This document shows positions 1 through 53,473 of a stretch of 53,473 bases of DNA, piece after piece (the first letter of the stretch is position 1; the number at the start of each line of letters is the position of its first letter). Source of the DNA: Candidatus Gastranaerophilales bacterium. Its GTDB lineage: Bacteria; Cyanobacteriota; Vampirovibrionia; Gastranaerophilales; Gastranaerophilaceae. A program made the position numbers and the translations under genes. The DNA lies in the NCBI GenBank assembly GCA_944325075.1, contig CALUYU010000007.1, positions 1 to 53,473 of the forward strand, read 5' to 3'. The notes below the pieces were generated by a model, which had not been told where the DNA came from, made no database searches, and saw only the letters and a program-made list of their open reading frames with translations.

Positions 1-40
1 AAGATTGGAAAAATTGAAAAAAAAAGTAAAAAAAAAAGAA

Positions 41-123
41 AAAGGGGGGTAAATACATGGAAAAGTCAAGTATAGCAAGGCATACGGGGGGGGGGGGGTA
101 ACGAACCTCAAGGGAGACAAGGA
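41..123 (+). repeat. G13 slippage element, copy 1
   Basis: This block recurs at 53275-53358. It holds an SD-like AAAGGGGGG, a 7-base spacer, ATG at 57, ten codons, 13 consecutive G (86-98), then TAACGAACCTCAAGGGAGAC. From the G run to the end of GACAAGG the two copies are identical. Upstream they differ at scattered bases but keep reading frame and spacing. Only 40 bases precede this copy in the window, so its promoter cannot be judged. Confidence 0.85.
57..101 (+). CDS. 14-codon G-tract leader ORF (possible 5' end of the prepilin gene)
   Basis: As written, ATG 57 encodes MEKSSIARHTGGGG and stops at TAA 99-101 immediately after the 13-G run. Removing one G, or a -1 ribosomal or polymerase slip, makes the frame continue as NEPQGRQG and run without a stop into the prepilin frame that has ATG 142. 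The second copy encodes MGKSIIARYTGGGG, so the peptide is conserved despite base changes. Either the tract is a real on/off switch, or the assembled G count is wrong and this is simply the N-terminus of the downstream gene. Confidence 0.6.
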   Translation: MEKSSIARHTGGGG

Positions 124-141
124 TTTGCACCTAATGAGTCA

Positions 142-1179
142 ATGTTGGAGCCCCAAGCTACATTAACCCCATGTCATCCTGAACATACTTTTTCTTTAGC
201 ACAAAGAAAAAGTAAGCAAAAAGAAAGCGAGACCGGGTGGTTGGCAAAGCAGTTATGTCATCCTGAATTTATTTCAGGATCTAACCATCGAAACATTATA
301 CCGCTGCCTAAAAACATTAACAATATACCCTTTGCGTCTCGCACGGCGCAGCGTCATGTAAAAGGGAACTACGTTCCCCGCAAGGCAGCATTCACGTTAG
401 CCGAAGTTTTAATTACACTTACCATAATTGGCGTTGTAGCAGCAATGACCCTGCCGACTTTAATCCAAAACCAGCAGGAAAAAGAAAAGGTTGTAAGATT
501 AAAGAAAGCATACAGTGTCCTAAACAGCGCAATCCAGCGGGCAATAACCGAGGACGGGCCTATTTCCAGCTGGAGCGGTCTGGTTGCATCACAGGTGTCT
601 GAGGAAGATATGACAGATGAAGAAAAAGAAGAGGTCGTCACAGGAAGGCAGAGTTCCTGGAGCAACTTTATGTCCCATATAAAGCCATACTTGAATTTTG
701 TAAAATATTGTGAGAACTATAGTGATACAACTTGCGGCGGGGATTATACCAGATTTTCATTAGATGGTACTGATTTTGCTAATACTAGTGAACGAGCTGT
801 ATTGGCTGACGGAATAGGAATATCTTCTATTTGGATTTCAAGTCCATCCTGCAAAGCCATCTTCGGTACATCAAAACAATTGCAGAAAGTTTGCGGAGAA
901 ATCTTTATAGATATAAAACCAAATGGTAAAAACGGAAAACGAACCGGAGATACTATATTTGTGTTTTATTTAACAGAATATGGGCTGTATCCGGTAGGTA
1001 CAACAATGGAAAACGCCCGTGTCGGTGAAGCTCCTTACACATTTGAAAATGCTTGTAATATTTCAAAGCGTGGGATTCATAATGGCTATGGCTGTACGGC
1101 TTGGGTTTTACAGAATGAGAATATGGATTATAAAAAATGTTCAGACCTTAGCTGGGGAGGGAAAACTAAATGTAAATAA
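142..1179 (+). CDS. type IV pilin-like protein (prepilin N-terminal domain), repeat-derived leader
   Basis: This is a prepilin-type protein expected to be processed at the inner membrane and assembled or displayed through a type IV pilus or type II secretion-like machine. The cleavage motif KAA|FTLAEVLIT lies near residue 84, with Ala rather than Gly at -1. A hydrophobic helix follows to about residue 107 and ends AAMTLPTLIQ. The C-terminus has a Cys-containing signature, GCTAWVLQNENMDY then KCSDLSWGGK, shared with the prepilin at 14137-14901. Residues 1-83 are much longer than a normal leader and are largely translated dispersed repeats (CHPE, FISGS, SKQKES). The frame stays open upstream to base 99, so the true start may be ATG 57 by way of G-tract slippage. 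Start codon is uncertain; the prepilin assignment is firm. Confidence 0.85.
   Translation: MLEPQATLTPCHPEHTFSLAQRKSKQKESETGWLAKQLCHPEFISGSNHRNIIPLPKNINNIPFASRTAQRHVKGNYVPRKAAFTLAEVLITLTIIGVVAAMTLPTLIQNQQEKEKVVRLKKAYSVLNSAIQRAITEDGPISSWSGLVASQVSEEDMTDEEKEEVVTGRQSSWSNFMSHIKPYLNFVKYCENYSDTTCGGDYTRFSLDGTDFANTSERAVLADGIGISSIWISSPSCKAIFGTSKQLQKVCGEIFIDIKPNGKNGKRTGDTIFVFYLTEYGLYPVGTTMENARVGEAPYTFENACNISKRGIHNGYGCTAWVLQNENMDYKKCSDLSWGGKTKCK
188..228 (+). repeat. dispersed repeat (CTTTTTCTTT / AAAGAAAAAG type)
   Basis: An inverted-repeat unit, CTTTTTCTTT-loop-AAAGAAAAAG, is followed by TAAGCAAAAAGAAAGC. The stem type recurs at 52974-53008 and the tail recurs at 53185-53203. Here it is read in frame as part of the prepilin leader (HTFSLAQRKSKQKES). 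Confidence 0.6.
257..281 (+). repeat. hairpin repeat GTCATCCTGAA-loop-TTCAGGATC
   Basis: ATCCTGAA at 260-267 pairs with TTCAGGAT at 273-280. A half copy lies at 173-184, and a divided copy at 21753-21836 inside the leader of another prepilin gene. Translated in frame it gives CHPEFISGS, a peptide I recognise as the product of a widespread bacterial intergenic repeat. Confidence 0.7.
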
Positions 1180-1188
1180 TTTAAATCA

Positions 1189-1218
1189 TTGACTTTATGG
1201 CCTAATTTTCGGTATAAT
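1189..1218 (+). promoter_or_regulatory. sigma70-type promoter for mlaEF
   Basis: TTGACT at 1189-1194, an 18-base spacer, then a consensus TATAAT at 1213-1218. It begins nine bases after the prepilin stop codon. Because the -10 box ends six bases before ATG 1225, transcription should start at or next to the start codon. Confidence 0.75.
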
Positions 1219-1224
1219 TTAGGA

Positions 1225-2034
1225 ATGATAACGTTTAGACAATATTGGCGCCAGTCAGCGACATATAAGATTTTCAGAGTTTTTTTCAGGCAGTTTATTG
1301 ATTTTGTAACTACTTTCGGAGCAATTGTCGTCAATGGCGCAGCTACATTAAAATATATTGTTTCATTACAGATTAAGCCCAAAGAGTTAATGGATCAATG
1401 TGTTCGATTTGGAATAAGTTCATTGCCGATAACGTTATCAATTGTCGGCATGACATCAATAATTGTAACCTCCCAGGTTGCCTCTGAGATGGTGAAACAA
1501 GGCGGTGGAAATTTTGTCGGATTATTGATGAGTCTTTTGATCGTCCGGGAAGTCGGGGCGGTAATGTCCGGGTTTGCGATAATTTCAATGATAGGTTCAT
1601 CTCTTGCTTCAGAAATAGCAACAATGCGTGTTACAGAACAGATTGATGCTATTTCGGTATTGAAGGTTGATCCAATTCGATATCTTTTTGTTCCGCGAGT
1701 ATTGTCAGGTCTGATTATGATGCCGGTAATTGTTGTGATAGCATCTGCTTTTGGGGTTATCACAGGCGGAGTTACAACAGCAATGACAACAGAATTAGGT
1801 TACAGAGCATATTTTGACTCTGTCTGGCTTGGAATATATATGAAAGATTTGGGGGTATGCCTGCTTAAAGCATTCTGTTTCGGCGGAACAATTGCGATTA
1901 TAAGCTGTTCATGCGGTTACCAAGCATCGGGAGGTGCAAAAGGTGTGGGACTTGCAACAACAAAGGCTGTGGTTTGGTCATTTGTTGGTATTGTAATTTG
2001 GGATTTAATATTCTCAATAGCATTTTTCTTCTAG
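1225..2034 (+). CDS. mlaE: MlaE/YrbE-family ABC permease
   Basis: Permease subunit of an Mla-type phospholipid transporter, the TGD1-like family of cyanobacteria and plastids, in the inner membrane. The 269 residues contain the MlaE core: SLPITLSIVGMTSIIVTSQV, then REVGAVMSGFAIISMIGSSLASEIATMRVTEQIDA, several hydrophobic segments, and the late SCSCGYQASGGAKGVG motif. The frame is open from TTG 1189, but that codon is inside the -35 box. ATG 1225 is therefore the start, giving a leaderless message. mlaF follows 16 bases later. The MCE substrate-binding subunit (MlaD) is not in this window. Confidence 0.9.
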   Translation: MITFRQYWRQSATYKIFRVFFRQFIDFVTTFGAIVVNGAATLKYIVSLQIKPKELMDQCVRFGISSLPITLSIVGMTSIIVTSQVASEMVKQGGGNFVGLLMSLLIVREVGAVMSGFAIISMIGSSLASEIATMRVTEQIDAISVLKVDPIRYLFVPRVLSGLIMMPVIVVIASAFGVITGGVTTAMTTELGYRAYFDSVWLGIYMKDLGVCLLKAFCFGGTIAIISCSCGYQASGGAKGVGLATTKAVVWSFVGIVIWDLIFSIAFFF

Positions 2035-2050
2035 TAAAAAGGATAATTTT

Positions 2051-2773
2051 ATGAGCATTAAAGTTAACAATTTAATAAAATCATTTGATGGTAGAAAAGT
2101 TCTTGATGGGATATCGTTTGAAGTCGCAGACGGAGAAACTTTAGCCGTGGTTGGTTTTTCAGGGTCCGGAAAGAGTACGGTTCTCAAACTTATTTGCGGT
2201 TTGATAGAAAAAGACAGCGGAGATATTATTACTTCTGAAGGCGATGTTGCAATGGTGTTTCAGTATTCGGCATTGTTTGATTCTTTGAATGTTGCGGATA
2301 ATATTTCGTTTGCATTGCGCGAAAGACGTGACTTGCGGAATAAATATACAGAAGCAGAACTGAAAGATATTGTGTCGAAAAAGCTTGAGCTTGTGGGCCT
2401 CAAAGGTATTGAGCGTAAATTCCCGTCAGAGCTTTCCGGTGGTATGCAAAAACGTGTTAGTTTTGCAAGGGCAATTGTGACCGAACCCAAGACGATTTTG
2501 TATGATGAGCCGACTGCCGGATTAGATCCTATATCGTCAACACTTATTGAGGATTATATTGTGAGACTTCAGCAGGAAACTAATGCAGCCTCAATAGTTG
2601 TAACACACCAGATGTCCACAATCCAAAGAACTGCAAACAAGCTTATAATGCTGTATGACGGGAAAATTGTTTTTGCCGGAACTCCTCAGGAAATGCTGAG
2701 ACAAGATAACGAATATACAAAACAATTTGTAACAGCTTCTCTTGAAGGCCCGATGCACATGTTAACCGAGTAA
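2051..2773 (+). CDS. mlaF: MlaF-type ABC transporter ATP-binding protein
   Basis: Cytoplasmic ATPase predicted to partner the MlaE permease encoded just upstream. In 240 residues it shows Walker A GFSGSGKST (35-43), the Q-loop near residue 71, the signature LSGGMQKR (128-135), Walker B TILYDEP with D152 and E153, and a switch His in VVTHQM. Start ATG 2051 has an AAAGGA SD. The aminotransferase gene follows after 16 bases and probably shares the transcript, although no functional link is obvious. Confidence 0.92.
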   Translation: MSIKVNNLIKSFDGRKVLDGISFEVADGETLAVVGFSGSGKSTVLKLICGLIEKDSGDIITSEGDVAMVFQYSALFDSLNVADNISFALRERRDLRNKYTEAELKDIVSKKLELVGLKGIERKFPSELSGGMQKRVSFARAIVTEPKTILYDEPTAGLDPISSTLIEDYIVRLQQETNAASIVVTHQMSTIQRTANKLIMLYDGKIVFAGTPQEMLRQDNEYTKQFVTASLEGPMHMLTE

Positions 2774-2789
2774 AAGAAAGAAGGAAAAT

Positions 2790-4043
2790 ATGTTTACTTT
2801 TGAAGAAAAATTATTTAACAAAGATGTAATGTCACTGGAAACTTACATAATGTTCAGGCTGAAAGAAAGAACTGATGAGTTACGTGAAGAACTTACCAAA
2901 AGAAATCGCGCACCTATTTCTCTTTCAATGGGGGCGCCTACTATGATGCCGCCTAAAAAGCTTATAGAACGTGTAAAAGAGCTGATGGATGAACCCAATA
3001 TTCATCTTTATGCTACACCGCGCGGAGAATTATATTTTAGAGAAGCGATCGCGAAAAGAATGAAATCACGTTTTGGGGTTGATCTTGATCCGGTTAATGA
3101 AATTTTTTCTCTTATCGGCTCCAAAGAAGGTATCGCACACTTAATCAGATTTTTAACAACCCAAAAAGAAGATAAGTTTGAAAAAGATATATTTATGGTT
3201 CCTGATCCTTGTTATGCTTCTTATTTGCAGATTATTAAATGCTGCGGCGCGTATGCTTATCCGGTTCCTTTAACTCCGGAAAACAACTATAAGCCGAATA
3301 TTGAAGAGTATTTCAAGAAATTGCAGGAAGAAGGCTTTAATCCTGATAAAGTTAAAGCTGTTATAATAAATTTTCCTAATAACCCGATGGGAATTGGCAC
3401 TACAAAAGAATATGTTCAGTCAATAGTTGATTTTTGCAGAAAACATCAAATTTTATTAATTTCCGATGCGGCATACTGTGACTTGTATTTTGATGAGAAG
3501 GAAAAACCTTTTAGTGTATTTGAACTTAAAGGGGCAAAAGATATTGCCGTTGAATTTCATAGTTTTTCAAAACCATATGCAATTACCGGCTGGCGGCTTG
3601 GCTGGATTTGCGGAAATTCTGCTGTTGTTCAGCGTCTTGGGAAAGGAAAGTCAACAATTGATAACGGAATTTTCAAAGTATTGCAAAAGGCTTGCGCGGA
3701 AATTCTTAATGATCCTGAAGGAGATGAATATATTTGTCAGGGAAATTTAGGGTATAAACGTAAACAGGAAATTATGATAAAAGGCTTCAGGGAACTTGGA
3801 TGGGTTATCCCTGATGATAAAGTTTCCCACACAACATTCTATCTGTGGCTCCCAATTCCAAGAAGATTTAATTCTGCATATGAATTTTGTGAGGCAGTGC
3901 TTGAAAAATCAGGTATAGTTCTTGTCCCGGGAAATGCTTTTGGAGAACATGGCGAAGGGTATTTTCGCTTGTCATTTGTATGCTCTGATGAACAGCTTCA
4001 GGAAGTTATCGACCGGTTAAAAGAAGACGGATTTAGTTATTAA
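2790..4043 (+). CDS. class I/II pyridoxal-phosphate aminotransferase
   Basis: A 417-residue fold-type I PLP aminotransferase. NFPNNPMG is the substrate/cofactor-loop motif, SDAAYCDLYF contains the PLP-ring Asp, and SFSKPYAITGWRLGW carries the Schiff-base lysine at about K261. The C-terminal Arg motif FRLSFVC is present. The family includes aspartate and LL-diaminopimelate aminotransferases, and I cannot fix the substrate from sequence alone. Start ATG 2790 follows an AAGGAAA SD. It is the last gene of the mlaEF transcript, ahead of a strong terminator. Confidence 0.88.
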   Translation: MFTFEEKLFNKDVMSLETYIMFRLKERTDELREELTKRNRAPISLSMGAPTMMPPKKLIERVKELMDEPNIHLYATPRGELYFREAIAKRMKSRFGVDLDPVNEIFSLIGSKEGIAHLIRFLTTQKEDKFEKDIFMVPDPCYASYLQIIKCCGAYAYPVPLTPENNYKPNIEEYFKKLQEEGFNPDKVKAVIINFPNNPMGIGTTKEYVQSIVDFCRKHQILLISDAAYCDLYFDEKEKPFSVFELKGAKDIAVEFHSFSKPYAITGWRLGWICGNSAVVQRLGKGKSTIDNGIFKVLQKACAEILNDPEGDEYICQGNLGYKRKQEIMIKGFRELGWVIPDDKVSHTTFYLWLPIPRRFNSAYEFCEAVLEKSGIVLVPGNAFGEHGEGYFRLSFVCSDEQLQEVIDRLKEDGFSY

Positions 4044-4069
4044 ATATAGACAAAATATTTTGATTTAAG

Positions 4070-4104
4070 CGGGGGCGGGATATATTCCGCCCCGTTTATT
4101 TATT
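4070..4104 (+). terminator. intrinsic terminator after the mlaEF-aminotransferase operon
   Basis: The GC-rich stem GGGGCGGGA / TTCCGCCCC has a short TATA loop and is followed by GTTTATTTATT. It lies just after the aminotransferase stop. Confidence 0.75.
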
Positions 4105-4120
4105 GTTTGAAAGTTCTGTT

Positions 4121-4149
4121 TTGCATTACAAATATGTTTAATATATAAT
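4121..4149 (+). promoter_or_regulatory. promoter for alaS
   Basis: TTGCAT (4121-4126), a 17-base spacer and a consensus TATAAT (4144-4149) lie 41 bases before the alaS start codon. The leader contains an SD (AGAGGAA). Confidence 0.6.
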
Positions 4150-4190
4150 TCAATTATAATAATGATAAATAAAAAGAGGAATAAAAGATT

Positions 4191-6782
4191 ATGCTAGGCG
4201 GAAACGAAATAAGAGATTTATATCTGAATTACTTTAAAGATAAACACCAACATACAATTGTAGAAAGCTCAAGCCTTGTGCCTGATAATCCGACTGTATT
4301 GCTGACAACGGCGGGAATGCTTCAATTTTTACCTATATTTTTAGGGATTCAAAAATCCCCGTATGATCCGCCAAGAGCAACTTCATGCCAAAAATGCGCA
4401 AGAGCAGGCGGAAAAGATTCTGATATTGAAAATGTCGGAAGAACCCCGCGTCATCATACTTTTTTTGAAATGCTCGGGAATTTTTCATTTGGGGATTATT
4501 ACAAAAAAGAAGTTATTCCTTGGGCCTGGGAGTTTGTAACAGAGGTCTTAAAACTTGATAAATCAAGACTTTGGATAACTATTTATGAAACAGATGATGA
4601 AGCTTTTGATATCTGGCGCAGTGTGGGTGTGCCGGCTGAAAGAATTATAAGAAAAGGTAAGAAAGATAACTTCTGGGGGCCTCCGGGAGCATCGGGATCC
4701 TGCGGGCCTTGTTCTGAAATCCATTATGACCTTGGCGAGCAGTACAAATGTTCGCCGGATTGCGGCATTGATACGTGTGAATGCGACCGCTGGGTTGAAA
4801 TATGGAACCTTGTGTTTACGGAATTGTATCAGGATGAAGAAGGGAACCAATCTCCGCTTGAAAAGAAAAATGTTGATACCGGCATGGGGCTTGAACGTAT
4901 TGCAATGGTATGCCAAGGCGTTGCCTCTACATTTGAAACAGATCTTTTAAAACCTATTTTGGATGAAGTATCAAAAATGTCCGGAGTTCCTTATAAAAAA
5001 TCTGAAAAAACCGATATTTCCCTGAGAATTATCACAGACCATGCAAGATGTGTTTCATTCCTGATTTCAGATGGTGTAATTCCCGGAAATGAAGGAAGAA
5101 GTTATGTATTAAGAATGATATTACGTCGCGCGCTTAGACACGGCAAAATATTGGGTATGGATCTTCCTTTCCTTTATAAGCTTGTTGATAAAGTTGTCGA
5201 ACTTTACGGCAGAGCGTATCCTGATCTTGTAAAAAATAAAGAAAAAATTAAAGACACAATTAAAAAAGAAGAAGAAAGATTTGGAAAAACCCTTGAGCGT
5301 GGATATAAATTACTTGAAGAATTTATATCAGAAAAGAAGGATATAGACGGTGAGAGTGCATTTCGTTTGTATGATACGTTTGGTTTCCCACTAGAGCTTT
5401 CTAAGGAAATAGCCGAAGAAAACGGGCTTAAAATAGATGAAGAAGGTTACAAAAAAGCAATGCAGGAGCAAAAGGAACGTGCAAAGGCTGCTACTGCTAA
5501 AATCAGTGTTACCGGTGATATAAAATATGCCAAACTTGAAGAACAAGTTGGTTCAACGGATTTTACCGGTTATGAACAAAACGAATGTAGTGCTAAAATT
5601 CTTGCATTTATTGAAGGTGACGGATTTGTTGATATTGTGCTTGATAAAACTCCGTTTTATGCAGAATGCGGCGGGCAGGTTGGTGATAGCGGCATAATAG
5701 AAAATGATAATATGAAAGCTGAAGTCCTGACAACTTTCAAAGTTAATAAGTTATTCGTCCACAGATCAAAAGTTATATATGGTGAAATAACTATTGGGGA
5801 CAAGGTTACAGCTAAAATTGATCTTGCACGCAGGGAAGAAATTCGTATTCACCATACATCTGCACACTTACTTCAGGCTGCATTAATAAAAGTTCTTGGA
5901 GATGAGGTTAAGCAGGCAGGTTCCCAAGTTGAAGAAAACCGTATGAGATTTGACTTTACCTTCTCAAGAGCAATGACCCCGGATGAGCTGTTTAAGGTTG
6001 AGGATATCATGAATAATTGGGTTCTTGCGTCTTTGCCGGTTATTACTGAGGTCATGGATATTGAGCAGGCTAAATTGACAGGCGCTACAGCATTATTTGG
6101 TGAAAAATATGATGATGTTGTAAGAGTTGTGTCAATAGGTTCAAACCCTTGTATATCAAAAGAATTTTGTGCAGGAACTCATGCAAGAAATACAAAAGAT
6201 TTGCGCTTGATTAAAATTGTATCTGAGGGTGCAATCGCAGCAGGTACAAGACGTATTGAACTTGTTGTTGGCAAAGCTGCTTTCGATTATATGAATGCAA
6301 AAGTTAAAGAAATGGATAAACTATCTTTACTGTTTAAAGCTCATTACGATGAAATATTCGATCGTGTTCAGAAATTGATGGATGAAAATAAGGATCTTCA
6401 AAAAGAAGTTGAAAAACTTCAGGAAGAAAATACCAGATCCAGATTTGCAACATTTTTATCAAGAGCTCAGGATATTGAAGGCGGGAAACTGTTTATTACC
6501 AAAGTTTCTGATATTAAACCTCTCGCGTTGAAAGTCGGGTTAGATTTCTTATCACAAAAACTTGGCGAAAGTATAATTGTTCTTGCTTCTGATAAGACTG
6601 TAGCTGTAAAAGTTTCCGATAGTTTTGTTAAAAAAGGTGTTAATGCCGGAAAAATTGTCGGAGAAATTGCTAGAGCTACCGGTGCAAATGGCGGCGGCCG
6701 TCCGAATTTTGCACAGGGCGGAATAAAAGATGCCTCCAAGCTGGATGAAATCCTCCCTAAAATTGAGGCTGATTTAAAATAA
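4191..6782 (+). CDS. alaS: alanine--tRNA ligase
   Basis: Charges tRNA-Ala in the cytoplasm. The 863-residue protein has the full family architecture. The N-terminal class II catalytic domain contains TTAGMLQFLPIF, RTPRHHTFFEMLGNFSFGDYY and the MGLERIAMV motif 3 region. The editing domain has HHTSAH (metal-ligand His residues about 555 and 559) and CISKEFCAGTHA. A coiled-coil linker (about 710-760) and a C-Ala domain ending GANGGGRPNFAQGG follow. Length and motifs are complete. It is a single-gene unit between a promoter and a strong terminator. Start ATG 4191 has an upstream AGAGGAA. Confidence 0.97.
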   Translation: MLGGNEIRDLYLNYFKDKHQHTIVESSSLVPDNPTVLLTTAGMLQFLPIFLGIQKSPYDPPRATSCQKCARAGGKDSDIENVGRTPRHHTFFEMLGNFSFGDYYKKEVIPWAWEFVTEVLKLDKSRLWITIYETDDEAFDIWRSVGVPAERIIRKGKKDNFWGPPGASGSCGPCSEIHYDLGEQYKCSPDCGIDTCECDRWVEIWNLVFTELYQDEEGNQSPLEKKNVDTGMGLERIAMVCQGVASTFETDLLKPILDEVSKMSGVPYKKSEKTDISLRIITDHARCVSFLISDGVIPGNEGRSYVLRMILRRALRHGKILGMDLPFLYKLVDKVVELYGRAYPDLVKNKEKIKDTIKKEEERFGKTLERGYKLLEEFISEKKDIDGESAFRLYDTFGFPLELSKEIAEENGLKIDEEGYKKAMQEQKERAKAATAKISVTGDIKYAKLEEQVGSTDFTGYEQNECSAKILAFIEGDGFVDIVLDKTPFYAECGGQVGDSGIIENDNMKAEVLTTFKVNKLFVHRSKVIYGEITIGDKVTAKIDLARREEIRIHHTSAHLLQAALIKVLGDEVKQAGSQVEENRMRFDFTFSRAMTPDELFKVEDIMNNWVLASLPVITEVMDIEQAKLTGATALFGEKYDDVVRVVSIGSNPCISKEFCAGTHARNTKDLRLIKIVSEGAIAAGTRRIELVVGKAAFDYMNAKVKEMDKLSLLFKAHYDEIFDRVQKLMDENKDLQKEVEKLQEENTRSRFATFLSRAQDIEGGKLFITKVSDIKPLALKVGLDFLSQKLGESIIVLASDKTVAVKVSDSFVKKGVNAGKIVGEIARATGANGGGRPNFAQGGIKDASKLDEILPKIEADLK

Positions 6783-6794
6783 ATTGTTTATTAA

Positions 6795-6833
6795 AAAAGT
6801 GCCTTTAATTTTTAAATTAAAGGCACTTTTTTG
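6795..6833 (+). terminator. intrinsic terminator of alaS
   Basis: AAAAGTGCCTTTAAT pairs perfectly with ATTAAAGGCACTTTT around a short loop and is followed by a T run. Confidence 0.9.
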
Positions 6834-6890
6834 TTTAAAACTGGTAAAAATTATTAATCTTTATTTTGTAATTATCAGCGCATTTTGTTG

Positions 6891-6896
6891 TAGAAT
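6891..6896 (+). promoter_or_regulatory. -10 box for a leaderless comF-like gene
   Basis: TAGAAT ends exactly six bases before ATG 6903. No Shine-Dalgarno can fit between them. The best -35 candidate (TTGTAA, 6866-6871) has a long 19-base spacer. Confidence 0.5.
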
Positions 6897-6902
6897 TGTA
6901 TT

Positions 6903-7550
6903 ATGAAAGATTTTTTGATAGGTCTGCTGGACTGGATTTATAAGAAAAAGTGTTATTTTTGCAGAAGCTCAAAGGAATGCGTTAAAATGTGTTCCAAGTG
7001 TTATGACACCATGGAATATCTGCCGGCTGAAATTAATCGGGTTATAGAAGGGAAAAAGGTTTATTGTGCGGGGGTATATGCAAAAAATCTTCAAAAACTT
7101 ATAAGAGGACTGAAATATCATAACCAACGGGATTTGGCATATTATCTTGCAAAATTTATGGCGGATTACTGGCAAAAAATTACGGATGATAAAGACTTTC
7201 AAGTTGTGCCTGTTCCTATCTTCCCAAAACGCAAAAAACAACGAAAATATAATCATATGGAGCTTGTTGGAGAAGAGTTTGCAAGACTTGCCGGATTACG
7301 TTATAACCCGGATTTAATTAAGAGGATTAAAGATACCAAGCCCCAGTATAATTTAAAAAAACACGAAAGAACTGAAAACCTTAAAGGGGCTTTTCAGGTT
7401 ATTCCGGAATATAAACTTGACGGGAAAGTTATTCTTATCGATGACATCTGCACAACCGGTTCAACTTTCGAGGAAATGATAAGAGAATTGAAAAAATATA
7501 ATATTAATGATATAGTGTGTTTTGCATCGACAACCCCTTTTGGAGACTAA
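6903..7550 (+). CDS. ComF-family phosphoribosyltransferase
   Basis: The 215-residue protein begins with a zinc-ribbon-like pair (C17-x2-C20 and C30-x2-C33). It ends with a type I phosphoribosyltransferase domain whose PRPP loop is VILIDDICTTGST, near residues 176-188. Basic PVPIFPKRKKQRKYNHMEL precedes it, as in ComF/GntX proteins. Family members are linked to DNA uptake in naturally competent bacteria, and type IV pilus genes lie nearby at 8837-11230, but a competence role here is inference. The message appears leaderless. The next gene starts immediately after the stop codon. Confidence 0.85.
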   Translation: MKDFLIGLLDWIYKKKCYFCRSSKECVKMCSKCYDTMEYLPAEINRVIEGKKVYCAGVYAKNLQKLIRGLKYHNQRDLAYYLAKFMADYWQKITDDKDFQVVPVPIFPKRKKQRKYNHMELVGEEFARLAGLRYNPDLIKRIKDTKPQYNLKKHERTENLKGAFQVIPEYKLDGKVILIDDICTTGSTFEEMIRELKKYNINDIVCFASTTPFGD

Positions 7551-7871
7551 ATGATTTTAAGCGAATTTTCAAAATATCTTCAACAATTCAATAAGCAGAT
7601 TATTTCAAATGAAACTTCCGCACTAAAAATTCTTTGTGAGTGGGTAAAACTTGTTATAAATAAAAATCCTAAAAATCATGCGGATAAAATCGTTCATAAA
7701 GAGATTTTGCTTGCAGAAAATAATACCGGAGATTTTCTAATTGTTGGCAAGTCAGAAAGCGGACGTGTTCTTGTTAATGCTCTTTACAATTATGCTCTGA
7801 GTTATGAGAATTTTCTTATGAGCAGATGGCTTGAAAATAAAAAAGCTCATGACTTTAATATAAGCAATTAG
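7551..7871 (+). CDS. small hypothetical protein coupled to the ComF-like gene
   Basis: A 106-residue protein of unrecognised family, mostly helical in appearance. It has no signal peptide and no membrane segment. Its ATG directly abuts the TAA of the ComF-like gene, and a GGAGA SD lies inside that gene's end, so the two are translationally coupled. One Cys and a basic/polar C-terminus give no functional clue. Confidence 0.7.
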   Translation: MILSEFSKYLQQFNKQIISNETSALKILCEWVKLVINKNPKNHADKIVHKEILLAENNTGDFLIVGKSESGRVLVNALYNYALSYENFLMSRWLENKKAHDFNISN

Positions 7872-7956
7872 GATAATTAACTTTAGCCTAACGGATAATT
7901 TTAAATATTTATTGTTGTTTTTACAATAATAATGTCAGAAAAAGGAGAGTTAATTT

Positions 7957-8820
7957 ATGAAAACAACTATATTCCAAGCCCCTGTTTGTGAGTTGAAATC
8001 GCTTAATAACTTATTTATAGAAATGACTGCAAAAAATTGTAACCAACGCTGTAAGCATTGCTATATAGAATTTCCGTTGACAAAGAAAGTTAAAGATTTT
8101 ATCTCTCAGGATACAGTCAAGAAAGCTCTCAATGATACTTCCTCAGAACCATTACAGTGTATTTACCTGACCGGGGCTGAACCTATGACTCACCCTGACT
8201 TTAACAGTATTTTAAGACTTTGTCTTAAGCGTACTAATGTTTGTATTTGTACAAATGCTACATTTATCAACGAGAAAAAAGCAAGGTTTTTAAAACGTGT
8301 TGAAGATGAAAGTCAATATGAATTGATATTTAAATTGAGTATTGATCATTATGATGAAATGAAAAATGATGATATTCGCGGCCGTGGCAGCTATAGACAA
8401 GTTCTTCACGCTGTAAAATATTTGAGTAAATATGATTTTAATCCAATTTTAAGTATAACAAATTACTACAATGAATCTCCGGATATTTTAAAGGCAAATT
8501 TTATATCTATTTTAGATAAAATAGGCTTTAAAGCAGATGAAAGAAACATAAGCATAAATGAATGGTACAATCCTTCCGTCCATTCGGATGATACGCTCCC
8601 TTCGTTTGAGTGGGAAAGCTTGGATTGCGAGTATGGACGCATTCTTTCTGAAAAGGGCATATATTCATGTCCTTTCCTTGTCAACGATCATCGTGGCAGA
8701 TGCGGTTCAAGTTTTGCTGATTATTCGGGCAGAATATCTTTGGAAACTCCATACTGTAACACCTGCCTTAAAAATAAGAGGCAGGTGTTCTCAATCAATT
8801 TTTCAGTTTTTAATTCTTAA
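7957..8820 (+). CDS. radical SAM protein
   Basis: A 287-residue radical SAM enzyme with the 4Fe-4S motif CNQRCKHC (C28, C32, C35), followed by the glycine-rich-type YLTGAEPMTHPDF and CICTNATFI strand motifs. The C-terminal third has further cysteines (SCPFL, RCGSS, YCNTCL), resembling a reduced SPASM-like cluster site, but too few are visible to assign a subfamily. AAAAGGAGAG gives a strong SD for ATG 7957. The last codons are encoded inside a perfect 11-bp hairpin (8758-8789), and the stop lies in a TTCTTAA microrepeat. Substrate unknown. Confidence 0.85.
   Translation: MKTTIFQAPVCELKSLNNLFIEMTAKNCNQRCKHCYIEFPLTKKVKDFISQDTVKKALNDTSSEPLQCIYLTGAEPMTHPDFNSILRLCLKRTNVCICTNATFINEKKARFLKRVEDESQYELIFKLSIDHYDEMKNDDIRGRGSYRQVLHAVKYLSKYDFNPILSITNYYNESPDILKANFISILDKIGFKADERNISINEWYNPSVHSDDTLPSFEWESLDCEYGRILSEKGIYSCPFLVNDHRGRCGSSFADYSGRISLETPYCNTCLKNKRQVFSINFSVFNS
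8758..8789 (+). terminator. terminator-like hairpin inside the end of the radical SAM gene
   Basis: AACACCTGCCT (8758-8768) pairs perfectly with AGGCAGGTGTT (8779-8789). It is followed by CTCAATCAATTTTT. The hairpin is coding, because it specifies the NTCLKNKRQV stretch. It may also act on the convergent pilO transcript. Confidence 0.55.
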
Positions 8821-8835
8821 TTCTTAATTCTTAAT
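8811..8835 (+). repeat. 7-bp tandem microrepeat at the convergent gene ends
   Basis: Three consecutive AATTCTT units span the stop codon of the radical SAM gene and reach the stop of the convergent pilO-like gene. Copy-number change would alter the last residues. Confidence 0.6.
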
Positions 8836-8836
8836 C

Positions 8837-9445
8837 TTATGCCTTTTCTGCATATAGTTTTAACTGTAAGTTAATAAGTAAGATCGCTTTATTCTTTGGA
8901 TAAGGAATAATTTCAACTTTTGCAATATCAAGATAATGGTCATGTTTGTATAAATCTTTCAAAAAGTTTTTAAAGTTTGTATAACTTGCAATCATTTCCA
9001 TATCTAATTTACATACACTATATTTATCTGCAGCGCCTTTTACAAAACTATCATCCTGCGGATCGTATGCTGTTTTTATTGATCTTGTTTTAATTGCGTT
9101 TGCTGTCATTAAAGACAAAACTTCATTAAATTCAGATGCAATAATTGTTTCAGTATCCATTCCTGACTCAAGCGGTTTAAAGAATTCTTTGCTAAGATTT
9201 GCCAAACCTGCTGCTGCCGCACTTGCTTTTGCTGCATTTGTACTCTTGAGAGTTTCAAGCTGCTGTTCTTTTTGAGTATATTCATCCATTTTGGTACTGT
9301 ATGTTGAACGCAGATTTATTAATTCCTGAACTTTAGGAACAATTTGTGTTCCAATCAGGTATACGGCTACTACTATAGTTAAGACCAGTATCATTATTGG
9401 TGTTTTCATAACTGTTGAAAAATTATTGTTATTTTCTTCTGCCAT
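8837..9445 (-). CDS. pilO: PilO-like type IV pilus inner-membrane protein
   Basis: A short cytoplasmic N-terminus precedes one membrane helix (MKTPIMILVLTIVVAVYLI). A coiled-coil stretch (QELINLRSTYSTKMDEYTQKEQQLETL) and a compact ferredoxin-like C-terminal domain follow. This is the topology of PilO, which dimerises with PilN in the alignment complex. It lies 42 bases downstream of a PilM-PilN gene, which supports the call. GTG 9448 and ATG 9445 are adjacent candidate starts; ATG 9445 has better spacing from GAAGGA. PilP and PilQ are not in the window. Confidence 0.7.
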   Translation of the reverse strand: MAEENNNNFSTVMKTPIMILVLTIVVAVYLIGTQIVPKVQELINLRSTYSTKMDEYTQKEQQLETLKSTNAAKASAAAAGLANLSKEFFKPLESGMDTETIIASEFNEVLSLMTANAIKTRSIKTAYDPQDDSFVKGAADKYSVCKLDMEMIASYTNFKNFLKDLYKHDHYLDIAKVEIIPYPKNKAILLINLQLKLYAEKA

Positions 9446-9490
9446 CACTATATTCCTTCAAAATTTTTATAATACATTATTTATTTTTGT

Positions 9491-11230
9491 CTATTGGTTT
9501 ATTGGTTCATTGCTCAGCAAGCCTGATTGAGGTACTGCAGTACCATTATCTGCTGCCGGAGCGGCTGTATTTGCCGGTGCGCTGGCGTTAGGTGCGCCGG
9601 CTTCTGAGCCCGGTTGAGCGTTGTTTCCGGTAACAGTTTGTAATAATGCGTTCAACTGATCATTTGTCATATTCGTAATTTCAAAAGTGTAATTTTGTGA
9701 ATTATTACCAAATATTGCGGCCTCAACAGATGATGTTTCCATTTCAAGTTTTTGTAATCTTAACTTTGTACCAATAAGAGAATCTCTCATATTTTTAAAG
9801 AATACATATACGTCTTCAACATTTGTTGATACACCTTTAATATCAACAAGTCCGTTACCCTGGGTCATGAAATAAGTAAGCCATACTGTTTTAGGAATTG
9901 CTTCCCCAGCTGCTACATAGTTCATTAATTTAGCACGGTTTCCTTGAACACCTTTTTCCACTTCTGTTTTAACATTAAAAGCTGTTTCAATGTTTGAAGT
10001 ATCATATGTTGAAATTTCTTTATCAACTGCAGCCAGCTTATCTTCAATTTCAGTTGCACTGTTTTGAGTTGCAGAAATCAGGTTTGGAAGAATTAAGTAT
10101 GACAATCCTCCAAATATTACAATAATAATACCGGCAAGTATTCCTACAATTTTCATTGCAGAGGAAGGTGTCAGTGTAATTTCCTGTTCTCCTACTGTAA
10201 ATGTGTAGGTAGGTTCTGCTGTTAATTTTAGCGAACCTGTAAGGAAATTAAATTTCAGCGGAAAATCAGAAACATCTGCTAAAGCACAACCTATTGCCTG
10301 TAAAGAAATTTTTGATGCATAACTTTGCAATACATTCAAACTTACCGGGATCAGGGATTCTTGTTTCTTAAATGAATTATTTTCAAGCATATCTACAGTG
10401 CTTGAAGTTTGGATTTTAGAAGCAAGAAGAGATGCGCTCACCTGATCAGTATCAGATACAATGAATAAATAATTTGCCGGATAGCTCATCAATGCGATTT
10501 GGGCAGATTGGTTTATTGCATTATAAATTTCATCTCCTTCAAAAGATTTGATTGCCAAAGGTTCTTCATAATAATCAACAACATTTCGTCCTGATAGAGA
10601 AACTAATGAATATCCGATGGAATTAACAATCATTAAATTCCATGTAGTATTAGGCTGCATTTGAGTGGAGGTAACACCCATATATTCTAATGCTCGGAGC
10701 GTTGAAGTTAAAGATGTTTCAATTCCGACAAGTACAGACCCGAGTTCTGTTAATGCATTACTTAAATTTTCAACAACCGGTTGTTGAATTGCTGAATATA
10801 ATATCTGTCTTGTCTCTTTACCAGGGGTATTTGCACTTGTAGATGGTGCATCTTGCCAAGCAATAGCCCCTTCAACTCTTCTGAAAATGTATGTCTGTTC
10901 TATTTCAGACTGTATTGCTCCAGTAATAGCATCATTCGGAAGTAAAAGACCTAGTTGCATTGTTCCAAATGAAACCAGAGGCATATTTACAACTACTTCA
11001 CATTTAGGATTTACCCCTAATTCTTCATACATTTCAGAGACAGCCTGCTTAAATGCTTCATAATCAGCTATATCTCTTGAGGTTTCATTATAAGCCAAAT
11101 CACGAACAGCATAATTTGCTACTGCTCCACCTGCTAAATCCAACTGAATCATTTCTAAACCAACTCCAGGTGTAACTGATATATACACTCTGGTTTTAGG
11201 TGTTGATGATAAATTTCCTAAAAAACTCAT
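9491..11230 (-). CDS. fused PilM-PilN type IV pilus assembly protein
   Basis: The first 350 or so of 579 residues look like the actin-like PilM fold. They include VYISVTPGVGLEMIQLDL at the start, PLVSFGTMQLGLLLPNDAI, and a later segment that cycles through phosphate-loop-like strands. A single membrane helix (IVGILAGIIIVIFGGLSYLILP, about 363-385) follows. Then come a helical stretch and an alpha/beta domain typical of PilN, and a low-complexity Ala/Pro/Asn tail. PilM and PilN are normally separate proteins that bind each other through the PilN N-terminus, so this fusion would tether them permanently. The assignment rests on fold order and on the adjacent pilO. Confidence 0.65.
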   Translation of the reverse strand: MSFLGNLSSTPKTRVYISVTPGVGLEMIQLDLAGGAVANYAVRDLAYNETSRDIADYEAFKQAVSEMYEELGVNPKCEVVVNMPLVSFGTMQLGLLLPNDAITGAIQSEIEQTYIFRRVEGAIAWQDAPSTSANTPGKETRQILYSAIQQPVVENLSNALTELGSVLVGIETSLTSTLRALEYMGVTSTQMQPNTTWNLMIVNSIGYSLVSLSGRNVVDYYEEPLAIKSFEGDEIYNAINQSAQIALMSYPANYLFIVSDTDQVSASLLASKIQTSSTVDMLENNSFKKQESLIPVSLNVLQSYASKISLQAIGCALADVSDFPLKFNFLTGSLKLTAEPTYTFTVGEQEITLTPSSAMKIVGILAGIIIVIFGGLSYLILPNLISATQNSATEIEDKLAAVDKEISTYDTSNIETAFNVKTEVEKGVQGNRAKLMNYVAAGEAIPKTVWLTYFMTQGNGLVDIKGVSTNVEDVYVFFKNMRDSLIGTKLRLQKLEMETSSVEAAIFGNNSQNYTFEITNMTNDQLNALLQTVTGNNAQPGSEAGAPNASAPANTAAPAADNGTAVPQSGLLSNEPINQ

Positions 11231-11339
11231 ATTCTTCTTCTTACCTTGTGTAACTAATTCCTATTTTTATTATACAATATATTTTATAGATGAAGCAAAT
11301 TTAACAAAAATTTACACTAAACGGAGGAGAGTTCCTAAA

Positions 11340-12248
11340 ATGACTGATATTATAGAAAAAATAAAAAAGCTGAAGAATGAAAAAAATGCAGTTATCCTTG
11401 CGCACTGTTACCAGAATGTGGAAATTGATGCTGTTGCGGATTATGTTGGTGATTCTTTATATCTAAGCCAGCAGGCGGCAAAAACCAATGCAGATATTAT
11501 TGTTTTTGCGGGCGTATTTTTCATGGCTCAGACTGCTAAAATTCTTAACCCGGCCAAGAAGGTTCTTCTGCCAAGGAAAGAATCGGGCTGCTTAATGGCT
11601 GATATGATTAATTACGAACAGCTTGTTGAATTTAAATCAAAGCACCCGGGTATTCCTACTGTTTGTTATATTAATTCTACAGCTGAAGTGAAAGCAGAGT
11701 GCGATATTTGCTGTACAAGCTCAAATGCTGTGAAAATTGTGGAAAGCCTTAATGTGCCTGAAATTCTATTTTTACCTGATACATATTTGGGCAAATGGGT
11801 TGAAGAAAAACTCGGGAATGTTAAAGTTACAACTTATCCGGGGTATTGCCCTACTCATTTAAGAATCAAACCTGAAGATATTGAAGAAGCAAGAAAAAAA
11901 TATCCAAAAGCCAAAGTGCTTGCTCACCCTGAGTGCCATCAATCTGTCACAAAACTTGCTGACTATGTCGGAAGTACTACTGGCATTATGAAATATGCCA
12001 TAGAGTCCAATGAAAAACAATTTATTATAGCTACAGAAAAAGGTGTTGCAGACAGGCTGAAAAGGGATTATCCTGAAAAAGAGTTTATTTTAATTAAGGA
12101 TAACTTAATATGTCCTAATATGAAGTGGAATACTCTTGAAGATATTTATAATTCTCTTATGTATGAACAGTATGAAATTGATGTTGACAAGGAGCTTGCC
12201 GGGAAAGCTCTTAAGTGTATAGACAGAATGCTTGAGGTGTCAAAATAA
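11340..12248 (+). CDS. nadA: quinolinate synthase
   Basis: Condenses iminoaspartate with dihydroxyacetone phosphate to give quinolinate in de novo NAD synthesis. At 302 residues it is the compact bacterial/archaeal form. AHCYQ, GDSLYLSQQA and the three expected 4Fe-4S cysteines are visible: C84 (ESGCLMADM), C170 (TYPGYCPTH) and C258 (LICPNMKW). The motif HPECHQSV is also present. Start ATG 11340 has a strong SD, CGGAGGAG. nadB and nadC are not in the window. The stop overlaps the start of the next gene (TAATG). Confidence 0.95.
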   Translation: MTDIIEKIKKLKNEKNAVILAHCYQNVEIDAVADYVGDSLYLSQQAAKTNADIIVFAGVFFMAQTAKILNPAKKVLLPRKESGCLMADMINYEQLVEFKSKHPGIPTVCYINSTAEVKAECDICCTSSNAVKIVESLNVPEILFLPDTYLGKWVEEKLGNVKVTTYPGYCPTHLRIKPEDIEEARKKYPKAKVLAHPECHQSVTKLADYVGSTTGIMKYAIESNEKQFIIATEKGVADRLKRDYPEKEFILIKDNLICPNMKWNTLEDIYNSLMYEQYEIDVDKELAGKALKCIDRMLEVSK

Positions 12249-12994
12249 TGGATGATATTATATTTGGTAAAAATGCTGTAATTGAAGCGCTTGCGGCTGG
12301 CGAAAGAGAGATTAACAAAATACTGATTTCCAAAAATATTCATTCCGACGCAAAGCTGAATAAAATTAAGCAGCTTGCCCTGGAAAAAGGTATAGTTTTT
12401 CAATTTGTTGCAAAAGAGAAGTTTTTGCCTTATGCAGAATTTAATCATCAAGGTGTTCTGGCTCAAATTTCTCCAATAAAATATATGGAATTGGATGAAT
12501 TTTTGGAAAAGCCGCATAATAACGAATCCCTGATAATTCTTGACGGAATAGAAGATCCTCATAACTTTGGCGCAATTATAAGAACTGCGGTATGTGCCGG
12601 TGTCAGCGGTATAATCATTCCGTCAAGGCGAAATGTTCAGGTTAATTCTGTTGTGGAGAAAACAAGCGCCGGTGCTATAAATCATATTCCTGTTATAAAA
12701 GTCAATAGCCTTACTAACGCAGTTGAAAAACTTAAAAATTCAAACTGGTGGATAATTGCTACTGATGCAAGTGCAAAAGATAATTATTATGATGTTGACT
12801 ATCTGAATATGAATTTCGCAATAATTATGGGCGCTGAGCATGCAGGAGTTTCAAAATCATTAATTAAAGCATCTGATTTTGTTGTAAAAATTCCGATGTT
12901 AAAAGAATTTAACTCGCTTAATGTATCAAACGCGCTTTCTGTAATAATTTTTGAAACGGTTCGCCAGAAGCTGACAAATAAATTAGTTAAGTAA
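12248..12994 (+). CDS. rlmB: SpoU-family rRNA 2'-O-methyltransferase (RlmB/TrmH-like)
   Basis: A 248-residue SPOUT methyltransferase. The N-terminal substrate-binding domain starts IIFGKNAVIEALAAGEREI, as in RlmB. The SpoU domain holds DGIEDPHNFGAIIRTA, IIMGAEHAGVS and IPMLKEFNSLNVSNALS, the three motifs that form the knotted SAM site. RlmB methylates G2251 of 23S rRNA; the exact target here is inferred from N-terminal similarity. Its ATG overlaps the nadA stop by one base, so it is translationally coupled to nadA, with GAGGTG as SD. Confidence 0.88.
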   Translation: MDDIIFGKNAVIEALAAGEREINKILISKNIHSDAKLNKIKQLALEKGIVFQFVAKEKFLPYAEFNHQGVLAQISPIKYMELDEFLEKPHNNESLIILDGIEDPHNFGAIIRTAVCAGVSGIIIPSRRNVQVNSVVEKTSAGAINHIPVIKVNSLTNAVEKLKNSNWWIIATDASAKDNYYDVDYLNMNFAIIMGAEHAGVSKSLIKASDFVVKIPMLKEFNSLNVSNALSVIIFETVRQKLTNKLVK

Positions 12995-13064
12995 AATTTA
13001 CAAATTTCGATTTATAACATATATATAATATAATTATTATAAAGATGAGATGGAGAACTTTATT

Positions 13065-14060
13065 ATGAAGAAAGAAATGGAACAACTTGGTATAACAGAT
13101 GATATTTCTGATGAAGGTGTAGATTTCGCAAGTCTTCAGGCAGAGGAAGAAGAGGATGTTTTACATTCGGTTGAAGATCCGAAAGTTCAGGAAAGCTTGT
13201 CCTCTGTTAGTTCTGATGATAGTGTTAAAATTTATCTCCAGCAAATTGGTAAAATTCCGCTGCTTTCAAGTGAGCAGGAACTTGATATTGCAAAGAAAAT
13301 TTACGAAACCCAAAGTACACTTTATAAAAATGTGCTTGTTAATGCAAATTTAAGACTGGTTGTGAGTATTGCAAAAAAATACATCGGCCGTGGACTTTCT
13401 TTTCTTGATTTAATTCAGGAGGGCAATTTAGGTTTAATGAAAGCTGCAAGTCGTTTTGATTATACGAAAGGCTATAAGTTTTCAACCTATGCAACCTGGT
13501 GGATACAGCAATCGATTACACGGGCTATTGCTGATAAAGCAAGAATTATCAGACTGCCTATTCATATGATTGAATCTTTGAGCAAAATTCGTAAAACAAC
13601 ACTTGATCTTACAACAGAACTTGGCCATACACCTACTAAGCAGGAGATTGCATATAGACTTGGTATTTCTGTTAACAAGTTAAATACTATAATTAAATCT
13701 GTACAGTCAACAATTTCTATGGACACACCGGCAAATTCATCGGATGATTCTTCTAAAATTGCTGACTTTATTGTTGATACCAGTACAATTACTCCGGATG
13801 GAAGAGTTTCTCAGGAAAATCTTTTTGAAGATATACAAAAAATGCTTAATCAGTTAAGCCAAAAAGAAAGAGATGTTCTTATCCTCCGTTACGGGTTAGA
13901 CAACAGCGGCACCAAGAAAACTCTTGATGAAATCGGGAACCAATACGGGGTTTCAAGAGAAAGAATACGACAAATCGAAAACCGCGCGATTGCTAAACTT
14001 AAGAAACTTTGTAAAACAAAAAAATTAACTGTAGGACTAAAAAACTACTTTGGTGAATAG
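13065..14060 (+). CDS. RNA polymerase sigma-70 family factor, primary type (RpoD/SigA-like)
   Basis: About 331 residues with regions 1.2 (DSVKIYLQQIGKIPLL), 2 (NLRLVVSIAKKY, LIQEGNLGLMKAA, FSTYATWWIQQSITRA), 3 (IRLPIHMIESL) and 4 (LILRYGLDN, VSRERIRQIENRA). There is no region 1.1 beyond a short acidic N-terminus. It is a group 1 or group 2 sigma factor, and other copies elsewhere would decide whether it is the housekeeping one. ATG 13065 is preferred over in-frame ATG 13050, because GGAGAA lies seven bases before it. The promoters seen in this window are consistent with such a factor. Confidence 0.9.
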   Translation: MKKEMEQLGITDDISDEGVDFASLQAEEEEDVLHSVEDPKVQESLSSVSSDDSVKIYLQQIGKIPLLSSEQELDIAKKIYETQSTLYKNVLVNANLRLVVSIAKKYIGRGLSFLDLIQEGNLGLMKAASRFDYTKGYKFSTYATWWIQQSITRAIADKARIIRLPIHMIESLSKIRKTTLDLTTELGHTPTKQEIAYRLGISVNKLNTIIKSVQSTISMDTPANSSDDSSKIADFIVDTSTITPDGRVSQENLFEDIQKMLNQLSQKERDVLILRYGLDNSGTKKTLDEIGNQYGVSRERIRQIENRAIAKLKKLCKTKKLTVGLKNYFGE

Positions 14061-14082
14061 TCCTGCTATAGTTTAGAACAAA

Positions 14083-14118
14083 CCGGCCCGATTTAATTAA
14101 ATCCGGCTGGTTTTGATT
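14083..14118 (+). terminator. terminator between the sigma gene and the convergent prepilin gene
   Basis: The imperfect stem AAACCGGCCCGATTT / AAATCCGGCTGGTTT has two mismatches around an AATT loop and is followed by TGATT. It could serve both converging genes. Confidence 0.55.
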
Positions 14119-14136
14119 GTAATATTTTGAACAAGA

Positions 14137-14901
14137 CTAATCACAAGTTTTTTTCCCGCCCCAATCAAGGTCGCTGCATTTCAGGTAATCAAAATTTTCA
14201 TTTATTAAAACCCAGGCAGTGCAGCCTTTTCCGTAAATATCCCCTTTTCTTGCACATTTTTCTGAAAAAGAGTCAGCATCACCTTGGTATCCGGAAGGTT
14301 TTACTCCTTTAGGTGTAAGTATAAAATAAAACGCGTTTTCACCTCTGCGTATTTCTCTATTCCCGGGCAGAGTAACCAATATGTCTGCATACTTACCATA
14401 TTCTGTCAAGGAGGTTATATATCCCATGGATATTTTTGTTCCGTCTTGTAAATAAAAAGTTGATCTTGATGCTGAGGCTGTACTACCATTACCAAGAACT
14501 GTAGTGCCATTAAGAGCTAATTGTTTTCTTGTGTCACAAACTTCCCCTTTTTCACACCATTTCGCAATATTCATATATTTACCTAAAATGGCAGCAGCTT
14601 TTTCCATGCCGGAATAGTCTTCTACTATAATATTGCCATTTTCGTCGATGTTACTTTCTGTTACTTCTATCCCCCAATTATCTGGGGTTCCATATTCATT
14701 TAAAGCCATATTGTAAGCCTGAGACAATGATGAGTAGACTTTTTTTAACTGATTTATACGGACTTTTTCCTTGTATTTTTGTACCAAAGTCGGCAGGGTC
14801 ATTGCTGCTACTATACCTATAATACCAAGTGTAATAAGCACTTCTGCTAATGTAAAACCTTGTTTCCAATCGACAATTTTGGATTGTATCTCTTTGTCCA
14901 T
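14137..14901 (-). CDS. type IV pilin-like protein (prepilin N-terminal domain)
   Basis: A 254-residue prepilin with a normal short leader. MDKEIQSKIVDWKQG precedes the cleavage site G|FTLAEVLIT, and the hydrophobic helix ends AAMTLPTLVQ. The C-terminal half shares GCTAWVLINENFDY and KCSDLDWGGKK with the prepilin at 142-1179, and a CEKGEVCD pair may form a disulfide. SD GGAGGAT lies eight bases before the ATG. Unlike the other two prepilins in the window it has no repeat-derived leader, so it shows what the family looks like without that extension. Confidence 0.88.
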   Translation of the reverse strand: MDKEIQSKIVDWKQGFTLAEVLITLGIIGIVAAMTLPTLVQKYKEKVRINQLKKVYSSLSQAYNMALNEYGTPDNWGIEVTESNIDENGNIIVEDYSGMEKAAAILGKYMNIAKWCEKGEVCDTRKQLALNGTTVLGNGSTASASRSTFYLQDGTKISMGYITSLTEYGKYADILVTLPGNREIRRGENAFYFILTPKGVKPSGYQGDADSFSEKCARKGDIYGKGCTAWVLINENFDYLKCSDLDWGGKKTCD

Positions 14902-15009
14902 ATTTTATCCTCCAAAGAATTTTTTATCAGTTTTTATAGACTTATAAGTATGTATATTTATAATTATAACTCTATAGATTAAAATTGTCAATCGCGATAA
15001 AAGAAGATT

Positions 15010-15237
15010 ATGATATTGACGAAAAAGGAACTATTGAAAAAATTTGGCTTGAATGTGAAGTTTGCGAGGATGAAAAAGGGAATAACCCAGGAAAAATTTG
15101 CGGAATTAATGGGTGTTCATCCGACTTATGTTGGCAAAATTGAGACCGGTAAGGTTAATATGTCAATTGCAAAGGTTCTTGAGCTTGCAAATGTATTGGA
15201 AATTGACATAAATAAGTTGTTATACATTGAAAATTAG
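15010..15237 (+). CDS. small XRE-family HTH regulator
   Basis: A 75-residue single-domain Cro/CI-type DNA-binding protein. LKKFGLNVKFARMKKGITQEKFAELMG is followed by VHPTYVGKIETGKVNMSIAKVLELANVLEI, the standard five-helix XRE arrangement. Nothing in the neighbours identifies a target. It diverges from the prepilin gene at 14901 across a 108-base AT-rich gap, so regulation of that gene is possible but not shown. Confidence 0.85.
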   Translation: MILTKKELLKKFGLNVKFARMKKGITQEKFAELMGVHPTYVGKIETGKVNMSIAKVLELANVLEIDINKLLYIEN

Positions 15238-15240
15238 GGC

Positions 15241-15334
15241 TGTTGGACCCGGCATTCAGTACTTTATCAAGATTCATATAACCTGCTTAGTTTGTATTTT
15301 TATGTCTCTGAGATACCTCAGGGATAAAGTCCAA
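15241..15334. repeat. degenerate GTTGGAC...GTCCAAC inverted repeat
   Basis: GTTGGAC near 15242 is complementary to GTCCAAC near 15328. The interior carries CTGAGATACCTCAG, a smaller inverted repeat. It resembles the GTTGGGGT / ACCCCAAC repeats at the right end of the window and may be a decayed member. Confidence 0.45.
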
Positions 15335-15407
15335 CCTATATTAATTTTTAATATACTGACTTCAAAATAATAACCCGCCTTACCTATCCACAAAATGTTA
15401 TTTATGT

Positions 15408-15413
15408 TACAAT
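15408..15413 (+). promoter_or_regulatory. -10 box for a leaderless peptide-binding lipoprotein gene
   Basis: TACAAT ends six bases before ATG 15420 (spacer AAACTT). No SD is possible in that interval. Confidence 0.5.
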
Positions 15414-15419
15414 AAACTT

Positions 15420-17261
15420 ATGAAAAAAGCGGGTTATGTAGTCTTAGTAGTAATTTTAGCTGCAATATTTTTGCATTCTTGCGTTAATATTGATCGGCCT
15501 CAGCCGCAGGTAAAACAGTCATCCGGGATTACAGAGGAGGAGACCGTTGATTACCCATCCCAGAGAAATGTTACTATAGATGGAGAAGATTTTCGCCAAT
15601 CCCTGGCACCTATTGGTAAATTTGGAGGCTCTCTTGTTGCCTCAACAATAGGAGAGGGGCCAAAGACTTTTAATCCGTTTAATTCTAAAGATAATATATC
15701 TTCTATGCTTTCGGAAGTTATGTATGACGGGCTGTTGGGAACACATCCGATTACAGGACAGCCTATTCCTAAGCTTGCAAAAAGTTTTTCTGTAGATGGA
15801 AACGATTATCTTATAAACTTACGCCGCGGAGTAAAATGGTCTGATGGCAGACCAATAACTGCTGACGATGTTGTGTTTACTTGGCAAAACATAATTTTTG
15901 ACGGATACGGAAATACTTCAACAAGAGATTCTATTATTGTTGACGGAAAACTTCCAACCGTAACCAAAATTGATGATTATACAGTGAAGTTTACTACTCC
16001 GAAACCTTTTGCACCGTTTATAAGAATGCTTTCCACTCCTATTGCTCCAAAGCACATATTCGAGCCGGCTGTTAAAAAGGGAAAGGAGTATTTTGATACA
16101 TTTTTGTCAACCAATACCCCTCCGTCACAATTTGTTACTTCCGGAGCATTCAGGCTTAAAGAATATGTTCCGGCTCAACGCGTTGTGTTTGAGAGAAATC
16201 CCAACTATTATGTAATAAATAAGGCGGACCAAAAACTTCCGTATCTGGATAAGCTTGTATACCTTATTGTAGGCGATATTAATAACGAAGTGTTAAAGTT
16301 TGAGGGAGGCGAGCTGGATGTAATAGGCCTGCAGGGCGCTAATGTTGCAAGGTTTAAGGAGAAGGAAAAACATTCTGATTTTAAAGTGTATAATCTTGGG
16401 CCTAACACAGGAACAATGTTTTTATCAATGAACCTGAATACGCGTAAGAATGATAAAGGTGAATTTTATGTTTCACCAAAGAAGCAAAGATGGTTTCAGG
16501 ATAAAAATTTTCGGCAGGCTGTTGATTATGCTATAGACCGTAAAAATATGGTATTTAATATTGCAAACGGGCTTGGGGCACCTCTTTATACTGCTGAAAG
16601 TTTAAACTCGATTTTCCTTAATAAGGATCTAAAGTCATATCCACGTGATTTGGATAAAGCAAATGACCTTTTGGCTAAATCCGGTTTTTATAGAAATAAA
16701 AAAGGAAAACTTTTTGACAAATATAATAATCCGGTAGAGTTTGATTTGTACACAAACGCGGGAAATACCGAACGCGAAGCAATAGGTGTTATGGTAAAAC
16801 AGGATCTTGAGGATCTTGGTATGAAAGTTAATTTCAAGCCGGTTGAATTTAATACACTTGTTAATAAATTGGTCAATACCTATGATTGGGACATGGTGAT
16901 AATGGGTTTAACCGGTTCTCCACTGGAGCCAAACGGAGGAAAAAATGTCTGGATGTCAGACGGGACATTGCATATGTTTAACCAGCGTCCGGCCGGATAT
17001 AGCAAAGATGACAGGTTCGATTGGGAGAAAAAGCTTGACGAACTGTTTATAAAAGGCGCGCTTGCAACAGATTTTGAAGCAAGAAAAAAATATTATGATG
17101 AGTATCAGAAAATTGCTTATGATGAAAAGCCTTTTATATATATATATTCGCCTATTGTGATATCAGCAATTCGTACGAAATTTAAAAATCTTTATCCGTC
17201 AATGCTTGGCGGCCTGACTCATAACATTGAGGAAATTTATATTGACAAAAATAATAAATGA
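15420..17261 (+). CDS. family 5 ABC transporter substrate-binding lipoprotein (OppA/DppA type)
   Basis: A 613-residue extracytoplasmic solute-binding protein. The signal peptide ends in the lipobox LHSC with C21 as the lipidated residue. The SBP_bac_5 fold is evident from GEGPKTFNPFNSKDNISSM, VKWSDGRPITADDVVFTWQN, GAFRLKEYVPAQRVVFERNP and DKNFRQAVDYAIDRKNMV. It should deliver peptides or related solutes to the two permeases encoded downstream. The transcript looks leaderless. No ATPase genes follow, so the transporter must borrow or encode them elsewhere. Confidence 0.9.
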   Translation: MKKAGYVVLVVILAAIFLHSCVNIDRPQPQVKQSSGITEEETVDYPSQRNVTIDGEDFRQSLAPIGKFGGSLVASTIGEGPKTFNPFNSKDNISSMLSEVMYDGLLGTHPITGQPIPKLAKSFSVDGNDYLINLRRGVKWSDGRPITADDVVFTWQNIIFDGYGNTSTRDSIIVDGKLPTVTKIDDYTVKFTTPKPFAPFIRMLSTPIAPKHIFEPAVKKGKEYFDTFLSTNTPPSQFVTSGAFRLKEYVPAQRVVFERNPNYYVINKADQKLPYLDKLVYLIVGDINNEVLKFEGGELDVIGLQGANVARFKEKEKHSDFKVYNLGPNTGTMFLSMNLNTRKNDKGEFYVSPKKQRWFQDKNFRQAVDYAIDRKNMVFNIANGLGAPLYTAESLNSIFLNKDLKSYPRDLDKANDLLAKSGFYRNKKGKLFDKYNNPVEFDLYTNAGNTEREAIGVMVKQDLEDLGMKVNFKPVEFNTLVNKLVNTYDWDMVIMGLTGSPLEPNGGKNVWMSDGTLHMFNQRPAGYSKDDRFDWEKKLDELFIKGALATDFEARKKYYDEYQKIAYDEKPFIYIYSPIVISAIRTKFKNLYPSMLGGLTHNIEEIYIDKNNK

Positions 17262-17319
17262 ATTTATATTTCGGCAAATAATCGCGTAAAATAATAAAAT
17301 GAATTTGGATATATAAAAC

Positions 17320-18294
17320 ATGCAGATAATAAAATACATCTTAAAAAGAATATTACAGGCAATACCGCTTTTAATCATAGTATCACTGATAAGCTTTTTT
17401 ATCATAAGATTAAGCCCGGTAGATCCGCTTGCAGAATTACGTTTAAATCCTTCTGTATCTCAGGAAACGCTGCAAAAGGAAACAGAAAGACTTGGATTAG
17501 ATAAGCCTATAATTGTTCAGTATGCTAAATGGGCAAAATCTTTTTTGAAAGGGGATCTTGGCATAACTTCAAACGGAGAACGGGTCAGTACAAAACTTAA
17601 AGAAAGAATTCCTAATACCCTTTTGCTTACAACAATTGTTATTCTGTTAACCTGGCTTGTAGGTGTTCCGCTTGGCATCGCGGCTGCTTTACACTGGAAA
17701 TCTCCATTGGACAGGCTTTTGACTGTTTTAACAAGTATAGGAATGGCTATTCCGTCATTTTTCTTTGCGGTTTTGCTGCTAATATTTGCGGTTAAAACCG
17801 GATGGTTTCCTATAGGCGGATTAACAAGTTCTGATTTTCTTGAAAAAAGCTTATTGGGGCAGATTTTGGATATTGCTCATCATTTAATTTTACCGGTAAC
17901 AGTTTTGTTTACACTTTCTCTTGCGGGACTGCAAAGACAAATGAGAGCAAATTTGCTTGATGTTCTTGATAGTGATTATGTGAAATTTGCGCGTGCAAAG
18001 GGGTTAAGCGAGTTTGATGTTGTATATAAACATGCCCTCAGGAATGCGATTAATCCAATGATTACACTGCTTGGGTTTGAGTTTGCGGGATTGTTAAGCG
18101 GAGCAGCTTTAACTGAATATGTGTTTCAGTACCCCGGACTTGGAAGATTAATTCTTGAGGCGGTTATGCGCTCTGATATTAATCTTGTGATGGCGTCACT
18201 TATGATGGGGGCGATTATGCTTATTTTGGGAAATTTGATTGCCGATATTCTCTTAATCATTACTGACCCTAGAATAAGGAGGTCTGATGTTTAA
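17320..18294 (+). CDS. peptide-type ABC transporter permease (DppB/OppB family)
   Basis: A 324-residue inner-membrane protein with about six hydrophobic segments. The first is at the N-terminus (AIPLLIIVSLISFFIIRL), then come the family Pro-Asp element RLSPVDPLAEL and the EAA-loop sequence DYVKFARAKGLSEFDVVYKHALRNA. It pairs with the DppC-type permease whose start overlaps its end by eight bases. GGATAT provides a weak SD. Confidence 0.9.
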   Translation: MQIIKYILKRILQAIPLLIIVSLISFFIIRLSPVDPLAELRLNPSVSQETLQKETERLGLDKPIIVQYAKWAKSFLKGDLGITSNGERVSTKLKERIPNTLLLTTIVILLTWLVGVPLGIAAALHWKSPLDRLLTVLTSIGMAIPSFFFAVLLLIFAVKTGWFPIGGLTSSDFLEKSLLGQILDIAHHLILPVTVLFTLSLAGLQRQMRANLLDVLDSDYVKFARAKGLSEFDVVYKHALRNAINPMITLLGFEFAGLLSGAALTEYVFQYPGLGRLILEAVMRSDINLVMASLMMGAIMLILGNLIADILLIITDPRIRRSDV

Positions 18295-19354
18295 AGAGGT
18301 TATGAAAAAATTATGGGACGATAAGTTTGCACGGATTTCTCTGATTGTTCTTGGGCTGATTTACTTTGCTTTATTTTTTGCGGATTTTATAGCCCCTTAT
18401 ACAAAGGATTTTTCGGACAGAACAATGGCATATGTCCCTCCTTCCAAAATATTTATTATAGACGAGAACAATCACCTTTCACGGCCTTATACTTATAATT
18501 ATGTCAGGGGATTTGATGAAGAAAATTTGAGGATAACATACAGCCTGGACAGAAGCCAAAAACACTATATTAAATTTTTGGCAAAGGGGCAGCCGTACAA
18601 GTTTTTGGGAATAATTCCGATGAAACGGCATTTAATAACAACGGACAGAGGCGGCCGATTATTTTTGTTAGGTACAGATATAAACGGCCGGGATGTTTTT
18701 TCACGAATACTGTTTGGGGGAAGAATATCTATGACAATCGGTTTTCTCGCGTTGTTTGTATTATTTCCGATAGGTCTTCTTTACGGCGGAATTTCGGGTT
18801 ATTTTGGCGGGATTACGGATACTGTTATGATGCGTTTTGCAGAAGCTGTAATGTCAATCCCAAGTTTTTATCTTTTGATAATTCTTGCCTCAATTCTTCC
18901 AAGCGGAATGACGAGTGTACAGAGGTTTATGCTGATAGTTGTAATCCTTGCGCTTATAGGATGGGCAGGTTTTGCAAGGGTTGTGAGAGGCATGGTTTTA
19001 TCTGTGAAAACAAGAGAATTTGTTCAGGCCGCAAAATCAATTGGGGCCTCAAGATTAAGAATTATTGTTAAACATATATTGCCGCAGACAACAAGTTTTG
19101 TAATTGTTGCCATGACCCTTTCTGTTCCGTCTTATATTTTGTCGGAATCCGGATTAAGCTTTTTGGGGCTTGGCATTCAGCAGCCCGATGCCAGCTGGGG
19201 AAACATGCTTAAAGAAGCCCAAGAGTTTACCAATATTATATATCGTCCCTGGCTGTTGACTCCCGGTTTTTTAATTTTTATTGCCGTACTTGCCTTTAAC
19301 GTAATAGGTGATACAATAAGAGATGTGCTTGATCCTAAAAGCCGTACTAACTAG
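18287..19354 (+). CDS. peptide-type ABC transporter permease (DppC/OppC family)
   Basis: A 355-residue permease with an N-terminal membrane anchor. A long extracytoplasmic insert between about residues 35 and 120 ends LLGTDINGRDVFSRILFGGRIS. The transport domain has the EAA loop REFVQAAKSIGASRLRIIVKHILP. AAGGAGGT inside the end of the previous gene is its SD, so the two permeases are translationally coupled. The insert is long compared with typical DppC proteins. Confidence 0.9.
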   Translation: MFKEVMKKLWDDKFARISLIVLGLIYFALFFADFIAPYTKDFSDRTMAYVPPSKIFIIDENNHLSRPYTYNYVRGFDEENLRITYSLDRSQKHYIKFLAKGQPYKFLGIIPMKRHLITTDRGGRLFLLGTDINGRDVFSRILFGGRISMTIGFLALFVLFPIGLLYGGISGYFGGITDTVMMRFAEAVMSIPSFYLLIILASILPSGMTSVQRFMLIVVILALIGWAGFARVVRGMVLSVKTREFVQAAKSIGASRLRIIVKHILPQTTSFVIVAMTLSVPSYILSESGLSFLGLGIQQPDASWGNMLKEAQEFTNIIYRPWLLTPGFLIFIAVLAFNVIGDTIRDVLDPKSRTN

Positions 19355-19421
19355 TTAATAGACGGCATTTTGGGGAACCGTTTGCAGTAACTTTAATCAA
19401 AAAGAGAAAGGCGTGGAAATT

Positions 19422-20147
19422 ATGGAAAATCTCATACCACAATTTGACCTTACTATTTGCATAAGATTGATTTCTTCTGTATTGTTGGGGTTTGCTGTTG
19501 GTTTGGAAAGAGAAATGACTAATAAATATGCAGGTTTAAGAACCAATATTCTTGTATGTATAGGGGCTTGCGTATTTACACTTATTTCAATATACGGTTT
19601 TCCAATGGTATCAGTTACGGGGGATGAATACGGAACTCGAGATACCGCCCGTGTTGCTGCTCAGGTTGTTACAGGTATAGGTTTTATCGGCGGCGGTACT
19701 GTTTTACGTCATGGCGCAACAGTTCTTGGGCTAACAACTGCTGCTACTTTATGGGCGGTTGCAAGTATAGGCATGGCTTGCGGAGCCGGTATGTATGGGG
19801 TTGCTATTGTAACAACAATTTTGTCAATACTTGTATTAGTGTCTGTCAGATTTTTTGAACGGAATATTTTAATTACAAGTACAAAAAATATTATGAGACT
19901 TAGAATTTCTCTTACATGTGCAAATGAAAAGTCTAATGAAATTTATGATTTTATTTTGGATAAATATCCTAAGCTTAGGGAAATCTCAAAAAAACAAAGT
20001 AAACAAGACGAAAATGTAACAAAAATTAATGCTATAGTGGATATTCATTCTAAAAAACCTATTCAGGCAACTTATAAACTATTTAAACCGGTTGAAGGAA
20101 TAGATTCAATATCAATTCAAGAGTACAATGAATTATTAGGGAAGTAA
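19422..20147 (+). CDS. MgtC/SapB-family membrane protein
   Basis: About 241 residues. The N-terminal half is the MgtC domain: LLGFAVGLEREMTNKYAGLRT, then GFIGGGTVLRHG and LTTAATLWAVASIGMACGAG, with four to five membrane segments. A soluble ACT-like C-terminal domain of about 90 residues follows. The family is tied to Mg2+-limited growth and membrane potential in pathogens, and its role here is unknown. GTG 19413 is in frame, but GAAAGG stands at the right distance from ATG 19422, the same arrangement as at 37238, so the ATG is chosen. Confidence 0.85.
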   Translation: MENLIPQFDLTICIRLISSVLLGFAVGLEREMTNKYAGLRTNILVCIGACVFTLISIYGFPMVSVTGDEYGTRDTARVAAQVVTGIGFIGGGTVLRHGATVLGLTTAATLWAVASIGMACGAGMYGVAIVTTILSILVLVSVRFFERNILITSTKNIMRLRISLTCANEKSNEIYDFILDKYPKLREISKKQSKQDENVTKINAIVDIHSKKPIQATYKLFKPVEGIDSISIQEYNELLGK

Positions 20148-20176
20148 TAAACGGAATTTACAAGAAGGGAGAACAT

Positions 20177-21352
20177 ATGAAAAGAGCTGTTGTTGTTGTA
20201 ATTGATTCTATGGGTATCGGCGCAATGGATGATTGTTCAGAGTTTAATGACACTCCTGATTGTAATACTTTAAAACACGTTTGTGAATATAATAATGGTT
20301 TGAATGTCCCGAATTTATCTAAGATGGGATTGGGGAATATCCAGGATTTTAAGGGAATCTCAAAAACTGACAATCCTATAGCATCTTATGGTACTATGCT
20401 CGAAAAATCCAAGGGTAAAGATACAACAACAGGTCATTGGGAGTTTATGGGACTTGTTAATGAAAAACCTTTTGCAACTTTCCCGGAAGGATTTCCTGAA
20501 GAGCTTATTGAAAAGTTTGTTCGTGAAACCGGCTGCGGCGGTGTGCTTGCAAATATTCCGGCAAGCGGAACAGCAATAATTGAAAAGTTAAACGATGAGC
20601 ACCACAGGACAAAATTCCCTATAATTTATACAAGTGCAGACAGTGTGTTCCAAATCGCACTGGATACTGACTTAATTCCACTTGAAACTTTATATAAATG
20701 GTGTGAAATTGCAAGAAAAATTTTGGATGAGGGGGATTATAATGTCTCAAGAGTAATTGCAAGGCCTTACAAAGTTATTGATGGAAAACCTTCAAGAATT
20801 TCTAAAGACAGGCGTGATTATTCAATGGTACCTAAGTACACTTTGCTTAACGAAATTAAGGATAAAGGCGGGGTTGTACTTGGGATAGGAAAAATTGAGG
20901 ACATTTTTTCAAAGTCAGGAATTACCCATGCTATACATACAGGTTCTAATAAGGAAGGGCTTGAGTTGACTTTAAAAGCAATAAAAAATGAACTTGAGTT
21001 AGAAAAGATTGCTTATCCGGATTATGTAAAAAAAGATCACGGTTTTGAATTGATTTTTACAAACCTTGTTGATACTGATATGCTGTACGGGCACAGAAAT
21101 GATCCGGCGGGTTATGGAAAAGCCATTGAGGAAATTGATACATATCTTCCATCTATGATTGAGGCAATGAGCGATAATGATTTGTTGATTATTACGGCGG
21201 ATCACGGCTGCGACCCTTGTGTTGAAGGAACTGACCATACAAGAGAACAAGTTCCGGTTCTTATTTTTAACAAAAAAAATCCGGGTAAAGATTTAGGTAC
21301 GCTAACCGGGTTTGACAATGTGGCTAATTTTATAAAAGACTGGATATTTTAA
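20177..21352 (+). CDS. deoB: phosphopentomutase
   Basis: Interconverts (deoxy)ribose-1-phosphate and -5-phosphate in nucleoside salvage. The 391-residue alkaline-phosphatase-superfamily enzyme starts with the metal motif VVVVIDSMGIGAMDD. It has the phosphorylated-Thr region GKDTTTGHWEFMG, and late metal ligands in DTDMLYGHRNDPAGYGKAIEEID, TADHGCDP and TDHTREQVP. SD AAGGGAG. The remaining deo genes are not in the window. Confidence 0.95.
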   Translation: MKRAVVVVIDSMGIGAMDDCSEFNDTPDCNTLKHVCEYNNGLNVPNLSKMGLGNIQDFKGISKTDNPIASYGTMLEKSKGKDTTTGHWEFMGLVNEKPFATFPEGFPEELIEKFVRETGCGGVLANIPASGTAIIEKLNDEHHRTKFPIIYTSADSVFQIALDTDLIPLETLYKWCEIARKILDEGDYNVSRVIARPYKVIDGKPSRISKDRRDYSMVPKYTLLNEIKDKGGVVLGIGKIEDIFSKSGITHAIHTGSNKEGLELTLKAIKNELELEKIAYPDYVKKDHGFELIFTNLVDTDMLYGHRNDPAGYGKAIEEIDTYLPSMIEAMSDNDLLIITADHGCDPCVEGTDHTREQVPVLIFNKKNPGKDLGTLTGFDNVANFIKDWIF

Positions 21353-21421
21353 TTTTTTTGTTTTATAATATGTGCGTGAAGAAATTCATGTATTGTAATA
21401 AAATTTATAAGGAGAATTAAA

Positions 21422-21598
21422 ATGAACGTAAAAGTTACTGATGATTGCATTTCTTGCGGTGCATGCGAATCAATTTGTGATTCAGTATTTTCTATTGAAG
21501 ATAAAGCAGTTGTTAATGAATCAGCTGTAGCTGATAATGAAGATTGTGTTAAAGAAGCAGCTGATGCTTGCCCGGTTGGCGCAATTGTAGTTGAATAA
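21422..21598 (+). CDS. small [4Fe-4S] ferredoxin
   Basis: A 58-residue electron carrier too short for many gene callers. Cluster ligands are C9, C12 and C15 (CISCGAC) plus C50 in CPVG. C19 and C42 sit where single-cluster ferredoxins often have a disulfide or a lost second cluster. The protein is acidic, as usual. AAGGAG lies seven bases before ATG 21422. TATAAT at 21364-21369 could give it its own promoter, and a strong terminator follows. It could serve the anaerobic enzymes of this genome, but its partner is unknown. Confidence 0.93.
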   Translation: MNVKVTDDCISCGACESICDSVFSIEDKAVVNESAVADNEDCVKEAADACPVGAIVVE

Positions 21599-21628
21599 TT
21601 AAAACACAAATTCATATAAAATTTAAAA

Positions 21629-21662
21629 CACTTCCGTTTTCAGGAGCGGAAGTGTTTTTTAG
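21629..21662 (+). terminator. intrinsic terminator of the ferredoxin gene
   Basis: AACACTTCCG pairs with CGGAAGTGTT around a short loop and is followed by a T run. Confidence 0.9.
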
Positions 21663-21677
21663 TTTTAAGTTTGCAGG

Positions 21678-22634
21678 TTGAGTTGCCAGAGATACCTCCT
21701 ATATGCGTCGCTGTGTGTGACGCATATGGAAAAGGTCAATAAAAATTTCCCATGTCATCCTGAACTTGCAGCTCCTCTTGTTGCCGACGAAAAGGCGGCT
21801 TACAAGGGAGGGTGCTCGCAGAGTATTTCAGGATCTGTCCGCCGACAAAAATGTTCGACCATCTGCACTCAAAAATCTAATGTTGGAGTAGAAACCCCAA
21901 CCTACAATAATATTTTGCTGAATACTAAAGAGCGCAGCATAATATGGATGTGCCTCAGGCACCACTCGCCTCGCAGGGTTGCATTCACACTTGCAGAAGT
22001 CCTAATAACCCTGGGCATAATCGGAGTTGTTGCCGCTATGACGCTGCCGACTTTAATTGCTAAGTATCAGAAAAAAGTTGTTGCGACACATTTAAAAAAG
22101 TTTTATACTGTTATGTCTCAGGCAATAAAGCTTGCAGAAGCTGAAAACGGAGATATAAAATATTGGCCGCCGGAATGTTCAGATGATGCCTCCCAATGTT
22201 TTAGAGACTGGTATAACAAGTATTTGGATAAACATATAAAATCAATAAAAAAAGATGACTCTGATAGTCTATGGTATAAAGTTGTATTTGCGGATGGCAC
22301 AGGTTTTATGGCATATACAAATGAAACCGCCTTAACTGGTCATATTGCACATTTTACTTTTTGCATCAATTCTAAGAAATGTACAAAAAATATATTTGAT
22401 GGTCAAAATTCATTTTTGTTTAGTATAAATAATGAAGGGCGGTTTATTGCATCATTAGAAGAGTCGCAGGATGATACAAGATCCCAGCTGTTAGAGAGTT
22501 GTTCACTTGGAAACAGAGATAATCCAGATGTTTCTTCTGTCGGCAAAAGGCACGCTTGTGCCAGACTTATACAGATAGACGGTTGGGAGATTAAACCGGA
22601 TTATTCTTGGAACCAGTCAATTATTACAAAATAA
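21678..22634 (+). CDS. type IV pilin-like protein with repeat-derived leader
   Basis: The prepilin core begins at RVA|FTLAEVLIT (Ala at -1) and the helix ends AAMTLPTLIAKY. The C-terminal domain differs from the other two prepilins: it lacks the NEN-DY / WGGK signature and ends WEIKPDYSWNQS. The open frame starts at TTG 21678, but the first 100 residues are translated repeats (CHPELA, SISGS, NVGVETPTYN). ATG 21948 would give an 11-residue leader (MCLRHHSPRRV plus A), a normal prepilin leader length. No good SD precedes any candidate; CATAAT at 21938-21943 could drive a leaderless start at 21948. Start uncertain, family firm. Confidence 0.8.
   Translation: MSCQRYLLYASLCVTHMEKVNKNFPCHPELAAPLVADEKAAYKGGCSQSISGSVRRQKCSTICTQKSNVGVETPTYNNILLNTKERSIIWMCLRHHSPRRVAFTLAEVLITLGIIGVVAAMTLPTLIAKYQKKVVATHLKKFYTVMSQAIKLAEAENGDIKYWPPECSDDASQCFRDWYNKYLDKHIKSIKKDDSDSLWYKVVFADGTGFMAYTNETALTGHIAHFTFCINSKKCTKNIFDGQNSFLFSINNEGRFIASLEESQDDTRSQLLESCSLGNRDNPDVSSVGKRHACARLIQIDGWEIKPDYSWNQSIITK
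21701..21727. repeat. perfect 9-bp inverted repeat
   Basis: ATATGCGTC (21701-21709) and GACGCATAT (21719-21727) flank a nine-base loop at the very start of the long prepilin frame. No T run follows, so it is not a terminator. It could be an operator or part of a mobile repeat. Confidence 0.6.
21753..21836 (+). repeat. divided GTCATCCTGAAC ... TTTCAGGATCT repeat
   Basis: The two halves of the hairpin repeat seen intact at 257-281 are separated here by about 60 bases. Both are in frame with the prepilin leader. Confidence 0.6.
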
Positions 22635-22636
22635 AA

Positions 22637-22667
22637 CAAAAGCCGGGAAATCATTTCCCGGCTTTTT
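22637..22667 (+). terminator. bidirectional terminator between the prepilin gene and ahcY
   Basis: AAAAGCCGGGAAA pairs perfectly with TTTCCCGGCTTTT around a TCA loop, with a T run on the plus strand and an A run before the stem that serves the minus strand. Confidence 0.9.
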
Positions 22668-22687
22668 AAATTGTATCTTGATAGATT

Positions 22688-23956
<1,269 letters not shown>

Positions 23957-24152
23957 TTAATTTCTCCTATAATTTAAGCAACTCAGTGCATTTTTACAAT
24001 AAATATTATAAAATTAAAAAACAAAATAGCAATGTTTTGTAATACTTTATGTAAAGTGAGTTATATTTATGTAAAAATTTCTTAATATAGGATGAAGATT
24101 TGGCAAAAAATTGTTTTTACAAGATTTATAAGTGTAGAAATAAGGAGTAATT

Positions 24153-27100
24153 GTGAAAGTAAGTTTAAATGATAAGTTTCGGGCAATAAAGCAGACAAAT
24201 TTTACCGGGTTCAACATTAAAAAAGATGAATACGGAGAAAAGTATTATGAGTGGAGCTATCCTTATGATCCGCAAAGATATGATTGTTATCTTGAACTTT
24301 ATTCCGTAGTACCTGATAAAAACGGGGATTATGATACTAATGGTTTCACAAAGATAAAAAATCCCCGCAATAAATCAGAGGCTATTCAGTTAAAACCCGG
24401 ATTGAATAAAATAGATCTTGCTTATGATTTCAGAATACCTGAAAATGCGCCTTTTGCTTATCATTACTCGCTTGTTCCAAAAGCAAACAAAGATGCGCTG
24501 CCAATTTATAAGATAGATGCCGGCGATATACTTGATAAAAGAGTTCCGGGTGATGGTGAGAAGATATTTAACCTTGTTATTCCAATAAGCAGCGGCGCAA
24601 CAGAAGCCGGAGCTGCTATATTGATTTGCGCAGATAATTACGATCCGCGTTTTATATATGATAAAAATGGCAAGATTATTCCTAACCCTAATGCTGAAAG
24701 TTCTTTAGGCGTTTTCAAAAACTTTGCCAATCATGTAGGCGGTACATTGGCCGGTGTTGAACACTCTCTTGATGAGGGCGGTTTGGATGTTTATAACAGA
24801 ATTTTTCTTCTGCCTCATACTTCCGGCGACAGAACAAGTGCAGCCGGATATTGGCTTGAAAGCGGTTTCCAGTTCTCTTCTGCTGTTGATAACGTTGATA
24901 CATTCACAAAACTTCAAAGAAAGTTGTTTGCAAAAGGCAAAACTATTGTTGCGGACTCTGCTTTCACCAGTGAAGGTATGAGCGGGATACATATTCAAAG
25001 TATTCTTAAAAACGGAGAAGATGACGTCTTCTTTGACTGGTTTAAATGCGGCAGCTTAAAAGATATGACCGCGAAAATCGGAGCGTTCGGCAAGAAAAAT
25101 AAATATATTCGTCATAAATTAATAAATGCCCCTTTTGATACGGTTCAAAATACAGACGGGAAAGTACGTTTAGTGCCTAATAAAAAATATAATAAAGATG
25201 AGCCGACATATGTTCAGGTGTATAATATTGACCAGGCTTCCCAGGATCAAATTCTTGATAACATGCATAAGATTGATAAGTATGGTAAACCAAACGGCAG
25301 CAATCCGTTGACCTATGGTACGCATAATGATACATTGATTGCATATTCTTTCCCGATTGATCCAAAAGTTTATGAAGAAAATGTCAAGAGATTTAATGAA
25401 TTTAACAGAAGACTTCCTAACGGACAGTTTATTTCTATAAATTCTTATGAAGCAACCAGAATTCTTACAAAGTTTGAAAGATTTGAATTTGAAAATAAAA
25501 TTGAAGGCGGTTTTTATACGTGGGACGCAAACGTAGATATCGCTAAATTTGACTATACATTTTCAAATGAAGATGCGGAAGAGGCAATGCATCTTCTGCC
25601 TGACAAACGAAAAGAATTTTTTGATAAAAAAGCTCAAAAACAATCTGAAGTTTTGGATTATGCAGTATCATCACTTAAATATTGGACGAAAAAAACTAAC
25701 CAGATTTTGAATTTATATGTTGCCCAAACTCTTAAGGGAATAGATACCCAGAATGCTGATAAAGCACTTAAACTAATTAATGAAAAGATTTCAAAGAAAT
25801 ATCTTCCTGAAAAACTTTCATATAACATTAACCGTAGTGTTGTTGATAATGTTTTGAAAGAGGATTATATTCTCCATGGGGCAGAATCATTTTATAATTT
25901 CCAGGAATCAATTCTTAACGGAATAATGAGCTATCCTCTGGAGAGTACAGAAGTTGGAAAAGATATTTTGGCGTTGTTCTCTACTCCGTATATTACTAAC
26001 AGAGCAACAAGCCCTAAGGATATTGGTAAATCCAGATTTGAACTATTAAGAAGCAAAAACCCTCACTTAACCCCTCAGTATGAAAAAATTTATAACCAAA
26101 CAACTGCTATGTATACCGGGGCAATGTATAAATTTTCAAGAGACGTTATTGATAAAATCAATGACAAATTACCGAAAGATCTTAAGCTGAACAGAAATGA
26201 TGACACTTCCTCATATGGTAAGTATGTTCTGCCTATTATTACCCAGGAAATTGCTAAGTTTGCAGTAGTACGCGGTTTATTCCCTGATGTTAAGTATACT
26301 ATGAACCGTGAAACAGGCGGAATTTCTTACGATTACGATGCATTGAGGTCAAAATCTCTTAAATCTTTGCATATAATAGGGGCGTCTCAAAGAGATGAAG
26401 CCCAGGAGTTAGTAAGCAAGCTCAATTCCGGAATAAAAAGAATTTCTGAAAACGATAAAAATAATTTGGCAGAAGCTGTTTACAGAATGATTGATGGTAC
26501 AAACCTTAAGAGTTTTGAGATGGCTGAGATGATCGTTGATAGAACAAAAGGCGGCATTGACTGGAGAATTGATGCAGCAAAAGATTTTTCTAATATGGAT
26601 TCTCTAAGAAATCTTGACGATACATTTGAAGATAATTGGGATCGAGTTATTGATATAATTGGAACTCTTGCAGAAAAAGGTATTCGTAAAGAAAACCCTA
26701 ATGCCTATATTGTAGCAGAGGTTACGGATGAAGTTGACCTTCATTCTCTTGGCGCCGGGGAAGATTCTGAACGTTTTGTTTATAAAAAGGGCAAGAATGA
26801 AAACGGTGTTTATGAATACAGAAATGATCTTGTAAGAAAACTCTTAAGAGAAGCAAAAGTTGATGCTGTTGCTAACTACTCTCATTATTTTACGGATATC
26901 GGACAAATTTTCGGAAAACGCGGCGAAGATGGCAACGATTACGGTGAAAATCAGGATTACCGTATGAACAATGTCTTTAGACGCGGTGAGGGCGGTGAAG
27001 AATTTTTATACTCAGGCCCTTACAGTTCAATTCTTAACTCTTATACCTTTGTAGATAACCATGATAAACCTCGTATTTTGCATATTCTTTCTCTTGATAT

Positions 27101-28370
27101 GGGACTATTTTATGCAAATTTAAATGATCCTGAAAAGTTCGATTATAGAAAAAGAGCGTTTATAGTCTTAAATCCAAATACACCTCCAACAAATGAGGCT
27201 GTAAATAATTACGATTATTCATATGTAAGTTCAAAGGCCGTTGCAAGAGGTGAAGCACTAAATTCTGCTTTCTATAAAGCAATTGAAAGTCTTGTTGATT
27301 CCGGACGGAAAGATTCTAAAGGCAAATTTGTTATAATGCCTGCAGATAAAGAAAAAATCTTTAATCAAATAAAAGATATTGTTTCTGTTCTTGCCGGCGG
27401 AGAATATAAGGGTGTTGACTTTGAAGCTGATAATTTTGGTGTTGAGGAAGTTCATAAACTAATAAAAATAGTTATAGATGAATTGGCACGTATTAGTCCC
27501 GGATTAATAAACGGCAGAAAGGAACAATTATTTGCAGAAACATTTGAAAAGTCTATTGATCCTGCCCTAAATAACTCTTTGGGTATGGATAAGTTCCTGA
27601 TTAATGCTCCTGGCATACCAACAACATATGCCGGAGATGACCTTGGATCTACCGGATATGAAACAAAAACTAAAAATACTTTCCTTAAAAACCGTTCAGC
27701 AGTTCACCATGAATGGTATAATAAATATCCGTTTATTAAAAAACGTAAGGATGAAAAAGACCAGGTTAAACTAATGAGATCCAGACCGGTATTACATGCA
27801 TTAAATGACGGAGCTCCATTCCTATTGAAAGAGCAGCACGGCAGCGGGCAAAATGTAACTGCATTGTTCAGATATGCTCCTGATGGAAATGCGGTTCTCT
27901 CATTGTTCAACACGGCCGGAACTACACATACATTTGATAAGTATTCTGATCCATATAACAATCCGGTTTATCTTGACGGCAATAAAATTGACTTAAGTGT
28001 TCAGGATGATTTCACCGGACTTCACGCTGGTTTGAGGCCTGGCATGGAATTTATAAATGCTAATGATCCTGATGACAAATATTATGTATTCAACAAGGGC
28101 GGCGACGATAACTACTATCTTGCTAAAGATGAAAATTGCTCCACTCCAATTGTGTTGAGGGATAATACATTAACTCTTTACCATGCTTCTGATTGGTTAA
28201 AAGGTCTTGACCACAAGTTTTTGAACAAAGTTAAAAAAGCAAAAGAGGATCATACCTCATTTTGTGGAAGTAAGATTTTTGTAAACAAGCAGTATAATAT
28301 TGCTCCGCCTAAATATAATAATGCAGAAAATGTTATAAAAGGCGAAAAGCTGGTATTATTAAGTGAATAA
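24153..28370 (+). CDS. giant GH13 (alpha-amylase superfamily)-like protein
   Basis: This 1405-residue protein has no signal peptide or membrane segment, so it is probably cytoplasmic. The four alpha-amylase regions can be picked out. Region I is TIVADSAFTSEG (about D268). Region II is DWRIDAAKDF with the nucleophile candidate D807. Region III is YIVAEVTDE with acid/base candidate E856. Region IV is FVDNHDKP with D971. The C-terminal 200 residues resemble a beta-sandwich domain (GLRPGMEF ... TPIVLRDNTLTLYHAS). The N-terminal 140 residues look like a beta-rich E-set/CBM48-like module. Regions I and II are about 540 residues apart, far more than usual. Start is GTG 24153 after AAGGAG. A role in storage glucan or maltooligosaccharide metabolism is inference. 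Confidence 0.7.
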   Translation: MKVSLNDKFRAIKQTNFTGFNIKKDEYGEKYYEWSYPYDPQRYDCYLELYSVVPDKNGDYDTNGFTKIKNPRNKSEAIQLKPGLNKIDLAYDFRIPENAPFAYHYSLVPKANKDALPIYKIDAGDILDKRVPGDGEKIFNLVIPISSGATEAGAAILICADNYDPRFIYDKNGKIIPNPNAESSLGVFKNFANHVGGTLAGVEHSLDEGGLDVYNRIFLLPHTSGDRTSAAGYWLESGFQFSSAVDNVDTFTKLQRKLFAKGKTIVADSAFTSEGMSGIHIQSILKNGEDDVFFDWFKCGSLKDMTAKIGAFGKKNKYIRHKLINAPFDTVQNTDGKVRLVPNKKYNKDEPTYVQVYNIDQASQDQILDNMHKIDKYGKPNGSNPLTYGTHNDTLIAYSFPIDPKVYEENVKRFNEFNRRLPNGQFISINSYEATRILTKFERFEFENKIEGGFYTWDANVDIAKFDYTFSNEDAEEAMHLLPDKRKEFFDKKAQKQSEVLDYAVSSLKYWTKKTNQILNLYVAQTLKGIDTQNADKALKLINEKISKKYLPEKLSYNINRSVVDNVLKEDYILHGAESFYNFQESILNGIMSYPLESTEVGKDILALFSTPYITNRATSPKDIGKSRFELLRSKNPHLTPQYEKIYNQTTAMYTGAMYKFSRDVIDKINDKLPKDLKLNRNDDTSSYGKYVLPIITQEIAKFAVVRGLFPDVKYTMNRETGGISYDYDALRSKSLKSLHIIGASQRDEAQELVSKLNSGIKRISENDKNNLAEAVYRMIDGTNLKSFEMAEMIVDRTKGGIDWRIDAAKDFSNMDSLRNLDDTFEDNWDRVIDIIGTLAEKGIRKENPNAYIVAEVTDEVDLHSLGAGEDSERFVYKKGKNENGVYEYRNDLVRKLLREAKVDAVANYSHYFTDIGQIFGKRGEDGNDYGENQDYRMNNVFRRGEGGEEFLYSGPYSSILNSYTFVDNHDKPRILHILSLDMGLFYANLNDPEKFDYRKRAFIVLNPNTPPTNEAVNNYDYSYVSSKAVARGEALNSAFYKAIESLVDSGRKDSKGKFVIMPADKEKIFNQIKDIVSVLAGGEYKGVDFEADNFGVEEVHKLIKIVIDELARISPGLINGRKEQLFAETFEKSIDPALNNSLGMDKFLINAPGIPTTYAGDDLGSTGYETKTKNTFLKNRSAVHHEWYNKYPFIKKRKDEKDQVKLMRSRPVLHALNDGAPFLLKEQHGSGQNVTALFRYAPDGNAVLSLFNTAGTTHTFDKYSDPYNNPVYLDGNKIDLSVQDDFTGLHAGLRPGMEFINANDPDDKYYVFNKGGDDNYYLAKDENCSTPIVLRDNTLTLYHASDWLKGLDHKFLNKVKKAKEDHTSFCGSKIFVNKQYNIAPPKYNNAENVIKGEKLVLLSE

Positions 28371-28481
28371 GGATCTTGGCTTTACTGCATTGCCTGGATG
28401 TGTAACTGCAATATGGCAGAAGTCTTAGCATGTGTCGGAAAAATATTTAATTTGCGAAAACATGTAAATGAAATCACTGAC

Positions 28482-28510
28482 TTGCATTGAGCGTGGAATA
28501 TTGTTATAAT
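28482..28510 (+). promoter_or_regulatory. strong promoter reading antisense into the membrane-protein gene
   Basis: TTGCAT (28482-28487), 17 bases, TATAAT (28505-28510). Downstream, GAGGAAAAATATT precedes an ATG at 28579 that encodes only MSIKETDL before TAG. The whole unit runs antisense to the 3' end of the gene at 28558-28962. Confidence 0.5.
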
Positions 28511-28557
28511 TTTTATTGGTTTTGAACTCAAAGATTACAAGCAAAACGCGTTTGATT

Positions 28558-28962
28558 TTAATCATTGAGGAAAAATATTATGTCCATTAAAGAAACTGAT
28601 TTATAGATCAAATAAAACGATAACGGTATAGAAAGAATACTCGGCCAGCATATAAGATCCGCAATTTGTTTGTTTCCGTTTATTTGATTATATCCGTTAA
28701 TTTTTCCGAGTTTTCGAAAAATAATTTCTAAAATTCCTGCGGCAATCACGGTTAAAATAAACCAAAAGTATATAATATACCAGTACATAATGTGTGCGCC
28801 TTCTGAATAAAAGCACCAGAATGCACTATCAGTACAGAATTTTGGATAAATTAAAAAATTATAAATAGCAAGGGAAAAAAGTACTATATGAAATACCCAC
28901 GGAGAATATGCCAAAATATTAAGACTATAAAATTTGCTAAGAGGATATATTTTTAATTTCAT
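28558..28962 (-). CDS. small membrane protein, tandem paralogue A
   Basis: 134 residues with about four hydrophobic segments and no recognised family. It is a paralogue of the protein at 29029-29421. The central 41 residues, from YFWFILTV to QIADLIC, are identical in both, while the ends have diverged. TATAAC ends six bases before ATG 28962, so it may be leaderless. Its location beside a DUF6973-like gene makes an immunity or accessory membrane role possible, but this is inference. Its 3' end is overlapped by an antisense promoter unit. Confidence 0.7.
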   Translation of the reverse strand: MKLKIYPLSKFYSLNILAYSPWVFHIVLFSLAIYNFLIYPKFCTDSAFWCFYSEGAHIMYWYIIYFWFILTVIAAGILEIIFRKLGKINGYNQINGNKQIADLICWPSILSIPLSFYLIYKSVSLMDIIFFLND

Positions 28963-29028
28963 ATAATAGTTATACTACAAGAAAATAGGGAAATTCAATA
29001 TATGAATAAGAATTACAATTAAAAAAAG

Positions 29029-29421
29029 TTATAAAATTTTCATTAATAATGAAATGCATCTATAAAAAATATAGTATGATAACAGAATAAAAGCTATGCT
29101 TCCCAAACATATAAGATCCGCAATTTGTTTGTTTCCGTTTATTTGATTATATCCGTTAATTTTTCCAAGTTTTCGAAAAATAATTTCTAAAATTCCTGCG
29201 GCAATCACGGTTAAAATAAACCAAAAGTAAAAAATATAACAGCCACTAATAAGAGCAACACCATTAAAAAGACCTAAAATAGGTTTATCTATATAAAAGT
29301 TTGTAAAGATCAGGAAGCATAAAACTGCAAGAATAAGCAACAAAATATGAAACACCCAGCAAGAATAACCAAGAATATTCAAAGTATAAAATTTGCTCAT
29401 AGGATACAATTTCAGTTTCAT
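29029..29421 (-). CDS. small membrane protein, tandem paralogue B
   Basis: 130 residues, about four hydrophobic segments, unknown family. It starts MKLKLYPMSKFYTLNILGY, closely matching paralogue A. The central stretch is identical to A in protein and nearly so in DNA, whereas the loops around residues 40-65 and the C-terminus differ strongly. Its start codon lies 39 bases from the divergent start of the DUF6973-like gene, so the two genes share one small control region. Confidence 0.72.
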   Translation of the reverse strand: MKLKLYPMSKFYTLNILGYSCWVFHILLLILAVLCFLIFTNFYIDKPILGLFNGVALISGCYIFYFWFILTVIAAGILEIIFRKLGKINGYNQINGNKQIADLICLGSIAFILLSYYIFYRCISLLMKIL

Positions 29422-29460
29422 ACTATTGTAACTATATAAAAAACAAGGAGAAAATTCAAT

Positions 29461-30267
29461 ATGAATAAAAAGTACGATGTTTTATGGAATATAGAACAAC
29501 TTGGCCCAGTTGATGAATATAAAAAAGAAATTTATAATGATACAATTTATTATCAAAAAAAATTTGGATTTGAAAAAAGTGCGGACCCTACCCATGCAAC
29601 GTGGAATAATGAAGCAGATGCATTTAAACATGGTTACATGCAAGCTTGGGGGACATTTGTCAATGGCGAATTATTTGCAAAATTAGGGGGACAACTTCAT
29701 GAGCGTAATGGTAATTTGTATATGGGACAACCGACAAATGAAGAAAATATGGATTTATGGAATAACGAAGTTGGTTTAAGAATTGGAAAGAAACTCAAAA
29801 GAGAAATAAAGAATTATAAATCCTTTTATACTGAACGCCAAATTAAAGATATGGTAGCTGCTAAAGTTTATGAATATATAAAACGTGGCATGTTTATAAC
29901 TGATCCTAAAGATACAAGAAAGTATTATGAACTTATGCAATTATCTTCTGACCAAAAGTCTAAAGATTTAGATAAAATTGAAAAACAACAGGAAAAATTT
30001 GATTTACAAATTTCTAAAGAAAAATATTTAAAAAATAAAGAAAGAAATTCAGAAAAACGATTGTTCAGTGAACTAAAAAGAGAACTTAAGAATTTGAAAG
30101 ATATTTATTCGTTAGATCTAAAAACAAAAAATGGTAAGCGTTTTCACTTCCAATCTGGAAAAATTCCAGCTAATACTTCAGTTATTAGTCAATCTAGATT
30201 TACTATAAATACTCATAATTATAATGATTTGGCGAAGAAAATTATTAAGATGTTAAAAAATCATTAA
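29461..30267 (+). CDS. DUF6973-like protein, candidate toxin or peptidase-type effector
   Basis: A 268-residue protein without signal peptide. Residues about 45-120 contain WNNEADAFKHGYMQAW, then GGQLHERNG and ENMDLWNNEVGLRIGKKL. From memory these match the DAFRHA...MDLHNNAVGRxIG pattern of DUF6973, a domain often found at the C-terminal ends of polymorphic toxins. Conserved His, Asp, Glu and Asn suggest an enzyme, but no activity is known to me. Residues 150-210 are Lys/Glu-rich and probably coiled coil. AAGGAGAA is the SD. The gene is very AT-rich and diverges from the tandem membrane paralogues. A terminator follows. Confidence 0.6.
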   Translation: MNKKYDVLWNIEQLGPVDEYKKEIYNDTIYYQKKFGFEKSADPTHATWNNEADAFKHGYMQAWGTFVNGELFAKLGGQLHERNGNLYMGQPTNEENMDLWNNEVGLRIGKKLKREIKNYKSFYTERQIKDMVAAKVYEYIKRGMFITDPKDTRKYYELMQLSSDQKSKDLDKIEKQQEKFDLQISKEKYLKNKERNSEKRLFSELKRELKNLKDIYSLDLKTKNGKRFHFQSGKIPANTSVISQSRFTINTHNYNDLAKKIIKMLKNH

Positions 30268-30280
30268 TTAATATTTATTA

Positions 30281-30322
30281 TAAACAATCCCTCAGGAACA
30301 TAGCCCGGAGGGATTGTTTTTA
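30281..30322. terminator. bidirectional terminator between the DUF6973-like gene and tsf
   Basis: AACAATCCCTC pairs with GAGGGATTGTT around a 14-base loop. There is a T run on the plus side and an A/T-rich flank on the other. Confidence 0.8.
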
Positions 30323-30341
30323 TTTATTATTATTTATCTGC

Positions 30342-31205
30342 TTAGCCTTTAATTTGGCTCATAACTTCATCTGCAAAGTTTTCTTGTTTCTTTTCAAGGC
30401 CTTCACCAAGCATATATCTTGTAAATGCTTTTATTTCCATTTTCCCTTCAATTAATTGTCCTATAGTTACATCCGGATTTTTTACGAAAGGTTGTTCAAG
30501 CAAGCACTTACCAGCCATTAATTTATTAACACGGCCTTCAACAATTTTTGCTCTGATTGCTTCAGGTTTCTTTTGAAGGTCTTCTTTACCCATTTCAATT
30601 TCAGTTTCATGATCGATAACTGACTGAGGAATTTCATTTCTTGAAATAAATTCAGGTGCGCTTGATGCAATATGAAGACAGATATCATTCATTAATTCGT
30701 TATCTTTTTTATCTGTTTGGATTAATACACCGATTTTGCCGTTGTGAATATAGCTTGCAGTGTTGCCTTCATAGCGTACAAATCTTCTGAAAGTAATTTT
30801 TTCACCGATAGAGGCAATTTTTTCTTTAATAATTTCTTCTACAGTTTTTCCGCATTTAGGGCAAGTTGAATTTATGAAAGCTTCAACATCGGCCGGATTA
30901 CCTTTTGCAACACCTTCAGCAAGACAATTTGCAAGTTCTTTAAATTCTTCATTTTTAGCAACAAAGTCTGTTTCGCAGTTAACTTCAACCATAGCACCGC
31001 AGTCATCTAAAACAACAGATGCAACCAAGCCTTCAGCGGCAATTCTGCCCATTTTTTTATCAGCAGAGGCAATGCCTTTTTGGCGAAGAACTTCCATTGC
31101 TTTTTCCATATCGCCGTCTGTTTCCACTAATGCTTTTTTAGCATCCATCATTCCGGCGCCGGTTTTATCTCTGAGTTCTTTAACCATTTGAGCTGTAATA
31201 TTCAT
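30342..31205 (-). CDS. tsf: translation elongation factor Ts
   Basis: Nucleotide-exchange factor for EF-Tu. 287 residues, starting with the UBA-like VKELRDKTGAGMMDAKKALVE, then the EF-Tu-contact core EVNCETDFVAKNEEFKEL and the C-terminal QPFVKNPDVTIGQLI. A CPKCG pair near residue 116 is not something I associate with EF-Ts and might bind metal. AAGGAGAG lies before the ATG. It follows rpsB in the usual order with a 106-base gap. Confidence 0.96.
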   Translation of the reverse strand: MNITAQMVKELRDKTGAGMMDAKKALVETDGDMEKAMEVLRQKGIASADKKMGRIAAEGLVASVVLDDCGAMVEVNCETDFVAKNEEFKELANCLAEGVAKGNPADVEAFINSTCPKCGKTVEEIIKEKIASIGEKITFRRFVRYEGNTASYIHNGKIGVLIQTDKKDNELMNDICLHIASSAPEFISRNEIPQSVIDHETEIEMGKEDLQKKPEAIRAKIVEGRVNKLMAGKCLLEQPFVKNPDVTIGQLIEGKMEIKAFTRYMLGEGLEKKQENFADEVMSQIKG

Positions 31206-31311
31206 TTATTCTCTCCTTTTTTATTGCCGTTATATAGTTAAGACGTTAAGTCTGAGCAATTATATTTAATTTTCAGTGCTTAACGTCTCAACATATATTT
31301 ACGACTTACAA

Positions 31312-32079
31312 TTATTCTGCAATTTTTTCTGCTTCAACGCCGGCATCTTCAGCTTTAATTTCTTCTATTTTGGCTTTCTGATTAGCGTTGTTTTCTCTTA
31401 ATTGTTTACCTTCTAAAACTGCATCTGCCAATTTTGAGGTAATCAATTTGATAGAACGTATAGCATCATCATTTCCAGGGATGATGTAGTTTATTCCATC
31501 CGGATTAGCGTTAGTGTCAGCCAAACAAATAACCGGTATACCTAATTTGTTAGCTTCCTGGATTGCGATAAGTTCTTTACCCTGATCAATAATAAATATA
31601 AGATCAGGAAGTCCTCTCATATCCTTTATACCGCCTAAAGTTTTGCTCAACTTCCCTAATTGTCTGTTTAGCTGGGCAATTTCTTTTTTAGGTAATTTTT
31701 CTGCGTGTCCGGAATTCATAAATTCTTCTAATTCTTTTAATTTATTAACACGGCCTCTTATTGTATCAAAGTTTGTAAGCATACCGCCAAGCCATCTTCT
31801 GTTAATATAATATGCGCCTGAACGTTTTGCTTCTTCTTCAACTACTTCTGAAGCTTGTTTTTTTGTTCCGACGAACAAAATGTTTTTATTTCTTGCTGCA
31901 AATTCTCTTACAACAGCGTAAGCTTCATCTAGCAATTCAGTTGTTTTACGTAAATCAATAACGTAAATCCCGTTTCTTGCTCCGTAAATATACGGTTTCA
32001 TTTTAGGGTTCCATCTTTGTGTTTGGTGTCCAAAGTGAACACCGGCTTCTAAAAGTTCAATCATTGATGCTGCTGGCAT
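31312..32079 (-). CDS. rpsB: 30S ribosomal protein S2
   Basis: Structural protein of the small ribosomal subunit. 255 residues with the S2 hallmarks [29 protein letters not shown] and [17 protein letters not shown], plus an acidic Ala/Glu-rich tail. AAGGAG precedes ATG 32079. A long leader with paired segments lies upstream, as is common for autoregulated S2 genes. Confidence 0.97.
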
Positions 32080-32094
32080 CTTTTTTCTCCTTAT

Positions 32095-32260
32095 AATTTA
32101 GTGTACTACGGGTTAAAAAGTTCCATCCGGAAACTTTGTGAATATAATTAGTGTAAATCTGTTCCCTTATGGGTTTAAGGTTCCTTTGATTTGACTACTA
32201 ACCCGGACTAGGGCTATGCCTATCAAACATATTTAACCACTTGTAAAATAGCATAAACAT
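32095..32260 (-). promoter_or_regulatory. possible structured leader of rpsB
   Basis: Read on the minus strand, the region contains AAAGTTTCCGGATGGAACTTT (6-bp stem), CCTTA...TAAGG, and two GGGTTAGTAG / AACCCGTAGT-like segments. This suggests a folded 5' UTR for S2 autoregulation. I do not recognise a named S2 leader motif, so only the presence of pairing is claimed. Confidence 0.35.
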
Positions 32261-32334
32261 GCTTTTTATGCAAATTCAATATTTATTTTTGTTACAAATG
32301 CCTTAAAATTTAATATTTCCGACACTTTAGGGGG

Positions 32335-32363
32335 TTGAAAATCATTATAAAATCTGCTATAAT
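32335..32363 (+). promoter_or_regulatory. promoter of the 47-aa gene
   Basis: TTGAAA (32335-32340), a 17-base spacer and TATAAT (32358-32363). The SD AAGGAG follows at 32376-32381. Confidence 0.75.
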
Positions 32364-32388
32364 GGTAACAACATAAAGGAGTATGTCA

Positions 32389-32532
32389 ATGAATGACTTA
32401 AAAATAAAGGAAATTAGCGGTTTTGTTGAAAACGGTGTTGAAAAAACAAAACTTGTTTTTTCTGAAGCCGATGTAGAGACTGAAATTATACTTGAAGGAT
32501 CCGGCGCAATTAAAGTTCCTGTTCAGGCGTAA
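32389..32532 (+). CDS. 47-residue protein of unknown function
   Basis: A complete small gene. It has a near-consensus promoter, SD AAGGAG seven bases before ATG 32389, and 47 codons of balanced composition (MNDLKIKEISGFVENGV ... GSGAIKVPVQA). The in-frame ATG 32383 is too close to the SD. The peptide has no signal sequence or membrane segment and reads like a small beta-strand domain. Its last 23 bases overlap the convergent exported-protein gene on the minus strand. Confidence 0.72.
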   Translation: MNDLKIKEISGFVENGVEKTKLVFSEADVETEIILEGSGAIKVPVQA

Positions 32533-33172
32533 CGTTTTCTGTGTTATTATCTATCGGTGTATATTCATAATTTGGAAGATCTTCTTCTTCATCTTTGTCT
32601 GATTTAAGTTTAAATTTTAACAAAAATATGTCACCGGTTAGAATTGATAATTCTTGTCCGTTTTCTATGTATGAAAATGCTGAATTTTCATATACATTGA
32701 CGGCTGATGATTTTAATCTGTTCCCTTCTTCATTTTTTACGGCACCTTCTACTGCGTTATAGCCTAAACTCAAACCCTTTACAAAAAATCCGCCGACAGT
32801 CAGTCCGGCATTTTTAACCAATCCTTTTTTGTCTAAAGGCATTCCATATTTTCCTTTGTAGTTTTCAGGGAAAGTGTGAACCTGGCCTGATTTATCAGTA
32901 TAGGTTTCCGGTATGAAAGAAAATGTTGCATCTCTTTTAAGTCGTTTTGGTGATACGACGTCAGTTGTTTTTCCTGAAAGAATGAATCCTTTTTCTAAAA
33001 CCAAATCATCCAATTCTGCTTCTTCCAAAACTTTTACTTCCATTTTTTCAACCGGATTTTCTGTTGAAAACGGGGTTAAAGCTTCAACTTTTACATTTTT
33101 TGCAATTGCTGCCGCTGAGGTCATTACCAGTATTGCAGAACATAAAAACAGCTTTTTAAAAATTTCTCTCAT
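32510..33172 (-). CDS. exported protein, paralogue of its upstream neighbour
   Basis: 220 residues. A cleavable signal peptide (FKKLFLCSAILVMTSAAAIA) is followed by KVEALTPFSTENP, LEKGFILSGKT and a charged, Glu/Asp/Asn-rich C-terminus. The TPF-x(2,3)-NP and GFI-x-GK elements recur in the protein at 33191-33817, so the two are tandem paralogues. Probably periplasmic or surface-located; no domain name comes to mind. SD AAAGGG/GGAAG. Convergent overlap with the 47-aa gene. Confidence 0.8.
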   Translation of the reverse strand: MREIFKKLFLCSAILVMTSAAAIAKNVKVEALTPFSTENPVEKMEVKVLEEAELDDLVLEKGFILSGKTTDVVSPKRLKRDATFSFIPETYTDKSGQVHTFPENYKGKYGMPLDKKGLVKNAGLTVGGFFVKGLSLGYNAVEGAVKNEEGNRLKSSAVNVYENSAFSYIENGQELSILTGDIFLLKFKLKSDKDEEEDLPNYEYTPIDNNTENVTPEQEL

Positions 33173-33190
33173 CTTCCGGCCCTTTTTATC

Positions 33191-33817
33191 TTATCTTAAA
33201 AACTCTCCATTACGGTTTTTTAAAATATTATTAAGCGGCATTGCAGGGTTATAAAGATTTGTAGAATCCATTGTACTTAAATCTGTTACCGGCAAACCAG
33301 GTAATTTTTTAGCGAATGGTTTTTGGGACTCAATTGTTGCGGGTTCCATTGAGTCTATAACAATATTTGTTGCAGTTTCTGTTACATTTTGCGGCATTTC
33401 TGTTTTTTTAGGAACTACATCCTTAAATTCCATTACAAACATCTGCCCTTTATTAATATTAACAGAAGTACCCTGGTTTACTCTTACTACCTGACCATTG
33501 TTGTTTACAATGCCGTCAAATATCCCGTATGTCTGTGGTTCAAACTGGCCTTCTTCATTATGGATATTTATAAAGCTGTATGGTACAAATGCCAGCATTC
33601 CGTTTTGAAGAACAACTTTCCCTTTTACGATAAAACCTTCAAATAATACAATATCATCTGTTACCTGAATATTACTGTTAATTTTTACAGCTATTTCTGA
33701 CGGTGGATTTGTATTGTTAAAAGGTGTAATTGCTGTTACGGGAACTGTTTTTGCAAATACTGTCTGCCCAATTGTCATTGCTATAACTGCTGCCAGGCTT
33801 ATAAAAATTTTTTTCAT
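33191..33817 (-). CDS. exported protein, paralogue of its downstream neighbour
   Basis: About 208 residues from ATG 33817. The frame is open further upstream, but AGGAGT stands correctly before this ATG and the signal peptide (KKIFISLAAVIAMTIGQTVFA) begins here. The mature part has VPVTAITPFNNTNPPSEIAVKI and LFEGFIVKGKVVLQNG, shared with the protein at 32510-33172. The last third is Pro/Thr/Asn-rich. Gap to the neighbour is 18 bases, so the two are co-transcribed. Function unknown. Confidence 0.8.
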   Translation of the reverse strand: MKKIFISLAAVIAMTIGQTVFAKTVPVTAITPFNNTNPPSEIAVKINSNIQVTDDIVLFEGFIVKGKVVLQNGMLAFVPYSFINIHNEEGQFEPQTYGIFDGIVNNNGQVVRVNQGTSVNINKGQMFVMEFKDVVPKKTEMPQNVTETATNIVIDSMEPATIESQKPFAKKLPGLPVTDLSTMDSTNLYNPAMPLNNILKNRNGEFLR

Positions 33818-33925
33818 ATTAACTACTCCTAGGATATGTTTCTTTATGTTCATTCTAACATACGATAGGCTTTCCGTCAATATATATAATTTTGCATTGC
33901 TGAATTACTGCGAAATTTATTTTGA

Positions 33926-34963
33926 TTATCTTATGGCTACTTCTTCTTCCTTAATAAGATCCATGAATTTATTTATACGTTTCATGACATCTTTAAACAT
34001 TGGAATCGGAAGACTTTGTTTACCGTCTGAAAGAGCATTTTCAGGGTCATTGTGAACCTCTATCATTATACCGTTTGCACCAGCAACAAGTCCGGCTTTA
34101 GCCATTGGTTCTATCAAATATCTTTGTCCGGTTCCATGGCTTGGATCTACTATTATAGGCAGATGTGAATATTTTTTGATAACCGGAATTGACGCTATAT
34201 CCATAACATTGCGGGTAAATGCACTGTCAAAACTTCTTATTCCTCTTTCGCAGAGAATTACTTTATTGTTTCCGTTGTACATAATATGTTCGGCCGCAAG
34301 AAGAAATTCCCTTATTGTACTTGCCAGACCTCTTTTTAATATAACCGGTTTATTGCATTTTCCGACAGCTTTCAGAAGTTTAAAGTTCTGAACATTTCTT
34401 GCGCCTATCTGGAGTATATCAATGTAGTCAAGCATCATTGGCAGCTCGCTTGCATCCATAACTTCACTCACCGTAAGCAATCCTGTTTCTTCACTGGCAC
34501 GTTTCATAAACTGTAGTGCCTTTTCTCCGTATCCCTGAAAGTCATACGGGGAGGTTCTTGGTTTAAATGCTCCTCCGCGTAAAAATTCACATCCTGCTTC
34601 TTTTGCAGCAACCGCAACTTCCAATAATGCGCCGTAATCTGCTTCAACAGAACAAGGGCCGGCTATTACAACCGGTTTATTATTTCCACCGATTTTTACA
34701 CCATTTGAAAATTCTATGATTGTATCCTCGGGTTTACGGTCTCTTGAGGCCAGACGGAACGGTTCCCTGATAATTTTTACTTCTTTGACACCGTCAAAGG
34801 CCGCAATTCTTCCGGGAGTAATAGTTGTTTTATCTCCTATTGCATCTATAACTGTGTGAACCTGGCCTACATTATGTCTTACCTGAAAATCATTATCCTT
34901 AAGAAAGTCGATTACCCGTTGAATCTGGACTTTAGTGGCATTGCGTTCCATTATTATGATCAT
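33926..34963 (-). CDS. aroF: 3-deoxy-7-phosphoheptulonate (DAHP) synthase, type I-beta
   Basis: First step of the shikimate pathway. In 345 residues, an N-terminal ferredoxin-like regulatory domain (about 1-70, MIIIMERNATKVQIQRVIDFL) precedes the TIM barrel. The barrel contains IAGPCSVE, LRGGAFKPRTSPYDFQG, LQIGARNVQNFKLL, LKRGLASTIREF and the metal-ligand stretches LCERGIRSF and PIIVDPSHGTG. AAGGAGAAATTTT is the SD. It stands alone in this window, with no other aro genes. Confidence 0.95.
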   Translation of the reverse strand: MIIIMERNATKVQIQRVIDFLKDNDFQVRHNVGQVHTVIDAIGDKTTITPGRIAAFDGVKEVKIIREPFRLASRDRKPEDTIIEFSNGVKIGGNNKPVVIAGPCSVEADYGALLEVAVAAKEAGCEFLRGGAFKPRTSPYDFQGYGEKALQFMKRASEETGLLTVSEVMDASELPMMLDYIDILQIGARNVQNFKLLKAVGKCNKPVILKRGLASTIREFLLAAEHIMYNGNNKVILCERGIRSFDSAFTRNVMDIASIPVIKKYSHLPIIVDPSHGTGQRYLIEPMAKAGLVAGANGIMIEVHNDPENALSDGKQSLPIPMFKDVMKRINKFMDLIKEEEVAIR

Positions 34964-35014
34964 AAAATTTCTCCTTGGGGTTATAAAGTATTATAAGTGT
35001 ATCATAAACAATTT

Positions 35015-35617
35015 TTACTTACAATTAATGTTTAACTTTTTTTGCAAGTTAATTGCGGGAAAATACTCCGGTAAAATTTTTAGACAATTTTTTAGTGAAA
35101 TATTTGCATTATCTAAATCATTTACTGAAACAAAATATTCAGCAAGAAGGTAATGCAGTTCCGGATCCTGAAAGAAGTAATCCTGAGCCCGGTTAAGGTA
35201 GAATAACCCATATTCAGTATATCCGTTTTTTAGAAACACTCTTCCCGTAAACTTATGCACTTCGGGGTTTATTGTGCATAGCCAATCCAGATATTTAACT
35301 ATATTTTCAACATAATTCCCAAGGTATCTTTGTAAAAAAAGATTTAAATCTATTTCAAAGAAGTTTCTTAGTTCAAAGTAAGACGGATACTCATCTATTT
35401 TCCCCGTAACCATTGCGGATATAAATGCTCCCCAATGGGCTCTTATGTCCATATCTGAAATTTGTAAAAAGAGTTTGCGGGCATTGACCGGATTGTTGTT
35501 AAGAAGTTCATAATAAGCATTTTCAAGAACAAGGCTGTTTTTAATAAAAAATTGTTGACAGTCACTATCTGCGGCTGCCAACAATTTCTCTTTAGCTTTT
35601 GAATATTCGGAATTCAT
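35015..35617 (-). CDS. TPR-like helical repeat protein
   Basis: 200 residues, all helical in appearance, with TPR-like pairs. The clearest is GYTEYGLFYLNRAQDYFFQDPELHYLLAEYFVSVNDLDNANISLKNCLKILPEY. No signal peptide or membrane segment. It follows the exported TPR protein by 16 bases, with no obvious SD, so it probably depends on coupling. A scaffolding role is inferred from the repeats only. Confidence 0.72.
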   Translation of the reverse strand: MNSEYSKAKEKLLAAADSDCQQFFIKNSLVLENAYYELLNNNPVNARKLFLQISDMDIRAHWGAFISAMVTGKIDEYPSYFELRNFFEIDLNLFLQRYLGNYVENIVKYLDWLCTINPEVHKFTGRVFLKNGYTEYGLFYLNRAQDYFFQDPELHYLLAEYFVSVNDLDNANISLKNCLKILPEYFPAINLQKKLNINCK

Positions 35618-35633
35618 AATAGTATGTTTATTT

Positions 35634-36785
35634 TTATTTATTGTCTGTAGAATTCATTGATCCCAAACTGTTCATCATAGAGTTCATCATCATTGCCTGA
35701 ATGATTTGCGGATCAATATTCTGACCGTTTTTATTGCTGTCCATCATATAAGGGAGCATTGTCATCATCGGATCATTATTAGAGGAATTTGTATTTCCAA
35801 GCATCATGTTAATTTGCTGAAGTTCCTGAGATGGCATAAATGAGTCTTTATTGACAACATCTGAGTTGCTTTCTGCGGATGAAACCGGAGCGGTTGGTTC
35901 TGAGGCAGATATATTTAATCCTGCTCTTTTCAAAACATCAATGGCCTCTAAAACTTCTGTATTTGAAGGCTCCCCGTCAATGCTTGGTGACATTGCAAGT
36001 TTTTCTCCGCTTATTGCTTCTGATTTATTTTGGATTTTTTTGATTAATTCAATGTCTTTTTCATTTAGAGAATCTTTTCTGTTGATAGTTTTTTGTAATG
36101 TTTCAAGTTGTTTTTGTTTGTATTCTTTTTGGAGTTCAGGTGAAAAACCGTTACCGGTATAAGGTGCGTTAATGAACTGGTCAAGCTTGCTTGCTTCAGG
36201 GTTTTCACTGTCATCTGATATCGGAAGAAGTTGTTCCGGAGATTTGCAGAATTCACCGCCTGTTATGCAGTCACGGCCTTTCAAAGCCATATCTAGTAAT
36301 TGACCTGTAGCATAGCAGTTAATTGTTTTTTGGAAACAGTTTTGTGCTGCTGTATTTTCACCTATTTTGGTATATGCAAGCCCCATACAATAGTATGCAT
36401 ACGCATCATTCGGGTGTTTGTCTATATATGCGTATAGTTCTTGAAGTGAACCTGTGTAGTTGCCTTCGTTATATCTTGCAATAGCACTTTGTAAAGTCGG
36501 ATTTGGATAATTTTCTGTATTCTTATCAATAGAGTCAACGAACAAGTCTTTTAATGGAACAAAGGAATAGAAATTCTTGGCATCCTTTGGTTCAAAAGGA
36601 TTATATGGTTTGCTTTGAGCTGTATTTTGCTTATCATCCTGTTTATCTCCCTCAGCGGCTTTATTTTTACTTCTGTGCATATCTTTCTGTAAATCATATC
36701 CAAAAGGTCCGGATACGGCATTTGCTGCTCCATATGAGATAAATAACATCATAACAGCTACTAATATCGCTTTTTTCTTGCTCAT
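35634..36785 (-). CDS. exported TPR protein with Met/Asn-rich tail
   Basis: 383 residues. The signal peptide (KKAILVAVMMLFISYGAANA) is followed by a charged region and two to three TPRs (YIDKHPNDAYAYYCMGLAYTKIGENTAAQNCFQKTI). A long disordered part follows, ending in a Met/Asn/Ser-rich tail. Probably periplasmic or cell-surface. SD GAAGGG before ATG 36785. It forms a two-gene unit with the next TPR protein. No named family recognised. Confidence 0.75.
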   Translation of the reverse strand: MSKKKAILVAVMMLFISYGAANAVSGPFGYDLQKDMHRSKNKAAEGDKQDDKQNTAQSKPYNPFEPKDAKNFYSFVPLKDLFVDSIDKNTENYPNPTLQSAIARYNEGNYTGSLQELYAYIDKHPNDAYAYYCMGLAYTKIGENTAAQNCFQKTINCYATGQLLDMALKGRDCITGGEFCKSPEQLLPISDDSENPEASKLDQFINAPYTGNGFSPELQKEYKQKQLETLQKTINRKDSLNEKDIELIKKIQNKSEAISGEKLAMSPSIDGEPSNTEVLEAIDVLKRAGLNISASEPTAPVSSAESNSDVVNKDSFMPSQELQQINMMLGNTNSSNNDPMMTMLPYMMDSNKNGQNIDPQIIQAMMMNSMMNSLGSMNSTDNK

Positions 36786-37237
36786 TTTTATACCCTTCTA
36801 TTCTTACTTTAATTATCTTCAGAAATTTAATAATTCCTGTTATTTATTATATAACATTTTTTATAAAAAAATCTAGTATAAATATATGAAATTTACAAAT
36901 AAGTCAGTTCAGGATGTATTTGTTTCTAAAATAATAAGATATATTAAGCTTAATAGTATTAATTTGTTGAAGGTTACTTATGCCCTATTTTAAATTTTTT
37001 ATAACATCAAAATTAAAACAACATAACCCGGGAGCTTAAAAACGTGTGATGGCAACACTTTTCAAAAAACACAATGTAAAGTTTTGTAAAATTACTACAA
37101 ATGTAGTATAAATATTTGAGTTAAATTTTTTAAAAAGTGGTATAATATACATGGAGATAGTTGAAGTCCCAAATAAACAAGCCAATAATTATTTTGTATA
37201 TATAAGATATAACAAAATATAGAAAGGCGTGATAAAA
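36786..37237. other. 452-base AT-rich divergent intergenic region
   Basis: Holds the promoters of the exported TPR gene and of the R3H ATPase. Visible items are the inverted repeat ACTACAAATGTAGT, a TTGAGT (37116-37121) / TATAAT (37141-37146) pair with a long 19-base spacer, and a 23-codon ORF starting at ATG 37151. I see no RNA gene here. Confidence 0.6.
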
Positions 37238-38860
37238 ATGAGCAGTATACAGTTTCAAAACGATCTTGACCGATTAGTGGAGGTCCTGCCGGATAAGGTG
37301 AAAAAGTATATCACCTATGAGCAGATGGAGGACGTTATTGAGATTGTTCTTGATATTGGCCGAACACCTGAGATAAGACATTCCGGCGGCCGTATTGAAT
37401 ATCTTGGAAACGAGTTTGTAACAGATGAAGATCTTAAATATATAACCGACCGGATACAAAGTTTTACTTCCGATAATCGTTCAGGGATCCCCGGAACACT
37501 CCACAGAATAAGTGCAATAAGAAATCGTCAGGGAAAAGTTATTGGTCTTACTTGCAGAATTGGTAGAGTTGTTACGGGGACAATTGCTTGTATAAAGGAT
37601 ATTTGTATGATGGGGAAAAGTATTCTTTTCCTTGGCCGGCCCGGGGTTGGTAAAACTACAAAGTTGCGCGAAATTTCACGCCTTGTAGCAGATGAATTGG
37701 GCAAACGTGTTGTTGTTGTTGATACTTCAAACGAAATTGCAGGCGATGGCGATACTCCTCATCCGGCAATCGGACATGCAAGAAGAATGCAGGTTTCCCA
37801 GCCGCAGTTCCAGAAAGATATTATGATTGAGGCTGTTGAAAATCATACTCCTGAAGTTATTGTAGTTGATGAAATCGGGACTGAAGAAGAAGCTCAGGCT
37901 GCAAGAACTATTGCCGAACGCGGGGTTATGCTTATCGCAACTGCTCACGGAAATTCTCTGGAAAGCTTAATTAAAAACCCTACTTTATCAGATTTGGTCG
38001 GTGGTATCCAATCGGTTACTTTGGGTGATGACGAGGCAAGAAGGCGTGCTTCTCAGAAAACTGTTCTGGAAAGAGAAAAACAGCCAACTTTTGATATCGT
38101 TATTGAAATTCTTGATCGTAATACCCTTGCTGTATACAAAGATACTGCTGAAGCTGTTGATTATATTCTGAGAGGATGGCCTATCAGACCTGAAATAAGA
38201 AAAGTTGATAAAAATTATTCAGAAGATCCTAAGCCGGCCGAACAGCATAAGCCGCAGCCTACTATAAGTGAACAAATTCAGGCTCTTGAAGATAAAATTA
38301 ATCCGTCTGACAGCCTGAAATATTCATTCTCACGGCAAAAATATGTTGAGGATGTAAAAAATTTCAAAAAAATATACTTATACGCGGTTTCAAGAACCAT
38401 TGTGGAAAAAGTAATTGAACGTTTGGATCTGAACGCAGAGATTACAAGAAATCTTGATGAGGCGGATATTGTTATCGCACACAAGAATTTTGCAAAAGGC
38501 GGAGCTAAAGTTTTGAGTACAGCAAACGATTACAGACTGCAAATATTCTATATAAAAACAAATTCTATGGCACAAATACAAAAAGTTCTTAAAGAAGCAC
38601 TTCAAATAACAGAAACATCAGAAGCCTTGCAAGGATATTATGATGATGCCGAACGTGCGCTTGACGAGGCAAAAGCTGCTATAAATAAAATCCTTGCCGG
38701 TGCGGAGCATATTGAGCTCCAACCCCAAAATCAACAAATCAGAAAACTTCAACACGAACTTGTCGAGCAGCATAACCTTAAAAGCAAAAGTGTTGGTGAA
38801 GGTGCTCAAAGACATTTAAAAATAGTTGGCGGTCAGGATTTTGAAAAAAGGATTAGTTAA
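37238..38860 (+). CDS. Ycf45/SpoIIIAA-type AAA ATPase with C-terminal R3H domain
   Basis: 540 residues. The central ATPase domain has Walker A FLGRPGVGKTTKLREI (about 130-145), Walker B VIVVDEIGTEEEAQAA and an ATAHGNSLESLI switch, as in SpoIIIAA/Ycf45 proteins. The C-terminal R3H domain (IRKLQHELVEQHNLKSKSVG ... RHLKIVG) should bind single-stranded nucleic acid. This domain combination is conserved in cyanobacteria and plastids, supporting the taxonomic call. GTG 37229 is in frame, but GAAAGG fits ATG 37238. Single-gene unit. Confidence 0.88.
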   Translation: MSSIQFQNDLDRLVEVLPDKVKKYITYEQMEDVIEIVLDIGRTPEIRHSGGRIEYLGNEFVTDEDLKYITDRIQSFTSDNRSGIPGTLHRISAIRNRQGKVIGLTCRIGRVVTGTIACIKDICMMGKSILFLGRPGVGKTTKLREISRLVADELGKRVVVVDTSNEIAGDGDTPHPAIGHARRMQVSQPQFQKDIMIEAVENHTPEVIVVDEIGTEEEAQAARTIAERGVMLIATAHGNSLESLIKNPTLSDLVGGIQSVTLGDDEARRRASQKTVLEREKQPTFDIVIEILDRNTLAVYKDTAEAVDYILRGWPIRPEIRKVDKNYSEDPKPAEQHKPQPTISEQIQALEDKINPSDSLKYSFSRQKYVEDVKNFKKIYLYAVSRTIVEKVIERLDLNAEITRNLDEADIVIAHKNFAKGGAKVLSTANDYRLQIFYIKTNSMAQIQKVLKEALQITETSEALQGYYDDAERALDEAKAAINKILAGAEHIELQPQNQQIRKLQHELVEQHNLKSKSVGEGAQRHLKIVGGQDFEKRIS

Positions 38861-39040
38861 TATATTTCCTCTTTATTTGGAAAATTTAAGGCCTGATTTA
38901 TATTAAGAATACTGTTCCCCCCCAATTATGTGTTGATTTCCGAATAGTTGTTAAGAAATGTAACATAAAATTACACTCAAAAAGCAATTATTTAAATAGT
39001 ATATACTTTATATATATAAAGAGTATAACAGAGGTATTAT

Positions 39041-39841
39041 ATGGGTATCAGATTTAACAATCCCCAAAGACTAGATAGACCAATGAGCCGCCAGGCATTT
39101 CGTCCGGGACAATGGAATGGAGTACGTGTCGGCGGAGGGAACACATATATCCAAAATAACTTCTATGGAATGCAAACATCATACAGAGGTTGGAATAACA
39201 ATGCCTGGGCCGCTTATGACTATTCAGTGCCTCAAAGTTGTAATGATGGAATAAGTACTATAGGTAAAATTGGCTTAGGGGCCGCCATTTTGGGAAAACT
39301 AATGGATGTGTTCGGGCTTGGTAACAAAGATAAAACTCCAGAGGAAGTACCTGCAGAACAAGGCGCAAGACAACCGGAAGATCCAAACACTCCGCTTACG
39401 ACACAAGAAACGCGTACCCCTCAATCTCAAGAACCTCCAGCTACTGTTGCTCCTCCTCCAACAGATCCAAAGGAACGTCCTGAGCAAGAGGAAACTCCTA
39501 CCGGATTTGACTGGAACAGTGATTTTACAATAGTAGCACAGGATGAAGGTAACCCTACCCAACCGATTCAGGGTAAAGTCAAGGTTGACGGCGAGGTTAA
39601 ACAGGGTGAAACTCCTCAGTCATTTACAATTACTGATAATGGAGGAACTTATAAGTTTGTTGCTACCGGTGATAAAAGGTCTGACGGCAAGCCGATATAT
39701 GAATGCGTTGAGGGTCCCGGCGGAACCAAATATACTAAAGGAAACCAATACGCGCTTACAAGTGACGGCGGCACTCCACAGCTTATACAATACAAAGATA
39801 TGGCCGGATGGGGTACCGGTGTTGGTAAAGTCAAAAAATAG
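39041..39841 (+). CDS. hypothetical protein with Gly/Asn/Trp-rich N-terminus and Pro/Glu-rich linker
   Basis: 266 residues in three parts. Residues 1-70 are rich in Gly, Asn, Arg and aromatic residues. One hydrophobic helix follows (about 72-92, ISTIGKIGLGAAILGKLMDVFGLG). A disordered Pro/Glu/Thr linker leads to a small beta-rich domain with repeated DGG/NGGT turns. No signal peptide and no family recognised. SD AGAGG before ATG 39041 and a terminator directly after the stop make it a complete single-gene unit. Confidence 0.75.
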   Translation: MGIRFNNPQRLDRPMSRQAFRPGQWNGVRVGGGNTYIQNNFYGMQTSYRGWNNNAWAAYDYSVPQSCNDGISTIGKIGLGAAILGKLMDVFGLGNKDKTPEEVPAEQGARQPEDPNTPLTTQETRTPQSQEPPATVAPPPTDPKERPEQEETPTGFDWNSDFTIVAQDEGNPTQPIQGKVKVDGEVKQGETPQSFTITDNGGTYKFVATGDKRSDGKPIYECVEGPGGTKYTKGNQYALTSDGGTPQLIQYKDMAGWGTGVGKVKK

Positions 39842-39842
39842 A

Positions 39843-39873
39843 AAACGAGCCTTTAAAAAGACTCGTTTTTTTA
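39843..39873. terminator. intrinsic terminator, probably serving both converging genes
   Basis: AAACGAG pairs with CTCGTTT around a 12-base loop and is followed by a T run on the plus strand; an A-rich flank lies on the other side. Confidence 0.8.
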
Positions 39874-39943
39874 TTGTCTTGTTTACTGCTTTATAAAGCT
39901 TTTGATCAAATTCCTGCACTTAGTTAGTCGGCTGGATAGAATT

Positions 39944-40909
39944 TTAAAACTTAAGAATGACTTTCAAAGTTTCTTTTTCTTTATTTTTTTCAAAACCTTC
40001 TATTGCATTATCAACACTGTAAACTCCAGAAATCAAAGGTGAAAAATCAATTTTTTCGGATTTTAAGAGTCTCAGGGCTGCACCAAATTGGCCGCAACGT
40101 GAGCCCAAAACAGTAATTTCATCAATTACAATAGGGGCAAGATTAAACTCTTTTGAGGCTGCAACCGTACTTTTAAGAACCAGTGTTCCTCTTGGTCTGG
40201 TCAATGCAAGAGCTGTTTCAAATCCTGAAATTGAGCCGGTTGCCTCAACCACAACATCATATATTTTTTTAACTTCCAAATCATTAAGAAGTTTTGTTTC
40301 AACGCCTTGTGCTTTTGCAATATCAAGTTTATTTTGATGTTTTCCGACCAGCATTACGTCAATATTTTGGGCATTAAGCGTGAGCGCAGTAATAAGTCCT
40401 AATTTCCCGTCACCAAGAACCACAACTTTTTCAAAAGGTTTTATATGAAGTTGTTCTGTAATTTCACATGCAGCAGCAAGAGGTTCAACAAAAACGGCTT
40501 GTTCGTCTGTAACGTTATCCGGAACTTCAAAAAGAACTTCAAGCGGCATTGTAAAGTATTCTGCAAAACAGCCGTCTTTTCTCCAGATACCCAGAGTATG
40601 CCTTTGAGGACAATGCCGGTAAAGTTTTTCGGCACAATATTGGCAGTCAGGCTCTTTACATCCGTAACTTATTTCTGAAACAACACGTTTACCAAGAAGT
40701 GATTGATCTTCATCATTGATTTCTTCCACAACTCCAACCGCTTCATGGCCTAATATTCCTTTATAGCCCATGTAGCCCTTTGTTATTTCGTAATCAGTAT
40801 TACATATCCCGGCCAATGTTACTCTTATAAGAGCCTCTCCTTTTTGCGGAACTGGTTTCGGATAATTTTTGTCAAGTTTTAAACCTTCATCAAATACAAC
40901 AGCTTTCAT
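39944..40909 (-). CDS. zinc-dependent medium-chain dehydrogenase (short form)
   Basis: A 321-residue MDR-family alcohol/polyol dehydrogenase. Catalytic zinc ligands C36 and H55-E56 (GICNTDYE, LGHEAVG) are in place. Structural-zinc cysteines are present with changed spacing (CKEPDCQYCAEKLYRHC). The NAD(P) fold is VVVLGDGKLGLITALTL. It is shorter than the two MDR proteins at 43928-45974 because of the C-terminal lobe. Substrate unknown. AAGGAGAAATTTT is the SD. Confidence 0.85.
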   Translation of the reverse strand: MKAVVFDEGLKLDKNYPKPVPQKGEALIRVTLAGICNTDYEITKGYMGYKGILGHEAVGVVEEINDEDQSLLGKRVVSEISYGCKEPDCQYCAEKLYRHCPQRHTLGIWRKDGCFAEYFTMPLEVLFEVPDNVTDEQAVFVEPLAAACEITEQLHIKPFEKVVVLGDGKLGLITALTLNAQNIDVMLVGKHQNKLDIAKAQGVETKLLNDLEVKKIYDVVVEATGSISGFETALALTRPRGTLVLKSTVAASKEFNLAPIVIDEITVLGSRCGQFGAALRLLKSEKIDFSPLISGVYSVDNAIEGFEKNKEKETLKVILKF

Positions 40910-40944
40910 AAAATTTCTCCTTATTTTCTTCTCTATAATAACAT

Positions 40945-40972
40945 AAAGAAAACCGCTTAATATTAAGCGGCA
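40945..40972 (-). terminator. terminator of the gene at 41066-42205
   Basis: CCGCTTAATATTAAGCGG (40953-40970) is a perfect 18-bp palindrome. On the minus strand it is followed by TTTTCTTTATG. Confidence 0.65.
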
Positions 40973-41065
40973 GGGGAAAAATTACGAATTTTTTGTAAAA
41001 TAAGGAAATAAAAGGAATAGGAATCAATAATTTATTGGGATAAAATAAATTTACACATTTAATAA

Positions 41066-42205
41066 TTATGAAAAACAGTTAAATGATTTTTCAATATTTT
41101 TGTCAACTAAACCTTTAATAGATTCATATTCTGTTTGTAAGGCGTTATGTTCCGTATCAAGTTTTTTCAATTCAAGATCATATTTATTGTCCTTTGCCTC
41201 AAGATCTGCAATTTTGGTTTCATATTCCTGCTCAGCAAGTGCAATTGCGCGTTCGTCAGTTACCTCCTGAATAGACTGATCAGAGTCAATAGAGGTTGAC
41301 ACAAATTGTTTTTCAACAGCTGAATAGTATTCAAGTTGTAAATTCCCGTCGCGCAATTCATTTTCGAACCAGGAATTGTCTTTTAAAGTTTCGCTTTCGT
41401 CATCTTCTGTGTAATATCCGGCAGATGCCATTTTTTGGAATATATTTTTAAGATAGTTAATATATCCGGTGTTATCTGCATCAGCAGCAGTTTTTAGGGT
41501 AGTAGAAGAGTCTGAGGTCCCATAATATGACTCGGTTAATGCAACGGCATAGTCATATAATTCTCTTTGTTCCTGGGTTGTACCCTCATAATTAAGAGCC
41601 TTAGTTTGTTTTTCACCTGTTTCCAAATCTGTTAAAGTATAAGTAGGATACCCATCGTAAGGTGTTGTGCTGAATGAAGTGTATCCAAAATCCAACCCGT
41701 GTTCTTCATCTTCTCCGATATGGAGTCCTACTGATGTTAAATATTGATCCCAAGCTTCATGAATTTGTTGATAAGCTTCTGCTTTTTCGCTGTCAGTTGC
41801 GGTGGTACTTGATGCTTTAATATTAATGTCGGATTGAGAGTATCCTAATTTGTATAGGAAAGTGTTAAAATCTCCGTTTCCTGCTTCAAATGCTGCTGCC
41901 TGCTGCTGGGTTACGAGAATTTTTCCTTTTTTGTCTGTGACAATATACTGTAAACCGCAAGCTACTGTATTGTATCCGGTCATTAAAGCATAAGATATAT
42001 CTGTATAAATTTCTTCCGAACCGCTAAAACCTGTTAATACAGTAAGCTTAGTTGCCTTTAAAGCATTGAGATAATCTGTGTTAACTTGTTCTGTTTGGTC
42101 TGCAAGCCGTATTTTAGCATAAGAAATAGACTGACCGGAATTTTCATTATCGGTCAATCGAGCTGTTAGGCTCAATAATCTCGCTTGTGTTGCAGCCATA
42201 CCCAT
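41066..42205 (-). CDS. hypothetical protein with MGMAATQARLLSLTAR N-terminus and coiled-coil C-terminus
   Basis: 379 residues, no classical signal peptide. The N-terminus is an amphipathic helix (MGMAATQARLLSLTARLTD). The centre is a Thr/Tyr/Ser/Asp-rich region without recognised domain. The last 60 residues form a coiled coil (IADLEAKDNKYDLELKKLD ...) ending DKNIEKSFNCFS. The layout recalls secreted filament-type proteins with helical ends, but I cannot name a family. The only SD-like sequence (AAAGGA) is about 15 bases from the ATG, so start or translation is unusual. Confidence 0.7.
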   Translation of the reverse strand: MGMAATQARLLSLTARLTDNENSGQSISYAKIRLADQTEQVNTDYLNALKATKLTVLTGFSGSEEIYTDISYALMTGYNTVACGLQYIVTDKKGKILVTQQQAAAFEAGNGDFNTFLYKLGYSQSDINIKASSTTATDSEKAEAYQQIHEAWDQYLTSVGLHIGEDEEHGLDFGYTSFSTTPYDGYPTYTLTDLETGEKQTKALNYEGTTQEQRELYDYAVALTESYYGTSDSSTTLKTAADADNTGYINYLKNIFQKMASAGYYTEDDESETLKDNSWFENELRDGNLQLEYYSAVEKQFVSTSIDSDQSIQEVTDERAIALAEQEYETKIADLEAKDNKYDLELKKLDTEHNALQTEYESIKGLVDKNIEKSFNCFS

Positions 42206-42409
42206 AGGTTTTTTATCCGTCCTTTCTTCCGTCGTAACCTGTAATTTTTATTACGAACTTTTTATTTTAAAACTTTAGAGTTTTGAGAATAATGTTAACG
42301 TTTTGTAACAAAAGCTTTTGTAAATCTATGTAATATATCGTTACAAATTGCCCTTGAGATATAATATGTGTTAAACTTTCAACATAAAGAGAGTAAGAAG
42401 GTCTTTTAG

Positions 42410-43282
42410 ATGAAAAATATTATAGTTTATACAACAAAAAATAGTTCTGATTTAGCTGATATATTAGCAACAATAGATGACACTAATGTTAGAATTGAGG
42501 ATGCTGATAAGTTACGTGATTATGAAATGCTTAATGCCGGACTTATAGTTATTGAGGATGTTCCTGATATTAAGGATGTTTTAATGGTTACAAAGTTTAA
42601 ATCTCCTGTTTTATTTATCGGCGAACCTTTCAAAGGAACTGTTGTCCGAGCTCTTACGTACGATTTAATTAAGACTCCTGTCGATAATGATGAGCTTGTT
42701 ATAAGGGCAAAATCTCTTTTAAAGGTTAAGGAGTTGAAAGATAAGCTTACTGAAGTTTCTACTACGGATGAACTTACCGGGCTTCATAACAGAAAGTATC
42801 TTCATGAAAGACTTGAGCAGGAAATTTCAAGAGCAAGACGTTACGGAACCAAGCTTTCTTGTTTGCTGTTTGACTTAGACTTTTTCAAAGTAGTTAATGA
42901 TATATACGGCTATGATTGGGGAGATGTTCTTCTCCGTTCTATTGCTGATAAGTTGAAACAGCTTATCAGGAAAGAAGATATTCTTACACGTTATGGAGAT
43001 GAAGAATTCCTTTTGATACTTCCTAATACTTCTGAAGATAATGCATATCTTTTTGCAGAACGTTTCAGAAGAGATATTGAAAGAATGGAATTTATTCCGG
43101 CCGGAGAAGAAGAAAGACATCCGATTACAATTTCCGGCGGCATATCAACTTATCCTTGTCTGGAAAATGTTGAAGAGGATGTTAACACTATTATCCGTTA
43201 TGCGGAACACGCGTTATACAATGCCAAAAAACGCGGCAAAAATAAAATTGTTCAATTCTCTCATCTGAATTTGGGTGAATAA
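42410..43282 (+). CDS. diguanylate-cyclase-like protein with altered GGDEF motif
   Basis: 290 residues. Residues 1-115 look like a degenerate receiver domain (strands LIVIED, SPVLFIGE, ending LIKTPVDNDELVIRAKSLL). A helix linker and a GGDEF domain follow. TDELTGLHNRKYL and FDLDFFKVVNDIYG are present, but the signature reads RYGDEEF, so the second Gly is Asp. An RKED inhibitory-site motif lies exactly five residues upstream. The enzyme may be weak, or act as a GTP or c-di-GMP sensor. A hairpin terminator follows. The upstream region has a TATAAT at 42360-42365 and GTAA-n7-TTAC repeats. Confidence 0.85.
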   Translation: MKNIIVYTTKNSSDLADILATIDDTNVRIEDADKLRDYEMLNAGLIVIEDVPDIKDVLMVTKFKSPVLFIGEPFKGTVVRALTYDLIKTPVDNDELVIRAKSLLKVKELKDKLTEVSTTDELTGLHNRKYLHERLEQEISRARRYGTKLSCLLFDLDFFKVVNDIYGYDWGDVLLRSIADKLKQLIRKEDILTRYGDEEFLLILPNTSEDNAYLFAERFRRDIERMEFIPAGEEERHPITISGGISTYPCLENVEEDVNTIIRYAEHALYNAKKRGKNKIVQFSHLNLGE

Positions 43283-43338
43283 AGAACAAAAACAGACTTC
43301 CTTTCTGAACACTTATATAGTGTAAAATCTGGTTATTT

Positions 43339-43366
43339 AGGCGGTTATTTCAATCGCCTTTTTTAT
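43339..43366 (+). terminator. terminator of the GGDEF gene
   Basis: AGGCG pairs with CGCCT around a loop and is followed by six T. Confidence 0.65.
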
Positions 43367-43393
43367 TTTGCAATAATGTTTTATGATAAAATT

Positions 43394-43588
43394 TTATTCG
43401 CAGATATCGTATAAATTTTTTTCTATAATTTCAGATATAAATATAAGATGCGAAACATCATAATTAGACTCTGTATCGGTTTGAGAATATAAAAATGATT
43501 GATGCATTGTTTTGTATAAAGCATAGATTTCATTCAATCTATCTTTAAGTCTAAAATATTTTTCTTCTATGTTGCTTATTTCGGTCAT
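43394..43588 (-). CDS. 64-residue hypothetical protein divergent from an XRE regulator
   Basis: A helical, acidic protein (NIEEKYFRLKDRLNEIYALYKTMHQSFLYSQ ...) without recognised domain. CATAAT lies four bases before ATG 43588, and no SD is seen. It is separated by 67 bases from the divergent XRE gene at 43656, an arrangement common for small regulator pairs, but no function is evident. Confidence 0.5.
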   Translation of the reverse strand: MTEISNIEEKYFRLKDRLNEIYALYKTMHQSFLYSQTDTESNYDVSHLIFISEIIEKNLYDICE

Positions 43589-43655
43589 AGGTATTATGCT
43601 GCCAGGTTCTATGTATAGATATTCTTAAATTAAATAGTATCATAAAATTCTATAT

Positions 43656-43931
43656 ATGCAACACTCAAACAGTAAAAAAGCCAGAATTATTTTTGAAACA
43701 TTGGGCTTGATTATTAAAGAAGAAAGGGTGAAACAGGGGAAATCACAAAGGGTTTTGGCCTATGAGTTTGACATTCAAAAGTCAATGTTAAGCAGAATTG
43801 AAAATGCCATAAATGAACCAAAGTTAATTTCTATTATGACAATTTGCGAGGCGCTTGGGATTAAACCTTCCGAACTGTTTAAAAGACTGGAAGAAAAACT
43901 GCCGGAGGATTTTTCGCTGATAGAAAGCTAG
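43656..43931 (+). CDS. XRE-family HTH regulator
   Basis: 91 residues, one HTH domain (LGLIIKEERVKQGKSQRVLAYEFDIQKSMLSRIENAINEPKLISIMTICEALGI) with a short C-terminal extension. TAAAAT ends seven bases before ATG, suggesting a leaderless start. The TAG overlaps the stop of the convergent dehydrogenase gene by three bases. It may regulate the divergent 64-aa gene or its own operon. Confidence 0.82.
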   Translation: MQHSNSKKARIIFETLGLIIKEERVKQGKSQRVLAYEFDIQKSMLSRIENAINEPKLISIMTICEALGIKPSELFKRLEEKLPEDFSLIES

Positions 43932-44977
43932 TTGCTTATTTTTTCCCAGGGTTTAACCAAAAATTTGATAGCTTTCCCTTCAATATGCTGCTGCATAGCC
44001 CATTCTATTTTATCAAGGCCTATGGTTCCGGTAATCAGTTTTTCAACTTCAACTTCTCCTGAAGCAATGTAATCAAGTGCCATTCGAAAATATTTTGGAG
44101 TATGGTGAAATACGCTCATTAATTTTATATTTCCATAGTGCATTTTTGTAGTGTCAAAAGTTACGGTTGATCCGGATTTGCACCCTCCAAAAAAGTGTAC
44201 GGTTCCGCCGGGTCTTACGCAAGAGAACATTCTTTCCCAAATTTCAGGCAGCCCGACGCATTCAACTGCTATATCAAGTCCTTTTCCTTCTTCAGTAAAG
44301 TTTTTAAATATCTTTTCCGGATTAGGGTATCTTGTCAAATCAACAATTTCATCAGCGTGTGAAAATTCTTCTGCTAACTTGAGTTTTATCGGATTTCTTC
44401 CGGCCGCAATAACTTTTGCGCCCTTAAGTTTGGCAAGCCTTGCAAACATTAAACCAATCGGCCCTATACCAATTATTCCGACAGTGTCACCCTCTTTTAT
44501 TTCTGTTTTTTCTACTCCGTGAACAACATTTGCAAGAGGTTCGCAAAAAGCTGCTTTATCAAAACTTAATGAATTAGGTATTATAAGCATATTTTTTTTG
44601 ACTATTCTTGCCGGAACTGTTATATATTCAGCATACGCTCCGTTTAATAAGTCAAGATTTTCACAGAGATTATACTCGCCTCTTTTGCAGAAAAAACATT
44701 TTCCGCAAGGAGCAGAGTTAGCTGCAACAACTCTATCCCCCACTTTTACGTTGGTAACACCTCTTCCTACACGATCAACAATTCCTGCAAATTCGTGTCC
44801 GAAACCGGAAGGGATATTTTTTATCAATACCGGATGACCGCGGCGGAATGTTTTTACGTCCGTGCCGCAAGTAAGTGCAGACATTATTTTTACGACAACC
44901 TCTCCTTCTTCAGGAGGTTTAACCATAACGTTTTCAAGTTGAATATTTCCTGGGCCGTAATATTGAATTGCTTTCAT
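43928..44977 (-). CDS. zinc-dependent medium-chain dehydrogenase (sorbitol/threonine dehydrogenase-like)
   Basis: 349 residues, full-length MDR. Catalytic ligands C37 and H61-E62; structural-zinc cysteines C91, C94, C97 and C105; coenzyme fold VGIIGIGPIGLMFARLAKLKGAKVIAAGRN. Similar to polyol or L-threonine dehydrogenases; substrate not resolvable. AAGGAT lies before ATG 44977. It is downstream of, and 13 bases from, another MDR gene, so two related oxidoreductases are co-transcribed. Confidence 0.9.
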   Translation of the reverse strand: MKAIQYYGPGNIQLENVMVKPPEEGEVVVKIMSALTCGTDVKTFRRGHPVLIKNIPSGFGHEFAGIVDRVGRGVTNVKVGDRVVAANSAPCGKCFFCKRGEYNLCENLDLLNGAYAEYITVPARIVKKNMLIIPNSLSFDKAAFCEPLANVVHGVEKTEIKEGDTVGIIGIGPIGLMFARLAKLKGAKVIAAGRNPIKLKLAEEFSHADEIVDLTRYPNPEKIFKNFTEEGKGLDIAVECVGLPEIWERMFSCVRPGGTVHFFGGCKSGSTVTFDTTKMHYGNIKLMSVFHHTPKYFRMALDYIASGEVEVEKLITGTIGLDKIEWAMQQHIEGKAIKFLVKPWEKISN

Positions 44978-44990
44978 TATAATATCCTTT

Positions 44991-45974
44991 TTAATTATTT
45001 ATAACAATGTATGCTTTCATAATCCTGTTGGCAATTGTATCATCAAATGCTTTTTGGATGTCCGCAAAGTCATAAGGGGTTGAAATATTTTTTACTGAAA
45101 CTTTTCCAGATTTCAGCAGTTCCAAAGAGTCCTTCAAATCTTTGGGAGAAGGGGAATAACTTCCCATAACAGTTAATTCTCTGTAATAAATTTCATTATT
45201 AGGATATCCCCAATTCATAGGGGTACTGGCAAATACAAGAATAGTTCCACCGTTTCTCACGGATTTAAGTGCTGTATCAATAGCCTTATCTGCTCCTGAC
45301 GTCATAAATATTGCATCAGCTTCAAGTCTTTCGGGGAGATCTTTTACATGGAATGACTCTATTCCCAAATTTTTTAGAAAGTTTATTCTATCCGGGATTA
45401 AATCACAGCCTATAACATCCATTCCAAATGCATTTAAAGCCTGAGACATTAATATTCCTATTGAACCCAGCCCTATTACAAGAACGGTTGATCCGGCAGG
45501 CAGATTTGCCCTTTTAATCGCTCTGACACAGCAGGCCAGGGGCTCGTAAAACGAGGCCTCTATTTCGGTTAAATTATCCGGGATAAGATAAGCTACATTT
45601 TGAAGATGTTCTTCAGAAACATAAACAAACTCGCTAAATCCGCCTGGTCTGATGTTCGTCCCTTTAAAGTGTGCACACATTGATACATTGCCGTTTTTGC
45701 AATATTTGCATTTTCCGCAAGGGATATGGTGGGAAGTTATTATTTTATCTCCGGCTTTAAAATTTGTTTTGGAATTTATTTCTATAATTTCTGCTGTAAT
45801 TTCATGCCCCAAAACTGTTCCGTCCGGAGAAATTTTTTCTTTTAACTTAACAATATCAGACCCGCACAAACCGCAGCCTAATACTTTTACAATGGCTCCG
45901 TCACGTCCATCCAGACTAATATTCGGGGTTTGTTTTAATATGATTTTTCCTTTTTCAATTACTGCTGTTTTCAT
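44991..45974 (-). CDS. zinc-dependent medium-chain dehydrogenase
   Basis: 327 residues from ATG 45974. The open frame extends further, but GGAGAT fits this ATG and the family N-terminus MKTAVIEKGKIIL starts here. Catalytic C37 and H57-E58; structural cysteines C86, C89, C92 and C100; coenzyme motif VLVIGLGSIGILMSQALNAFG. First gene of a two-MDR operon. The pair may act on related sugar alcohols in sequence; this is inference. Confidence 0.9.
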   Translation of the reverse strand: MKTAVIEKGKIILKQTPNISLDGRDGAIVKVLGCGLCGSDIVKLKEKISPDGTVLGHEITAEIIEINSKTNFKAGDKIITSHHIPCGKCKYCKNGNVSMCAHFKGTNIRPGGFSEFVYVSEEHLQNVAYLIPDNLTEIEASFYEPLACCVRAIKRANLPAGSTVLVIGLGSIGILMSQALNAFGMDVIGCDLIPDRINFLKNLGIESFHVKDLPERLEADAIFMTSGADKAIDTALKSVRNGGTILVFASTPMNWGYPNNEIYYRELTVMGSYSPSPKDLKDSLELLKSGKVSVKNISTPYDFADIQKAFDDTIANRIMKAYIVINN

Positions 45975-46051
45975 AAAAATCATCTCCGCAAGAATTTTAT
46001 CATAAAGGAAATAATTTAACAAAATTATATTAAAACTCTATATCCGGACAC

Positions 46052-46080
46052 TTGCGAATTACGTTCAAAAGTTATATAAT
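46052..46080 (+). promoter_or_regulatory. promoter of the leaderless GNAT-like gene
   Basis: TTGCGA (46052-46057), 17 bases, TATAAT (46075-46080). The -10 box ends six bases before ATG 46087. Confidence 0.7.
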
Positions 46081-46086
46081 ATAGAT

Positions 46087-47073
46087 ATGACGAGGATTAA
46101 GCGGCTAACCTGTTTTGATATTCCAAAGATAAAAAAGATGGCTGAGTTTTTTGGAAGCGATGACAGTGATCGTTTTACAAAAGACCTCCGGAATGAAGCT
46201 GTTCGTACTCTGCATACTTATGTGCCTTTGAAATACAAATTTTTGCCCGAATCTTATATTATGCTGGAAAAAGATAATATTCTTGGAATGATTACGGTTT
46301 TGCCGACGATGGGAAATCCTTATAAAATAGCTATTACCAGATTGATTTTTGTAAATAATTTATATGATGTCGGCAGGCAGCTTGTTGAATTTGTTATAGC
46401 CCGTTACGGGGCTCTCGGGGCTATATCGTTTTCTGTAACTATTGATAATTCTCACGATGAACTTTTTAAACTATTTATGAATGATTGCGGCTTCCGTCAC
46501 TGTTCCTGCGAAAATTTATGGAAGGTTGAAAATTTTGATTATAAAGACTATTTACCGGCAAACTTCAGAGTATGTCAAAATTCTGATGCCAAAAAGGTTA
46601 GCGACCTTTATAACAGCGAGCTTACTAGTCTCTATAAGCCAGCTCTTGTAAGAATTAAAACCGAATTTAAAGAACCATTTTTTGAAGGAATTACAAATTT
46701 TTATAAGAACCGTTATGTTCTTGAGGAGCCGAATCATAAAAGAATAATTGCATATTTATCTATTACAACCAGCGATAACACAAATTTTATTCTGGATATT
46801 TCTACCAGCAGCGGATATGAGATTTCTTATGATGGAATTTTGTCGTTTGCTGTTCGCGAAATTTCCTCTAAAAAATCTAATTTTTACATTTTTGTTAAGC
46901 AGAAAAAATATACCAACACATCTGAAAGATTTGAAGAATATCTTAAAAGTAAAGGTTATAGCTGCATACAAACCCAGAATGTTTTGGTTAAAGATTTTTA
47001 CAGACCAATAAAACAGACTGAAAATGTTTTGAAAGTTTTTCTTTTTGGAGAAAACGGCATCGCTGTCAACTAA
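46087..47073 (+). CDS. GNAT-like acetyltransferase-fold protein
   Basis: 328 residues. The N-terminal half has a GNAT-type layout: a first helix in LTCFDIPKIKKMAEFFG, strands around YIMLEKDNILGMITVLP, and ITRLIFVNNLYDVGRQLVEFVIARYG in place of the acetyl-CoA loop. The C-terminal half appears to repeat the fold (RVCQNSDAKKVSDLYNSEL onward). The CoA-binding loop is not a clear R/Q-x-x-G-x-G/A, so activity is uncertain. No SD; the promoter position implies a leaderless transcript. Confidence 0.6.
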   Translation: MTRIKRLTCFDIPKIKKMAEFFGSDDSDRFTKDLRNEAVRTLHTYVPLKYKFLPESYIMLEKDNILGMITVLPTMGNPYKIAITRLIFVNNLYDVGRQLVEFVIARYGALGAISFSVTIDNSHDELFKLFMNDCGFRHCSCENLWKVENFDYKDYLPANFRVCQNSDAKKVSDLYNSELTSLYKPALVRIKTEFKEPFFEGITNFYKNRYVLEEPNHKRIIAYLSITTSDNTNFILDISTSSGYEISYDGILSFAVREISSKKSNFYIFVKQKKYTNTSERFEEYLKSKGYSCIQTQNVLVKDFYRPIKQTENVLKVFLFGENGIAVN

Positions 47074-47161
47074 AGATTGCAATCTTGTAATATTTGATTG
47101 AATAATTTGTTGCAAAAAAAAATTTTTTGATTACAATGATAATTGCTCACATCCTCGAGTA

Positions 47162-47185
47162 TTGGCACCGTCATTAAGTGCCCAA
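47162..47185 (+). promoter_or_regulatory. leader hairpin upstream of rpsT
   Basis: TTGGCAC pairs with GTGCCCAA (one bulge) 19 bases before the rpsT start. S20 is autoregulated in other bacteria, so the hairpin may contribute, but no known leader motif is recognised. Confidence 0.4.
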
Positions 47186-47203
47186 ATTATGAAAGGTAAA
47201 AAA

Positions 47204-47476
47204 ATGGCAAATATTAAATCTGCAAAAAAACGTGTACTTATCGCTGAAAGAAACAGACTCAGAAATGTTGCTTTCAAAACTTCTATCAAAACTGCAATAA
47301 AAAATGTTTTGGAACTTGCAAAATCTGACGACAAAGAAGCTTTAAAGCTTGCTGTTTCTAAAGCTTATCAGTTATGCGATAAAGCTGTTAGCAAAGGTGT
47401 TTTGCATAAAAATACCGCTGCAAGAAAAAAATCAAGATTAGTTCTTGCTGTTAACAAAATTCAAGCAGCAAAATAG
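47204..47476 (+). CDS. rpsT: 30S ribosomal protein S20
   Basis: A 90-residue basic small-subunit protein: MANIKSAKKRVLIAERNRLRN, then SIKTAIKNVLEL and VLHKNTAARKKSRL, the standard S20 pattern. The open frame reaches further upstream, but GAAAGG lies correctly before ATG 47204 and the family begins MANIKSA. A strong terminator follows. Confidence 0.97.
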   Translation: MANIKSAKKRVLIAERNRLRNVAFKTSIKTAIKNVLELAKSDDKEALKLAVSKAYQLCDKAVSKGVLHKNTAARKKSRLVLAVNKIQAAK

Positions 47477-47498
47477 TTAATATAATTGCTAAAGTGAC

Positions 47499-47531
47499 TA
47501 AAACCGGTTTTCTTATGAAAGCCGGTTTTTT
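47499..47531 (+). terminator. intrinsic terminator of rpsT
   Basis: AAACCGGTTTTC pairs with GAAAGCCGGTTT (one G-U) around TTAT and is followed by a T run. Confidence 0.88.
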
Positions 47532-47570
47532 AATTGTAAAACGTAAACAATATTCATTTCTTTTTTATGT

Positions 47571-47576
47571 TATAAT
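47571..47576 (+). promoter_or_regulatory. -10 box for leaderless dxr
   Basis: TATAAT ends six bases before ATG 47583 (spacer CCACTT), leaving no room for an SD. The -35 region is poorly defined. Confidence 0.55.
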
Positions 47577-47582
47577 CCACTT

Positions 47583-48710
47583 ATGGAAAAGAAGAGAAAA
47601 ATAAGTATTATCGGTTCGACCGGTTCAATCGGAACCCAGGCACTTGAAGTTATTGAGAAGTTAGATGATAAATTTGAAATAATAGCACTTGCCGGTGGCT
47701 CAAATGTAGAGTTATTAAAGCGGCAGGCTGAAAAATTCAGGCCAAAATATATTTATGCGGCAAAAGAAATAAACGTTAACGGTATTGAGACTCTTGCAAG
47801 TCTTGATGATATTGCCTCTAATAAAGAAAATGATATTATTCTGGTTGCTTGTTCAGGGAAAATCGGACTTAAGCCTACCTTAAAAGCTATAGAAAACGGC
47901 ATTGATATCGCATTGGCCAATAAAGAAACTCTGGTTATGGCCGGTGATATAGTTATGGGAAAGGCTCGTGAAAATAATGTAAATATAATTCCGGTTGATA
48001 GTGAGCATTGTGCTATACATCAATGTATAAAAGACATTTCCCAGGTTGATAAGCTTATTATTACGGCAAGCGGCGGGCCGTTTTTGCATAAGTCTGTTGA
48101 AGAAATAAAACATGCAACGGTTAAAGAAACTTTAAATCATCCGCGCTGGAATATGGGGAAGAAGATTACCGTGGATAGCGCAACTCTTATGAACAAAGGA
48201 CTTGAAATCATTGAGGCTCACCATCTTTTCGGATTTGATTATGATGATATTGAAGTTGTTGTTCATCCTCAAAGTATTGTGCATTCTGCAATAGAATATG
48301 TTGACGGAAGTGTTATTGCACAGATAGGACTCCCGAGTATGCATATACCTATTCAGTATGCGATTACTTATCCTGAGCGTTTTGAGGGAATTAAGTCTAA
48401 AAGTTTTAGTTTTTCTGAGATTGCCAGACTGGATTTTGAAAAACCTGACTTTGAGAAATTCCCTTGTCTTAAACTTGCATATAATGCAGGAAAGCTTGGT
48501 GGCACTGCGACTGCTTGTTTGAACGCTGCTAATGAAGAGGCTGTATTTGCTTTTTTGGATGGAAAGATTAAAATTTATCAGATTTATGAAACTGTTAAGA
48601 AAATGCTGGATGAACATGTTTCAGTTAATAACCCGTCAATAGAAGAGATTTTTGAAGTTGATGCCGATGTACGGATTAAAACAAGAAAGTATATTTCCGG
48701 TTTGGATTAA
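47583..48710 (+). CDS. dxr: 1-deoxy-D-xylulose 5-phosphate reductoisomerase
   Basis: Second step of the MEP isoprenoid pathway, making 2-C-methylerythritol 4-phosphate. 375 residues. NADPH loop GSTGSIGTQ (11-19); ALANKETLVMAG; metal and substrate motifs PVDSEHCAIHQC, TASGGPF, NHPRWNMGKKITVDSATLMNKGLE and VHPQSIVHS. Complete family length. The message appears leaderless. Other MEP genes are not in the window. Confidence 0.97.
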   Translation: MEKKRKISIIGSTGSIGTQALEVIEKLDDKFEIIALAGGSNVELLKRQAEKFRPKYIYAAKEINVNGIETLASLDDIASNKENDIILVACSGKIGLKPTLKAIENGIDIALANKETLVMAGDIVMGKARENNVNIIPVDSEHCAIHQCIKDISQVDKLIITASGGPFLHKSVEEIKHATVKETLNHPRWNMGKKITVDSATLMNKGLEIIEAHHLFGFDYDDIEVVVHPQSIVHSAIEYVDGSVIAQIGLPSMHIPIQYAITYPERFEGIKSKSFSFSEIARLDFEKPDFEKFPCLKLAYNAGKLGGTATACLNAANEEAVFAFLDGKIKIYQIYETVKKMLDEHVSVNNPSIEEIFEVDADVRIKTRKYISGLD

Positions 48711-48721
48711 TTTACTCTGGT

Positions 48722-48737
48722 TCAATCCATGGATTGA
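48722..48737. repeat. perfect 16-bp palindrome downstream of dxr
   Basis: TCAATCCATGGATTGA is self-complementary over its full length. It lies between the dxr stop and the promoter of the riboswitch-controlled operon, so it could be an operator or a weak terminator. Confidence 0.6.
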
Positions 48738-48747
48738 TTTATATTCG

Positions 48748-48776
48748 TTGACAAATTTGAAGTAAAGTTATAAAAT
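48748..48776 (+). promoter_or_regulatory. promoter of the nrdDG operon
   Basis: Consensus TTGACA (48748-48753), 17 bases, TAAAAT (48771-48776). Transcription would start just before the riboswitch. Confidence 0.75.
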
Positions 48777-48785
48777 ACATGTTAC

Positions 48786-48888
48786 TAAAATAAGGAAAGC
48801 ATGGGTGAAAATCCCTCACTGGTCCGCAGCCGTTAAAGTCGGAATGCTTATTTTGGTTGGTTACACCTCGAGACAAGGAGATTTATTT
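48786..48888 (+). ncRNA. cobalamin riboswitch (small, L5-L13 type)
   Basis: AAAATAA (48787-48793) pairs with TTATTTT (48848-48854), and AAGC / GCTT closes the core. Inside are the conserved GGGTGAAAATCCC stem-loop, a CTGGTCCGCAGCC-like junction and CGGAATGC. A downstream hairpin around CCTCGAGACAAGG abuts the SD AAGGAG of nrdD, so ligand-dependent pairing would hide the SD. The layout matches the compact class with a kissing loop near the ribosome site. Ligand (AdoCbl or MeCbl/HyCbl) is not determined. Confidence 0.85.
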
Positions 48889-50757
48889 ATGGAAAAAACA
48901 TTGGGAAAGGGGAATGTTGCAGAGCTTTCGTCCCCGCGGGCACTAACCGGTATAAGCTCTAATATGTCGCCGGAGGCTTACAATGATTTGCAGTCTAAAA
49001 TTAGTAACGCAAACGTAAGTCTTGTGGACAGGTATTTAAAGCAGCTTGACTGGAAGGTTAATGAGAATTCCAATATGTCCTATTCTGTGCAGGGGCTAAA
49101 TAATTATATTGCATCTCAAATCAGTAAGACATACTGGCTTAATAAGGTTTATCCTGAAAACATCAGGCTTGCACATGTTAACGGCGATATACATATTCAC
49201 GACCTGAATATGATATCAGTATATTGTGTCGGATGGGATTTGAAGGATTTGCTTTTAGAAGGATTCAGGGGCGTTCCGGGCAAGCTTGAAAGTTCCCCGC
49301 CAAAACATTTTAGAACAGCGCTTGGGCAGATTGTTAATTTTATGTATACAATGCAGGGCGAAGCCGCCGGGGCGCAGGCTTTTTCTAATTTTGATACTTT
49401 GTTGGCACCGTTTATCAGGCATGATAATTTGAACTATGACCAGGTTAAGCAGGCTTTGCAGGAATTTGTTTTTAATATGAATGTGCCGACACGTGTCGGG
49501 TTCCAGACCCCGTTTACAAATATTACAATGGATTTGACTGTACCTTCATACTATGCGGATCAGTGCGTAATTATAGGCGGAGAACTTCAGGAGGAGAGTT
49601 ATAAAGAATTTCAGTCGGAAATGGATATGCTGAATAAGGCATTTTTTGAAATAATGATGCAGGGAGATAGTTCCGGACGCGTATTTACATTCCCTATCCC
49701 GACCTATAATATTACGCGTGACTTTGACTGGAATAATAAAAATTTAGACGGATTGTGGGAAATGACGGCTAAATATGGAATACCTTACTTTTCAAATTTT
49801 ATTAATTCTGATATGTCACCTGAAGATGCAAGATCAATGTGCTGCCGATTGAGAATTGACAACAGAGAACTTGAATACCGCGGAGGAGGGCTTTTTGGCT
49901 CTAACCCGCTTACGGGTTCTGTTGGGGTTGTTACTGTTAATTTACCTAAAATTGCCGATAATGTCAGCAGTAAGATCGAATTTTTGGAACGTCTTTCTGA
50001 CCGGATGGAAACTGCCAAAGAAAGTCTTGAGATTAAACGGAAATTTTTGGAAGATTTAACAGATCGTAATTTATATCCGTATACTAAATTTTATCTGCGT
50101 GATATTAAATCAAGATTCGGAGTTTACTGGAAAAATCATTTTTCAACTATTGGTCTTATTGGCATGAATGAGGCTTGCGAAAATCTGCTGCATGAAAATA
50201 TCGGTACTGAGCGTGGCAGAAAGTTTGCCCTTGAAGTAATGGATTTTATGCGGGCAAAAATTGTTGAATTCCAAAAGGAAACCGGTAATAACTATAATCT
50301 GGAGGCTACTCCCGGAGAGGGCACTGCATACAGACTTGCCCGGCTTGATAAAAAGCATAAATACCTGTTTTTTACAAATTCAACTCAGCTTCCGGTAAAC
50401 TATTCCGATGATATATTTGAAGTTCTTGATCATCAGGATGAATTGCAGACAAAATACACCGGCGGAACTGTTATTCATATTTTTGCGGGTGAAAGACTTC
50501 CAAATAAGGAAACAGTAAAAAGTCTTGTAAAGAAAATTTGTAATAATTACCGTTTGCCATATTTTACATTTTCGCCAACATTTAGTACATGTCCAAATCA
50601 CGGTTATATTTCCGGAGAACATTATACTTGCCCGCAATGCGGTGAGGAATGTGAGGTCTATTCGCGTGTTGTCGGTTATATTCGGCCGGTTAAACAGTGG
50701 AATAAAGGGAAAAAACTGGAATTCAAGTCGCGTAAAACATTTAATATTTGTGAATAA
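48889..50757 (+). CDS. nrdD: anaerobic (class III) ribonucleoside-triphosphate reductase
   Basis: Oxygen-sensitive glycyl-radical enzyme making dNTPs, activated by NrdG. 622 residues from ATG 48889, which follows AAGGAG; the frame upstream runs through the riboswitch and is not coding. Recognisable are HIHDLNM, QGEAAGAQAFSNFD, the zinc cysteines in TCPNHGY, CPQCGEEC, and the C-terminal glycyl-radical stretch RVVGYIRP followed by NKGKKLEF. Placed under a cobalamin riboswitch, although the enzyme itself does not use B12. Confidence 0.92.
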   Translation: MEKTLGKGNVAELSSPRALTGISSNMSPEAYNDLQSKISNANVSLVDRYLKQLDWKVNENSNMSYSVQGLNNYIASQISKTYWLNKVYPENIRLAHVNGDIHIHDLNMISVYCVGWDLKDLLLEGFRGVPGKLESSPPKHFRTALGQIVNFMYTMQGEAAGAQAFSNFDTLLAPFIRHDNLNYDQVKQALQEFVFNMNVPTRVGFQTPFTNITMDLTVPSYYADQCVIIGGELQEESYKEFQSEMDMLNKAFFEIMMQGDSSGRVFTFPIPTYNITRDFDWNNKNLDGLWEMTAKYGIPYFSNFINSDMSPEDARSMCCRLRIDNRELEYRGGGLFGSNPLTGSVGVVTVNLPKIADNVSSKIEFLERLSDRMETAKESLEIKRKFLEDLTDRNLYPYTKFYLRDIKSRFGVYWKNHFSTIGLIGMNEACENLLHENIGTERGRKFALEVMDFMRAKIVEFQKETGNNYNLEATPGEGTAYRLARLDKKHKYLFFTNSTQLPVNYSDDIFEVLDHQDELQTKYTGGTVIHIFAGERLPNKETVKSLVKKICNNYRLPYFTFSPTFSTCPNHGYISGEHYTCPQCGEECEVYSRVVGYIRPVKQWNKGKKLEFKSRKTFNICE

Positions 50758-50789
50758 TTTACGTATTTTTAAGTATTGTTTGATTAACC

Positions 50790-50825
50790 CCGGCGGAGGT
50801 AATTCCTCTGCCGGCTTTCCCGGGG
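50790..50825 (+). promoter_or_regulatory. hairpin over the nrdG ribosome-binding site
   Basis: CCGGCGGAGG (50790-50799) pairs with CCTCTGCCGG (50805-50814) through one G-U. The overlapping CCCCGG (50788-50793) can instead pair with CCGGGG (50820-50825), which is part of the nrdG SD GGGGAG. The two pairings exclude each other. There is no T run, so this is more likely translational control than termination. Confidence 0.5.
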
Positions 50826-50833
50826 AGAAAATA

Positions 50834-51535
50834 TTGAAAATAGGCGGTTTACAAAAAACTTCATTATTAGATTATCCTGAAAAAATCAGCGCAATTATTT
50901 TTACGCAAGGATGTAATTTCAGATGCGGGTACTGCCATAATCCGGAATTAGTAGGCTTAAACAGGCAGGATGAACTTATCCCTGAATCTTTTATTTGGGA
51001 ATTTTTAAATAAACGCCGCGGAATACTTGACGGAGTTGTCATTACCGGCGGAGAACCTTGCTTGCAACCTGATTTGGCAGACTTTATTCGTAAGGTTAAG
51101 TCTATGAATTTTCTTGTTAAACTTGATACTAACGGAGCGTTCCCGGATGTTGTTGAGAATCTTATAAGTGAAAATCTTGTTGATTATATTGCTATGGATA
51201 TAAAAGCGCCTTTGGAAAAATATTCTTGTATAACAAATTCTTATGTGGATACTACAAAAATTCAAAAAAGCATAAACATTATTTTAAATTCTAATATTGC
51301 TTATGAGTTCAGGACAACAGTTTTAAAATCCCTTTTAAGCAGTGAAGATATAGAAAATATCGGAAAGATTATTCATAGTGCAAATCGTTATTATTTACAA
51401 AAGTTTGTTGAAACGAAAATTTTAAATCCGGAGATAATCCCATTTCCTGGTAAAGATCAAAATTATACAGAAGATGAGTTATTAAATTTATTAGATATGT
51501 TACGATTAAATATAAATATTGTTGATATAAGATGA
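50834..51535 (+). CDS. nrdG: anaerobic ribonucleotide reductase activating protein (radical SAM)
   Basis: Generates the glycyl radical on NrdD. 233 residues with the radical SAM motif CNFRCGYC near residue 28, preceded by IIFTQG, and then VVITGGEPCLQPDL. The open frame begins inside nrdD, but the family N-terminus (MKIGGLQKTSLLDYP) starts at TTG 50834, six bases after GGGGAG. A TTG start plus a hairpin at the SD suggests tuned low translation. It follows nrdD by 76 bases. Confidence 0.9.
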   Translation: MKIGGLQKTSLLDYPEKISAIIFTQGCNFRCGYCHNPELVGLNRQDELIPESFIWEFLNKRRGILDGVVITGGEPCLQPDLADFIRKVKSMNFLVKLDTNGAFPDVVENLISENLVDYIAMDIKAPLEKYSCITNSYVDTTKIQKSINIILNSNIAYEFRTTVLKSLLSSEDIENIGKIIHSANRYYLQKFVETKILNPEIIPFPGKDQNYTEDELLNLLDMLRLNINIVDIR

Positions 51536-51544
51536 TTAAAATTA

Positions 51545-51583
51545 GAAGTTAAGATTTTTTAAAATTTATAGGTTCTTAACTTC
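51545..51583 (+). terminator. hairpin after nrdG
   Basis: GAAGTTAAGA (51545-51554) pairs with TCTTAACTTC (51574-51583). The loop is long and the T run falls inside the loop rather than after the stem, so termination is only possible. Confidence 0.4.
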
Positions 51584-51602
51584 CCTATTCAAAATTATGG
51601 TG

Positions 51603-51608
51603 TACAAT
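51603..51608 (+). promoter_or_regulatory. -10 box for the leaderless acyltransferase gene
   Basis: TACAAT ends six bases before ATG 51615 (spacer TGATTT). No SD is present. Confidence 0.5.
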
Positions 51609-51614
51609 TGATTT

Positions 51615-52439
51615 ATGAGTGTAGAAGAAAAGTTATATTCTGACATCCCCCCAACAAAGTTGAGGAATAGAGAGGAGAAATTTAAACCGGCAAAGACAAA
51701 CAGATTTTGGCTTACTATAGCCAGTTTGTTCTTTTTTAACATGCTTCAGAACAGATTTTATGCTTTCCGTTACAAAGGAGCAGAGCATGTTATGGAAAAA
51801 GGCGTGCCGACTATTCTTTACGCCCCTCATTGTAATTGGTGGGACGGAATTGTTTTTTATAATATTACTCATAGAATTTTCCATAAAGAAATCCGTTTAA
51901 TGATAGAAGAACTTAACCGTTTCCCTCTTTTGCGCCGCGGCGGCGGTTATTCTGTTTGTAAAAAATCTCCACAGTCTGCTATGAAATCTCTTAAGTATTC
52001 TGTTGATGTTGTTGGGGATTTAAAAAATATTTTATGCATTTTCCCGCAAGGGATTATACGTCCGCCTCATTTCAGACCTATTCAATTTCAAACAGGCTTG
52101 GCTTATATTGCACAAAATTCCGTAAAAAAATACGGAAAAGTTAATCTTGTGCCGATTTCAATTGAATATTGTTTTTTAAGAGATAACCGTCCGGAAGTTC
52201 TTGTCGAATTTGGCAGAAGAATTTCCTTAACAAGAGAAAACTGTTCGTCATTGAGTCGTAAGGATTTAACCCACTTGCTTGAACGGGAAATGACTGAAGT
52301 TTGTGATAATCAATTTGCACAAATTGCAAGCGGTGACATAGAGGATTATAAAATTCTTTTTAAACAGCATTTGAAATGGTATAGAAGAATTGAACAGCGC
52401 CTGAAAAGAATTGATGTCCCACCGGTTGCTGATGTGTAA
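51615..52439 (+). CDS. PlsC-like lysophospholipid acyltransferase
   Basis: 274 residues. One hydrophobic segment (FWLTIASLFFFNMLQ, about 31-45) precedes the acyltransferase domain with the HX4D catalytic motif H72-CNWW-D77. Block III reads FPQGIIRPP where FPEGTRS is usual. An ELNRFPLLRRGGGYSV block lies between. Likely acylates a lysophospholipid or another hydroxyl acceptor at the membrane. Leaderless start. Not obviously linked to its neighbours. Confidence 0.82.
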   Translation: MSVEEKLYSDIPPTKLRNREEKFKPAKTNRFWLTIASLFFFNMLQNRFYAFRYKGAEHVMEKGVPTILYAPHCNWWDGIVFYNITHRIFHKEIRLMIEELNRFPLLRRGGGYSVCKKSPQSAMKSLKYSVDVVGDLKNILCIFPQGIIRPPHFRPIQFQTGLAYIAQNSVKKYGKVNLVPISIEYCFLRDNRPEVLVEFGRRISLTRENCSSLSRKDLTHLLEREMTEVCDNQFAQIASGDIEDYKILFKQHLKWYRRIEQRLKRIDVPPVADV

Positions 52440-52445
52440 TTTTTT

Positions 52446-52454
52446 GGGGGGGGG
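52446..52454 (+). repeat. G9 homopolymer after the acyltransferase gene
   Basis: Nine G follow a T run directly after the stop codon. It is the third long G run in this AT-rich window. No start codon or conserved flank of the G13 element is present. Confidence 0.7.
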
Positions 52455-52583
52455 AGGATAGAGAGTTTGTGTGAAAGGTGGGCTGCGGCTTCCCTATTGC
52501 ATCCTTGTGCTTTATTTTCCCCTTGGTGTTAAAATTTGTTAACGTTTTTAATCTAATTTTTAAAGTTTTTTATTCTCCTTACC

Positions 52584-52601
52584 GATTATGTATACGTAAT
52601 C
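52584..52601. promoter_or_regulatory. near-palindrome upstream of the 51-aa gene
   Basis: GATTATGTA / TACGTAATC is an 18-bp dyad with a single mismatch, ending nine bases before the SD of the small gene. It may be an operator. Confidence 0.45.
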
Positions 52602-52624
52602 AGAAATCTAAGGAGTATTAATAA

Positions 52625-52780
52625 ATGTTGAAGAAGATTATATCCCCATCGTCAAATAAATGTGACAGTGTGGAATTTATATTAAGAGGAGCGAGAAAAC
52701 GCCGTGCTATGGCGATTACAACGGCACGTATGATTTCTTCAGATGCCGGAATTAAGACAACATTTGCAGTGGTTAAATAA
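52625..52780 (+). CDS. 51-residue basic protein of unknown function
   Basis: SD AAGGAG lies nine bases before ATG 52625, and 51 codons follow: MLKKIISPSSNKCDSVEF, then the basic LRGARKRRAMAITTARM and a hydrophobic end TTFAVVK. The protein is very basic in the centre, has one Cys, and has no membrane segment. Its upstream dyad symmetry suggests regulated expression. No family recognised. Confidence 0.6.
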   Translation: MLKKIISPSSNKCDSVEFILRGARKRRAMAITTARMISSDAGIKTTFAVVK

Positions 52781-52852
52781 TTTTACGCTGGTTGTCTTGG
52801 CCTTATAAGGTATAATTATCCTAAAAAGAAAGAGAGCTTTAATATATAATTA

Positions 52853-52888
52853 CCGGTTGTTGAATATAGTCATCAACCGTTTTTTTTA
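52853..52888 (+). terminator. intrinsic terminator downstream of the 51-aa gene
   Basis: CGGTTG pairs with CAACCG, with inner TTGA/TCA pairing, and is followed by eight T. A TATAAT at 52811-52816 lies between the gene and this terminator; a very short transcript could exist, but no -35 is visible. Confidence 0.75.
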
Positions 52889-52899
52889 TGTTTGTAGTT

Positions 52900-53220
52900 T
52901 ATTGGGTATTTCCGCTGGTCGAGCCGCGTAGAAATAATACAAAAACCAAGGTAGTTTGAGCATACTTTCCCAACGTACTTTTTTCTTTGGCTAAAAGAAA
53001 AAAGTACGAATAATGTAGGTTGGGGTCTCTACCCCAACAAAATAATTTTGTTCACTATGGCGCTCATTTCATTCGCGCACGTTCGCCAATAGATAAAGAA
53101 AATGTTGGGCTGAAAGCCCAACCTACATTGATTCCCATTTTATCCCGCCGGCGGAGCATTGTAATGCAGTGCCTCAGGCACAAAAGTAAGCAAAAAGAAA
53201 GCATTATGAGTGGTGTGATT
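52900..53220. repeat. repeat-dense non-coding stretch
   Basis: No convincing gene. It contains CGTACTTTTTTCTTT / AAAGAAAAAAGTACG (52974-53008), GTTGGGGT / ACCCCAAC (53019-53038), GTTGGGCT / AGCCCAAC (53104-53122), the palindrome GTGCCTCAGGCAC (53169-53181; the same 13 bases lie at 21950-21962), and TAAGCAAAAAGAAAGC as at 213-228. These modules also form the leaders of the prepilin frames at 142 and 21678. Confidence 0.7.
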
Positions 53221-53239
53221 TAAAATTTAAAATCAGGAC

Positions 53240-53267
53240 TTGAAAAAACAGAAAAATAGTATATAAT
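53240..53267 (+). promoter_or_regulatory. promoter of G13 element copy 2
   Basis: TTGAAA (53240-53245), 16 bases, TATAAT (53262-53267), followed by the strong SD AAGGAGG at 53277-53283, seven bases before ATG 53291. Confidence 0.75.
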
Positions 53268-53274
53268 AAAAGAA

Positions 53275-53358
53275 AAAAGGAGGTAAACACATGGGAAAGT
53301 CAATAATAGCACGGTATACGGGGGGGGGGGGGTAACGAACCTCAAGGGAGACAAGGGA
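53275..53358 (+). repeat. G13 slippage element, copy 2
   Basis: Same order as copy 1 at 41-123: SD, ATG, ten codons, 13 G (53320-53332), TAACGAACCTCAAGGGAGACAAGG. Here the promoter and a perfect SD are visible. Confidence 0.88.
53291..53335 (+). CDS. 14-codon G-tract leader ORF, copy 2 (possible 5' end of a truncated prepilin gene)
   Basis: ATG 53291 encodes MGKSIIARYTGGGG and stops at TAA 53333-53335 just after the G run. With a -1 slip the frame continues as NEPQGRQGKTPKLAFFKFF and stays open to the last base of the window. In copy 1 the equivalent frame leads into a prepilin, so a similar gene probably continues past the window end. Confidence 0.6.
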   Translation: MGKSIIARYTGGGG

Positions 53359-53473
53359 AAACACCAAAATTAGCTTTCTTCAAATTTTTCACCAAATCAA
53401 AGTTTTCTGTATCAAACGAAAATAAATATTATGTTGGGGTGAAACCCCAACCTACATTGAACTGTGTGGGCCG
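53336..53473 (+). other. open -1 frame after G13 copy 2, cut by the window end
   Basis: No stop occurs in this frame to 53473. It includes a translated GTTGGGGT / ACCCCAAC repeat (53433-53451, read as VGVKPQPTLN), the same type of peptide as in the other prepilin leaders. The prepilin motif itself is not reached. Confidence 0.45.

Follow-up and report, generated by a model that had tools for sequence, protein, structure and literature searches.

Most known cases of poly-G phase variation come from pathogens, with a few loci described in commensals. In Bifidobacterium breve UCC2003, a tract of G10-G12 at bbr_0113 and bbr_1889, subject to replication slippage, splits a sortase-dependent pilin gene into two frames; OFF is the main DNA state, and the ON form makes up about 30% in mice as against about 3% in culture (PMC9187656). 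In Campylobacter, where up to 81 putative poly-G loci have been counted in one strain, 52% of tract lengths are G9 and 30% are G10 (PMC6321876), and peaked distributions of this sort are usual in poly-G phase variation. In bacterial cases of transcriptional realignment, A/T homopolymers of eight or more are conserved in an out-of-frame state and the downstream frame is under selection (PMC3711429, PMC1088944).

The DNA analysed, referred to below as the window, makes up the entire contig G000:C7 (53,473 bp) of a 2.26-Mb genome in 107 contigs; for this genome and all others compared with it the data are consensus assemblies that probably derive from metagenomes. The window has an A+T content of 64% and a G content of 19%, and only three of its G runs reach nine or more, at 86-98, 52446-52454 and 53320-53332. 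The first and third belong to copies 1 and 2 of a common 5' module, whose features are as follows:

44-49, plus strand: Shine-Dalgarno (SD)-like GGGGGG of copy 1 (consensus AGGAGG in sister copies)
57-85, plus strand: start codon (ATG, 57-59) and 29-nt head of copy 1, MEKSSIARHT
86-98, plus strand: G13 tract of copy 1 (G12, predicted ON; G13, immediate stop; G14, third frame)
99-101, plus strand: TAA in the ATG frame at G13, copy 1 (variants in a second genome, G009: TAG, GAA, AAA)
100-390, plus strand: ON-frame leader of copy 1, NEPQGRQGFAPNESML...VPRKAA, partly dispersed repeats
391-1179, plus strand: predicted mature pilin of copy 1, FTLAEVLITLTIIGVVAAMTLP..., plus stop (PF07963; model pLDDT 81)
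53240-53267, plus strand: putative promoter of copy 2, TTGAAA ... TATAAT, by consensus match
53278-53283, plus strand: SD of copy 2, AGGAGG
53291-53319, plus strand: start codon and head of copy 2, MGKSIIARYT
53320-53332, plus strand: G13 tract of copy 2, followed directly by TAA (53333-53335)
53334-53473, plus strand: ON-frame leader of copy 2 (L036), open up to the contig end

The contig end cuts copy 2 (53291-53473), so that its pilin portion falls beyond the contig. The remaining G9 run (AATTTTTTGGGGGGGGGAGGATAG) directly follows an acyltransferase gene (51615-52439), with no pilin context seen, and two prepilin-motif genes in the window (14137-14901, minus strand; 21984-22043, plus strand) have no G tract near them.

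Inspection of copy 1 bears out the architecture that the original prediction had proposed, in which an ATG leads into ten codons, 13 Gs and an in-frame TAA (57-101), and an SD-like element is indeed present upstream, albeit as GGGGGG rather than the consensus AGGAGG. The -10 box is also degenerate (GTAAAAAAAAAAG) relative to the TTGAAA-N17-TATAAT...AGGAGG consensus of the sister copies; the ATG lies 56 nt from the contig end, and the first ~45 bases come from the very edge of the contig and may be wrong. Deletion of one G in silico joins the start to the prepilin frame without a stop, as anticipated, but the joined frame is 373 aa long (MEKSSIARHTGGGGNEPQGRQGFAPNESML...) rather than 345, the latter figure corresponding to its ATG-started portion, an ORF from ATG 142. 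Addition of one G in silico gives 36 aa only, in agreement with the short frame foreseen for that change. The frame hidden behind the stop spans the tract (97/100) to position 1179. An alternative ON-frame start 5' of the tract was considered and rejected, as a TAG occupies 73-75 and no later ATG, GTG or TTG precedes the tract. Internal initiation 3' of the tract was likewise rejected as a general answer, because in several relatives no more than 10-20 codons separate the tract from FTLAE, and a start within so short a spacing would cost the leader.

The protein encoded by the hidden frame of copy 1 resembles type IV pilins and pseudopilins (PF07963, N_methyl; E 5.5e-6, 26.2 bits against a cut-off of 21.2) in its FTLAEVLITL helix with E5 present in the motif, in its cleavage position, and in the presence of a prepilin peptidase in the genome, encoded by one gene (PF06750, E 2.1e-33). 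It is unlike them in the length of the leader, which is 45-182 codons here as opposed to about 10, in the residue before the copy 1 cleavage site, which is Ala instead of Gly (KAA/FTLAE), and in a globular domain without a significant match. Ala is found at -1 in many sister copies and Gly in many relatives. Although the model of the copy 1 pilin is good (pLDDT 81), a Foldseek search with its globular domain returned the pilin 1ay2 as its best match (57 columns, E 0.69), with none at or below E 0.001. The leaders of the window copy (160-390) and of family-A loci L031, L049, L050 and L052 are built from dispersed repeats, of which one (TGTCATCCTGAA...TTTCAGGATC) reads CHPE[LF][VI]SGS and another (TGTTGGGGT..ACCCCAACCTACA) reads VGVKPQPT; these repeats keep the pilin frame, are stop-free, and resemble in-frame palindromic elements of other bacteria.

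Within the window's genome (G000), the core of the module's most numerous form, family A (GGGGGGTAACGAACCTCAAGGGAGACAAGG), occurs 69 times with three or fewer mismatches and a reversed-pattern control 0 times, a result far beyond chance. Most family-A copies share TTGAAA, about 17 nt, TATAAT, AGGAGG, ATG and M[EG]KSxIxxxT. Across the 69 copies the tract is G13 in 43, G12 in 11 and G14 in 7, with the remainder scattered and tracts at contig ends giving lower bounds on length; among the 52 that have a full upstream region, an unbroken tract and a recognised ATG, 38 are in the +1 frame, nine are ON and five are in the third frame. Two further families, B (MLKFNHSADFPD-G10-13) and C (MQNPIIARISLI-G9-12), also lie upstream of prepilins. 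In these, the G count ranges between 9 and 13 through substitution while the distance from ATG to tract end stays constant, at 47 nt in 7/9 family-B copies and 46 nt in 7/7 family-C copies by hand count.

The genome holds 150 PF07963 matches, 92 of them above or near the Pfam cut-off and the others weaker with the same FTLAE motif. A same-strand tract of G8 or longer lies within 850 nt upstream of 90 of these matches (48 family A, 42 other), as compared with one downstream and one on the opposite strand in controls, and the tracts preceding these ~90 genes run from roughly 8 to 14 Gs. The 60 prepilins with no detected tract include 17 that are cut off at contig starts. The genome appears to mix switched and unswitched pilins, on a scale that the original prediction underestimated, about 90 such genes being present. 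Since the 5' module (79% conserved over 69 nt) is far better conserved than the mature domains, which have diverged to about 34% identity with dS near saturation, these arrangements are indicative of one switch module attached to many different pilins.

Examination of the hidden frame across family A indicates that it is maintained. A prepilin motif lies within reach in 47 copies; 43 of these carry it in the NEPQGRQG frame, and that frame is stop-free from tract to motif in 41 (median 131 codons); each of the other two frames is open in 0/47, with a mean of 7.4 and 6.5 stops. The frame is intact in 26/29 copies of the G13 type, 8/9 that are ON and 7/9 in the third frame, so that intactness is independent of present tract state. 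Between paralogues, OFF/OFF pairs included, dN/dS is 0.10-0.28, with a value of 0.10 for the mature domains of copy 1 and L094, both of which are G13. These ratios indicate purifying selection on the hidden frame, and they do so for pairs of OFF copies as well. Permanently OFF genes should have decayed, and the intact hidden frames therefore argue that the frame is real; clearly decayed sister copies also exist (L067, L070, L091, L092). A downstream frame that is not conserved in relatives had been named beforehand as the observation that would speak against a switch, and conservation was found instead.

Comparison of copies and of related genomes shows that the tract itself is variable. In seven of eight copy pairs with identical 45-nt flanks, a comparison that omitted two more copies identical to L047 (all G12), tract length differs, and lengths within the G000 assembly range from 10 to 16, with both ON and OFF copies present. 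The exact family-A core was found only in G000 and G009 (MAG BRZ_DP__bin38, Candidatus Gastranaerophilales), which is of the same genus as the window genome. Among the 40 copies in G009, about 18 are in the ON frame, about 15 are longer by one base and two shorter by one. In G009 the stop often has G or A in place of its T, or reads TAG, so the stop directly behind the tract was not designed as such. Syntenic sites of the two genomes retain their tracts, and at some of these the state differs (L126/L097, L147/L087). Tract length hence changes, to judge from these comparisons, faster than its flanks, both between paralogues and relative to a related species. For copy 1, no syntenic site was found in G009; a homologue (L133/L210, 65% aa) exists, but among the loci examined none of mlaE, mlaF, the aminotransferase gene and alaS adjoins it. 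In two G009/G000 pairs (L199 vs L037, L212 vs L065) the flanks are 98-99% identical over 1.3-1.5 kb, as against 72-90% at other syntenic sites, and one such stretch stops exactly at the G-tract module with a different pilin beyond, as if the module were a recombination joint.

The central claim of the original prediction, that a G tract in front of a prepilin gene serves as a frame switch, is strongly supported by the retained frame (41/47), by purifying selection, by variable tracts between identical flanks and by syntenic tracts in a second species. We consider it probable that these tracts form a slippery-G frame switch for leader-encoded prepilins that operates, in the window's genus, mostly by heritable changes in tract length. 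Each gene would have its own putative promoter, an SD, a start, about ten codons, the tract, a leader and a pilin, in which the slippery tract, situated within the N-terminal leader, would switch the frame of a type IV prepilin-like protein and the prepilin peptidase would remove that leader. At G13 the ribosome would run straight into a stop (OFF); G12 would join the start to the prepilin (ON), and G14 would lead translation into the short third frame. DNA polymerase slippage would alter tract length between generations, so that ~90 pilin genes could toggle independently; with the modal length OFF, a cell would express a minority of its pilins and the population would be a changing mixture. 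Layout, frames, conservation, copy number and tract variation between copies and species are observed here; we infer that within a population the tract changes occur frequently and on DNA, that pili are formed by ON cells, and that the purpose is variation of the surface in the gut.

Relatives beyond the genus extend the pattern and bear on how the switch is thrown. A generic pattern of AGGAGG-ATG-(12-36 nt)-G9 is present in 50/191 genomes and 15/41 genera, with essentially no control matches, and most of the loci examined have a prepilin ORF downstream. By eye, L163 and L181 have a 5' G tract ahead of an apparent membrane acyltransferase, and L165 has one ahead of an apparent nucleotide-sugar epimerase, where the tract encodes the glycines of a nucleotide-binding loop. 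When ON/OFF state and direction (d) are called on the assumption that translation begins 5' of the tract, at the ATG linked to the SD, only 3/62 loci with tracts of at least nine are ON over G148, G184, G078, G159 and G033, two G148 start codons having been set by hand; against an expectation of one-third, the binomial p is about 6e-8, with the paralogues not being independent. The consensus state, which the original prediction did not show, is thus OFF nearly everywhere. Direction is lineage-specific, with d2 in 37/40 loci of g38 and g22, where d1 never occurs, and d1 in 18/22 loci of G148. Tract lengths are spread where tracts are long (G13), and short tracts are near-fixed, at G9 in 19/19 loci of G184 and 18/19 of G159 and at G10 in 12/12 of G033; in the g38/g22 relatives tract length does not outpace the flanks. 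Very short tracts are in frame (G7 in L235, G8 in L230). In rare cases, L241 (G184:C8:47772) and G159:C36:54053-54105, loci are in frame through an extra A or a T9 run in the head, with G9 unchanged. Loss of mismatch repair was rejected as a source of hypermutability, as MutS is found in 160/160 good genomes, and with MutS present short tracts should be fairly stable.

A default-OFF switch explains much of this pattern, since OFF would be favoured in the gut sampled and ON would be a minority state as in B. breve, but the fixed direction is more naturally read as programmed slippage; taken together, the near-uniform out-of-frame state, the fixed direction and the scarcity of G9-G10 variation in relatives appear to be more than default OFF needs. 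According to this alternative, which the original prediction also named, the out-of-frame DNA is the wild type, and RNA polymerase slippage on the G run or ribosomal frameshifting yields a low, constant amount of in-frame product at each gene, so that all pilins would be produced at a low level with the DNA unchanged. The constant total lengths of families B and C and the purifying selection on OFF genes agree with it, as do the scarcity of ON loci, the fixed direction, the fixed short tracts and the in-frame G7 and G8 tracts of the relatives. Against it, near-identical copies in the window's genus vary freely in tract length, and in G009 roughly every second locus is simply in frame. Moreover, direction varies between genera, so a single ribosomal shift cannot serve all of them; known bacterial cases use A/T runs (PMC3711429, PMC1088944); and RNA folding of the 5' module was no better than that of shuffles (z -1.5), with no stimulatory structure seen. 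On balance, we regard programmed slippage as a serious but rather unlikely account of the whole.

A second alternative combines both modes and takes in two variants in which the tract sits apart from the pilin. In family C (for example G000:C12:29346, L300; C16:6145, L305; and C5:23661, L296), the tract is in a separate small frame upstream of the pilin; one base away, that frame is 68 codons long, its TGA overlaps the pilin ATG (TTATGA), and the pilin SD (AAAGGAGG) lies inside it. Several family-C copies also have a GGCGAAA...TTTCGCC hairpin and a short T run in between. G021 similarly has a separate tract frame, then a hairpin and T run, for which z is -4.3 in one copy and -1.75 in a second, and lastly a pilin that has an SD and an ATG to itself. 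At its 32 loci (L323, L329, L335 and L341 among them) the small G11 frame, MQKxSIxRIS-GGG..., likewise stands apart, and after it come a terminator-like hairpin and the pilin gene. Read-through of the tract could act in such cases via translational coupling or by covering of a terminator. RNA-level slippage at a conserved out-of-frame tract might then give dozens of pilins a low, constant in-frame share, with the longer tracts of some genera adding heritable switching, and with family C and the G021 variant working by attenuation and translational coupling; we hold this composite to be unlikely as well, if worth keeping in view.

The remaining alternatives concern copy 1 or the assembly. Copy 1 might be a decaying member of a family that is otherwise still switched, its tract being irrelevant; its degenerate -10 box, the GGGGGG in place of AGGAGG and the existence of clearly decayed sisters are compatible with this notion, but the frame is intact over 360 codons, the mature domain appears to be under purifying selection relative to L094, and bases 1-45 are possibly wrong; decay is very improbable. 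An assembly artefact, with G12 as the real tract length and a constitutively on gene, is very improbable too: homopolymer lengths are error-prone in assemblies (PMC9187656) and several copies lie at contig ends, but the same assembly holds tracts of 10-16 in both states, heads, Gs and post-tract segments vary compensatingly, as errors would not, and the deviations in relatives go both ways, which no single bias explains.

Under the favored reading, a frame switch thrown mostly by heritable changes in tract length, about 90 of the 150 prepilin genes of a 2.26-Mb genome from an uncultured, non-photosynthetic cyanobacterial gut lineage would be under one modular switch, possibly among the largest single-family switched sets; a literature search found no prior description in this lineage. 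Automatic annotation would call most of these genes truncated or mis-start them. The system makes testable both the diversification of a gut commensal's surface and the role of G runs as drivers of programmed slippage in bacteria.

The closest described counterpart is the B. breve UCC2003 switch, which likewise belongs to a gut commensal, joins two frames by a one-base change, and has OFF as its main and ON as its minority state. It differs in governing sortase pili of a Gram-positive organism at two loci, whereas the genes here are type IV prepilin-like, number about 90, and share a 5' module with its own putative promoter, alongside a variant coupled to a small frame. Campylobacter phasomes are comparable in having coding-region G tracts with peaked lengths at many loci of surface function; there, however, the genes are mostly unrelated, and here they form a single superfamily of prepilins, joined by a few envelope genes, with longer tracts in the window's genus (G13) and a modal state that is OFF. 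Programmed transcriptional realignment shares with the present loci a conserved out-of-frame homopolymer of at least eight and a selected downstream frame, but the runs described here are of G, and in the window's genus their length is variable.
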